38,034 nt of DNA from Prochlorococcus sp. AG-686-O05 (GTDB taxonomy: Bacteria; Cyanobacteriota; Cyanobacteriia; PCC-6307; Cyanobiaceae). The stretch spans positions 1 to 38,034 of the forward strand of contig QCVV01000005.1 in assembly GCA_003210235.1 (NCBI GenBank). Reading direction: 5' to 3'. Positions within the stretch are counted from its first letter, which is position 1. Every line of letters starts with the position of its first letter. The position numbers and the translations under genes were made by a program. The notes under the pieces were generated by a model that worked only from the letters and a program-made list of their open reading frames with translations, was not told where the DNA came from and searched no databases. Positions 1 through 38,034 of this stretch are shown one piece after another.

Positions 1-185
1 CGAAAGGTAATACTACTGAACCATATACAACACTAAATAAAGTTGAACCAAAGGGTGATGTTGAATGGAATTTTGAAAAATTCTTAATTGGTAAAGATAG
101 TAATGTGATTTCAAGATTTAAACCTGGTATTAAGCCATTCGATGAAAATTTAATTGCTGCAATAGAAGTAGCATTAGATTCTTAA
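1..185 (+). CDS. Glutathione peroxidase, C-terminal part (partial)
   Basis: Only the last 60 codons are present; the gene enters from the left edge and ends at TAA 183-185. The visible protein has the C-terminal signature of the glutathione/thioredoxin peroxidase family: the WNFEKFLI segment, whose Trp and Asn belong to the catalytic tetrad in this family, followed by G-K-D-x-N-V-I-x-R-F. Family members reduce peroxides in the cytosol using thiols. The catalytic Cys/Sec lies outside the window, so the subtype cannot be judged. It converges on the TatA-like gene, with a hairpin terminator between them. Confidence 0.85.
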   Translation, partial: KGNTTEPYTTLNKVEPKGDVEWNFEKFLIGKDSNVISRFKPGIKPFDENLIAAIEVALDS

Positions 186-255
186 TATGAAAATTTAATA
201 ATTTTACTTCAAATAAAATACTTATAGGCTTCAACTATTTCACAAATTTAATAAC

Positions 256-291
256 AAAAATAAATAATTTTAAGGATTATTTATTTTTTAT
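256..291. terminator. Bidirectional terminator hairpin
   Basis: AAATAAATAA (258-267) pairs perfectly with TTATTTATTT (277-286) around a 9-base loop. T-rich sequence follows on the plus strand and an A-run precedes it, so it can serve both the peroxidase gene (+) and the convergent TatA-like gene (-). The stem is all A/T, so it is weak thermodynamically. Confidence 0.5.
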
Positions 292-293
292 TT

Positions 294-977
294 TCATTCT
301 TTTGTAATTTTGTTCGATTTAGTTTTTTTCCTTTTTAACTTTGATTCTACTAACTCTTCTTTAACTGCAATCACTTCTGGTTTCTCTGATTTTACTTCTA
401 CTACCTCCTCTTTAACTACATTTACCTCTGGTTTCACTGACTTTGCTTCTATTACCTCTTCATTAATTGCAATTACCTCTGATTTCTTTGACTTTGCTTC
501 TACTACCTCTTCTTTAACTGTAATTACCTCTGATTTCTTTGACTTTGCTTCTACTACCTCTTCATTAACTGCATTTGCCTCTGGTTTCTCTGACTTTACT
601 TCTACTACCTCTTCTTTAACTGCATTTACCTCTGGTTTCTCTGACTTTACTTCTACTACCTCTTCCTTAACTGCATTTACCTCTGGTTTCTCTGACTTTA
701 CTTCTACTACCTCTTCTTTAACTGTATTTACCTCTGTTTTCTCTGACTTTTCTTCTACTACCTCTTCTTTAACTGCATTTACCTCTGGTTTCAAATTTAA
801 TTGCGATCCTAAATTTAATATATCTTTAGAAATATCCTCTTTATTACTAAGAAGAAACTTTAATAAATGTTGGAATAACAACCAACCTTTTTCTACTCTT
901 TTTGGTCCAAGAATTATAAGAACAATAACTGATATTACAAAAATTGCTGGAGAATTTAAACCTAAAAAATTCATCAA
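294..977 (-). CDS. TatA/TatB-like membrane protein with long repeat tail
   Basis: 227 residues. Residues 1-45 have the TatA/B/Hcf106 layout: a short N-terminus, one membrane helix (about 10-23), an LGPK hinge (24-27; usually FGPK) and an amphipathic helix. TatA-type proteins form the pore of the twin-arginine translocase, and TatB-type proteins bind substrate. The usual FGPKKLPE is replaced by LGPKRVEKG. Residues 63-215 are nine tandem 17-residue copies of a Lys/Glu/Val-rich unit, followed by a basic end (RKKTKSNK). The tail is likely extended helix or coiled coil. The main tatA is probably elsewhere. Assignment to the Tat family is reasonable from the N-terminus; a transport role is inference. 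Confidence 0.7.
   Translation of the reverse strand: MMNFLGLNSPAIFVISVIVLIILGPKRVEKGWLLFQHLLKFLLSNKEDISKDILNLGSQLNLKPEVNAVKEEVVEEKSEKTEVNTVKEEVVEVKSEKPEVNAVKEEVVEVKSEKPEVNAVKEEVVEVKSEKPEANAVNEEVVEAKSKKSEVITVKEEVVEAKSKKSEVIAINEEVIEAKSVKPEVNVVKEEVVEVKSEKPEVIAVKEELVESKLKRKKTKSNKITKE
333..791 (-). repeat. Nine tandem 51-bp repeats inside the TatA-like gene
   Basis: The coding strand holds nine in-frame 51-bp units encoding variants of K[PST]EVxxVxEEVVExKS. The central units (3 and 4) are identical at protein level. Units near the ends and units 5-7 have diverged, for example Asn for Lys and Ile for Val. This suggests expansion by slippage or unequal recombination, so copy number may vary between strains. 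The opposite strand is also open across the array as a consequence of the repeat. Confidence 0.9.
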
Positions 978-1022
978 TTTTAAATATTCTAAATGTACTT
1001 TAGTACATCTTAAAAACTAAGG

Positions 1023-1457
1023 CTAATTATTTTCAAAAGTCGGCAAATAAAGCTCTCTATTTGAAGCAATAATACCTTCTTCTTTAAAGAAAGTTTCTAA
1101 GTCTTTTAAATCGCTAATATTAATTTTATTTCCACAGTTATCTAAAATATTATTAGAAGTAAAATTCCAAAGGTCATCTAAATATTGATCATCATCGGGA
1201 AAAGCTACAAATTTTAGATATGTATTATTTAGAGCATACTCACTTGCAAATTCAGAATCTAATCCCTCATTTTTAGCATCACAAAAAACTTTAGCAAACC
1301 TTTTACCAACTGAACTTTGAGCACTAGACAAATCAAGACTCCCTTGAATAGCATAAACATTATTAGGAGCAATAAAAAGAAATATTGGAAGAAGAATTGA
1401 TAATAAAAGGATCAAAAATATAAAACCAAAATAATTTAATCTTTTACAAGATAGCAA
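1023..1457 (-). CDS. Conserved secreted protein of unknown function
   Basis: 144 residues. A basic N-terminus (MLSCKRLNY), a long hydrophobic segment (about 10-30) and a VYA site at 34-36 suggest a signal peptide or N-terminal anchor. The mature part is acidic with two cysteines (C59 and C108, possibly a disulfide) and no motif I recognise. It lies 45 nt upstream of the TatA-like gene on the same strand, so they may share a transcript, and is divergent from the dihydrouridine synthase gene. Function unknown. Confidence 0.7.
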   Translation of the reverse strand: MLSCKRLNYFGFIFLILLLSILLPIFLFIAPNNVYAIQGSLDLSSAQSSVGKRFAKVFCDAKNEGLDSEFASEYALNNTYLKFVAFPDDDQYLDDLWNFTSNNILDNCGNKINISDLKDLETFFKEEGIIASNRELYLPTFENN

Positions 1458-1582
1458 AAATAGTAACTAATTAAGACAATATAAAAAGAAATCTAATTAA
1501 ATTTTTAAGAATAAAAAACAGAATCAAATGAATGTTAATTATTGAACCTATAGTATATGTATCAAAAGTGAATATTTACATA

Positions 1583-2590
1583 ATGTCTTCATTTATAAAA
1601 TTAAGAGGCAAAGGTGTATCGAGAATAATAAATAGTAAAGTAATGTTGTCTCCTTTAGCAGGAGTTACCGATAAAATATTTAGAAAATTAGTAAGAAAAT
1701 GGGCTCCAGATTCCTTACTATTTACAGAAATGATTAATGCGACAAGTCTAAAACAGGGATATGGTACTCAAAAAATTAAACAACTTGAATTAGAACAAGG
1801 TCCTATAGGTGTACAGATATTTGATAATAGACCCTTTGCTGTTTCAGAGGCAGCAAAACTAGCAGAAGATTCAGGAGCATTTCTGATTGATATAAATATG
1901 GGGTGTCCAGTAAAAAAAATCTCAAGAAAAGGGGGTGGAAGTGCTTTGATTAATGATCGTGTTTTAGCTGTGGAATTAGTAAAAAGAGTTTCAAATGCTG
2001 TTAAAGTACCTGTCACAGTAAAAACAAGACTTGGATGGGACAATAAAGAAGAAAATATAGAGGGATTTTTATTAAGTCTTCAAGATGCAGGAGCTGAAAT
2101 GATAACCTTACATGGGAGAACTCGAAAAGAAGGATTTTCAGGTACGGCAGACTGGGAAATGATTGGAAAAATTAAAGAGCTTTTAGAAATACCCTTAATT
2201 GCAAATGGAGATATCAAGAATCCAAAGGACGCAATTAATTGCTTTAAAAAAACTAATGCTGATGGTTTAATGATTGGGAGAGGCATACTTGGTTCTCCAT
2301 GGAAAATAGGAGAAATAGATTGCGCAATTAAAGAACTTAAAGATTTTAAAGAACCAAATATTGAAGAAAAATTGTTGTTAATTATTGAACATTTAGATGA
2401 ACTTATAAAAGAAAAGGGCAGTCATGGTTTATTAATAGCCAGAAAACATATTTCATGGACTTGTAAAAATTTCCAAGGAGCCACCAACCTTCGCAATGAA
2501 TTAGTAAGAGCAATAGACGCCAATGAGGTTAAAGAATTAATAAATAAAGCCATTACAACCTTAAATAATGAAAAAAAAATACTAACCTAA
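1583..2590 (+). CDS. dus: tRNA-dihydrouridine synthase (DusB/NifR3 family)
   Basis: About 335 residues; FMN-dependent enzyme reducing specific uridines in the tRNA D-loop to dihydrouridine with NAD(P)H. Family features visible: N-terminal LSPLAGVTD, TEMINA, the active-site segment INMGCPVKKI with catalytic Cys near residue 108, TVKTRLGWD, the LHGRTRKEGFSG segment, and IANGDI/GLMIGRGILG for phosphate binding. The frame stays open upstream to an ATG at 1532, but homologues start near MSSFIKLRGKG and the extra 17 residues do not look conserved, so I use ATG 1583. The DUF2470 gene follows 18 nt later. Confidence 0.93.
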   Translation: MSSFIKLRGKGVSRIINSKVMLSPLAGVTDKIFRKLVRKWAPDSLLFTEMINATSLKQGYGTQKIKQLELEQGPIGVQIFDNRPFAVSEAAKLAEDSGAFLIDINMGCPVKKISRKGGGSALINDRVLAVELVKRVSNAVKVPVTVKTRLGWDNKEENIEGFLLSLQDAGAEMITLHGRTRKEGFSGTADWEMIGKIKELLEIPLIANGDIKNPKDAINCFKKTNADGLMIGRGILGSPWKIGEIDCAIKELKDFKEPNIEEKLLLIIEHLDELIKEKGSHGLLIARKHISWTCKNFQGATNLRNELVRAIDANEVKELINKAITTLNNEKKILT

Positions 2591-2608
2591 AAATAAAGGA
2601 TTTTAAAT

Positions 2609-2863
2609 ATGAAAATAATTAGTTCAAAGACTAGTGAAAGAGTTTGTAAACATATGAATAATGATCACATTGAATCTGTACATAAATATCTAAAATATTA
2701 CGCAAAAATTTCTGAATTTAAGGAGGCTTACTTAGAAGAGATATCTAGTCAATTCATGAAAATTAAATATGATGGGAAGTCTGCAATTATAAATTTTAAA
2801 AATGAAATCTCAGAGGATGAAATTCATGAAACATTAGTTTCTATGATAAAAGAAATTGAATAG
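2609..2863 (+). CDS. DUF2470 domain small protein
   Basis: 84 residues. The HMNNDHIESV segment near residue 16 is the DUF2470 hallmark (His-Met-Asn-x-Asp-His), found at the C-terminus of pyridoxamine-phosphate-oxidase-like haem-utilisation proteins and as stand-alone proteins in plastid-lineage organisms, where it has been linked to haem handling. AGGATTTT precedes the ATG at suitable spacing. It follows the dihydrouridine synthase gene by 18 nt and is probably co-transcribed. Binding to haem is inference from the family. Confidence 0.8.
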   Translation: MKIISSKTSERVCKHMNNDHIESVHKYLKYYAKISEFKEAYLEEISSQFMKIKYDGKSAIINFKNEISEDEIHETLVSMIKEIE

Positions 2864-2899
2864 ATTGATTTAGTCCGAACTTTTTAAAGAAAAAAACAA

Positions 2900-3064
2900 C
2901 TAAGAATTACTCTCATAATAATCTGTAATTACTTTACATTCTTCAAACGTAAGCATACTCAATCTTGAACTCGCATTACATTTTAAAATTGCACAAACAG
3001 CTAACAGATCAGAGCTGTCAACATTGAGTGCTTCAGAAAGCTCAATTACTCTAAGACCCTTCAA
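2900..3064 (-). CDS. Small IF2_N-like protein, 5' end frame-shifted
   Basis: 54 codons from a TTG (3062-3064) to TAG (2900-2902). Residues 4-28 (LRVIELSEALNVDSSDLLAV region) resemble the IF2_N helical domain found at the start of translation initiation factor IF-2; the last part is a conserved-looking EECKVITDYYES tail. There is a stop just upstream and no Shine-Dalgarno at the TTG. An ATG at 3087-3089 in another frame encodes MNPFLSKSIEG and then stops. Removing one G from the GGG at 3057-3059 would fuse the two into a 62-residue protein. Either the gene carries a one-base frameshift or the TTG start is real. Confidence 0.5.
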   Translation of the reverse strand: MKGLRVIELSEALNVDSSDLLAVCAILKCNASSRLSMLTFEECKVITDYYESNS

Positions 3065-3108
3065 TACTTTTACTTAAAAATGGATTCATAAAAACATTGT
3101 ACTTTAAA

Positions 3109-3354
3109 TTAATGTGCAGCATTTTTTCCTAAACCAGCTATAAATGGGAAAGCTTGTTCATCACCAAATATATCCTCATTAGAAGTAATAGGGATATCAC
3201 CTTTATCCTTAATATCATTTTTAACATCACTAGATTTTGATTCCATAGGTAAATCATTGCTTAATTCGCCACCAATTTCATCGGCTAAGCAATTACTAAA
3301 ACTAAAAAAAAAGGAACTAATAAAAACAAATGAAATTAAAATGATGCTTTTCAT
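3109..3354 (-). CDS. Secreted small acidic protein
   Basis: 81 residues. Residues 1-24 form a signal peptide (MKSIILISF...NCLA followed by DEIG). The mature protein is acidic and ends in IFGDEQAFPFIAGLGKNAAH, which looks like a constrained C-terminal motif, with most of the middle low in complexity. I recognise no named family. It is probably in the thylakoid lumen or periplasm. Confidence 0.65.
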   Translation of the reverse strand: MKSIILISFVFISSFFFSFSNCLADEIGGELSNDLPMESKSSDVKNDIKDKGDIPITSNEDIFGDEQAFPFIAGLGKNAAH

Positions 3355-3450
3355 AAAAAAACTAATAAAAAATATTCTCTTACATAAATAAATATTTGAA
3401 AAAAAATTTACTTATATTAAAACAATTCTAAATATATAAATTAATACAAA

Positions 3451-3657
3451 CTATTTATTTAATTTATTTCTATTCTTGAATCTTACCAAGAAATAAATTC
3501 CAATCATTATGAGAATAGCCATTGAATATTTAAAAAGGAAAAAATAAACGACATAAACTAAGAAAGGAAACAAGCATGCTCTTTTAAAATTAATTTTTTG
3601 AGTTGAGTTCATTTTTTTCCAATTTAAATATTCTCTCCACTGGAATATTTTCTTCAT
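3451..3657 (-). CDS. Small basic membrane protein
   Basis: 68 residues from MKKIFQW. The first third is highly basic (WREYLNWKKMNSTQKINFKR), followed by two hydrophobic segments (about 28-40 and 43-56) that probably form a membrane hairpin, and a basic end (RFKNRNKLNK). The frame extends to an ATG at 3685-3687 (ten more residues), but AAAGAAAGAAAA just before the internal ATG favours the shorter form. Function unknown. Confidence 0.55.
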   Translation of the reverse strand: MKKIFQWREYLNWKKMNSTQKINFKRACLFPFLVYVVYFFLFKYSMAILIMIGIYFLVRFKNRNKLNK

Positions 3658-3801
3658 TTTTCTTTCTTTATAATTTCGATTAAACATAATTTTTAAAATA
3701 TAATTTTTTATTTTATTTTTATTTTAATTAATAAAAACCAACTTCAATAACTATATTTTTATTATAAATATACACTTATACATTTCAAAAATTTAATGTA
3801 A

Positions 3802-4215
3802 ATGAAAAAAATTTGGAAAATTGAAAAGTTAGTATTACCACAACATTCAGATCACGCTGGGGTTATGTGGCATGGTACATATTTTGATTGGCTTGAAGAA
3901 GGAAGGATCAATGCACTTTCAAAAGCAGGTATAAATTATGTTGACCTTACAAAAAATGGTTTTGAGTTACCTTTAATAGATTCTTCAATAAAATATATAT
4001 CTCCCTTATTACTTGGAGATACTATAACAATAGAAACTATATTTAAAATAAGCAAAAGTCCAAAAATAAATATTCATTCAAAATTTATTAACAAAAGCAA
4101 AACAGTTTTGACCATAGCTGAAGTTAATTTAGTTCTAATAAATAAAAAAAGTTTTTCTATCATAAGGAAAAGGCCTGATTTTATATCAAAAGCTTTTTTA
4201 AAATTAAACGGATAA
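3802..4215 (+). CDS. Hotdog-fold acyl-CoA thioesterase (4HBT family)
   Basis: 137 residues. The segment HSDHAGVMWHGTYFDWLEEGR (residues 16-36) is the active-site region of YbgC/4-hydroxybenzoyl-CoA-thioesterase-like proteins: an Asp just before xAGVxxHxxY and a following Glu-Arg on the central helix. The rest gives the expected beta strands (IKYISPLLLGDTITIET). In cyanobacteria one member of this superfamily hydrolyses 1,4-dihydroxy-2-naphthoyl-CoA for phylloquinone synthesis. This protein could be that enzyme or a broader acyl-CoA thioesterase; sequence alone does not decide. A TATAAATATACAC segment about 30 nt upstream of the start could be its -10 region. Confidence 0.8.
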   Translation: MKKIWKIEKLVLPQHSDHAGVMWHGTYFDWLEEGRINALSKAGINYVDLTKNGFELPLIDSSIKYISPLLLGDTITIETIFKISKSPKINIHSKFINKSKTVLTIAEVNLVLINKKSFSIIRKRPDFISKAFLKLNG

Positions 4216-4269
4216 GATTATAATTAGTAAATTTATTAATTTTTTAGAGCAATTAAATTCTATTCACTA

Positions 4270-4470
4270 ATGAAGGATGTATTTCTTGTCCTGGATTCAT
4301 ATCAATATCAGATGGAATCAAGTTATCAGGAAACTTCTTCTCTAACTAATCTTTTTACTGAAAACAAATTTATTGGATGGCTAGGTCTTTTTATTATATT
4401 TTTTTCAATCTTTGCAATTATTATTTTTCAATTTCTTGAATGGGAGAGTAATGACAAAAATAAGGAATGA
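4270..4470 (+). CDS. Small single-pass membrane protein
   Basis: 66 residues: a polar N-terminal half rich in Gln/Ser/Tyr, one clear membrane helix (about 35-55, IGWLGLFIIFFSIFAIIIFQ) and a short charged tail (WESNDKNKE). No recognised family. Met15 is an alternative start. Same strand as the next two genes, with a 39-nt gap. Confidence 0.55.
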   Translation: MKDVFLVLDSYQYQMESSYQETSSLTNLFTENKFIGWLGLFIIFFSIFAIIIFQFLEWESNDKNKE

Positions 4471-4509
4471 AAAAGACTTGACTTATAATAAATATAAATA
4501 TTTTATAAA

Positions 4510-4761
4510 ATGGCAATTTACTTAAAAATAACTAATCCAACTGAAGTTGTAAAAAAAAAGACGTCTAAATGGTTAACAGACATAACTCCAGAAAGAATTG
4601 ATCGAAAATTAGTTGAAGACGAAGTTATTAAAGGTATTATTGAACAATTAACATTGGAAGGTATTGAAGGCGAAATCTCAGCAATAAATGGTTTTGATGT
4701 AAAAGACTCTACATTAATTACAAAAAATGATTTTATAATTAGAAAAACAAAATCTTTTTAA
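4510..4761 (+). CDS. Conserved small soluble protein, function unknown
   Basis: 83 residues, no membrane segment, mixed charge. It begins MAIYLKITNPTEVVKKKTSK and contains RKLVEDEVIKGIIEQL, which predicts a helix. It ends 15 nt before the Mrr-like nuclease gene, so they are probably co-transcribed. No family recognised. Confidence 0.6.
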   Translation: MAIYLKITNPTEVVKKKTSKWLTDITPERIDRKLVEDEVIKGIIEQLTLEGIEGEISAINGFDVKDSTLITKNDFIIRKTKSF

Positions 4762-4776
4762 CTAAAAAAAAAAATA

Positions 4777-5649
4777 ATGAATAATATTTTTATTATTTTA
4801 GTTTCTCTAATTTTGTTATTTTTGATAACTATTTTTAGAGCTTTTCTATTAAAAAAAAGAAAAGATAAATTAAATAATGCCTTAAATGCAAATTACTTCC
4901 TTGAAACGATAAATAGACTTATAGAAGAAAATAAATACAATCTATTGGAGGAAAGAATTAGATTAAAAGTTGTTGATGCTTATGGTAACGAAGACTTGAA
5001 AAAGTGGATTGGTAATCCCCCTCTCGATGAAAAATTAATTGAGAAAAGCATCAATAATGAATCAAAAAGGTTAAAAGAAGGTATTCCATACTTTTGGGAA
5101 AAAGTCATTTTAAGAGAATTTTCAGGTCCAGATATTTTTTTTGACAAATGGAAAGCTTATCGCAAGATTAATCCAATTATTAATGATGAAATAATTGGTG
5201 CGAGCAGAATTTTGGAGAATAATGACTGGTTTATATTCATAGCTAGTCAAATAGAAAAAACATGTTTAAATTTAATAGAAAATAATACATCGAAGAACAA
5301 TAATCAAAACTATAAAAAAGGAATTATATTTGAAAATCATTGTATGGAAATTCTCAAAATGAATGGGTGGAAAGTGAAAGAAACACCTATTACCGGAGAC
5401 CAAGGAGTAGATTTGATTGCCTCCATCGATAATTTAAGGATTTGTATTCAATGTAAAAATCACAAAAAAGCAGTAGGCAACAATGCTGTTCAAGAAATTT
5501 CTGCTGGTAAATTATATTGGAAAGGAACTCATGCGGTATTAGTATCGAAATCTGGTTTTACTAGATCTGCACAAAAACTAGCTAAAGCTAATAAAGTGAA
5601 GCTAATAAATGAATTTGAATTAAAACATTTAGAAAATCTACTAATTTAA
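4777..5649 (+). CDS. Membrane-anchored Mrr-like restriction endonuclease
   Basis: 290 residues. Residues 3-25 form one membrane helix; 26-175 are helical with no recognised domain; 180-288 are an Mrr_cat (restriction endonuclease, PD-(D/E)xK fold) domain. Putative catalytic residues visible: E186 in GIIFENHC, D212 in GDQGVDL and Q225-x-K227 in ICIQCKN, followed by KAVGNNAVQEI and the helix ending KLAKANKVKLI. Mrr-type domains cut DNA, often modified DNA. No methyltransferase is nearby, so a conventional restriction pair is unlikely; a role in DNA uptake, turnover or phage defence is possible but unproven. Confidence 0.75.
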   Translation: MNNIFIILVSLILLFLITIFRAFLLKKRKDKLNNALNANYFLETINRLIEENKYNLLEERIRLKVVDAYGNEDLKKWIGNPPLDEKLIEKSINNESKRLKEGIPYFWEKVILREFSGPDIFFDKWKAYRKINPIINDEIIGASRILENNDWFIFIASQIEKTCLNLIENNTSKNNNQNYKKGIIFENHCMEILKMNGWKVKETPITGDQGVDLIASIDNLRICIQCKNHKKAVGNNAVQEISAGKLYWKGTHAVLVSKSGFTRSAQKLAKANKVKLINEFELKHLENLLI

Positions 5650-5654
5650 CTAAA

Positions 5655-6059
5655 TTACATAAGTTGGGATATCCCTTCCTTATATAAAACAAGTGTCGTA
5701 AAAATTCCAGAAGCCCATATTAAACCTCTAGCAATAGGAATGTTTAAAACATAAGCGCCAATATACAAGAAACGTAAGAGAGGGTGCATCCAAGCAGCTA
5801 TTAATGAGAGGTTTGTATCAGGTAAAGTAATTAAGCAAAGTATGCAAGCTGGAGCATGAATAGAGATACTTTCCCAGCAATTCTGATGACACCAAACTGC
5901 TCTTTTACCAAAATCTGGCAATTGATCAAATAATGCTCTTGGTGCAGACATATTCTCAACAGAGTAACCAGCTTTGATTCTTCCAAGAGTCAAAGGAATT
6001 GTCGATAGTAATACAACCACAACAGACAGGCAAAGGCTCCAAGCGAAAACTATTGGCAT
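5655..6059 (-). CDS. MAPEG family membrane protein
   Basis: 134 residues with about four membrane helices and the MAPEG pattern: a basic GRIKAGYSVENMSAPRALFDQLPDFGKRA loop after helix 1, then a His/Asn-rich segment (WCHQNCWESISIHAPA) at helix 2. MAPEG proteins (microsomal glutathione transferase relatives) act in glutathione or eicosanoid metabolism in eukaryotes; the bacterial function is mostly unknown. It is convergent with the Mrr-like gene, with 5 nt between stops. Confidence 0.8.
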   Translation of the reverse strand: MPIVFAWSLCLSVVVVLLSTIPLTLGRIKAGYSVENMSAPRALFDQLPDFGKRAVWCHQNCWESISIHAPACILCLITLPDTNLSLIAAWMHPLLRFLYIGAYVLNIPIARGLIWASGIFTTLVLYKEGISQLM

Positions 6060-6183
6060 ATATTTTTAATATTTAACTTAATTTAATTTAGCTTAGTAAA
6101 TTACTACTTATTAATGCGGAATAATATTCAATATTTAAAAACTAATGTTTTAATTTATATTCATAAGCTATATTAAAATTCTT

Positions 6184-6312
6184 ATGGACATTTCAAAAAT
6201 ATTAACAATACTACTTGGTAGTATTTTAATTTATCTAACTTTTTTATTTTTAGGATTTAATTTAAGAAATAAAAATATAAAGGCACAAAATCTAACTAAA
6301 AAGGACAAATAA
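6184..6312 (+). CDS. 42-residue single-pass membrane protein
   Basis: ATG 6184 to TAA 6310. One hydrophobic helix (about 5-26, ILTILLGSILIYLTFLFLGF) followed by a basic tail (NLRNKNIKAQNLTKKDK). The N-out/basic-tail form resembles many tiny thylakoid or cytoplasmic membrane subunits in cyanobacteria, but I cannot assign it to one. Confidence 0.5.
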   Translation: MDISKILTILLGSILIYLTFLFLGFNLRNKNIKAQNLTKKDK

Positions 6313-6435
6313 TTATTTCCCACTAGAAATTTTTCATTATTTTTTTTTAATCATATTTTATGGAAATAAAAAAGATTATTAATTATATTAAATTGAAGAA
6401 TTTTTAATAAATCTATTCTGTTTTAGATAAAAATA

Positions 6436-6729
6436 ATGAAAAAGATCTATAAATTTTTAAAAAGTTTTTTATTTATATCATTATGGCTAATAATCTCTTC
6501 TTATTTACAAAAATATTGGAATACATTCCACTGGGAATATATATACCTTAATTTAAGAACAATTTTTGATAAAGAGTTTTGGTTCGTTTTGGAAAGATAT
6601 CTATTTGGACTTGACCTAGGTTACTGGATAGAGGAATTATTAAAATTTTTGTCATATGAAATACCCAAAGAGACCTTTAAATATGTGCCAATATTCTTTT
6701 TTTTAAAATATATTTGGATTAAAAGATAA
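6436..6729 (+). CDS. Hypothetical membrane-associated protein rich in aromatics
   Basis: 97 residues with an unusually high Trp/Tyr/Phe content. Hydrophobic stretches at about 8-22 and 80-92, with amphipathic sequence between (YWIEELLKFLSYEIPKETF). No family recognised. Convergent with the fibrillin gene, 7 nt between stops. Confidence 0.55.
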   Translation: MKKIYKFLKSFLFISLWLIISSYLQKYWNTFHWEYIYLNLRTIFDKEFWFVLERYLFGLDLGYWIEELLKFLSYEIPKETFKYVPIFFFLKYIWIKR

Positions 6730-6736
6730 AAATAAT

Positions 6737-7279
6737 TTAGAGAGACTTAATAAATTCTTGAAATCTTTCAAATAAGATATTGTCTTTAATTCTTCTGAGA
6801 ATAAATAAAGTTCCTTTATCACCCCTGCAAATTCTAAGATTTTCGCTTAAAAAAGTAATTTCTAACCATCCTTTTTGTTCTTTTTTAATCTTAGTTAAAG
6901 CGTTTATTTTCCTTATTCCAATATAAGGTCCAATTATTCCAGCATGAGTAAAATTAACTCCAATTTTCTTTTCATTTAAAGAACTCAATTTTGCTACTAT
7001 TCCTGTTCCAATAATTGAATTAATCCCTCTGGGCTTCAGTAAATTCAAACCATTTAGATTTAACGGATCAAGAATTTGAAGATTATCAACTAGAGGCGAG
7101 TAATTTAAAAATGGAGCTTTTGAACTGCTCCATCTAAGCTCCCATACTCCTTTTAACTTCTCAATATCCATGTTAAGAGTAAATTTTGATTCCTTTTCTA
7201 GTTCTTCAGCCAGGTTTTTAATCTTTTTTGTTTTAGGACTTGAAAGGATTAAGTCCAATAATTGTTGTTCTAAATTCAT
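6737..7279 (-). CDS. PAP/fibrillin family protein (first of two)
   Basis: 180 residues. The family signature is GVWELRWSSSKAPFL near residues 44-58, followed by beta-strand sequence (LQILDPLNLNGLNLL, IGVNFTHAGIIGP) and a C-terminal LRICRGDKGTLFILRR strand. Plastid-lipid-associated proteins coat plastoglobules and thylakoid membranes and help with lipid, quinone and carotenoid storage and photoprotection; a lipocalin-like fold is known. Located on the cytoplasmic or stromal side of thylakoids by analogy. A second, longer member is at 9613-10374. Confidence 0.85.
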   Translation of the reverse strand: MNLEQQLLDLILSSPKTKKIKNLAEELEKESKFTLNMDIEKLKGVWELRWSSSKAPFLNYSPLVDNLQILDPLNLNGLNLLKPRGINSIIGTGIVAKLSSLNEKKIGVNFTHAGIIGPYIGIRKINALTKIKKEQKGWLEITFLSENLRICRGDKGTLFILRRIKDNILFERFQEFIKSL

Positions 7280-7356
7280 TAAAATATATTTGAAGAGGAC
7301 TTGAGCAAAAATACTTACGTTGATGTGCTATATTCTACTGAAAATGTTTTGATTCC

Positions 7357-7641
7357 ATGACAAAGAGTTACTGGCTTAAGAAAATATCCATACCAAATGC
7401 TGAGTTGTTTATCGAATACATAAGGACAGTCTTGCCATGGATAAGATCTGTAGGTGGGGTTGTAGTAAAAAAAGATATCACCCAAGATTCCAACTCACAC
7501 AAGTGGGATGGGGGCCAAATAGGAATGGTAATTGAATTTGAATCTAAGATAGCTGCAAAAAGAGCCTTTTATTCAGATGTATTTCAAAACTATTTAAAAT
7601 CTAGAGATTTAATGGAACTAGTTACAATAAGTACTCTTTGA
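7357..7641 (+). CDS. DUF1330 family protein
   Basis: 94 residues. The pattern YWLKKISIPNAELFIEYIRT ... GGVVVKKD ... GMVIEFESKIAAKRAFYSDVFQNYL matches DUF1330, a small dimeric alpha/beta-barrel (ferredoxin-like) family of unknown function. It is divergent from the fibrillin gene with 77 nt between, which must hold both promoters. Confidence 0.8.
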   Translation: MTKSYWLKKISIPNAELFIEYIRTVLPWIRSVGGVVVKKDITQDSNSHKWDGGQIGMVIEFESKIAAKRAFYSDVFQNYLKSRDLMELVTISTL

Positions 7642-7810
7642 TATTAAAAAAAATAGATAATCAACAATAATATTTGCCGACTAAAAAGGGAAAAATTATC
7701 TTTCGCAAATTAAGTATTTATTACTAGCAATCGTTTTTTGTAATGGTTATAACTTCTTTATTCATATGATATTTAGCAAAATTTATAATAATAATTAAGA
7801 ATTAAATTAA

Positions 7811-7990
7811 ATGAACTACTCCACTGAACAAGAAGATTATTTAATGACAACCCCTTACACCAAAAAAATTCAAAAAAAATTTAAGGAAGTTAAAACTTTT
7901 CTTGAGAAAAATGGATTTAACTCATCTTCCCAAGGACTAATGCAGGATATTATTAGTTCTCAAGAATATATTTCCAAAAATGATTTATGA
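7811..7990 (+). CDS. 59-residue soluble protein, unknown
   Basis: ATG 7811 to TGA 7988-7990. Charged helix around residues 17-35 (KKIQKKFKEVKTFLEKNG), then a polar Ser/Gln-rich end. No membrane segment, no motif. Convergent with the Hli-like small gene, 14 nt between stops. The codon pattern is compatible with a real gene but the length keeps confidence modest. Confidence 0.45.
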   Translation: MNYSTEQEDYLMTTPYTKKIQKKFKEVKTFLEKNGFNSSSQGLMQDIISSQEYISKNDL

Positions 7991-8004
7991 AAAATTGTTT
8001 TTTT

Positions 8005-8175
8005 TCAAAGCGTTTTAAAATAAAAAATCCCACCTATTAAGAAAGGTAATAATATTCCTAAAAATAAGAGAAACGATTTTTTAGATTCTCCCTGTGTTAT
8101 TGGATTAATTTCTGGTTCAATTGCAAATCCATTTTGTCTTCCACCGCTTTCAGTTGTATAACCTTTTTTATTCAT
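8005..8175 (-). CDS. Small membrane protein with Hli-like N-terminal motif
   Basis: 56 residues, ATG 8175 to TGA 8005. Residues 6-22 (YTTESGGRQNGFAIEPE) resemble the pre-helix segment of cyanobacterial high-light-inducible proteins (GRLNNFAIEPP). The helix that follows (about 34-53) lacks the ExxN/HxR chlorophyll-binding motif of Hli proteins. It may be a divergent photosystem-associated small protein. The link to Hli proteins is inference from one short motif. Confidence 0.6.
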   Translation of the reverse strand: MNKKGYTTESGGRQNGFAIEPEINPITQGESKKSFLLFLGILLPFLIGGIFYFKTL

Positions 8176-8265
8176 AACTAAAAAATTTCATATGATTATC
8201 GCATGAATATTTTTTTGTTTAAATAAATTTAACATTTAGAAAAACTATAAATTTTCTAATGATTA

Positions 8266-8397
8266 TTAGTTAATTTCAATTTTGGATTTTAATTTTGCAG
8301 CTTTTTTAAGTAATCCAACAATTTCTTTTCTACCATTGGCCTGATCTGCTCTATCAATTAAATCGCTATATCTTTTTGTAATTTCTCTATGGTTCAT
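8266..8397 (-). CDS. 43-residue basic helical protein
   Basis: ATG 8397 to TAA 8266. Sequence begins MNHREITKRYSDLIDRADQA and ends in a Lys-rich helix (LLKKAAKLKSKIEIN). Soluble and likely entirely helical. No known family. It sits among other small minus-strand genes. Confidence 0.5.
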   Translation of the reverse strand: MNHREITKRYSDLIDRADQANGRKEIVGLLKKAAKLKSKIEIN

Positions 8398-8490
8398 TGA
8401 ATTAAATATAATATTTTTATTATAAAAATAGAATTAAAATTTTTTTGTATAAAAGATATCACAATCGTTTTTTAAACTCTCTTTAATTAT

Positions 8491-8793
8491 CTACCTAAAC
8501 CAACCTTTCTTTTTTGGTTCTTCTACAACTTTTACTGGTTCTACTTTTTTACCAAATAATCCTTTTTTCTTTGGTTTCACATCCTCAGTTATCAGTTCTT
8601 TTTTTCTACCAAATAATCCTTGCTTCTTAGTTCTATCCTTTAAATCTTTTTTCTGATTTACTTTTTTAACAGGAGATTTAGATTGATTCTGTATTGGTTT
8701 TTTACCATCTGATAAAAGTTGATAGACAAAATATCCAAAAACTCCAAAAAATCCTATTGCTTGGACTAAGGCGGTACCGATATTATCAAACAT
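8491..8793 (-). CDS. Membrane protein with repeated GLFGxKK tail
   Basis: 100 residues. One membrane helix (about 5-27) is followed by a Lys-rich cytosolic tail. The tail holds three spaced copies of a KK[QK]G[LW]F motif: KKQGLFGRKKE (57-67), KKKGLFGKKVEP (76-87) and KKKGWFR at the C-terminus, separated by acidic/Val segments. Repeats of short aromatic-basic motifs on a tether suggest multivalent binding to a partner surface or lipid. Function unknown. Confidence 0.6.
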   Translation of the reverse strand: MFDNIGTALVQAIGFFGVFGYFVYQLLSDGKKPIQNQSKSPVKKVNQKKDLKDRTKKQGLFGRKKELITEDVKPKKKGLFGKKVEPVKVVEEPKKKGWFR

Positions 8794-8919
8794 TGGCGAT
8801 TCTAGTTTCTTTAAATTGAGTAATCTATTAATTATGGAAAAATTTTTTTATAAATGCGGAACAAAAGAATACAGCTTTATGAATTAAAAATTAAGATATG
8901 AAATTTTTTTTAAATAAAG

Positions 8920-9099
8920 TTATTTATAGTAATTAACTAGATCGATTATTAAAATCGTAAGGAGAGAAATTCCCAAGATATATGGAGCAAAAGGGTATTT
9001 ATTCAAGATTTGATTTAAATTACTTTTTGAATCGTTTTTTGCTACTTTCTTCTCTCTAGGCGGCAATCCTAATTCTTCTCTTCTTTTAGCTTCTCCCAT
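8920..9099 (-). CDS. DUF2839 family small membrane protein
   Basis: 59 residues, ATG 9099 to TAA 8920. The N-terminus MGEAKRREELGLPPREKK is the DUF2839 signature, a cyanobacterial family. A membrane helix (about 39-55, PYILGISLLTILIIDLV) replaces the usual C-terminal part. Function unknown; the family is widespread in picocyanobacteria. Confidence 0.75.
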   Translation of the reverse strand: MGEAKRREELGLPPREKKVAKNDSKSNLNQILNKYPFAPYILGISLLTILIIDLVNYYK

Positions 9100-9228
9100 T
9101 TTTGCAATTACTTACTTTAAAACAAATATAATCCATATATGTTCAAAGACAAAACTTAGATACTTCCAAAATCTGATTATAGATATGAATAAAAATTTAG
9201 TTAATATACAAACATTAATAAAATAAAA

Positions 9229-9336
9229 ATGATAGAAATAGTTTGGTCAGTAAATATAATGGTTGCAATATTAATTGGCGGAGTTGGCTGGGTCTTATAT
9301 TATATTTTCACTTACGACCAGAAATATACATCTTGA
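9229..9336 (+). CDS. 35-residue single-pass membrane protein
   Basis: ATG 9229 to TGA 9334. A helix of about 22 residues (VNIMVAILIGGVGWVLYYIF) with an acidic N-terminal turn and a polar tail (TYDQKYTS). Size and shape match small photosynthetic-complex subunits, but no specific match is claimed. It ends 6 nt before the Nif11-like gene, so they are likely co-transcribed. Confidence 0.55.
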   Translation: MIEIVWSVNIMVAILIGGVGWVLYYIFTYDQKYTS

Positions 9337-9342
9337 TAACAA

Positions 9343-9525
9343 ATGGCTGAAAAAGATTTAGTTAATTTCCTAAAAAAAATAGAACAATTAAACAAGATAT
9401 CAGAATTAATTAAAAAAAATCCTATAAAAAAGAAAGAGTTGTCCGATTGTAAAAATCATGAAGAAGTAATTTGCTTAACTTCCAAATGGGGTTTTGAAAT
9501 TGGCAAAAGATGGGGGGAATATTAA
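9343..9525 (+). CDS. Nif11-like domain protein
   Basis: 60 residues. The pattern LVNFLKKIEQLNKISELIKK ... CKNHEEVICLTSKWGFEIG fits the Nif11 domain (helix, linker, EVxxLAxxxGFEI helix). Nif11-type sequences occur as leader peptides of peptide natural products and as stand-alone proteins in cyanobacteria. Here there is no double-glycine cleavage site or Cys/Ser-rich core, so a precursor role is unlikely. Starts 6 nt after the 35-residue membrane protein. Confidence 0.65.
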   Translation: MAEKDLVNFLKKIEQLNKISELIKKNPIKKKELSDCKNHEEVICLTSKWGFEIGKRWGEY

Positions 9526-9612
9526 AGAAATTAATTTCCTACCAATAAAAGACATTTAAGTAGCACCAATACTAATAAAATAAATTAATATAAATTTTAT
9601 AAGAATCATATT

Positions 9613-10374
9613 ATGACTGATATTGAGGTAATAAAAAAGAAGATCTATCAATTAGCAGCTATTACTGACAGGGGGCAAAGACTGAACAAATTTATTGCAC
9701 CTATGTATCAAGAAAAATTGAAAGAGATGGAAGACCTTATAGATAGTCTTAAAAGTTTTAATACGGAAGTTTCTGAAGAAAAGTTATCAGGAGAATGGGA
9801 ATTAATTTATTCAACAGTTGAATTATTCAGAAGCTCTCCTTTTTTTCTAGCTATCGAAAAGGCTTTAAATAACGAATTCAAAAGTAATCTCTTTTTTAAG
9901 CTACATCAACTGCAAGTTGGATCATTTGGTTTATCGACTATTGGAAGAATTGCGCAAAATATTGACTTTGAAAAAAAAGAATTCATATCAACCTTCGACA
10001 CCATAATTTTTGGTCTTACTACAATTCCTATCTTTGGGTGGTTTAAGCTTCTTCCAACATTTGGTGGAAGGGTAATTACTATGGCTGATGAATTAAATCT
10101 AACTGATAATATTCTTCAAATGAATTTGCGAAAGACTAAAGTCTCAAAAGTCGAGGGACTTAATAAAATTCCAATATTTAGTAAACTTCTTATGGATAGA
10201 TGGTATCCAGTAAAAGAAGTCTGGGAGAAATTACCGTGGAATCAGGAAATCCCCTCATGCGAAATATACGTAATCTATTTAGATGAAGAAATAAGGATAA
10301 TGAAAGATTTATATGGATCTATTTTTGTTTATCTAAGACCAACAATTTCTTTGTTAAAAGAAAATCTGAATTAA
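9613..10374 (+). CDS. PAP/fibrillin family protein (second, longer)
   Basis: 253 residues. The family hallmark LSGEWELIYSTVELFRSSPFF is at about residues 58-78, with FGLSTIGRIAQNIDFEKKEF further on and a C-terminal strand IYVIYLDEEIRIMKDLYGSIFVYLR. Residues 1-55 are helical. Members of this branch associate with thylakoids or plastoglobule-like lipid bodies and are tied to light-stress tolerance. This is the second fibrillin in the window, but its length and divergence from the first suggest different roles. Confidence 0.85.
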   Translation: MTDIEVIKKKIYQLAAITDRGQRLNKFIAPMYQEKLKEMEDLIDSLKSFNTEVSEEKLSGEWELIYSTVELFRSSPFFLAIEKALNNEFKSNLFFKLHQLQVGSFGLSTIGRIAQNIDFEKKEFISTFDTIIFGLTTIPIFGWFKLLPTFGGRVITMADELNLTDNILQMNLRKTKVSKVEGLNKIPIFSKLLMDRWYPVKEVWEKLPWNQEIPSCEIYVIYLDEEIRIMKDLYGSIFVYLRPTISLLKENLN

Positions 10375-10433
10375 TAATTGAGCATTTTAATAAATTAAAG
10401 ATCATATAAATTTTTGATTCCAGCTTTTAAAAT

Positions 10434-10574
10434 ATGTGGACTAATTTTATATTTAGAGTTAGTAAATTATTTACCAGATTATTAATAGATATATCTTTGC
10501 TTATCGCCTTTAAATTTAAAGTTATTAGTATGCAAGTCTTAATAAATTCATTAAATTTAAATAAAACTATCTAA
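10434..10574 (+). CDS. Possible 46-residue protein
   Basis: ATG 10434 to TAA 10572, filling the gap between the fibrillin gene and the convergent secreted-protein gene and ending one base before that gene's stop. It begins MWTNFIFRVSKLFTRLLIDI and is hydrophobic in the middle. No Shine-Dalgarno and no family, so it could be a chance ORF. Confidence 0.25.
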   Translation: MWTNFIFRVSKLFTRLLIDISLLIAFKFKVISMQVLINSLNLNKTI

Positions 10575-10575
10575 A

Positions 10576-11448
10576 TCAGAAAACTGTAAAAACTGGTTTA
10601 AAAGGCGCTGATCCGAAATCTTCAGGTTTACCTTCATCAGAATGGCCAGGAGTTTGATTAAACATAATACTGTAACCTCCATCAGTCACTTGTAATTGAA
10701 CTTCTAAGCCTGACGAAGAATCAGAAATCACAACTGGAGTTCCGCTATTTGTAGCCATGTTAAAAACACCAACTAATCTTGTTACTCCTTCTGCTGAAGT
10801 AGCTCTTGCTAAATCATTATCAGTAAGAATAGCCGAAACAGCTCCCGTAGAAGTATTACTAGGACCAAAATCGGGATCAAAAGAATCATCAAAACTATCT
10901 ATTTCTTCAGAATGATTGTCTGCTGAGCCAGTTGTTTTTACTCCACCACTAGTATTAGAAAAATACTCTATCGTGCCTCCTGAACCATCACTTAAATTAA
11001 TAGATCCTTTAAGACCTATTGTATTCCCAATAGATATATATGCGTAATCATAAGAACCGTTTGAAGGCCTGGATGAAGAACTTGGAAGATTCACGGTAGC
11101 ACTCGCCAAATCAGCAGTTACTCCTGCTGATGATGTCATTGTTACAATACAATTAGATTTACTAAATGTTTTTGGGGTGCCAGATATTGGGTTAGCAGTG
11201 CAAAGACCCATTTCATAAATATCAATTTCAAATCTACTAGGAGTGGCTAAACAAGCTCCAATATCTGCTGAAGCTATTTGGGCAGCGGTTTTAAGATCTC
11301 CTCCTGATACTGAACCAATTGAAGAGACACAAGTTGGTGGGGCTTCTTCAGCTTTAGCAGAATTCATAACGGTAGAACTCAAAAACAAACTGGTTAATAT
11401 TGAAAAGGAATTTAAGAGATTTGATAATTTAAATTTAGTAGTTTTCAT
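10576..11448 (-). CDS. Secreted beta-rich protein next to outer-membrane barrel
   Basis: 290 residues. A signal peptide covers residues 1-33 (long N-region, LTSLFLSSTVMNSAKA then EEAPP). The mature protein is Ser/Gly/Thr/Asp-rich with few charges, three cysteines in the first third (C40, C65, C83) and a fourth near residue 100. The segment SRFEIDIYEMGLCTANP looks conserved, followed by strand-rich sequence and an Asp-rich loop (SFDDSFDPDFGP). I recall similar proteins in marine bacteria but cannot name a family. It lies 56 nt downstream of the intimin-type barrel gene on the same strand, suggesting a joint surface role. Confidence 0.7.
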   Translation of the reverse strand: MKTTKFKLSNLLNSFSILTSLFLSSTVMNSAKAEEAPPTCVSSIGSVSGGDLKTAAQIASADIGACLATPSRFEIDIYEMGLCTANPISGTPKTFSKSNCIVTMTSSAGVTADLASATVNLPSSSSRPSNGSYDYAYISIGNTIGLKGSINLSDGSGGTIEYFSNTSGGVKTTGSADNHSEEIDSFDDSFDPDFGPSNTSTGAVSAILTDNDLARATSAEGVTRLVGVFNMATNSGTPVVISDSSSGLEVQLQVTDGGYSIMFNQTPGHSDEGKPEDFGSAPFKPVFTVF

Positions 11449-11504
11449 TTGTTTTAAAATATGGAATAAGAAAATTTATATGATTTAAAAAGGCAATCGC
11501 ATTT

Positions 11505-12653
11505 TTAAACTCCCTTAGCTCTATTTTGGAAAGTTCCACCTGCTGATCTTTCTAGAAGAACATCATAATTCCTTTTTACGGGCTGGGTCATTTGAGTAAT
11601 CATGTTTTTCTTATAATCTTTCTTTCCAAAGATCACTGGACTCCCCGTCAGATTCATTCTTAAACCGAAGAAGGTTTCATCTGTTCCTGGTAAAGAGGTA
11701 TTTATTTTTGTAGAAGCTGCGGATATTTCATTAGAAACCCAAGCTTCAAGACCTACATGCGGAGTAGCTTGCCAACTAACTGCTCCTTCTAATCCTGAAT
11801 TATCCTGTGTATATTTATAGTCCCAATTAAAACCTCTTATAAAGAAAGCAAGCTCTGGATTATTTGGGAGTCTGTAGCCTAGTTCTACATCCCATCCATC
11901 AACGACTCTCTCCTTATATGAAGTTCCTTTGATGGTTATATCTTTTTCATCAGTGATAGCCATATACCAATTATTTCTAAATTCAAAGTCTTTCCAAAGG
12001 TATTCTCCTCCAAGACCAAGTCTGCTATGAGCATCGCTATAGTCTGTCATTCTGTAGTCCCAGAAAGCATTAGCTCCAAACATAGAAATATCGTTAGGAC
12101 GATTTCTTATTCCCAAACCAAGGTTAAAAGTGGAACCTTCTGTATCTGTAGCAGTTGCAAATCTTGCTTGAGAAAAAGCAAGAGTCTTAATATCACCCTC
12201 ATCATCTTGAGCAAGTTCTCCTAGTTTCATTAAACTATTTAGAGAAAAACTGGTATCTGATTCAGTCCCTCCTGAAACATTTACTGATGTTTGAGCGAAG
12301 AATGGAATATTTTGAATTCCACTATTAGCAGTACTATTTACAAAATCAAATCCGGCGTCTACTAATAATCTTTTTCCATCATTAGCCATTATGCTTGTGT
12401 AATCACTTCCATCAGATCCATCATTCATTAAAGGAACAAACTTAGTTGAATAAGTTGCTCCTTTGATTATGTATTTGTCTAATTTATCTTTAGGAGTATA
12501 AGTATCTAAATTACTTTTTTTAGTAAAACTAATTCCATTATTAATATAATTAGATTCCTCGTCAAAATTTGGATTTGAATAACTCGGAGTGAGGCTTATG
12601 CCTAGCAAGCCAATTGATGCGACTGCGAAAATAAATTTGTTTCTACTCAACAC
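11505..12653 (-). CDS. Intimin/invasin-type outer-membrane beta-barrel
   Basis: 382 residues from a GTG at 12651-12653; no ATG lies upstream in frame. Signal peptide 1-26 (LTPSYS then NPN). Residues about 95-340 match the inverse-autotransporter beta-domain: SLNSLMKLG, a strand with FNLGLGIRNRP, MFGANAFWDYRMTDYSDAHS, RLGLGGEYLWKDFEFRNNWY and GWDVELGYRLPNNPELAFF. In intimins and invasins this 12-strand barrel exports a C-terminal Ig-like passenger. Here only about 45 residues follow the barrel, so no passenger domain is present. The separately encoded secreted protein downstream could be a partner; this is inference. Confidence 0.75.
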   Translation of the reverse strand: MLSRNKFIFAVASIGLLGISLTPSYSNPNFDEESNYINNGISFTKKSNLDTYTPKDKLDKYIIKGATYSTKFVPLMNDGSDGSDYTSIMANDGKRLLVDAGFDFVNSTANSGIQNIPFFAQTSVNVSGGTESDTSFSLNSLMKLGELAQDDEGDIKTLAFSQARFATATDTEGSTFNLGLGIRNRPNDISMFGANAFWDYRMTDYSDAHSRLGLGGEYLWKDFEFRNNWYMAITDEKDITIKGTSYKERVVDGWDVELGYRLPNNPELAFFIRGFNWDYKYTQDNSGLEGAVSWQATPHVGLEAWVSNEISAASTKINTSLPGTDETFFGLRMNLTGSPVIFGKKDYKKNMITQMTQPVKRNYDVLLERSAGGTFQNRAKGV

Positions 12654-12789
12654 TTTATAATTAAAATATCTTTTTAGTTATAAAAGAAGAAATTTATTTT
12701 TTAATGTATTTATTACAAAATTCATAGAAATCTAGCTAAATTAAGTAGATATACCCAAAGAATTGTCGCAAGTTCCGAACATTTAAGTT

Positions 12790-13131
12790 ATGTTCAGTAT
12801 GAACATTTTAAAAATCATGCTTAAAAATAAAGAAAAAAATTCTGTAGTAAGAGGAATCTTTTTAATTGGAGGTTGGGGTTTAGGTTTAGATAGATTTTAC
12901 GAAGGAGATAAAAAAGGTGGAATCTTATCAATTATTGGATGGAGTATTACATTTTTTTCTTTCCTATATCTAAAATGTTCAGGATATGAATATGTTGATG
13001 GTGTAAAAAATTATTCAGATTACTCCCCAAATCCTTTAATTGTTTTACCTTTGCTAGCTGGAGTTTATGGAGGGTTTCTTATAATTAAAAAGGCTTTCAG
13101 GTTAGCTAAACAATTTGAAAACGCTGAGTAA
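12790..13131 (+). CDS. TM2 domain membrane protein
   Basis: 113 residues. The segment GLGLDRFYEGDKKGGILSII carries the TM2 hallmark (first helix, short loop with an aromatic-rich DRFY turn, then KxGxxxxI second helix). A third helix is near 76-95. TM2 proteins occur in many bacteria with unclear function. Possible starts: ATG 12790, Met4 or Met10. Divergent from the barrel gene with about 136 nt between. Confidence 0.7.
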   Translation: MFSMNILKIMLKNKEKNSVVRGIFLIGGWGLGLDRFYEGDKKGGILSIIGWSITFFSFLYLKCSGYEYVDGVKNYSDYSPNPLIVLPLLAGVYGGFLIIKKAFRLAKQFENAE

Positions 13132-13146
13132 TAATCTCAAACACAT

Positions 13147-13308
13147 TCAAGATAATAAACCTGATCCTTTCAAATAAAATTTAAATAAAAGAATAACTAG
13201 TAAATTAACAATTGCTAAAGCAACTATTCCATTTCTATTTTTAACATCTAGTCTTTTAATTAAATTAGAAAGATAAACGACAGGGTTTTCGGGTTCTTTA
13301 TTATTCAA
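13147..13308 (-). CDS. 53-residue membrane protein with TTG start
   Basis: TTG 13306-13308 to TGA 13147. The first half is polar (NNKEPENPVVYLSNLIKRLDVKN) and the second is one membrane helix (about 27-44, IVALAIVNLLVILLFKF). No ATG lies in frame between the upstream stop and the TTG. Coherent helix and charge pattern support it, but there is no Shine-Dalgarno. Confidence 0.4.
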   Translation of the reverse strand: MNNKEPENPVVYLSNLIKRLDVKNRNGIVALAIVNLLVILLFKFYLKGSGLLS

Positions 13309-13401
13309 TATTAATAAAATAAATTTAGATCAAATTATCATGGAATTTTTTTAAAACCCAAGAATGTAAAGTTCAAATTTCAAACAGATACCTCTAAGGA
13401 A

Positions 13402-13755
13402 TTACATTATTCCTGCATTTCTCAAGAAAGCTTTACCTATATTTCCAATAACAAAAAATAAAGACAAATTAATCAAAAGAATGATTAATAATGCCAACAT
13501 TTTATAGTTAGGATTTGATGAAATTCCATCAAATCCATCGTTGAGAACTCTTTTAAAAAGTGAATTGTCGTTTGTTACTGGTTTATCCCCTTCTAAATCA
13601 GATTTACCTTTTTCATCCACAATCTCTTGATTACTTGCATTTTCAAGAAATTCAGTAAATGCTTTAACATTCTCCTCTTTATTACTTTCTTTCTTTAATT
13701 CGGAAGATGATTCAGTTGAATTTTTCTCTTCAGGGATTTGCTTTGACTCTTCCAA
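13402..13755 (-). CDS. C-terminally anchored acidic protein
   Basis: 117 residues. The first 70 are very acidic and Ser/Lys/Glu-rich (MEESKQIPEEKNSTESSSEL...), probably disordered. A single membrane helix (about 85-106) and a short C-terminus (KAFLRNAGIM) follow. No family recognised. Confidence 0.6.
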   Translation of the reverse strand: MEESKQIPEEKNSTESSSELKKESNKEENVKAFTEFLENASNQEIVDEKGKSDLEGDKPVTNDNSLFKRVLNDGFDGISSNPNYKMLALLIILLINLSLFFVIGNIGKAFLRNAGIM

Positions 13756-13933
13756 AATGTAAATTTATGCTAGGGGTATATTACACCATAAAAAAAACCC
13801 ACTCGATCAAATGAAGAGAAGGTTAGTTAAGATTAAAGTTCTTCATCTAATACTAATTAATTTTGATGAGTTTTGCGATTAGAAATTTTTTACTAAACAA
13901 AAAGAATTTTTAAAGTAATTATTAAAATAAACT

Positions 13934-14137
13934 ATGCTTGATTCACAAACAATAAAAACCTGCAAGGAGAATCCAACAATAAGAGACCTTAAGATAAAAA
14001 ATATTGAGCATGCTATTGATCAAGCAGAAATTATGATCAAAGAATCAAAAATGAATCAAGAAGAATTAAGTTTTTTGAAAAGGAAAATATCTGATTCAAG
14101 GCAGGATCTGGAGATTCTTTATTTAATGAAAATTTAA
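13934..14137 (+). CDS. 67-residue helical protein
   Basis: Fully helical, charged sequence with heptad-like spacing (IEHAIDQAEIMIKESKMNQEE then LSFLKRKISDSRQDLEILYLM), consistent with a short coiled coil. No membrane segment and no family recognised. Confidence 0.5.
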   Translation: MLDSQTIKTCKENPTIRDLKIKNIEHAIDQAEIMIKESKMNQEELSFLKRKISDSRQDLEILYLMKI

Positions 14138-14227
14138 ATAAATCAATGCTTTTAAAATAAAGTTTTAGTATATTTGGAGACTTAAGAATGTATTGAATAA
14201 TGATTATATTTAAAAAAAAATAAAATT

Positions 14228-14329
14228 ATGCCAAAGAAAAGTTTTTATATACCTATAAAAGTAGTTCCATATATATTTGTCTCAATTGCTGCTATTACTA
14301 TTGCTGCTACTACAAATATAATTATTTAG
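14228..14329 (+). CDS. 33-residue membrane peptide
   Basis: ATG 14228 to TAG 14327. Begins MPKKSFYIPIKVVPYIFVSI and continues with an Ala/Ile/Thr helix. Basic N-terminus then one helix, as in small thylakoid subunits. No assignment is possible. Confidence 0.4.
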   Translation: MPKKSFYIPIKVVPYIFVSIAAITIAATTNIII

Positions 14330-14419
14330 TATTTAAGAACATTGTTTATGAATAACATATAAAATAATTCAATAGAACATATGAATTAATCAAAAAGATT
14401 ATATAAGAACAATAAATAC

Positions 14420-14662
14420 ATGAAAAATTTAAGGATAACTCTCGCTGTGATTTTTTTATCTATAATTTTCTTTCTTAGTTTAAAAACATATCGTGATTTT
14501 GTTATTTCTAGTGATTTAAAAAATGAAGAAAAAAATAAATTAAAAAATTCAGCTGAAATCTTGAATGAATGTTTTGATCTTAAAAACAAGAGTAAGAGAA
14601 ATATAAATGAATCAATGAAATTGATTGAATATTGTTTAGAGGAATTTGGGTCTGAAAAATAA
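14420..14662 (+). CDS. Small anchored helical protein
   Basis: 80 residues: N-terminal membrane anchor or uncleaved signal (about 4-22, LRITLAVIFLSIIFFLSL) followed by a charged helical domain with two cysteines (C51, C72). No family recognised. The opposite strand is also open over much of it because of AT-richness, but the plus-strand product is the coherent one. Confidence 0.5.
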   Translation: MKNLRITLAVIFLSIIFFLSLKTYRDFVISSDLKNEEKNKLKNSAEILNECFDLKNKSKRNINESMKLIEYCLEEFGSEK

Positions 14663-14724
14663 TTTAATTAGCATATGCTCAACTACTTATATTTTTTAAA
14701 ATAACTCAATTAGCGTATATAAAA

Positions 14725-14943
14725 ATGCTTATGGATAAAAATAATATTAATAGGTGGGAACCAACTAAACTGCAAATCGATAATATCATTCTTCCTGCCT
14801 ATACAGATCTTTCTAAGAGATGTGTTGCTTATATCAATGAACTTGAATGTCCACCACAATACATAGCTGATATGTTGAGAGATTTATCTGATGCAATAAT
14901 GACTTCATATCCTGAAGTTAAAAACAATAGTTCTAATTTATAG
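14725..14943 (+). CDS. Conserved small soluble protein, unknown
   Basis: 72 residues (or 70 from ATG 14731). Contains WEPTKLQIDNIILPAYTDLS and ECPPQYIADMLRDLSDAIM, a compact helical protein with two cysteines. It ends 7 nt before the OsmC gene and is likely in its operon. No family recognised. Confidence 0.6.
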   Translation: MLMDKNNINRWEPTKLQIDNIILPAYTDLSKRCVAYINELECPPQYIADMLRDLSDAIMTSYPEVKNNSSNL

Positions 14944-14950
14944 TTTTTAA

Positions 14951-15358
14951 ATGAGTAAAATTACATGTTCTTATGTAGGAGACTTAAAATGCGAAGCTAA
15001 ACATCTCCAATCTGGGAATCTAATCACTACTGATGCACCTGTAGATCATTGCGGGAAAGGGGAAAACTTCTCCCCAACTGATTTACTCGCAACCTCCCTA
15101 GGCTCTTGCCTTCTAACGATAATGTCAATCAAAGCAAGATCAAATGGTTGGGAATTAAAAAATATTTATTTAGATATTGAGAAAATAATGACTAAAGATA
15201 ATGAAAGAAAAATAGGACAACTAAAAATAGATATTTATATTCCTGATGATTTATCAAAAGAAAAAATTGATTTTATAAAAAATGCTTCTAAAGATTGTCC
15301 TGTTACTCGAAATCTTTCTGAATCGCTTGATATTAAAATAAATTGGCATAATCAATAA
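14951..15358 (+). CDS. OsmC/Ohr family peroxide reductase
   Basis: 135 residues. OsmC-family features: FSPTDLLATSLGSCLLTIM with a reactive Cys at 53, the amphipathic helix that follows, and the second Cys at 116 in NASKDCPVTRNL. The two Cys act as a thiol pair that reduces organic hydroperoxides, with an Arg/Glu supporting the active site. Cytosolic. It probably adds to peroxide defence along with the peroxidase at the left edge. The subtype (Ohr versus OsmC versus YhfA-like) is not resolved. Confidence 0.88.
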   Translation: MSKITCSYVGDLKCEAKHLQSGNLITTDAPVDHCGKGENFSPTDLLATSLGSCLLTIMSIKARSNGWELKNIYLDIEKIMTKDNERKIGQLKIDIYIPDDLSKEKIDFIKNASKDCPVTRNLSESLDIKINWHNQ

Positions 15359-15399
15359 ACTTTACAAAAATAATTTTCAATTTTTAATAATAAGATTAT

Positions 15400-15507
15400 A
15401 TGAAATACTTCATAGGAATAATTATTCTTTTACTTGGAATATTTATAATTACTGATTTAGCATTTAAAACTAGATATACCAGAAAAAGATTGTCCAATAA
15501 AAAATAG
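15400..15507 (+). CDS. 35-residue single-pass membrane protein
   Basis: ATG 15400 to TAG 15505. Helix IGIIIILLLGIFIITDLAF-like at the N-terminus and a strongly basic tail (KTRYTRKRLSNKK), giving a clear cytoplasmic-side C-terminus. It is followed after one base by another tiny membrane protein gene, so the two appear translationally coupled. Confidence 0.5.
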   Translation: MKYFIGIIILLLGIFIITDLAFKTRYTRKRLSNKK

Positions 15508-15508
15508 A

Positions 15509-15616
15509 ATGAATAAGATTCTTGTTCCTAGATATCCATATATTAGAAATTATTTAGGATACTTTTCTGGACTTTCTATTATTTTATTCAACCCATTGTT
15601 ATTACTTTTTGTTTAA
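15509..15616 (+). CDS. 35-residue membrane protein, coupled to the preceding one
   Basis: ATG 15509 to TAA 15614, starting one base after the previous stop. Aromatic N-terminus (MNKILVPRYPYIRNYLGYF) then a Leu-rich helix to the end. Close pairing of two small membrane proteins hints at a small heteromeric complex. Function unknown. Confidence 0.45.
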   Translation: MNKILVPRYPYIRNYLGYFSGLSIILFNPLLLLFV

Positions 15617-15818
15617 ATCTAAAATATATTCTCGAGATTTTCTAGCTAATTTAATATTTTTCTCTCTTCATCTAAGTTGATTTAATTCTTGAATAGATTA
15701 GATTTTAGGATTTTTTTTATTCTTAAAATACTTAAAGAATTAAGAAAATATTTTTTCATAAAACCAATTTACTATCTATTATCATTTCGCCCGTAGAGAA
15801 AATTAGTTTTATTAGATA

Positions 15819-15854
15819 ATAAATATAAATAATTATTGAATTATTTATATTTAT
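15819..15854. terminator. Perfect 16-bp AT hairpin at a gene end
   Basis: ATAAATATAAATAATT (15819-15834) pairs perfectly with 15839-15854 around ATTG. It overlaps the stop codon of the minus-strand membrane-protein gene at 15841, so it may protect its 3' end or aid termination; there is no distinct T-run. Confidence 0.35.
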
Positions 15855-16128
15855 CAATTTTTTGATCAATTAAATCAATTAAAGGAATCATGAAATTAAC
15901 ATTTATACCTACAGTACACCATACGTATGTAAGACAAAATATCAATTTTATATATAAGTTAGAGGGTAAAGTAAGAAACAATTTAAAAAAACTACCAATA
16001 AATAATATTAGTATTCCAATTTGCAATAATCCTTTAGCTATCCATAGAAAACCTCGTTTCTTTATGTTCTTATAGAACCAAACAAAAATAGCTCCAAAAA
16101 TAAATAATAAAATTAGATTTATTATCAT
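15841..16128 (-). CDS. Membrane protein with three helices
   Basis: 95 residues with helices at about 2-18, 28-50 and 58-83. Loops carry KNIKKRGF and KIDKYK. No recognised family. Confidence 0.55.
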   Translation of the reverse strand: MIINLILLFIFGAIFVWFYKNIKKRGFLWIAKGLLQIGILILFIGSFFKLFLTLPSNLYIKLIFCLTYVWCTVGINVNFMIPLIDLIDQKIDKYK

Positions 16129-16148
16129 TTAAAATCTTTAATAACACT

Positions 16149-16167
16149 TAATAATAATAATAATAAT
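16149..16167 (+). repeat. (TAA)6 microsatellite
   Basis: Six perfect TAA units plus one T in the intergenic space between two minus-strand genes. Slippage-prone; no function evident. Confidence 0.7.
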
Positions 16168-16297
16168 GCTTTAGCTAAAGGAGAAGATAAATATTACTTT
16201 TTTAAATCAGTTAATATTAAAGAAATTAATTAATTCACTATAAATATTTTGAAAGATTATAAGTAAAAGATTCAAACGCGTATTAATCTAAATCATT

Positions 16298-16681
16298 TTA
16301 AAACAACTTCATTTTTAATAAATCAATCCTCTTTTGATTAACACCTAGATCACTTTCACCAACTCTAGACTCAGACCTAACTAGCAATCTACTAGATTCA
16401 GGAACAAAAGATACTTCTAAATCATCAACGTATTTCATCCATTTACTTGTTACTTCAGCATGAAGATAATCTCCGTCAAGTTCAACTATTACTGATCTTG
16501 GGGTATTCTCAATAATTTCTTTAACCTCCTTAAAAGGTTGTTCGATTGAATTAACCTGCCATTCTTCTCTCACACAATGTGCTATTTCAACACATTCACT
16601 CAATTCAATGTGAGAAGCAAATGAAGCCGAGGGAAATATAAATCCTACAAATATAAAAAAACTTATAAAAAAGATTTTCAT
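16298..16681 (-). CDS. DUF1499 family secreted protein
   Basis: 127 residues from MKIFFISFF (the frame extends four residues further, to 16693). Signal peptide to about residue 22 (FPSASFA then SHIE). The mature part shows the DUF1499 pattern: CVREEWQV, then VIVELDGDYLHAEVTSKWMKYVDDLEV and RSESRVGESDLGVNQKRIDLL near the end. Secreted or lumenal in cyanobacteria; biochemical role unknown. Confidence 0.75.
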   Translation of the reverse strand: MKIFFISFFIFVGFIFPSASFASHIELSECVEIAHCVREEWQVNSIEQPFKEVKEIIENTPRSVIVELDGDYLHAEVTSKWMKYVDDLEVSFVPESSRLLVRSESRVGESDLGVNQKRIDLLKMKLF

Positions 16682-16819
16682 TAAAACAAGCATAAACTTT
16701 TCTTAATCTAACCAACAAAAATAAAAATTTGGTGGAATAATATTTAGTAAAATTTATATCTTATAGAAGAGATAAAAACTTCTAAGATTTAGAATTAAGT
16801 TTCAATAAATCTAAATACT

Positions 16820-17110
16820 GTGGAATTAACTGAACTAATAAAAGATTATTTAGCCACAGAATTATTATCTAGTACTGAACTTGACTTTCTAGAAGGAGAA
16901 TTATGGGAAACCATTCAACATATTTCAGAGATAAATACATTAACAATTGCTCCAAAGGATATATGCAATAAATTAGAACTTAAGGAAAAATCTTGCTGGC
17001 AATTATGTTGTGCTGCAGTGCTTGATATCTCAAGACCCTTAAAAGAGAAAAATGAGAGAGTTGAGAATTTAAACAAATTAATAAATCAATATAACCTTAG
17101 CAGCAAATAA
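16820..17110 (+). CDS. Conserved small soluble protein (GTG start)
   Basis: 96 residues from GTG 16820; no in-frame ATG upstream. Helical, with EGELWETIQHISEINTL and a Cys-rich KSCWQLCCAAVLDIS segment (three Cys). It ends inside the A-run of the terminator serving the convergent sRNA. No family recognised. Confidence 0.55.
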   Translation: MELTELIKDYLATELLSSTELDFLEGELWETIQHISEINTLTIAPKDICNKLELKEKSCWQLCCAAVLDISRPLKEKNERVENLNKLINQYNLSSK

Positions 17111-17132
17111 AAAAAGACCCCTTATAAAGGGG
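17109..17132 (-). terminator. Intrinsic terminator of the Yfr2-like RNA
   Basis: On the minus strand a CCCCTT/AAGGGG stem (arms 17118-17123 and 17127-17132) with a 3-base loop is followed by seven T (A 17109-17115 on the plus strand). It is a classic Rho-independent terminator in minus orientation. Confidence 0.8.
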
Positions 17133-17203
17133 CCTAAATTGGTTCTAACAAATCAAGTGTTTCCTTGTTTCCACTGATTTAATAAAACCTCTCCTACACA
17201 CGA
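17109..17203 (-). ncRNA. Yfr2-family (CyanoR) small RNA
   Basis: The minus-strand transcript contains two copies of GGAAACA (plus strand 17158-17164 and 17166-17172) in a loop closed by an AAATCA/TGATTT-type stem (17150-17158 with 17173-17180, one bulge), followed about 20 nt later by the 17109-17132 terminator. Duplicated GGAAACA in an exposed loop is the hallmark I associate with the Yfr2-5/CyanoR family. The 5' end near 17203 is estimated from a TATTTAAAT -10-like sequence just upstream. Family targets are poorly known. Confidence 0.7.
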
Positions 17204-17235
17204 TTTAAATATCACATGATTTTTTGAGGGAGGAA

Positions 17236-17254
17236 ATACTTACTGGGTAAGTAT
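17236..17254. promoter_or_regulatory. 8-bp perfect palindrome upstream of the Yfr2-like RNA
   Basis: ATACTTAC-TGG-GTAAGTAT is a perfect inverted repeat without a T-tail on either strand. It lies roughly 33-51 bases upstream of the estimated sRNA start and downstream of the Yfr1 terminator. Position and symmetry fit a transcription-factor operator; the factor is unknown. Confidence 0.4.
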
Positions 17255-17272
17255 ATTAACTGTCACAATGCT

Positions 17273-17310
17273 AAAAAACAAAAAGTACTCGAACAATAGT
17301 TCGAGTACTT
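17273..17310 (-). terminator. Yfr1 terminator hairpin
   Basis: AAGTACTCGAAC (17283-17294) pairs perfectly with GTTCGAGTACTT (17299-17310) around AATA. Minus-strand reading gives TTTTTGTTTTTT directly after the stem. Confidence 0.85.
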
Positions 17311-17350
17311 CTCAATATCAGAAAAATGTGTGTGAGGAGTTTCTGATTTA
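17273..17350 (-). ncRNA. yfr1: Yfr1 small RNA
   Basis: The minus strand carries ACTCCTCACAC (plus 17330-17340), the ultraconserved single-stranded element of Yfr1. It lies in a loop between arms ATCAGAA and TTCTGAT (plus 17341-17347 and 17317-17323) and is followed by a 12-bp GC-containing hairpin plus T-run. This is the known Yfr1 layout: motif, then strong terminator stem. In Prochlorococcus MED4, Yfr1 is known to repress outer-membrane porin mRNAs by pairing through this element. The 5' end is approximate. Confidence 0.9.
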
Positions 17351-17462
17351 ATTAATTTACACTTATCTGAATTAAAAAAGCTACGGTATTAATTACTATT
17401 TATATTTATTTACTTATTAATAAATGAAAGTAGAATACTTAAATTAGCAAAAGATACTTTAA

Positions 17463-17609
17463 TTGAGAAAAAAGTACCAGAGAGTAATTTACATATTTTC
17501 TGCAATTATCCTTTCTTCAATTATTGGAGGAGTTGTAAAATATTCTTTTAAATACATTGATGAGAATCCTGATAAATATGTTCCTAAAACAAGGCAAATA
17601 ATTATTTAA
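17463..17609 (+). CDS. 48-residue membrane protein, TTG start
   Basis: TTG 17463 to TAA 17607. Basic start (RKKYQR), one helix (about 7-24, VIYIFSAIILSSIIGGVV), then a lysine- and proline-containing tail (KYIDENPDKYVPKTRQIII). A stop lies immediately before the TTG, so no longer form exists. Charge layout supports a real membrane protein. Confidence 0.45.
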   Translation: MRKKYQRVIYIFSAIILSSIIGGVVKYSFKYIDENPDKYVPKTRQIII

Positions 17610-17781
17610 TTTTATTTTGATTAAATTTTTTTAAGGATACTTACAATTTTCTTATTTTTATTTGTTTCTTAGACTCTAAAATCATAAAAATAACTAAGAA
17701 ATACATAAATTATTTGAGTATAAATCCACTTTCCAAAATGATAAATCTGTCTTAGATACTTCTCAGCTATTGGAGGACTTT

Positions 17782-17922
17782 ATGAAAAGAAAAAACGCCT
17801 TTTTTATAAATAAAGATAATAATTTAGAAGATTTTAAAGCAAAACATAACTATCAAATAGTAGAAGAATACTGGAGGAAAAGAAAAAAGAAATGTGAAAA
17901 AGATCTCTCTAAATTTTGCTAA
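17782..17922 (+). CDS. 46-residue highly basic protein
   Basis: ATG 17782 to TAA 17920 with a good TTGGAGGA ribosome site 6-8 nt upstream. The product is very basic (MKRKNAFFINKDN ... YWRKRKKKCEKDLSKFC) with two cysteines near the C-terminus. It could bind nucleic acid. It ends 9 nt before the next gene. Confidence 0.5.
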   Translation: MKRKNAFFINKDNNLEDFKAKHNYQIVEEYWRKRKKKCEKDLSKFC

Positions 17923-17931
17923 CAAAAAATC

Positions 17932-18180
17932 ATGAATTTTATTATTTCTATTTTTCTAGCTTCTGTTATGTGGGTTCAAGTTCCTCAATGGGAGGCTGAT
18001 TGGTCAAAGTGTGCCGTAGATGTTCCGGATACTTCATGTCATTGGTATGTCGCTGCACCAGACAATACCTTTGGAGAAGGATTTGACTGGGAAAGTGCTC
18101 CTTGGTTTGATGCGAACGGACTTCAAGATGTTGCAAAAATTGAGAAAGAAAGTGTAGTAGAAAAGCTTCAAAATAATTAA
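17932..18180 (+). CDS. Small secreted protein with Trp-rich mature part
   Basis: 82 residues. Hydrophobic N-terminus (NFIISIFLASVMWVQVP), then an acidic, Trp-rich mature region with two cysteines (WSKCAVDVPDTSCHWYVAAP) that may form a disulfide. No family recognised. Possibly lumenal. Confidence 0.6.
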   Translation: MNFIISIFLASVMWVQVPQWEADWSKCAVDVPDTSCHWYVAAPDNTFGEGFDWESAPWFDANGLQDVAKIEKESVVEKLQNN

Positions 18181-18273
18181 ATAAAATTCAATTAATAAAT
18201 TACATTTTTTTCAATAAAGTATTTATTTTTTTTCTAATAATATTTAAGATGGAAATAACTTTTTGATATTTTA

Positions 18274-18420
18274 ATGCGCTTCAAAGTAAGTTTAAAAAAA
18301 AACGGCAAAGAATTTGATGAGGTTGTGATAGCAAACAATAAGAAAGATGCTATTGAAGTGGCTTTAAAAAATAATCCAGAAGCAGAGGTCCTTAATTCTG
18401 ATTGGACATTTAAACTTTGA
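18274..18420 (+). CDS. 48-residue soluble protein
   Basis: ATG 18274 to TGA 18418. The sequence MRFKVSLKKNGKEFDEVVIA ... DAIEVALKNNPEAEVLNSDWTFK has the beta-alpha-beta look of a tiny ferredoxin-like or phage-type accessory protein. Its 3' end overlaps the stop region of convergent znuB by 11 nt. Confidence 0.55.
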   Translation: MRFKVSLKKNGKEFDEVVIANNKKDAIEVALKNNPEAEVLNSDWTFKL

Positions 18421-19216
18421 GAAAAGTTTTAAAATATTGACTTAACTTAGGAATTACTAGAGAAACAACGCAAATAACGCTTATTGCAGGCCCGGGAGAT
18501 AAGTTAAAAACAATTGAAAGAATAAAACCTAATACAGAAATACAAAGTCCAAAGAAAGAGGATCTCATCATCGCAATCCTAAGACTTTGTGCTTTATATA
18601 GTCCTAATAAAGTAGGTGTTGATAGTAATGCAATGACCAGAATGACTCCAACAGCGGACATCGAACTAACTATAACTAGTGCAGTAGTAAAACTTAGAGC
18701 TAAATTTAATAAAGAAACATTTATACCACTAGCTGAAGCCCCCTCTGGGTCTAATCCGACATACACAACTTTTTCATATCCAAAAGTTATTAATAAAATG
18801 AATGTTAGAAAAGCAATAATAGTTCTTAACAAATCGCTAAGGTTAGCAGTTAATAAATCTCCAAATAATACTGCCTCTAAATCAATCCTTATCCCAAGAA
18901 GTGGAATAAGTAAAACTCCAAAACCAAGCATTCCAGCAAGAATTGTATTCATTACCGCTTCATAATTCTCACTTTTTTTGTTAGTTAAACTTTCTGCAAA
19001 AACTGAACCAAGAAGTCCACTAATAACACCTCCGATTGAGGGATGTATCCCAAGAGCTAAAGCGAGAGCAAGTCCTGGCAAAACGCAGTGAGAAATTAAA
19101 TTTACCTGTAACAATCGTCTATGAGTTATTAATACAGTTCCCATAGCTGGGCATAAGATTCCAGAGAAAATAGTAATTATTAAGGGAATTAACCACCAGT
19201 TGTTAATAAAAGACAT
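18410..19216 (-). CDS. znuB: Zinc ABC transporter permease
   Basis: 268 residues with about eight membrane helices and the ABC-3 (ZnuB/MntB) pattern: GTVLITHRRLLQVNLISHCVLPGLALAL near residues 26-53 and the cytoplasmic coupling segment SSMSAVGVILVIALLSTPTLLGL near 184-206. It forms the membrane channel of the zinc importer with ZnuC and ZnuA. znuC is on the same strand, but zur lies between them on the other strand. zur neighbours and the Zur box make zinc the likely metal; manganese importers of this family are similar. Confidence 0.88.
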   Translation of the reverse strand: MSFINNWWLIPLIITIFSGILCPAMGTVLITHRRLLQVNLISHCVLPGLALALALGIHPSIGGVISGLLGSVFAESLTNKKSENYEAVMNTILAGMLGFGVLLIPLLGIRIDLEAVLFGDLLTANLSDLLRTIIAFLTFILLITFGYEKVVYVGLDPEGASASGINVSLLNLALSFTTALVIVSSMSAVGVILVIALLSTPTLLGLYKAQSLRIAMMRSSFFGLCISVLGFILSIVFNLSPGPAISVICVVSLVIPKLSQYFKTFLKV

Positions 19217-19269
19217 TAATCGTATGATTCGTTATGATCTAGAAAATTGGAAATCAAAAGATCTTGAAT

Positions 19270-19668
19270 ATGATGGTAACCAAGCCTGAAATTACCAAAA
19301 GACAAGAGCAACTTCTTGAAAAACTCAAAAAATGTGAAGATGAATTGAGTGGTCAAGAACTCCATAGACAATTGATTATAGATGGCAAATCTATGGGTTT
19401 GACAACAGTTTACAGAAATCTTCAAGTACTTATAAAAAATGGATTAATTAGATCTAGGCATCTTCCAACAGGGGAAGTTCTTTACACTCCTGTTGATAGA
19501 GATATTCACCATCTGACTTGTGTTCAGTGTGGAGAAACTTCTAAGGTGGAAGGTTGTCCTGTGAAAGAGATACATAGCCCTAAGAAAAACACAAAAAAAT
19601 TTCAATTATTATTTCATACCCTTGAATATTTCGGACTTTGCCAAAACTGTTATCAAACTCAGAGTTAA
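19270..19668 (+). CDS. zur: Zur, zinc-responsive Fur-family repressor
   Basis: 132 residues from ATG 19270 (the frame opens at a TTG at 19264 and Met at 19273 is also possible). N-terminal winged helix with GKSMGLTTVYRNLQVLIKNGLI, the recognition-helix signature; C-terminal dimer/metal domain with IHHLTCVQCG and GLCQNC, two CxxC pairs that hold structural zinc. His-rich sensing residues lie around IHH and FHTLEYFG. Fur, Zur and PerR are hard to separate by sequence; being embedded among znu genes argues for Zur. Confidence 0.88.
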   Translation: MMVTKPEITKRQEQLLEKLKKCEDELSGQELHRQLIIDGKSMGLTTVYRNLQVLIKNGLIRSRHLPTGEVLYTPVDRDIHHLTCVQCGETSKVEGCPVKEIHSPKKNTKKFQLLFHTLEYFGLCQNCYQTQS

Positions 19669-19687
19669 ATTTAAACATATTTTAATC

Positions 19688-20452
19688 TCAAGAATCACTT
19701 TCTTTTAAAGAACTAATATTAAGATCATTAAGTTCACCCTGTATTGAATTAGGAGTTCCTGAAGCTAAAACTGTTTTATCTAACACAACTACCTGATCAT
19801 AATTATTGAGAGATGAGCCCCAATCATGACTGCTTATAAATAAAGATAGTCCAGCATCTGCAAGTTGACGTACTATCTTGAGAAAATCATCCTTAGCAGG
19901 AGGGTCCAAAGCAGCACATGGTTCATCTAATAAAAGAATTCTTGCAGGAGACATTAAAGTTTTTGCTAAAAGTGCTCGTTGTTGTTGTCCTCCAGAAAGA
20001 GAATCAAGTCTTCTATTTGCAAGATTTGAGATACCAACTCTTTGCATTGTTGCTTCCAATTCACAACATTTATTAACCCAAGATTTAGGATTTGCAAGAA
20101 GAACCTTTATTTGGAATGGATTAGCACTTTTTGATTTTGAATATTTTATTTGACCTAAAGAGACTAATTTTTCAACTGTAATAGGAAATTTCCAATTCAT
20201 TGAGCTTCTTTGTGGCATAAGTGCAACTTGGGATCTAGTTCTAACTAAACTTTCCCCATCAATTGTTATATCTCCAATATCAGGATTATTTTGTCCTTGC
20301 AATAATTTCAAAAGAGTTGATTTACCAGCTCCATTTGGCCCAACAAGAGCCGTTAAAGTTCCAGGTTTTATTTGAACTGAAACTTTATTTAAGGCTGGCT
20401 TACTTTTTTTTGAATAGGAATAAGTTAAATTATCTGCAATTAAAGTAGCCAT
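19688..20452 (-). CDS. znuC: Zinc ABC transporter ATP-binding protein
   Basis: 254 residues. Walker A GPNGAGKST (38-46), Q-loop MPQRSS (80-85), signature LSGGQQQR (153-160), Walker B ILLLDEP (173-179) and switch His in SSHDW. The helical region between Q-loop and signature is longer than usual (KYSKSKSANPFQIKVLLANP region). It energises zinc import through ZnuB. znuC and znuA diverge from a 138-nt intergenic region holding a Zur box, so both are likely zinc-repressed. Convergent with zur, 19 nt apart. Confidence 0.92.
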   Translation of the reverse strand: MATLIADNLTYSYSKKSKPALNKVSVQIKPGTLTALVGPNGAGKSTLLKLLQGQNNPDIGDITIDGESLVRTRSQVALMPQRSSMNWKFPITVEKLVSLGQIKYSKSKSANPFQIKVLLANPKSWVNKCCELEATMQRVGISNLANRRLDSLSGGQQQRALLAKTLMSPARILLLDEPCAALDPPAKDDFLKIVRQLADAGLSLFISSHDWGSSLNNYDQVVVLDKTVLASGTPNSIQGELNDLNISSLKESDS

Positions 20453-20553
20453 TAATGAATATACTTAAATCAGTTATGATATTTAGTCTATCAATATTAT
20501 TGAATCCATACTGTTTCCATAACAATTGATACCAAAAATTGCAATTAATTATG

Positions 20554-20570
20554 AAAATGATTATCATTTT
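20554..20570. promoter_or_regulatory. Zur box in the znuC-znuA intergenic region
   Basis: AAAATGAT-T-ATCATTTT is a perfect 8-1-8 palindrome ending 20 nt before the znuA start. Cyanobacterial Zur sites have this AT-rich TGAtAATnATTATCA-like form. It can repress both divergent genes when zinc is plentiful. Confidence 0.8.
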
Positions 20571-20590
20571 TAGGTGTTTAAAAATCTTTT

Positions 20591-22429
20591 ATGTCAATTT
20601 TCAAAAAACTTTTAATAAATAAAAAAGGTTCAAGTAATTCAATTATTAAAAATTCAGTTATAGCAGGAACTATAATATTTTCTGGTTTTGGGCAAGATGT
20701 TTTAGCCAAAGGAAAGTCATATGTAGCTGTAGAACCACTTGTTTGTGATTTAGTAAAATCAATAGCATTACCTTCAGATAAAGTTGCCTGCTTAGTGGAT
20801 AGAAAGCAGGACGTACATGACTTAAAAATCAATCCGAGACAAGCTCAATTACTAAATAGTGCAGATAAAGTATTCACTCTTGGTAAAGAGATGACTCCCA
20901 CAATGAAAAACTGGGAAGATAAGTCGAATACTGTTGTTGTTGGTGTTAGCGCTATTGAAGTTGAAAATCCTTCAAGTGAAGAAGGTGGGGCTTTCGAATG
21001 GGCTGGAGTTTTTGATCTTAAAGCTGGTTCATACAAATGGACTTTTGCAAAAGTTGATGGGGAATATGCAGATCCAGCAATGAAAATGGTTGTTCTGAAA
21101 TCTGGTGATATTGAAACATCTGAAGAATTAGCAGAAAACATGCTTGGATCGGATGAAAATATTGCTAAAAGCGATGGTGGAGAACTTATGGAAAGTGACA
21201 AAGCCTATGTTCTAAACTTTGATCAAAAGAAAGACGTTACAGAATTCAACCTTAAAATAAAAAATGATGGTAAATATGCATTTTTTACAGAACATATGCC
21301 TTTTGAATTTGAAGCTGATGAACATTTTTTAAAAGATCTTGCAAAAAATGATGTCGAGCCAGTTGCACAGGAACCAGATATGGGAGGTCATAGTGAACAT
21401 GGAGCAGAAGGATTTGAATGGGCAGGAACTTTTGAATTAGATGAGGGATCATATAAATGGTCGTTTGCAAAAGTAGATGGTGAGTATGCTGATCCTGCTA
21501 TGAAAATGGTTATTCTCAAGTCAGGTGACATTGAATCATCTGAAGACCTTGCTAAAGAATTATTAGAATCTGATTCTTCTATTAATAAAAGTAATAATGA
21601 TGTCCTTGTTGCCAGCTCTGAAGCCTTCTCTCTTAATTTTGATCAGAAAAAAGATTTAACCGTTTTTAATGTAGATATAAAAAAGAAAGGAAAATATACT
21701 TTCTTTACTGAACATATGCCATTTGAATTCGAGTCAGATGAGCACTTCTTTAAAGATGTTTCCAATTCTGATGTAGAACCCATAGCACAAGTACCTGATG
21801 AAGGAGGTGGCCATCATCATCACCATCATGGACATGGCAGCTTAGACCCTCATGTTTGGCATGATCCAAGTAACATAATAAAAATGAGTAATGTTATATC
21901 AAAAAATCTAAAGAAAGATATATCCATTTTTAATAGAAAAGATAGGAAAGCTATAAATGAAAGAATCGATAGTACTGAATCTATTCTTGGCGACCTAAAG
22001 GGATGGATAGTTGATCAGGTTACCACTATCCCAGAGTCAAATAGGGTAATAGTCTCAAAACACAAAGCAATGGATTATTACGGAAATGCTTTTGGTTTGG
22101 AGACAGTAAGTCTATTAGATTTTCTTGGCGATTCATCAAGCTTAAGGCCTGAAAATATCAAGACAACTCTAACGATGCTTGAAACAGAAAATGTTAAGGC
22201 AATATTCCCTGAACAAATTCCTGCATCAAAGTTATTAAAAAACTTAAGTAGGCAAAGTTCTGTGCCATTAGCTAATAGTCAAATATTTGTAGATGGATTA
22301 ATGATGACAGGAAATACAGTTTCTGTTGCTGTCCACAATACATGTACTATTGTTGATTCATTGGGTGGATCATGTGATAAGAAAGCAGGCAAGGACCTGG
22401 AAAGCAACTGGAGTTTTCAAAATAATTAA
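20591..22429 (+). CDS. znuA: Zinc-binding protein ZnuA with two inserted domains
   Basis: 612 residues, about twice the usual 300-330. Signal peptide to about residue 39 (VLA then KGK). ZnuA lobes: 43-125 (EPLVCDLVKSI, DVHDLKINPRQ with the first metal His) and 418-610 (LDPHVWHDP, VSKHKAMDYYGNAFGLE with another ligand His, IFPEQIPASK). The His-rich loop is present (GGGHHHHHHGHG, 405-416). Between the lobes lie two 128-residue repeats, 135-262 and 275-402, 140 residues apart, each starting FEWAG and holding FFTEHMPFEFE. The normal ZnuA has only a short His loop here. A CobW gene downstream carries a third copy. Confidence 0.9.
   Translation: MSIFKKLLINKKGSSNSIIKNSVIAGTIIFSGFGQDVLAKGKSYVAVEPLVCDLVKSIALPSDKVACLVDRKQDVHDLKINPRQAQLLNSADKVFTLGKEMTPTMKNWEDKSNTVVVGVSAIEVENPSSEEGGAFEWAGVFDLKAGSYKWTFAKVDGEYADPAMKMVVLKSGDIETSEELAENMLGSDENIAKSDGGELMESDKAYVLNFDQKKDVTEFNLKIKNDGKYAFFTEHMPFEFEADEHFLKDLAKNDVEPVAQEPDMGGHSEHGAEGFEWAGTFELDEGSYKWSFAKVDGEYADPAMKMVILKSGDIESSEDLAKELLESDSSINKSNNDVLVASSEAFSLNFDQKKDLTVFNVDIKKKGKYTFFTEHMPFEFESDEHFFKDVSNSDVEPIAQVPDEGGGHHHHHHGHGSLDPHVWHDPSNIIKMSNVISKNLKKDISIFNRKDRKAINERIDSTESILGDLKGWIVDQVTTIPESNRVIVSKHKAMDYYGNAFGLETVSLLDFLGDSSSLRPENIKTTLTMLETENVKAIFPEQIPASKLLKNLSRQSSVPLANSQIFVDGLMMTGNTVSVAVHNTCTIVDSLGGSCDKKAGKDLESNWSFQNN
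20993..21796 (+). repeat. Tandem duplication of the FEWxG domain inside znuA
   Basis: Two copies, 20993-21376 and 21413-21796, spaced 420 bp. The proteins match closely (FEWAG, KVDGEYADPAMKM, LNFDQKKD, FFTEHMPFEFE), but many third codon positions differ, so the duplication is not recent. Confidence 0.9.
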
Positions 22430-22439
22430 ATTTTTCTAT

Positions 22440-22454
22440 TAATAACGGTTATCA
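22440..22454. promoter_or_regulatory. Imperfect Zur-type box upstream of the GTPase gene
   Basis: TAATAAC-G-GTTATCA, a 7-1-7 near-palindrome (one mismatch) similar in base composition to the box upstream of znuA. It lies just after znuA and 62 nt before the CobW gene, suggesting zinc control of the GTPase. Confidence 0.5.
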
Positions 22455-22459
22455 TTAAC

Positions 22460-22497
22460 AAAAAATGTCTAGTATATTATATGCTAGACATTTTTTT
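22460..22497. terminator. Strong hairpin after znuA
   Basis: AAAAAATGTCTAG (22460-22472) pairs perfectly with CTAGACATTTTTT (22484-22496), extended by a few loop pairs and ending in seven T. It reads as a znuA terminator and, because of the leading A-run, would also work on the minus strand. It lies between the weak Zur box and the GTPase start. Confidence 0.75.
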
Positions 22498-22515
22498 AAT
22501 TAGATCAATTAATAG

Positions 22516-23874
22516 ATGAGTATCAACGAAAAAGTTCCTGTAACAATCCTTACTGGATTCTTAGGCTCAGGTAAAACAACTCTCCTTAATAGAATATTAA
22601 GTGAAGAGCATGGTAAGAGAATAGCTGTTATTGAAAATGAATACGGTGAAGTTGGGATAGATCAAGGTCTTGTAATAAATGCCGATGAAGAAGTATTTGA
22701 AATGTCTAATGGTTGTATTTGCTGTACTGTTCGCGGAGATCTTATTAGAGTCCTTGGTAATTTAATGAAAAGAAGGGATAAATTTGACTATGTTTTAGTT
22801 GAAACAACTGGATTAGCTGACCCTGGTCCTGTTGCTCAAACATTTTTTATGGATGAAGAAATTAGTTCTGAATTCACACTTGATGGGATAGTTACATTAG
22901 TTGATGCAGCTCATATTGATCAACAACTTGGACGTAGTGATGAGAGTTCTGAGCAAGTGGCATTTGCAGATGTCTTAGTTCTTAATAAAACTGATTTAGT
23001 CTCAGATGATGCTCTTGATAACCTTGAATCAAGATTAAGAGATATGAATCGAATGACTCGTATTATTCGAGCGGAGAAAGCAGAAGTTCCTATTGATACA
23101 GTTTTAAATTTGAGTGCATTCGATCTTGACCAAATTTTAAAGCGAAGACCAACTTTCTTAGAACCTGAATATCCTTTTGAATGGTCAGGAGTTTATGAGG
23201 TTGAGCCTGGAAAATATGAATTAAAACTTGAAGAAGGGCCTGATCCTGAAATGTCTTTAGTAGCTTTTGCTAATCAAGGATTTAGTGAGGAAGAATTAAA
23301 AGAGGGTGCAGAAGCCTCTGTAAGACTTTATGCAGAAAAAGCTAAAAACTTAGAACCTGGAAATACTATTCCATATGATGAGCATGTAAGTCTTAAATTA
23401 CAAAACAAAGGATCTAAATCTTTTATTTTGGATGTTGAAAAAGCGTCAAAAGTTGGATTGTTCACACAACATACTGCTGAAGAATTCAATATGAAAGTGC
23501 TAAAAATAGATTCCCAAAATAATGTAAAGGAAATTCCTTTTAAAACTGAAAGAAACTGGGTCGCAGAACATGAACATGATGATGAAGTTGGATCAATTGC
23601 AATAGAGCGTTTTGGAGATGTTGATCCTGAAAAGTTGAATACTTGGATGGGAAGACTTCTTTCCGAAAAAGGAGTTGATATATTCAGAACAAAAGGGTTT
23701 ATTAGTTATTCTGGCAACCCACGCCGAATAGTATTTCAAGGAGTTCACATGTTATTTACTGCCCAACCAGATAAAGAATGGGGAAATGAGCCACGCAGAA
23801 ATCAACTTGTGTTTATTGGAAGAAACCTAGATGAAAAAGAGATGCAAGAGGGATTTGATAAGTGCCTGATATAG
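22516..23874 (+). CDS. COG0523 (CobW-like) GTPase with FEWxG insert
   Basis: 452 residues versus about 320-350 usual. G1 GFLGSGKTT (14-22), the metal motif GCICC (66-70, CxCC), Walker B/G3 ETTGLADPGP, G4 NKTD (157-160). CobW_C follows after 360 (GFISYSGNPRRIVFQGVHML). Residues 221-343 are an insert starting FEWSGVYEVEPGKYELKLEE and including LFTQHTAEEF, homologous to the ZnuA repeats; EHEHDD (351-356) follows. COG0523 GTPases deliver metals (zinc, cobalt, nickel) to target proteins; its Zur-box setting points to zinc. It overlaps the WD40 gene by 13 nt. Confidence 0.9.
   Translation: MSINEKVPVTILTGFLGSGKTTLLNRILSEEHGKRIAVIENEYGEVGIDQGLVINADEEVFEMSNGCICCTVRGDLIRVLGNLMKRRDKFDYVLVETTGLADPGPVAQTFFMDEEISSEFTLDGIVTLVDAAHIDQQLGRSDESSEQVAFADVLVLNKTDLVSDDALDNLESRLRDMNRMTRIIRAEKAEVPIDTVLNLSAFDLDQILKRRPTFLEPEYPFEWSGVYEVEPGKYELKLEEGPDPEMSLVAFANQGFSEEELKEGAEASVRLYAEKAKNLEPGNTIPYDEHVSLKLQNKGSKSFILDVEKASKVGLFTQHTAEEFNMKVLKIDSQNNVKEIPFKTERNWVAEHEHDDEVGSIAIERFGDVDPEKLNTWMGRLLSEKGVDIFRTKGFISYSGNPRRIVFQGVHMLFTAQPDKEWGNEPRRNQLVFIGRNLDEKEMQEGFDKCLI
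23176..23544 (+). other. FEWxG-FTxH domain segment in the GTPase gene
   Basis: Encodes residues 221-343 of the GTPase. Shared positions with the two ZnuA copies: FEW[AS]G at the start, a D-P-[AE]-M turn, a middle acidic stretch, then [LF]FT[EQ]H followed by EF. It replaces nothing in the standard COG0523 fold, so it is an insertion. No known domain name could be attached. Confidence 0.75.
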
Positions 23875-24935
23875 AACCCTTTAGCCCAAGAGGCATGTTT
23901 CATGATGGATGGTCTGCGGAGGTCGATGATTATGCAATAGTTTGTGGTTGGGCTTTAGGAGGAAAGCTATTTATTGTTGGAGATGTAATAGGAGGACTTT
24001 ATGGGTTCGAAGGCAAAACAGGTAACCTTATTTGGAAAAAGGATGAAACCCACTCAGGAGGTCTTCTCGCTATGTCTATCCATCCAAATGGAGAGATTTT
24101 TGCGACTTCTGGACAAGACGGAATAGTACGAATATTAAATTGTAATAATGGGGAAGAAATTAAAGCCATTAAACTAGGTAAAGGTTGGGTAGAACATTTA
24201 AGTTGGTCAAATGGCGGTTTATATTTGGCCATAGCTTTTTCAAAAAAAGTATATGTATTTAATCAAGAAGGTAATGAGGAATGGGTTTCAGAAGATCATC
24301 CGAGTACAGTAAGTGCCATATCGTGGTCGAATAAGAATGAATTAGCAACTGCATGCTACGGACGCGTAACTTTCTTTGATGTAGCAAATAAAAAGACTAA
24401 TCAGAAACTTGAATGGCAAGGTTCACTAGTTTCGATGCAGTTAAGCCCTGATGGAGATATTGTCGCCTGTGGGAGTCAAGATAATTCGGTACATTTCTGG
24501 CGTAGATCAACTGGACTTGATGCTGAAATGACAGGTTATCCAGGAAAGCCTTCTCACCTTTCTTTCGATGATACTGGCATGCTATTAGCAACTAGTGGTA
24601 GCGAAAGAATTACAGTATGGAGTTTTTCAGGTAATGGACCTGAAGGAACGATGCCGGGAGAATTATCTCATCATACTGAACCAATTTCCAGCCTAGCTTT
24701 TTCTAACAAAGGTTTGCTAGTTGCTTCAGGTTCAAGAGATGGATCAGTAGTAGCTAGTTTTCTTAAAAACGACGGTAATGGGGATCCTGTAGGAGCTGCT
24801 TTTGCTGGAGATTTAGTTGGAGATATTGCTTGGAGACCCGATGACTGCGCTTTGGCCGCAGTTAATGCAAAGGGTATTGTAACCGTTTGGAATTTTAAAG
24901 TCCGTACAAGTTCTTCTTCAAAGGGGTTCAAGTAA
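23862..24935 (+). CDS. WD40 repeat protein
   Basis: 357 residues from GTG 23862, which has an AAGAGGGA Shine-Dalgarno 9 nt upstream and overlaps the CobW gene by 13 nt (translational coupling); ATG 23895 is an alternative. About six or seven WD40 blades are visible from repeated GH/D...WSx units: LLAMSIHPNGEIFATSGQDG, LVSMQLSPDGDIVACGSQDN, ISSLAFSNKGLLVASGSRDG and DIAWRPDDCALAAVNAKG. WD40 beta-propellers are binding platforms. Tight coupling suggests it scaffolds or binds the zinc GTPase or a client. Confidence 0.88.
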   Translation: MPDIEPFSPRGMFHDGWSAEVDDYAIVCGWALGGKLFIVGDVIGGLYGFEGKTGNLIWKKDETHSGGLLAMSIHPNGEIFATSGQDGIVRILNCNNGEEIKAIKLGKGWVEHLSWSNGGLYLAIAFSKKVYVFNQEGNEEWVSEDHPSTVSAISWSNKNELATACYGRVTFFDVANKKTNQKLEWQGSLVSMQLSPDGDIVACGSQDNSVHFWRRSTGLDAEMTGYPGKPSHLSFDDTGMLLATSGSERITVWSFSGNGPEGTMPGELSHHTEPISSLAFSNKGLLVASGSRDGSVVASFLKNDGNGDPVGAAFAGDLVGDIAWRPDDCALAAVNAKGIVTVWNFKVRTSSSSKGFK

Positions 24936-24951
24936 TTTCTAGCTTATAGAT

Positions 24952-25116
24952 TTACCAATAATTGGTTTTCAAATGTCTCTCAATACAAATTACTTCGCAA
25001 TCATTATCTATACCTTTTGGATGAATATCGCAATATGAAAGACATTGTAAATATTCATCTACGGGATTATTAATATCAATATTATTTTGATTATTTTGAA
25101 TGTTTGAATTAGTCAT
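24952..25116 (-). CDS. 54-residue Cys-rich protein
   Basis: ATG 25116 to TAA 24952. Asn-rich N-terminus then CLSYCDIHPKGIDNDCEVIC followed by a His: CxxxC, ten residues, CxxxC, a possible metal or disulfide knuckle. It sits beside the zinc island on the opposite strand. Metal binding is inference. Confidence 0.6.
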   Translation of the reverse strand: MTNSNIQNNQNNIDINNPVDEYLQCLSYCDIHPKGIDNDCEVICIERHLKTNYW

Positions 25117-25728
25117 AAATAGATTTCCTCAATTCATTTACGGTTAACATATACGAGAGAGATAAGAAAAGATATAAGCAAAACTTCCTAAAAAACTAAA
25201 CAAGAAATAAATAAAAGTTAAAGGGGAAAATTAACAAATTGATTAACACTATCGGACATTTTGGATTAAAAATCAATGCGTATAAAAACGGATTGTTTTT
25301 TTAAAAGTTTTTAATTAATTTGTGATTGTTGAGTTTTAGGAGGTCTTTCAAAATGATCGATAGCCAGCCTGCAATTTCAGAATAATTCCGTACTAATTTA
25401 ATTAACTGCTCCAATTATTTTTTATTAATGTCTGAACTTACTTCTTCCGCATCGTTTAGGTGCCCAATAAGAAAAAAGTTCAATTCTAGAGTCTTTGCCC
25501 CAGTTAAAAACAATTAGTTTTTTAAGATTATTTTAGCTGAACAGTAATTAACAAAAAGGATCAATGATTTAGGCTAGTTGTTAATTTTGATATATAAAAT
25601 AAGTAAGAGAATAAAAGGAGAGCTTTTAAAAGCTCTCCTTTTATTTGTGCTAAAAAAAACTTTGGCATTATTATATTTTTTTAGCTATTTATTATAGAAA
25701 GAAACTTTATTTGGATAGAGAAAAAATA
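25117..25728. other. Gene-poor 0.6-kb stretch with two very short ORFs
   Basis: No protein-sized gene on either strand. At 25353-25385 a 10-codon ORF (MIDSQPAISE) has the best Shine-Dalgarno in the window (TAGGAGG, 9 nt upstream). A 29-codon ORF at 25428-25517 (MSELTSSASFRCPIRKKFNS...) has no Shine-Dalgarno. A weak hairpin with T-run is at 25272-25302 and a strong terminator at 25612-25642. An sRNA, a leader or short peptide genes are all possible; no known RNA family was recognised. Confidence 0.4.
25612..25642. terminator. Near-perfect terminator hairpin
   Basis: AAAAGGAGAGCTTTT followed directly by AAAAGCTCTCCTTTT is a 15-bp inverted repeat with no real loop in DNA. T- and A-rich edges on both sides allow termination in either direction. 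It ends transcription arriving from the gene-poor stretch on the plus strand. Confidence 0.7.
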
Positions 25729-25872
25729 ATGTCAAAAAAACCTAGATTTTTTTCTGATTTATTAGCTAGATTTGTTAATGAAATTGAATACAAAAAAGTT
25801 TTTAAGAAATTAAAGAAACATGATCTTATGGCCGATATAGATGATCAGAGATCACACCATTTCTATTCATAG
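25729..25872 (+). CDS. 47-residue basic protein
   Basis: ATG 25729 to TAG 25870. MSKKPRFFSDLLARFVNEIE then a Lys-rich helix and a His-rich end (DDQRSHHFYS). Soluble. No family recognised. Confidence 0.5.
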   Translation: MSKKPRFFSDLLARFVNEIEYKKVFKKLKKHDLMADIDDQRSHHFYS

Positions 25873-25999
25873 AGAAGGGGACTAAATCTATCTATTGGTA
25901 TAAATCTATTACTTCAAAAATATTGCTTTGGCTAGAAGTCTTCTTACAAAATAATTTTTTTATATTTCTAATAATAAAAAATAAATTTTGTTTTAATCC

Positions 26000-26293
26000 A
26001 TGAATAATTATTATTGTCCGTACTGTAGTCCTAAATATCAATTTCAAAAGAAATCAACTTCAGGAGAATTAATATGTGGGTTATGTGGAGACCCTCTAAT
26101 AAAAAGGCAATTTATTAAAATTAATCAAATAATTGCTATCGTTGCCTCCTTATCGTTAGTACTTCCTTTGATTTACACTTTTATTATTTTAATTAAAAAC
26201 CAAGTAAATCCTCCTAGGAGAAATTACCAAGCTTATACAAATTCAATCGAGAAAATTTCAAAATTAAAAAATTTATCAACCTCTACAAAGTGA
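26000..26293 (+). CDS. Zinc-ribbon membrane protein
   Basis: 97 residues. Two CxxC knuckles (C6/C9 in YCPYC and C26/C29 in ICGLC) form a rubredoxin- or zinc-ribbon-like head, followed by one membrane helix (about 43-64) and a polar tail. Function unknown. Convergent with the next gene, overlapping its 3' end by 18 nt. Confidence 0.65.
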   Translation: MNNYYCPYCSPKYQFQKKSTSGELICGLCGDPLIKRQFIKINQIIAIVASLSLVLPLIYTFIILIKNQVNPPRRNYQAYTNSIEKISKLKNLSTSTK

Positions 26294-26497
26294 TTTAATT
26301 AAACAAGAATTATTATCTTCAACTTGATTTTTATTAATAATATTGTTTAATTCTTTATTCATAATTAATGGTCTAATAGATTCTCTACAATGATTTTCAC
26401 ATCCGCCATTAAAAGAATCATGAGCTTGTAAAAAGTTAGTATTTGTGAATAAGATAAGTAAAATTAAATTTAGAGTTTGTTTTATTTTGTATTTCAT
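26276..26497 (-). CDS. Secreted small Cys-containing protein
   Basis: 73 residues from MKYKIKQTLN; the frame extends upstream to ATG 26548, but this start gives a clean signal peptide (LILLILFTNTNFLQA then HDSFNGG). The mature part has GGCENHCRESIRPLI and NSCLIKSLCRG: four Cys as two CxxxC/CxxxxC pairs, with His next to one of them. It could bind metal or haem-like cofactors, or form disulfides in the lumen or periplasm. Confidence 0.55.
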   Translation of the reverse strand: MKYKIKQTLNLILLILFTNTNFLQAHDSFNGGCENHCRESIRPLIMNKELNNIINKNQVEDNNSCLIKSLCRG

Positions 26498-26538
26498 TTT
26501 TAGAAAATTATTTACCATTCGTAAATAAATAATATCAA

Positions 26539-26775
26539 CTAATTCCAAGGAGTGTTAATCAGTCCCCAAATATCAAAAAAGAAAAATAAAATCGCAATAG
26601 CCACTAAATCCCAAGCCCTTTCCCTAAAAGCCCAAGGTGCTATAAAAACTTCTCCCAAACCATGAATTGCAGCTCCAGTAGGTAGATGATCTAAAACAAG
26701 CAAACTATGAGAAAGAATAAAAAGTAAACTCGCAAAATATCTTAAAAAAACAAATTGCCAATTACCAGAGTTCAT
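26539..26775 (-). CDS. Small membrane protein with conserved central helices
   Basis: 78 residues with three hydrophobic segments (about 8-28, 36-48, 56-74). The middle has LPTGAAIHGLGEVFIAPWAFR, which looks constrained. It resembles other cyanobacterial small integral membrane proteins; no family is assigned. Confidence 0.6.
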   Translation of the reverse strand: MNSGNWQFVFLRYFASLLFILSHSLLVLDHLPTGAAIHGLGEVFIAPWAFRERAWDLVAIAILFFFFDIWGLINTPWN

Positions 26776-26913
26776 GTTTTTTATATTTTTAAGAAATATA
26801 GTTCAATGCATAAATTATTGAAATAGATTTAGTCTGTAGATATTTCGTTTTGTAGTTTTAAATACTAAATAAGGTTCCAAGCTAAAGTAAAAGTTTAGTA
26901 AAAGAAGAAGTAT

Positions 26914-28347
26914 ATGTTTTCAAATTATCGTCCTAAAAATAATTTTGACGAATACTTTAAAGATAATTTGAATTCAGCTAGAGAAATATTAAATCCCTTA
27001 TTATCTTTACTAGATAATATGGGTTTAGACGATCTAAACAGAAATCATTCGGCCGCCAAGAAGCTATTACTAAGACACGGAGCAACTTTTAGGTTAAACG
27101 ACACAGGCTTAAAAGGTACAGAAAGAATATTACCTTTTGACCCTTTACCGAGAATAATAAGTAAGCACGACTGGATAACCTTAGAAGAAGGCTTAAAGCA
27201 GAGACTTGAGGCAATAGATCTTTTCTTAGATGATATATATAATTCTCAAAATATAATTAATGATGGAATAATTCCAAGAGAATTAATTGAGAGCTCAGAT
27301 GGATGGAGGCCTCAAATGTTGGGTTTTAAGCCTCCATTGAATAAATGGTGTCAAATATCAGGACTTGACTTAATAAGAGATGGACAAGGTACTTGGCATG
27401 TTTTAGAAGACAACTTAAGATGTCCTTCTGGTGTGGCTTATTTTTTGGAGAATAGATTAGTTATGAAGAATATCTTCCCTAATCTTTTCTCAGGCAGGAT
27501 AGTTAAACCTATTGATGAATACCCATCATTTTTATTAAAGACTCTCCAAGAACTAGCTATTTGGACTGATACACCAAAAATAGTTTTATTAACACCTGGG
27601 ATTTTTAATAGTGCATATTTTGAACATAGTTATTTAGCTCAAGAAATGGGAATTCAATTAGTTCAAGGTCATGATTTAATTTGTAACGATGAATATATTT
27701 ACTTAAAGACTACTTCTGGATTAAAAAGAGTAGATGTAATTTATAGAAGGATTGATGATGATTTCTTAGATCCTATAAATTTTAGAAAAGATTCATATTT
27801 AGGTGTTAGTGGTTTACTAGATGTCATGAAGGCAGGTCATGTTGCTGTTGCGAATGTTCCCGGGACAGGAATAGCAGATGACAAAATGATTTATTCTTTT
27901 GTTCCTAAAATGATCAAATATTTTCTTGATGAAGAACCAATAATAAAAAATGTTGAAACCTATATTTGTTATTACGAAAAGGATAGAGAATATGTCTTAA
28001 AGAACCTTCCAAAACTTGTTGTCAAATCAGTCTCTGAAGCTGGAGGTTATGGAATGTTAATTGGTCCTCAATCAACTACAACTGAGATAAATGAATTCTC
28101 AGACAAAATCAATAATAATCCTAGAAATTTCATAGCTCAACCTACTCTAGAACTTTCTACAGTTCCATCATTATGCGATGGTGAACTTTATCCATGTCAC
28201 GTTGATTTAAGACCATACATTTTAAGGGGAAAAGATTCATGGGTAAGTCCAGGAGGTTTAACTAGAGTTGCTTTAAAAAAAGGTTCATTAGTAGTCAATT
28301 CTTCTCAAGGAGGGGGTTGCAAAGATACATGGGTTGTAGGAAATTAG
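26914..28347 (+). CDS. Circularly permuted ATP-grasp protein
   Basis: 477 residues, the usual length of the circularly permuted ATP-grasp type 2 family (old DUF404/DUF407). Visible landmarks: WHVLEDNLRCPSGVAYFLENR, VIYRRIDDDFLDP, NVPGTGIADDKMIYSFVP and VVKSVSEAGGYGMLIGP for nucleotide and metal binding. ATP-grasp enzymes ligate a carboxylate to an amine or thiol. This one is the first gene of a trio with alpha-E and transglutaminase-like proteins, in a system known genomically for amide-bond or peptide-tag chemistry but with unclear substrate. The next gene starts one base after its stop. Confidence 0.92.
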   Translation: MFSNYRPKNNFDEYFKDNLNSAREILNPLLSLLDNMGLDDLNRNHSAAKKLLLRHGATFRLNDTGLKGTERILPFDPLPRIISKHDWITLEEGLKQRLEAIDLFLDDIYNSQNIINDGIIPRELIESSDGWRPQMLGFKPPLNKWCQISGLDLIRDGQGTWHVLEDNLRCPSGVAYFLENRLVMKNIFPNLFSGRIVKPIDEYPSFLLKTLQELAIWTDTPKIVLLTPGIFNSAYFEHSYLAQEMGIQLVQGHDLICNDEYIYLKTTSGLKRVDVIYRRIDDDFLDPINFRKDSYLGVSGLLDVMKAGHVAVANVPGTGIADDKMIYSFVPKMIKYFLDEEPIIKNVETYICYYEKDREYVLKNLPKLVVKSVSEAGGYGMLIGPQSTTTEINEFSDKINNNPRNFIAQPTLELSTVPSLCDGELYPCHVDLRPYILRGKDSWVSPGGLTRVALKKGSLVVNSSQGGGCKDTWVVGN

Positions 28348-28348
28348 A

Positions 28349-29305
28349 ATGCTTTTAAGTCGGGTAGCTGAATCTCTTTATTGGATTAATCGTTATTTAG
28401 AACGTGCGGAAAATATATCTCGTTTCGTAGAGGTTAGTGAAGCAATGTCTTTAGATTGTCCACCAGGCAGTGCTGAACCATGGCTGCCTCTAATTGATGC
28501 TTCAAGTGATAGAGAAACATTTGATTCTAGATTTCCTGAGAAGAAACAGGATGATGTTATTAATTTTTTAATTAGGGATCGATTAAATCCCAACAGCATA
28601 ATCTCTTGTATCCAATTGGCTAGAGAAAACGCTAGGCAAATAAGGGATGTAATGACATCTGAGATGTGGGAACAAATAAATATTTTATATTGGAATTTAC
28701 AAGAAGGTGAATCTATATGGGACCTTCCAAGGCAGGAGCAATTAAGCGAAATAAGAAGAGGATGTCAGTTGTTTTATGGCATTACAGACGCAACTCTTAG
28801 CAAAGATCTTGCATGTCAATTTAGTATTTTAGGTAGATTAATAGAAAGAGCAGATAAGACATCTAGAATCTTAGATGTAAAATATTACTTATTACTTCCA
28901 AGCTTAGATGCGCTTGGAGGAGTCCTGGATGAGTTGCAGTGGATAGCTCTTCTTCGTTCGGCAGGTGCTTATCAAATGTTCAGGAAAGCAGAACAAAATT
29001 CTATCCAGCCGAATTCAGTAGCACGATTTCTCTTACTAGATAATAATTTCCCAAGATCTGTTAGATACTGTTTGGATGGTATAAGTAATACCCTAAAAAT
29101 GATTAATACCTCTCCAAGTTCAGATAACCCCTCAAAACTTGAGTGCATGAGGGGTTTACTTAAAGCAAAGTGGAGTTATATCAGAATTGAAGATATAATT
29201 AATGACGGACTACATGAGGCTATTGATTCCTTACAAATTGATTTAAACAAACTGCATAATCTCATAGAAGATAAATATTTTATAAATAAAGAATTTGATC
29301 AATGA
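28349..29305 (+). CDS. Alpha-E domain protein
   Basis: 318 residues, fully helical, starting MLLSRVAESLYWINRYLERAE, the alpha-E (DUF403) signature. Other landmarks: REN-ARQIRDVMTSEMWEQIN and FSILGRLIERADKTSRILD. The domain always travels with ATP-grasp and transglutaminase partners. Biochemical function unresolved; it is likely the third component of the complex. Next ATG overlaps its stop (ATGA). Confidence 0.92.
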   Translation: MLLSRVAESLYWINRYLERAENISRFVEVSEAMSLDCPPGSAEPWLPLIDASSDRETFDSRFPEKKQDDVINFLIRDRLNPNSIISCIQLARENARQIRDVMTSEMWEQINILYWNLQEGESIWDLPRQEQLSEIRRGCQLFYGITDATLSKDLACQFSILGRLIERADKTSRILDVKYYLLLPSLDALGGVLDELQWIALLRSAGAYQMFRKAEQNSIQPNSVARFLLLDNNFPRSVRYCLDGISNTLKMINTSPSSDNPSKLECMRGLLKAKWSYIRIEDIINDGLHEAIDSLQIDLNKLHNLIEDKYFINKEFDQ

Positions 29306-30162
29306 AAATTAAATATATCCATAACCTTGAATATTCCTATGAAGAATCAGTTCAATTGGGGGAACATCGATTATGTATCAAGCCAAGATCGCATGGATTT
29401 CAAAGGCTAATAAACTTTAATTTAAATATTTCTCCAAATCCTAAAATTCTTTATCCTTTGCTTGCCGCCAGTGGTGAAGAGATTAACAGAATTACCTTTG
29501 AGGGATATACCGATTCATTATCTATCAAAGCAATAAGCGAGGTTGAGACATTTAAACATCCTTGCATTCTTGATGGTGTAAAAGAAAGGGACCTTACATT
29601 ACCCTTTTGTAGAAGTATCATTAATAGAGATCTTCAGGGCGCTTTGGAAGGATGGATGCCAAATGGGCAGCATGATCCTTCTGCTGTTGAATTAGCTCAA
29701 GAGTCATTAGCAGGAAGTAGCAATAATGCCTTATCTTTTACATTTCAACTTATAGAAATTATTCAGGATCGAGTTAAGTATACGAAAAGACATACTGGAC
29801 CAGCATGGCCAGCGAGCAGGACTCTTAGAGAAAGGGTTGGGTCATGCAGAGACTTAGCAATGCTAATGGTTGAGTCATGCAGATCAGTCGGAATACCAAG
29901 CAGATTTGTTAGTGGTTATCATTTTGAAGATCCTTTACCAAAAGAATTTGAATTACATGCATGGGCTGAATTATATATCCCAGGAGCAGGATGGAGAGGT
30001 TTTGATCCAAGCGGTAAAGGATTAATAGACGAAAGGTATTTAACATTAGTATCTTCTTCAAAATCGAACCTAACAGCAGTGATTACTGGAAACTTTAGAG
30101 GCAAAACAAACCTTAAGAATAATTTGACATGGGAAATAAAGCCTTTAGCAATTTGTAATTAA
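29302..30162 (+). CDS. Transglutaminase-like protease/transferase
   Basis: 286 residues. N-terminal beta domain (Bact_transglu_N) over 1-95, then the catalytic core with Cys182 in GSCRD, His219 in HAWAE and Asp235 in FDPSGK, the expected triad. Members may hydrolyse or transfer amide bonds. ATGA overlap with the alpha-E gene. The operon works with the ATP-grasp enzyme (bond formation) and this enzyme (bond cleavage or transfer). Substrate is unknown. Confidence 0.92.
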   Translation: MKIKYIHNLEYSYEESVQLGEHRLCIKPRSHGFQRLINFNLNISPNPKILYPLLAASGEEINRITFEGYTDSLSIKAISEVETFKHPCILDGVKERDLTLPFCRSIINRDLQGALEGWMPNGQHDPSAVELAQESLAGSSNNALSFTFQLIEIIQDRVKYTKRHTGPAWPASRTLRERVGSCRDLAMLMVESCRSVGIPSRFVSGYHFEDPLPKEFELHAWAELYIPGAGWRGFDPSGKGLIDERYLTLVSSSKSNLTAVITGNFRGKTNLKNNLTWEIKPLAICN

Positions 30163-30245
30163 TTAAGCCTTTTAATCTTTACAATTATTTTGAGGGATAT
30201 TTAAAAAATAATCTTAATTATTAATTTAATAGAGGTGTTCCTTAA

Positions 30246-30833
30246 TTGGTGTTAACTGATACGTTATCTTCAAAATTTATCTGTTTTCATTTAATTAATA
30301 TTTCAAAGAAATTGAACTCAACTTTAAAAATCGAACTTGCCAAGCCAAACAAATCTGAAATGTTTGAATTGAAAAGTTACGAAAAATTTCGTGATACGGA
30401 AGATGTCAGATTTTTCGATATTAGTATTAATAACTCAAATTTTAGAGACTTAGTAATTCATAATGGGCCAGCTGTGAGTCCGCCTAATGATAAAGAATTA
30501 GGCAATTGGCAGTTTTATATTCATCACAAACAAGAGGATAACCTTTTAGCTATTTCAGGAGGAAGAACTTTTTATCTCGTAAACTTAGGATGGGAGTATC
30601 CTTTCTACAAAGTAAGATTAGAATCATGTGGATTAATCTTAAAAATCCCTAGAGGAACTTTTCATAGATCTGTTTCTGATGAAAATGGTTCTGTTGTTTT
30701 AAATCAAGCTATAAGAGATAAGGAAGGAAGTGTTGAATCTGAATTCAAAGTTACCAATAGCAAAGATAATAAAAAACTTCACGATTGCATAACAAATTTA
30801 CAACCTAAATTTAAAATTTATAGTGTTAAATAA
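30246..30833 (+). CDS. Conserved cupin-like protein following the ATP-grasp operon
   Basis: 195 residues with a TTG start at 30246 (next codon GTG is an alternative); AGAGG lies upstream. The middle (GNWQFYIHHKQEDNLLAISGGRTFYLVNLGWEYPF ... LKIPRGTFHRSVSDENGSV) has a double-stranded beta-helix feel, with a His-His and PRGTFHRS typical of cupins. It may be co-regulated with the trio 83 nt upstream. No metal ligand set is proven. Confidence 0.55.
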   Translation: MVLTDTLSSKFICFHLINISKKLNSTLKIELAKPNKSEMFELKSYEKFRDTEDVRFFDISINNSNFRDLVIHNGPAVSPPNDKELGNWQFYIHHKQEDNLLAISGGRTFYLVNLGWEYPFYKVRLESCGLILKIPRGTFHRSVSDENGSVVLNQAIRDKEGSVESEFKVTNSKDNKKLHDCITNLQPKFKIYSVK

Positions 30834-30874
30834 CTTTAAAAACCTTATTCAAATTTTAAAAACAATTTAAATAA

Positions 30875-30896
30875 TTATCTTATTGAGATAAGATAA
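30875..30896. promoter_or_regulatory. 22-bp palindrome in the leader of the pentapeptide gene
   Basis: TTATCTTAT-TGAG-ATAAGATAA is a perfect 9-bp inverted repeat ending 20 nt before the start codon. There is no T-tail, so an operator or 5' UTR stem is likelier than a terminator. Confidence 0.4.
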
Positions 30897-30916
30897 AGGA
30901 ACTGTAAAATCTCAAC

Positions 30917-31435
30917 ATGAATCGATTTAGCTTTTTGAAATACTTTTTATGTATGACTTTTTCTTTTCTGATTTTTACCTCTCCTGTTTTTGCAGGTGCA
31001 AATGTGGCGTCTAAAGGAGAGGGAGATGAGGTTCCTAGTTACGTAAGATCTAATATTACTGGTTTTGATTTTCACGGAGAGGATCTTCATTTATCCTCAA
31101 TAGCAGGAGCAGTAGCAAGAGATGCTGACTTTAGTGAAGTCGATCTTCATGGAACAACATTAACTTTATCTGACTTAAAAGGTTCTAATCTTAATGGAAT
31201 AGATTTAACTGATACTCTCGCAGATAGAGTAAATTTCCAAAAAACAGATTTAAGGAATTCCATATTGATAAACATGATAGCTTCTGGGAGTAGCTTTGCT
31301 GGTGCTCAAATAGAAGGAGCAGATTTTTCTTACGCGATTCTGGATAGTGAAGACCAGAGAAATCTTTGCAAAATTGCTGAAGGAGTTAATCCAACTACAG
31401 GAGTTTCTACTAGAGATAGTCTTGAATGTAATTAA
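30917..31435 (+). CDS. Secreted pentapeptide-repeat protein
   Basis: 172 residues. Signal peptide to about residue 26 (SPVFA then GANV). Residues about 45-145 carry pentapeptide repeats (A/N-D/[LF]-x-x pattern: [40 protein letters not shown]), forming a right-handed quadrilateral beta-helix. Thylakoid-lumen pentapeptide proteins of this size are known in plants and cyanobacteria. Two Cys near the C-terminus (CKIAEG ... LECN) may form a disulfide cap. Confidence 0.88.
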
Positions 31436-31446
31436 GTAGTTTTTTA

Positions 31447-31806
31447 TTAGATAAATTTTTTCTTCCCATTAATATATTTATAGATCTTTTGATCTGGGTC
31501 TATAAATATAGTTTCTCCATTTAATTTTGACTTCTTAAATTTTGAGAGTCTTGCTCTATGAATATTAGATTTTCTATTTGTAATATCTTCATTATCATAA
31601 AGTCCTATATTGATATTAATATCCGGATCTGAAAATGTTTTTTCATCGTCTCGTGAAAAAATTTTTTCAATATTTGACTCTTTACTAAGAAGTTTCTTTT
31701 TAAATTTAGATAACTTATTATTCTTATTTTTTTTTATATTTGTAATTTTTTTAATTAGTAAAATTAAAACTGAAGCACAAGCAAAGCCAATTAAATATAT
31801 ATTCAT
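31447..31806 (-). CDS. Membrane-anchored basic protein
   Basis: 119 residues: one N-terminal helix (about 3-20), then Lys/Asn-rich sequence and strand-like SGDPDININIGLYD-type region ending GETIFIDPDQKIYKYINGKKKFI. It overlaps the preceding gene by 4 nt (ATGA), so they are co-translated. Function unknown. Confidence 0.55.
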   Translation of the reverse strand: MNIYLIGFACASVLILLIKKITNIKKNKNNKLSKFKKKLLSKESNIEKIFSRDDEKTFSDPDININIGLYDNEDITNRKSNIHRARLSKFKKSKLNGETIFIDPDQKIYKYINGKKKFI

Positions 31807-31997
31807 CTAATTTTAATTTTGAAATCAAATCCTAAATTGCTTTTAGTGGTTAATATTTCCTTTTTAAAAATCCCATAGGTAAAAATCCCAGATAAAGTTT
31901 TTAGAGATTCAAAAACCAAAAAAGAGATTAATAAGAAGAAAATCATAATTGAATCAACAAGATAACTTCTTTTTTTATTTAACAAATTATTCATCAA
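31803..31997 (-). CDS. Small membrane protein, coupled to the next gene
   Basis: 64 residues with a helix near 15-33 (DSIMIFFLLISFLVF) and a basic tail. Its stop overlaps the start of the following gene by 4 nt. It lies 8 nt downstream of the PfkB-family kinase gene and probably belongs to the same transcript. Confidence 0.5.
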   Translation of the reverse strand: MMNNLLNKKRSYLVDSIMIFFLLISFLVFESLKTLSGIFTYGIFKKEILTTKSNLGFDFKIKIR

Positions 31998-32005
31998 AAA
32001 TTCAC

Positions 32006-32878
32006 CTAACTATAGTTGTTAACATTTTTATATGGTCCAAAATGTTCACTGCAATTTCTACCCATTATTTTAGCAAGATTTAAACTTTCTTCTATATTCC
32101 AATCTGAGGAAAGTCCATAAAGGATTCCAGCTGCGAAAGAATCTCCGCATCCATATGAGTCAATCTTATTGTTTTTAGTTTTAATAGCTTTATATCTTCC
32201 TCCTGGAAATACTATCCCACCATTTTCTCCTTCTGTTTTAAAAACATATTTCGGTTTTAATTTTAATTCGTTTAAAGAAAAAACTTCTCCGGGATCAAGA
32301 TTACTTCCAATTAATCCATCTAAAAATATCCCAGATTCATTAATTATATTTAATCCTACTCTGGGAGTGGTACATAATGTTTTAGCTACCCTTGATTTTT
32401 TAAATAATTCTTTATCGCCTGCCGTAATAAAAACTCCATCCATATCATTAAGAGTAGCCCAATCTAAATCATCATTATGATTAGGAGACAATCTATCTCC
32501 AATAATAGTAATAGATCTTTCACCATCAGAGTCAATTACACTGAAACCTTTTCTTGTTGGTTTATCTCGCCATGCTACATGTAATTTAATACCCATATTT
32601 TCAAGAATATTAAAACATTGCTTGCCATAAAAATCATTCCCTAAAGCTGTAAAAAAATGCACTTCGCTATTGGTTAATTCCCTTAGTCTTTTAGCTATAA
32701 CTGATCCTCCCCCGGCAGGATATTCTAAAGATTTTTTAGAATGCGATATTAAACCTGGTTTAGGTAATTGATCTACTTCAATAAAATTTATCCACTCAAT
32801 ATGTCCAATAACAGCGAATCTTAAATTACCCTTTATAAATTTAAAATCCTGCACTTTATTATTTTCTTCTTCAATCAT
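32006..32878 (-). CDS. PfkB-family carbohydrate/nucleoside kinase
   Basis: 290 residues from ATG 32878. Longer starts (33016, 32929) run into the divergent gene and encode sequence unlike kinases, so I reject them. PfkB features: N-terminal FAVIGHIEWINFIEV, GGGSVIAKRLREL, the substrate-binding GNDFYG, and the anion-hole/catalytic segment GCGDSFAAGILYG with Asp at about 246 (usually GAGD). Ribokinase-like enzymes phosphorylate sugars or nucleosides; the exact substrate is not readable. Confidence 0.88.
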   Translation of the reverse strand: MIEEENNKVQDFKFIKGNLRFAVIGHIEWINFIEVDQLPKPGLISHSKKSLEYPAGGGSVIAKRLRELTNSEVHFFTALGNDFYGKQCFNILENMGIKLHVAWRDKPTRKGFSVIDSDGERSITIIGDRLSPNHNDDLDWATLNDMDGVFITAGDKELFKKSRVAKTLCTTPRVGLNIINESGIFLDGLIGSNLDPGEVFSLNELKLKPKYVFKTEGENGGIVFPGGRYKAIKTKNNKIDSYGCGDSFAAGILYGLSSDWNIEESLNLAKIMGRNCSEHFGPYKNVNNYS

Positions 32879-32919
32879 AAGTTTATAAATACTATTATTA
32901 AGGTATATATCATTTACAT

Positions 32920-33288
32920 ATGGATTCATTAAGCATACTAAAAGATAATAGACAAAAACTATCGTATCTTTACCTTTTTCTATCAATCCTAGGAGCAATC
33001 CTTCCCATGATGGCAAATTTTGATTTTGCTATTGAATATGGAAATAGTTTTGACATTAAAAATTTTATTTCATTAGCAAATGCTAATCCAGCAGCTCAAT
33101 CCATTTCTAGAGATTTATTGGTGGGAGCCACTGCAGTTTTTATTTGGATAGTAAATGAATCTAAAAAATTGAATATAAAAAATATGTGGGTTGTTTATAT
33201 TGGAACTTTTTTAATAGCATTTGCTTTCTCTGCTCCTTTTTTCTTATTTCTTAGAGAAAGAAGAATAATTGAAATAGAAAAAAAATAA
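32920..33288 (+). CDS. DUF2834 membrane protein
   Basis: 122 residues with four membrane helices and the DUF2834 pattern: LGAILPMMANFDF, ANPAAQSISRDLLVGATAVFIWIVNE and a final LFLRERR. Function unknown; common in cyanobacteria. Divergent from the kinase gene, with 41 nt between. Confidence 0.8.
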   Translation: MDSLSILKDNRQKLSYLYLFLSILGAILPMMANFDFAIEYGNSFDIKNFISLANANPAAQSISRDLLVGATAVFIWIVNESKKLNIKNMWVVYIGTFLIAFAFSAPFFLFLRERRIIEIEKK

Positions 33289-33308
33289 ATATTATTTACA
33301 TATAACTT

Positions 33309-34538
33309 TTAAAATGATTTCTTAAATATCATCGCAAACATTGAAAAACAAAAAAATGAAATAGCTACCCACATAATCGATGCATAACCAAAAAGATCTA
33401 GCACTCTCCCAGAAATAAATGGCCCAAAAAAATATCCCATTGCGAAACATTGCGATAACAGTGCTAGTGCATAACCTTTTTTATTTGCAGGGGCAATACT
33501 GAAAACAACATCTGTAGATGTTGGTAGGAAGGAAGATGTGCCTAAACTTATTAAGACTATTGCAAAAAACACGAAATAGAAAGCTGAAGTATTTAAATAA
33601 CTAGAAATAAATAACAAAAGTGAGGCGAAAGAAAAGTTGATTAAGCTAAATTTCAAGCCAAATAATTTTCCTTTTTTTGATATCCATGATCCAATTGGCC
33701 ATTGTAAAATTAATAATAAAATCAACTGAAAAGAAATGATAAAACTAATAACTTGTTCATTTAAGACATCTCTAAAAACTCCACCCTTAACAAGATCAAG
33801 TGGTAATGTCACCTGAATTAAAGCGAGAGATGTAGTTATCAATATTACAGATAAAACTATTATGGTTGTATTTTTGTTCCACTTCTCTTGATAGATTTTA
33901 ACGTGATCTAAAGCCTTTTTTTGTGAGCTCTCTAAAGTTTTTTTTATCGACTTTTTATTTCTTAAAATCAAAAAAATAATTGAAAGCATACAAAATATAT
34001 CATTTAAAAAAATCGATTTAAGATAAATAAAATTATTCATAAATCCACCAATAAATACTCCTAAAAATATCCCCAAAGCCTCAGAAGTTCTTACTAGGGC
34101 ATAAGCTTTTCTTGTATCAATAGGTTTACAAAAATATGGGACTACAAATTCTGCAGAAGGCCAATATATCCCCGCGGCTGCTCCGATAAAAGCTTGACCA
34201 AGTATGTAAGAGAAAGTATCTTTTGAAATAATTAAACAAAATCCTGCAGCAATACTTATGAATGAAGAGATAACTAAAGGATTATGAATTTTGCCTGTTT
34301 TATTTAGGTAATTTCCAGTAACGATTCTTGTTAAAGTACCTATGATTGCTGATATCGTAAAACCTAGACCAATTTCTGTTGCTGACAATCCAATATTATT
34401 GAAAATAAGGGATGTTAAATAAATTACTCCTCCTGCTCCAAATGAAGCAAAGAATCTTATTTTAGTAATTAACCTTAAATGAAAGGGAAATTGACTCCAC
34501 CAAAGTCTAACTGTATGAAATTTATTCGGAATAATCAC
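33309..34538 (-). CDS. MFS transporter
   Basis: 409 residues, about 12 membrane helices with the MFS split in the middle (loop 195-220). Landmarks: GFTISAIIGTLTRIVTGNYLNKTGKIH (motif A-like loop) near residue 58-84 and GAAAGIYWPSAEF. It starts at GTG 34538; a stop lies upstream and no ATG. Substrate unknown; members include drug and nutrient exporters. Its start is 2 nt from the divergent hydrolase start. Confidence 0.85.
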   Translation of the reverse strand: MIIPNKFHTVRLWWSQFPFHLRLITKIRFFASFGAGGVIYLTSLIFNNIGLSATEIGLGFTISAIIGTLTRIVTGNYLNKTGKIHNPLVISSFISIAAGFCLIISKDTFSYILGQAFIGAAAGIYWPSAEFVVPYFCKPIDTRKAYALVRTSEALGIFLGVFIGGFMNNFIYLKSIFLNDIFCMLSIIFLILRNKKSIKKTLESSQKKALDHVKIYQEKWNKNTTIIVLSVILITTSLALIQVTLPLDLVKGGVFRDVLNEQVISFIISFQLILLLILQWPIGSWISKKGKLFGLKFSLINFSFASLLLFISSYLNTSAFYFVFFAIVLISLGTSSFLPTSTDVVFSIAPANKKGYALALLSQCFAMGYFFGPFISGRVLDLFGYASIMWVAISFFCFSMFAMIFKKSF

Positions 34539-34540
34539 AA

Positions 34541-36103
34541 TTGAAATTCATTTTTATACTTTTTTTAAGTTTCTTTAGTTTTAGTTCAGCAAAAGATGCA
34601 ATAGCAGCTGAAAAGATAAATTTCAAGTTCGAAGAGATGTCAATCCCTTTAACTATAGATCAGTTATTAAACTTAGAGAATTATAAGGATGATTCTACAG
34701 AGCTAATAGAGTGGTTTAAACAAAATGGATTTTTAAAAGTATTTGAGATATCAAAAATTTTAAAATTCCCAGTTTTTAAAGAAGAAAGTTTAAACAGGCA
34801 AGTATTAAGAAGTTGGGTAGGTAGAAAGATTCTTTCAGAATTAAGTAATACTATTCTGGTTCCCAATGACAAAGATGGTATTAAGGTTTTTAATACAATA
34901 GAAAGTTTGTTGGAAGTCAAAAATGAAGTTTCGACTTTGGACATCCTAAAGGATTTACCTTCAGAAGAAATTTCATTAGATATTGATAATTTAATCTTAA
35001 TAGTTTCTTCATGGAAAAATGAATTAGCAAAGCAACAAAGTCTAAACCTAAAATTAAAATCATTAGAAAAAACCAATAACTCTTTTTCTAAGAAAAAAGT
35101 ATATAAAGATGATTCAGATCTTATAAAAATTAATAAGAAAATTTATTCGCCACATAGAGGTGAGCCTTTAAAAATTGAATTATGGAAAAATAAGAAAAAC
35201 AAATCAAATAAAGATCTTGTTATATTTATGCCAGGACTTGGAGGAAATATTGATAATTTCAGATGGATTGCCATTGAATTAAGTAAGAGAGGTTGGCCCG
35301 TAGTATTTATAGACCATGAAGGAAGTAATTCAGAGGCATTATTAGAAGTTATCAAGGGTACTAATTCAATTCCAACTAGTGCTGACTTTTTTTTATACCG
35401 TATCAAAGATTTAGATACAGTAATAAAAGCGCATAATAATGGGAAATTAGGATTAGCCAATGATTCCTATATTTTAATGGGACATTCATTAGGAGCTTTA
35501 ATAGCTTTTTTATATGAAGGTGATTTACCTAAAGATGACTTTGAAAAAAGATGTGATTTAGCTTTAAAAGATTTTGCGATAACAAATTTATCAAAATTAA
35601 TCCAATGTCAATTAAACGAAATTCCATTACCCGAAATAATCAATTCAAAGAAAGCAAATGGAATCATAGGATTTAATTCATTTGGCAGCATAATCTGGCC
35701 AAATGAAAAGAATTCTGGAATTGAGATTCCAGTACTGTTAATTGGAGGAACTTATGATCTTATAACTCCCTTAATTAGTGAGCAATTCAAAGTATTTTTA
35801 TCTACAAATAATAATCCTTTAAATAGATTCTTGATTATTGAGGGATCAAGTCATTTTTCACCAATAAGAATCAATGATAAGTATTCAGAAAATATCGAAA
35901 ATAATGATATTTTTAAAATAAATAAATCCTTTATTGGATCTAATCCTTACTCTTTTCAAAATTTATCTTTGAAAGTTATTGTAGAGTTTTTAGAAAATAT
36001 AAAAAATAATGAAAGCATTGAAGTTATAAAAAATCAAACTGAAAGCAATCTTGATTTTCATCTTTTAGATAGAAAGGCTTTAAAAGCAATAATCAAAAAT
36101 TAG
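34541..36103 (+). CDS. DUF1400 alpha/beta hydrolase, secreted
   Basis: 520 residues from TTG 34541 (only start, since a stop is upstream). Signal peptide to about residue 23 (FFSFSSAKDAIAA then EKINF). Residues about 24-155 are the cyanobacterial DUF1400 domain (IPLTIDQLLN..., LNRQVLRSWVGRKIL). The hydrolase core follows: MPGLGGNIDNFRW oxyanion region, nucleophile Ser316 in GHSLG, Asp406 in GGTYD and His438 in SSHFS. Probable periplasmic or lumenal lipase/esterase. Stops overlap the convergent permease gene by 4 nt. Confidence 0.85.
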   Translation: MKFIFILFLSFFSFSSAKDAIAAEKINFKFEEMSIPLTIDQLLNLENYKDDSTELIEWFKQNGFLKVFEISKILKFPVFKEESLNRQVLRSWVGRKILSELSNTILVPNDKDGIKVFNTIESLLEVKNEVSTLDILKDLPSEEISLDIDNLILIVSSWKNELAKQQSLNLKLKSLEKTNNSFSKKKVYKDDSDLIKINKKIYSPHRGEPLKIELWKNKKNKSNKDLVIFMPGLGGNIDNFRWIAIELSKRGWPVVFIDHEGSNSEALLEVIKGTNSIPTSADFFLYRIKDLDTVIKAHNNGKLGLANDSYILMGHSLGALIAFLYEGDLPKDDFEKRCDLALKDFAITNLSKLIQCQLNEIPLPEIINSKKANGIIGFNSFGSIIWPNEKNSGIEIPVLLIGGTYDLITPLISEQFKVFLSTNNNPLNRFLIIEGSSHFSPIRINDKYSENIENNDIFKINKSFIGSNPYSFQNLSLKVIVEFLENIKNNESIEVIKNQTESNLDFHLLDRKALKAIIKN

Positions 36104-37122
36104 TATTCAATTCGAGGATCTAAAATAGAAATTAAAATATCCACAAAAAGATTTAATGAGACTATTAGTAAAGAGGTTATAATTACAATTCCTTGAACAA
36201 CAGTATAATCCCTTTGGGAAATAGCTTCATGTAACCTTAAAGCTATCCCTGGCCATGAAAAGGTAACTTCAAAAAGAAGCGCTCCTCCTGCTAAAGAAGC
36301 TATTGTTAAGCCTGAAATCGTAACAATAGGCAAAAGTGCATTAGGTAAAGAGTGATTTAAGATAATTTTCCTTCTTGAGATTCCTCTGCATAAAGCTGCA
36401 TTTACATAATCACTTTTTAGTGTCTTGTCTAAATTTATTCTTAAAGATCTACTAAAAATTCCGCTCAAAAGAAACCCAAGAGTTATTGAAGGAAGAGCAA
36501 GATGATATAAACTTTCTCTTAAATAGATAAGATTATTATTTAGAAGACTATCTAAAACTAGAAAGCCTGTAATTTTAGGTTGGCTAAAAGTGATTGGGAA
36601 CCTCCCACCAATTGGAAAAATTCTTAAATATACCGAAAATATTAATTGAGCTAAAATTGCCCCCCAGAAAGGTGGAATTGCATATGAAGAGATTCCTATT
36701 ACTCTAGCTATGTAGTCTCCTTTTTTTCCTTTATTTTTTAAACCAAAAAAACCAAGAGGAAAGCCTATGAAGATAGCAAAGAATATTGAAAAGATTCCTA
36801 GTTCTAAACTCGCTGGTAATGATTTAAGAATAATATCAAGAACCGGTTCTTGAGTACTTAAAGATTCTCCAAAATTCAAGTGCAAAATATTATTAATGTA
36901 AGAAAGATATTGACTAAGTAGAGATTCATTTAAACCTAATTTATATCTAAGAATTTCTCTTGAAGCTTCATTAGCTCCAGATCCTAAAATTGCGTCAACT
37001 GGGTCTCCTGGCGCAACTCTCAACAAAATAAAAACTAATGTAGATATAATCAACAGCATTAAAGGTATTAAAGAAATCTTTAATAAAGAATAATTTAAAA
37101 GTTTATTAAGATCTCTACTCAT
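36100..37122 (-). CDS. dppB: Peptide ABC transporter permease
   Basis: 340 residues from ATG 37122 (the frame opens at 37140). DppB/OppB pattern: six helices, VAPGDPVDAILG near the N-terminus after helix 1, and the cytoplasmic loop LCRGISRRKIILNHSLPNALLPIVT that contacts the ATPase. It forms the channel of an oligopeptide or nickel-type importer with the SBP upstream. Its start overlaps the SBP stop by 8 nt (ATGAGTAG), so they are translationally coupled. The partner permease and ATPases are not in the window. Confidence 0.85.
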   Translation of the reverse strand: MSRDLNKLLNYSLLKISLIPLMLLIISTLVFILLRVAPGDPVDAILGSGANEASREILRYKLGLNESLLSQYLSYINNILHLNFGESLSTQEPVLDIILKSLPASLELGIFSIFFAIFIGFPLGFFGLKNKGKKGDYIARVIGISSYAIPPFWGAILAQLIFSVYLRIFPIGGRFPITFSQPKITGFLVLDSLLNNNLIYLRESLYHLALPSITLGFLLSGIFSRSLRINLDKTLKSDYVNAALCRGISRRKIILNHSLPNALLPIVTISGLTIASLAGGALLFEVTFSWPGIALRLHEAISQRDYTVVQGIVIITSLLIVSLNLFVDILISILDPRIEY

Positions 37123-38034
37123 TAATGAATTTGAGATCACTCATTAAAATAATTCCTGCACCATTAAAAATAGGTTTTGAAATTTGATTTTGCGACCAAG
37201 CTTTTTGAGATGAAATCCATATTGGAATATAAGGTATTGATTCTGAAGCTATTTTCTCTATTTCAATTAATTTCGCTAATCTTTCTTTACCGTTTAAATT
37301 TTCGCTATCAAGAAATAAATCTTCTACTGTATTCGATCCCCAAAAACTTCCGCTGTAAACAGATTCTCCTTTTTTACAGTTTTCAGCATCTATTTCACTG
37401 CAACTTAGAAGGGGTGTTAAATATGCCTCTGGGTCAGAATAAGCACCTGTCCAATCAAGAATAACCGCTGTATATATTCCTAAATTCAGATTCTTATAAA
37501 TAGTTGTGGACTCTACTCCGTTGAGTTTAATATTAATACATTCATTCAAAATATTTTTTATTTGTTCTTGCCAAGAAAGAGCAATAAGTTTATCAGCAGG
37601 TACGTTAGATCTATAAGTAAGAGGAAAATCTAAAACATTACCATTACAGTAACCTTCTTTTTGTAGTAACACTTTTGCTTCAAAGGGATCATATTTTGGC
37701 CATAATTCTTTCTTGTTATTTTTTTTATAAATTGGCGGAACAAGTGATCTTGAGGGTTGCCTTAATCCATAACTAACCTTTTCGCTAATGAAGTCTCTAT
37801 TAAGACTTTTAGCTATAGCCAACCTTACATTAATATTATTTAAGGGATAAGAATTTGTTCTTAGACTAATAAAACTTATTTCTGTAGCCGGACTCTTTCC
37901 TTCTTTAATTTCTTTGTTATTGCTTAATAAATTTAAATTATTTCTTTGAATATCATCGATTGAATTTGATAAAAGAACATCAATTTGTTTACTTTTTAGA
38001 GCTCCGAAAAGAGAAGAAGAGTTGGAATATCCAA
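37115..38034 (-). CDS. Peptide ABC transporter substrate-binding protein (partial)
   Basis: The 5' part lies beyond the right edge; the open frame fills 37115-38034. Solute-binding family 5 landmarks: NVRLAIAKSLNRDFISEKV, PPIYKKNNKKELWPKYDPFEAKVLLQKEGY, IKLNGVESTTIYKNLNLGIY and WTGAYSDPEAYLTPLLSC. The protein binds peptides (or nickel/heme-like ligands) outside the membrane and hands them to DppB. Signal peptide not visible. Coupled to the permease gene by overlap. Confidence 0.88.
   Translation of the reverse strand, partial: GYSNSSSLFGALKSKQIDVLLSNSIDDIQRNNLNLLSNNKEIKEGKSPATEISFISLRTNSYPLNNINVRLAIAKSLNRDFISEKVSYGLRQPSRSLVPPIYKKNNKKELWPKYDPFEAKVLLQKEGYCNGNVLDFPLTYRSNVPADKLIALSWQEQIKNILNECINIKLNGVESTTIYKNLNLGIYTAVILDWTGAYSDPEAYLTPLLSCSEIDAENCKKGESVYSGSFWGSNTVEDLFLDSENLNGKERLAKLIEIEKIASESIPYIPIWISSQKAWSQNQISKPIFNGAGIILMSDLKFINE

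Follow-up and report, generated by a model that had tools for sequence, protein, structure and literature searches.

Two small RNA genes lie in tandem on the minus strand of the window, the 38,034-nucleotide stretch of Prochlorococcus sp. AG-686-O05 (contig QCVV01000005.1) analyzed here. Their Rfam matches, Yfr10 and Cyano-1, are the only two in the window above gathering scores and each gene has its own intrinsic terminator, which confirms the tandem arrangement of the original prediction. The features of the locus are as follows, with spacing classes defined below.

17310 to 17414, minus strand: published ends of MED4 Yfr18 (complement 972284..972388; PMC2518516), projected onto the window by side-by-side alignment with equal length upstream of the motif
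17381 to 17397, minus strand: AGTAATTAATACCGTAG, which agrees with the consensus AGTAATTTATACTGTAG of a block conserved ahead of the first RNA, from column conservation in the 77 short-class pairs listed
17269 to 17347, minus strand: Yfr10-family sRNA, by collinearity the orthologue of MED4 Yfr18, with motif hairpin and terminator (RF02362, 64.4 bits, cut-off 43)
17330 to 17340, minus strand: ACTCCTCACAC motif in the 15-nt loop of a predicted 8-bp hairpin (sequence and predicted fold)
17279 to 17314, minus strand: intrinsic terminator of the first RNA (terminator scan and fold)
17256 to 17266, minus strand: GTGACAGTTAA element at a near-fixed distance before the Yfr2-type gene (comparison of short- and long-class pairs)
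17136 to 17203, minus strand: Yfr2-type sRNA (Cyano-1), by synteny the orthologue of MED4 Yfr5 (RF01701, 63.9 bits, cut-off 41; stem covariation)
17191 to 17201, minus strand: GTGTGTAGGAG, the complement of the motif with a bulged C (sequence and fold; pairing proposed in PMC2518516)
17158 to 17172, minus strand: GGAAACA, present twice in the loop region of the hairpin in the Yfr2-type RNA (sequence)
17115 to 17135, minus strand: intrinsic terminator of the Yfr2-type RNA (terminator scan and fold)

As had been predicted, the ACTCCTCACAC motif (17340-17330) is followed by a strong terminator, a 16-pair hairpin with a T-rich tail (17314-17279), and the second RNA carries two copies of GGAAACA (17172-17166 and 17164-17158) and a terminator of its own (17135-17115), all on the minus strand. 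The spacing, put originally at about 70 nt, is 65 nt between the Rfam matches (17269 to 17203). Neither RNA appears to be protein-coding, again as proposed, with 0 open reading frames of at least 60 aa inside the pair; a plus-strand frame of 96 aa that ends at 17110 shares only the first two bases of the span first assigned to the genes, 17109-17350. The terminator scan of 16900-17700 returned three terminator-like sites, two of which are the same place, versus 0.2 expected in shuffles. A simple promoter scan found no minus-strand sigma-70-like site upstream of either RNA, and its total of 2 sites is below the 5.4 of shuffles, an outcome that neither supports nor excludes expression of the pair. 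Between the two RNAs lies a perfect inverted repeat, ATACTTA-CCCAG-TAAGTAT (17236-17254, minus strand), possibly a regulator site, that is absent from the short-class consensus. Elsewhere in the window, 18410-22429 holds ABC transporter permease-like and ATPase-like frames, a Fur-like frame and a histidine-rich frame, which we take to resemble a zinc uptake cluster.

What is the first RNA? The original prediction named it Yfr1, and this name did not survive. The check proposed along with it, an Rfam search for Yfr1 and CyanoR, left Yfr1 (RF01116) unmatched between 16900 and 17700 at E≤1, while the name CyanoR was absent from the matches and Cyano-1 was found, at 63.9 bits, in agreement with the Yfr2-type call for the second RNA. 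The 11-base motif is common to Yfr1, Yfr10 and Yfr18 (PMC2518516) and therefore cannot by itself name the RNA. The rationale for rejecting Yfr1 is instead that the Rfam match is to Yfr10 at 64.4 bits, that the motif occupies an apical loop rather than the region between two stem-loops, and that a separate Yfr1 is present on contig C28 of the same genome, where a match to RF01116 of 58.8 bits adjoins a thioredoxin gene (trxA). A true Yfr1 relocated beside a Yfr2-type gene would carry the exact Yfr1 motif, as the first RNA does, but these observations and the synteny of the locus with yfr18 make such a relocation extremely improbable. Yfr1 thus has ACTCCTCACAC in common with the first RNA and differs from it in structure and gene neighbourhood. 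Judged by thioredoxin matches, which fall on C28, C2 and C3 and not on the window's contig C5, the locus does not lie between guaB and trxA as Yfr1 would. It does have the properties described for the Yfr10 family (PMC6778093), namely the Yfr1 motif in a loop atop a stem, predicted here as 8 bp with a 15-nt loop, and a position upstream of a Yfr2 homologue, the Cyano-1 match 65 nt downstream.

Exact copies of the motif number four in the window's genome, which is 63.6% complete in 83 contigs; the copy on C24 is part of a second Yfr10–Cyano-1 pair. A count over 61 genomes gave 138 exact copies of the motif, some of them at sites outside RNA genes, versus 5 of the backward pattern. Among 20 further motif sites, 9 (L148, L150, L152, L153, L155, L157, L160, L163 and L167) have no hairpin and terminator by eye and look like chance copies.

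The MED4 genome provides the closest published counterpart. We infer that one genome of our set (G015) is MED4 from its Yfr10 match at 346661-346738, which is exactly the published position of yfr10 (PMC2518516). The window from 12786 to 21379 is collinear with the MED4 region of the pair near 972 kb over 8.6 kb at 89%, and on this synteny the locus is named as the orthologue of MED4 yfr18–yfr5. That pair, with its adjacency and complementary motifs, was described in MED4 by Steglich et al. 2008 (PMC2518516). The arrangement itself is therefore already known at the orthologous locus, and the correction made here concerns the name of the first RNA. Order, strand and motifs are alike in the two loci, and the start-to-start spacing of the Rfam matches is 143 in MED4 and 144 in the window; small sequence differences separate the two pairs. 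MED4 Yfr10–Yfr2 (PMC2518516, PMC6778093) combines these two RNA families in the order seen here, as does the second pair of the window's genome, on C24, but belongs to a paralogous class with wider spacing (158-170 versus 137-151). Orthology with yfr10–yfr2 was rejected, since synteny and spacing favour yfr18–yfr5.

In MED4, Yfr18 is expressed, as seen by Northern blot and 5'RACE, and adjoins yfr5, with which its motif was proposed to pair (PMC2518516). The same source called its function unknown in 2008, and the 2019 study (PMC6778093) does not name Yfr18. The published ends fall short of the terminator hairpin and the sizes given are 29 and 76 nt (PMC2518516); for this reason, the Rfam model may not reflect the mature first RNA exactly. 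The AGTAATTAATACCGTAG block at 17381-17397 (minus strand) is a possible promoter region. Across the short-class relatives listed, 1195 of 1219 cells in the Yfr18-type stems are paired over 72 distinct rows, and two-sided changes are seen in 3 of 17 pairs, all of them in the terminator stem; the motif hairpin of these relatives shows no two-sided changes and hardly any variation. For the Yfr5-type stem, pairing holds in 958 of 981 cells over 76 distinct rows, with two-sided changes in 8 of 13 pairs, and both sets of counts are biased towards the structures because these were derived from the same alignment.

Cyano-1 was taken as the Yfr2-type family because the four Cyano-1 places in MED4 include those adjoining published yfr10, yfr12 and yfr18, genes that are placed beside yfr2, yfr4 and yfr5 (PMC2518516). 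The free 5' end expected of a Yfr2-type RNA, complementary to the Yfr1 motif, is present in the second RNA as GTGTGTAGGAG. In the predicted fold most of this sequence is single-stranded, the exception being three paired bases close to its 3' end, and in the co-fold it pairs with the motif.

Is the order of the two genes kept in other strains, as the original prediction asked? The genus was surveyed in 121 genomes, the window's own included, of which 96 have a Yfr10 match and 103 a Cyano-1 match. A pair was defined as a Cyano-1 match downstream of a Yfr10 match on the same strand within 400 nt. The same-strand order is found for 127 of the 150 Yfr10 matches listed; the other 23 have no listed Cyano-1 partner, and 23 of the 150 Cyano-1 matches listed have no listed Yfr10 partner. 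The pair count is thus a lower bound of at least 127. Start-to-start spacings fall into a short class of 137-151 (at least 77 pairs), to which the window pair and MED4 yfr18–yfr5 belong, and a long class of 158-170 (at least 50 pairs), which includes MED4 yfr10–yfr2 and yfr12–yfr4. The exact 11-base motif is present in the first RNA of 74 of the 77 short-class and 28 of the 50 long-class pairs listed. Within the long class, a GAAGGA partner accompanies 17 of 22 first RNAs with a changed motif versus 10 of 28 with the exact motif among the pairs listed, a skew that may reflect shared ancestry. One genome (G054; L053 at about 1350-1500) retains the Yfr5-type gene, which scores 80 bits, with ACTCCTCATACA in place of the upstream motif and no Yfr10 match there that exceeds the cut-off; one side of the pair can therefore be altered. 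In a draw of 151 genomes from the family, Yfr10 matches occur in 10, 6 inside the genus and 4 outside it. One of the four outside matches is above the cut-off; two of these loci (L217, L218) have a same-strand downstream Cyano-1 match and two (L215, L216) have none above the cut-off.

A fundamental question is whether the two genes are expressed separately or together. TGTGACAGTTAAG, with at most 2 mismatches, precedes the Cyano-1 start by 62-64 nt in 75 of the 77 short-class pairs listed and by 61-66 nt in 43 of the 50 long-class pairs listed, whereas the reversed control reaches this level in 0 of the 127 pairs listed; these frequencies are biased, the element having been drawn from the alignment of the same pairs, and the fixed distance is the stronger sign. 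Such an element suggests, from sequence comparison, that the second gene has a separate promoter. In the window the element reads GTGACAGTTAA and is possibly the published CGRE1 site, that of a GntR regulator. Genome-wide, this exact 11-base core has 8 sites in 8 genomes versus 4 for backward controls; a listed Cyano-1 gene follows closely downstream of 6 of the 8, 2 (one each in G022 and G107) lie elsewhere, and MED4 has no exact copy. With 2 of 8 sites elsewhere and 4 backward-control sites, GTGACAGTTAA as a signal exclusive to yfr2-type genes is not cleanly supported.

An alternative hypothesis is that the genes function chiefly through a single read-through transcript, with the motif paired in cis to the Yfr2-type 5' end, and that termination between them sets the balance of free and masked RNA. 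A joint Yfr10–Yfr2 precursor of 270 nt was reported for the sister pair in MED4 (PMC2518516, Table 1), order and spacing are conserved among the pairs listed, and in the fold predicted for the native 277-nt stretch its two motifs pair with each other in cis, as they would be expected to do if read-through occurs. However, the 16-pair terminator between the window's two genes looks strong, the fixed-distance element suggests that the second gene has its own promoter, and the sizes published for Yfr18, 29 and 76 nt, do not include a fused form (PMC2518516). We consider the read-through hypothesis unlikely, and favour two separately terminated RNAs.

The two RNAs of the window can probably pair with each other. 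Their predicted local duplex is -16.7 kcal/mol, with a co-fold gain of -12.6, and real neighbours average -17.2 over the 77 short-class and -16.6 over the 50 long-class pairs listed, versus -11.7 for reversed partners over the 127 pairs listed. Permutation gave no sign of private co-evolution among the pairs listed: in the short class the real mean, -17.18, was equalled or undercut by 3001 of 5000 permutations, whose mean is -17.19, and in the long class 1717 of 5000 did so, with means of -16.58 (real) and -16.51 (permuted). Neighbours thus pair no better than permuted partners, which points to a common motif code rather than private partners and leaves adjacency unexplained by private pairing. 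Could the tandem order be mainly a relic of an ancestral cassette duplication, without shared control? The lack of preference for the neighbour, the existence of two paralogous classes with different spacing, and the 23 of 150 listed matches of either family without a listed partner (explained in part by contig ends and the restriction to listed matches) are what such a relic would predict. Against it stand the retention of order and strand in 127 of the 150 matches listed, the narrow spacing within each class, and the upstream element kept in both classes; it is a possible explanation, although not the one we favour.

How might the pair work? Identity, order, terminators and complementarity are established at the level of sequence, and the manner of action is drawn by analogy from MED4. 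Lambrecht et al. 2019 reported that MED4 Yfr2 binds both Yfr1 and Yfr10 and counteracts both (PMC6778093). According to the same source, Yfr2 relieves the repression that Yfr1 exerts on a porin reporter in E. coli, binding of Yfr1 and Yfr10 to ppa mRNA is lost with Yfr2, Yfr2 is cut by RNase E and protected by Yfr1 or Yfr10, and a Yfr10 bait enriched Yfr3, Yfr4 and Yfr5. It also notes that Yfr10 homologues stand upstream of Yfr2 homologues in HL-adapted strains, where closeness may aid interaction. We infer that the Yfr18/Yfr5 pair of the window acts like MED4 Yfr2 with Yfr1 and Yfr10. The first RNA would present ACUCCUCACACAC in its hairpin loop and bind mRNAs with a GUGUGAGG-like site, and the free 5' end of the second RNA, GUGUGUAGGAG, would bind that motif, whether it is carried by the first RNA or by Yfr1. 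The Yfr2-type RNA would then be an antagonist, or sponge, of motif-carrying RNAs, and would itself be occupied when bound. We regard it as very probable that the locus is the yfr18–yfr5 orthologue pair, encoding separately terminated sRNAs with complementary single-stranded motifs, the second of which would antagonise motif carriers.

The fourth exact copy of the motif in the window's genome was found on C11 (20148-20158, minus strand; 1501-1511 of L065), where it sits in a porin-like gene's terminator loop. It begins 33 nt past the stop codon, and the same gene has GTGTGAGG, a Yfr1-complementary sequence of the type found at Yfr1 target sites, immediately ahead of its start codon. No Pfam family matches the protein; across roughly two thirds of its sequence it shares 36% and 31% identity with two MED4 proteins encoded around the published place of PMM1121. 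A strict pattern search for a GCAGCC/GGCTGC stem together with TCCTCACA detected the arrangement, seen at L065 and L168-L171, in 4 of 266 genomes, the window's and three of 265 others, and the three other motif-carrying porins are 50-57% identical to that on C11. Among the nine closest porin loci by protein similarity (at least 50% identity, L181-L189), four have the exact motif (L181, L183, L185 and L188), L186 has one mismatch, L184 is partial, L189 is degraded, and none was seen in L182 and L187. GTGTGAGG is found near the start in 26 of 30 porin loci.

Pairing between the 5' and 3' regions of the porin genes was compared with 300 dinucleotide shuffles each in the 25 loci scored; L182, L191 and L198 were left out, and L192 and L193, without GTGTGAGG, gave no row. 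For the four exact-motif loci the real pairing was matched by 11 to 23 of the 300 shuffles, a weak excess, and five motif-less loci (L194, L200, L201, L207 and L208) were similar, at 10 to 22 of 300; pairing energy alone is therefore weak evidence. Other loci showed no excess, or the reverse. The 3' flanks of L187, L196, L197 and L200 hold a TCTTACACAC stretch ahead of the terminator that is predicted to be able to pair with the GTGTGAGG of the same gene, and here 22 to 60 of 300 shuffles did equally well.

The available portions of the Yfr literature (PMC6778093, PMC2518516, PMC7368042, PMC5069720 and PMC6974561) hold no mention that we found of the motif in a porin terminator. The 3' end of the C11 mRNA may bind its own start region, may act in a Yfr1-like manner on other porin mRNAs, or may soak up Yfr2-type RNAs such as that of the window. 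A wider circuit in which the window's Yfr2-type RNA takes part and a porin-like mRNA on C11 also carries ACTCCTCACAC is a tentative and somewhat doubtful proposal; the motif in the porin terminator would matter more if shown to act.

The analysis adds a corrected name for the first RNA (Yfr10 family, Yfr18, rather than Yfr1) and a survey of gene order in 121 genomes. Moreover, it adds the two spacing classes, the fixed-distance element before the Yfr2-type gene, and the finding of no sign of private-partner co-evolution. The locus is cleanly orthologous to a pair of complementary sRNAs that has already been published, and its host is a very abundant photosynthetic organism.
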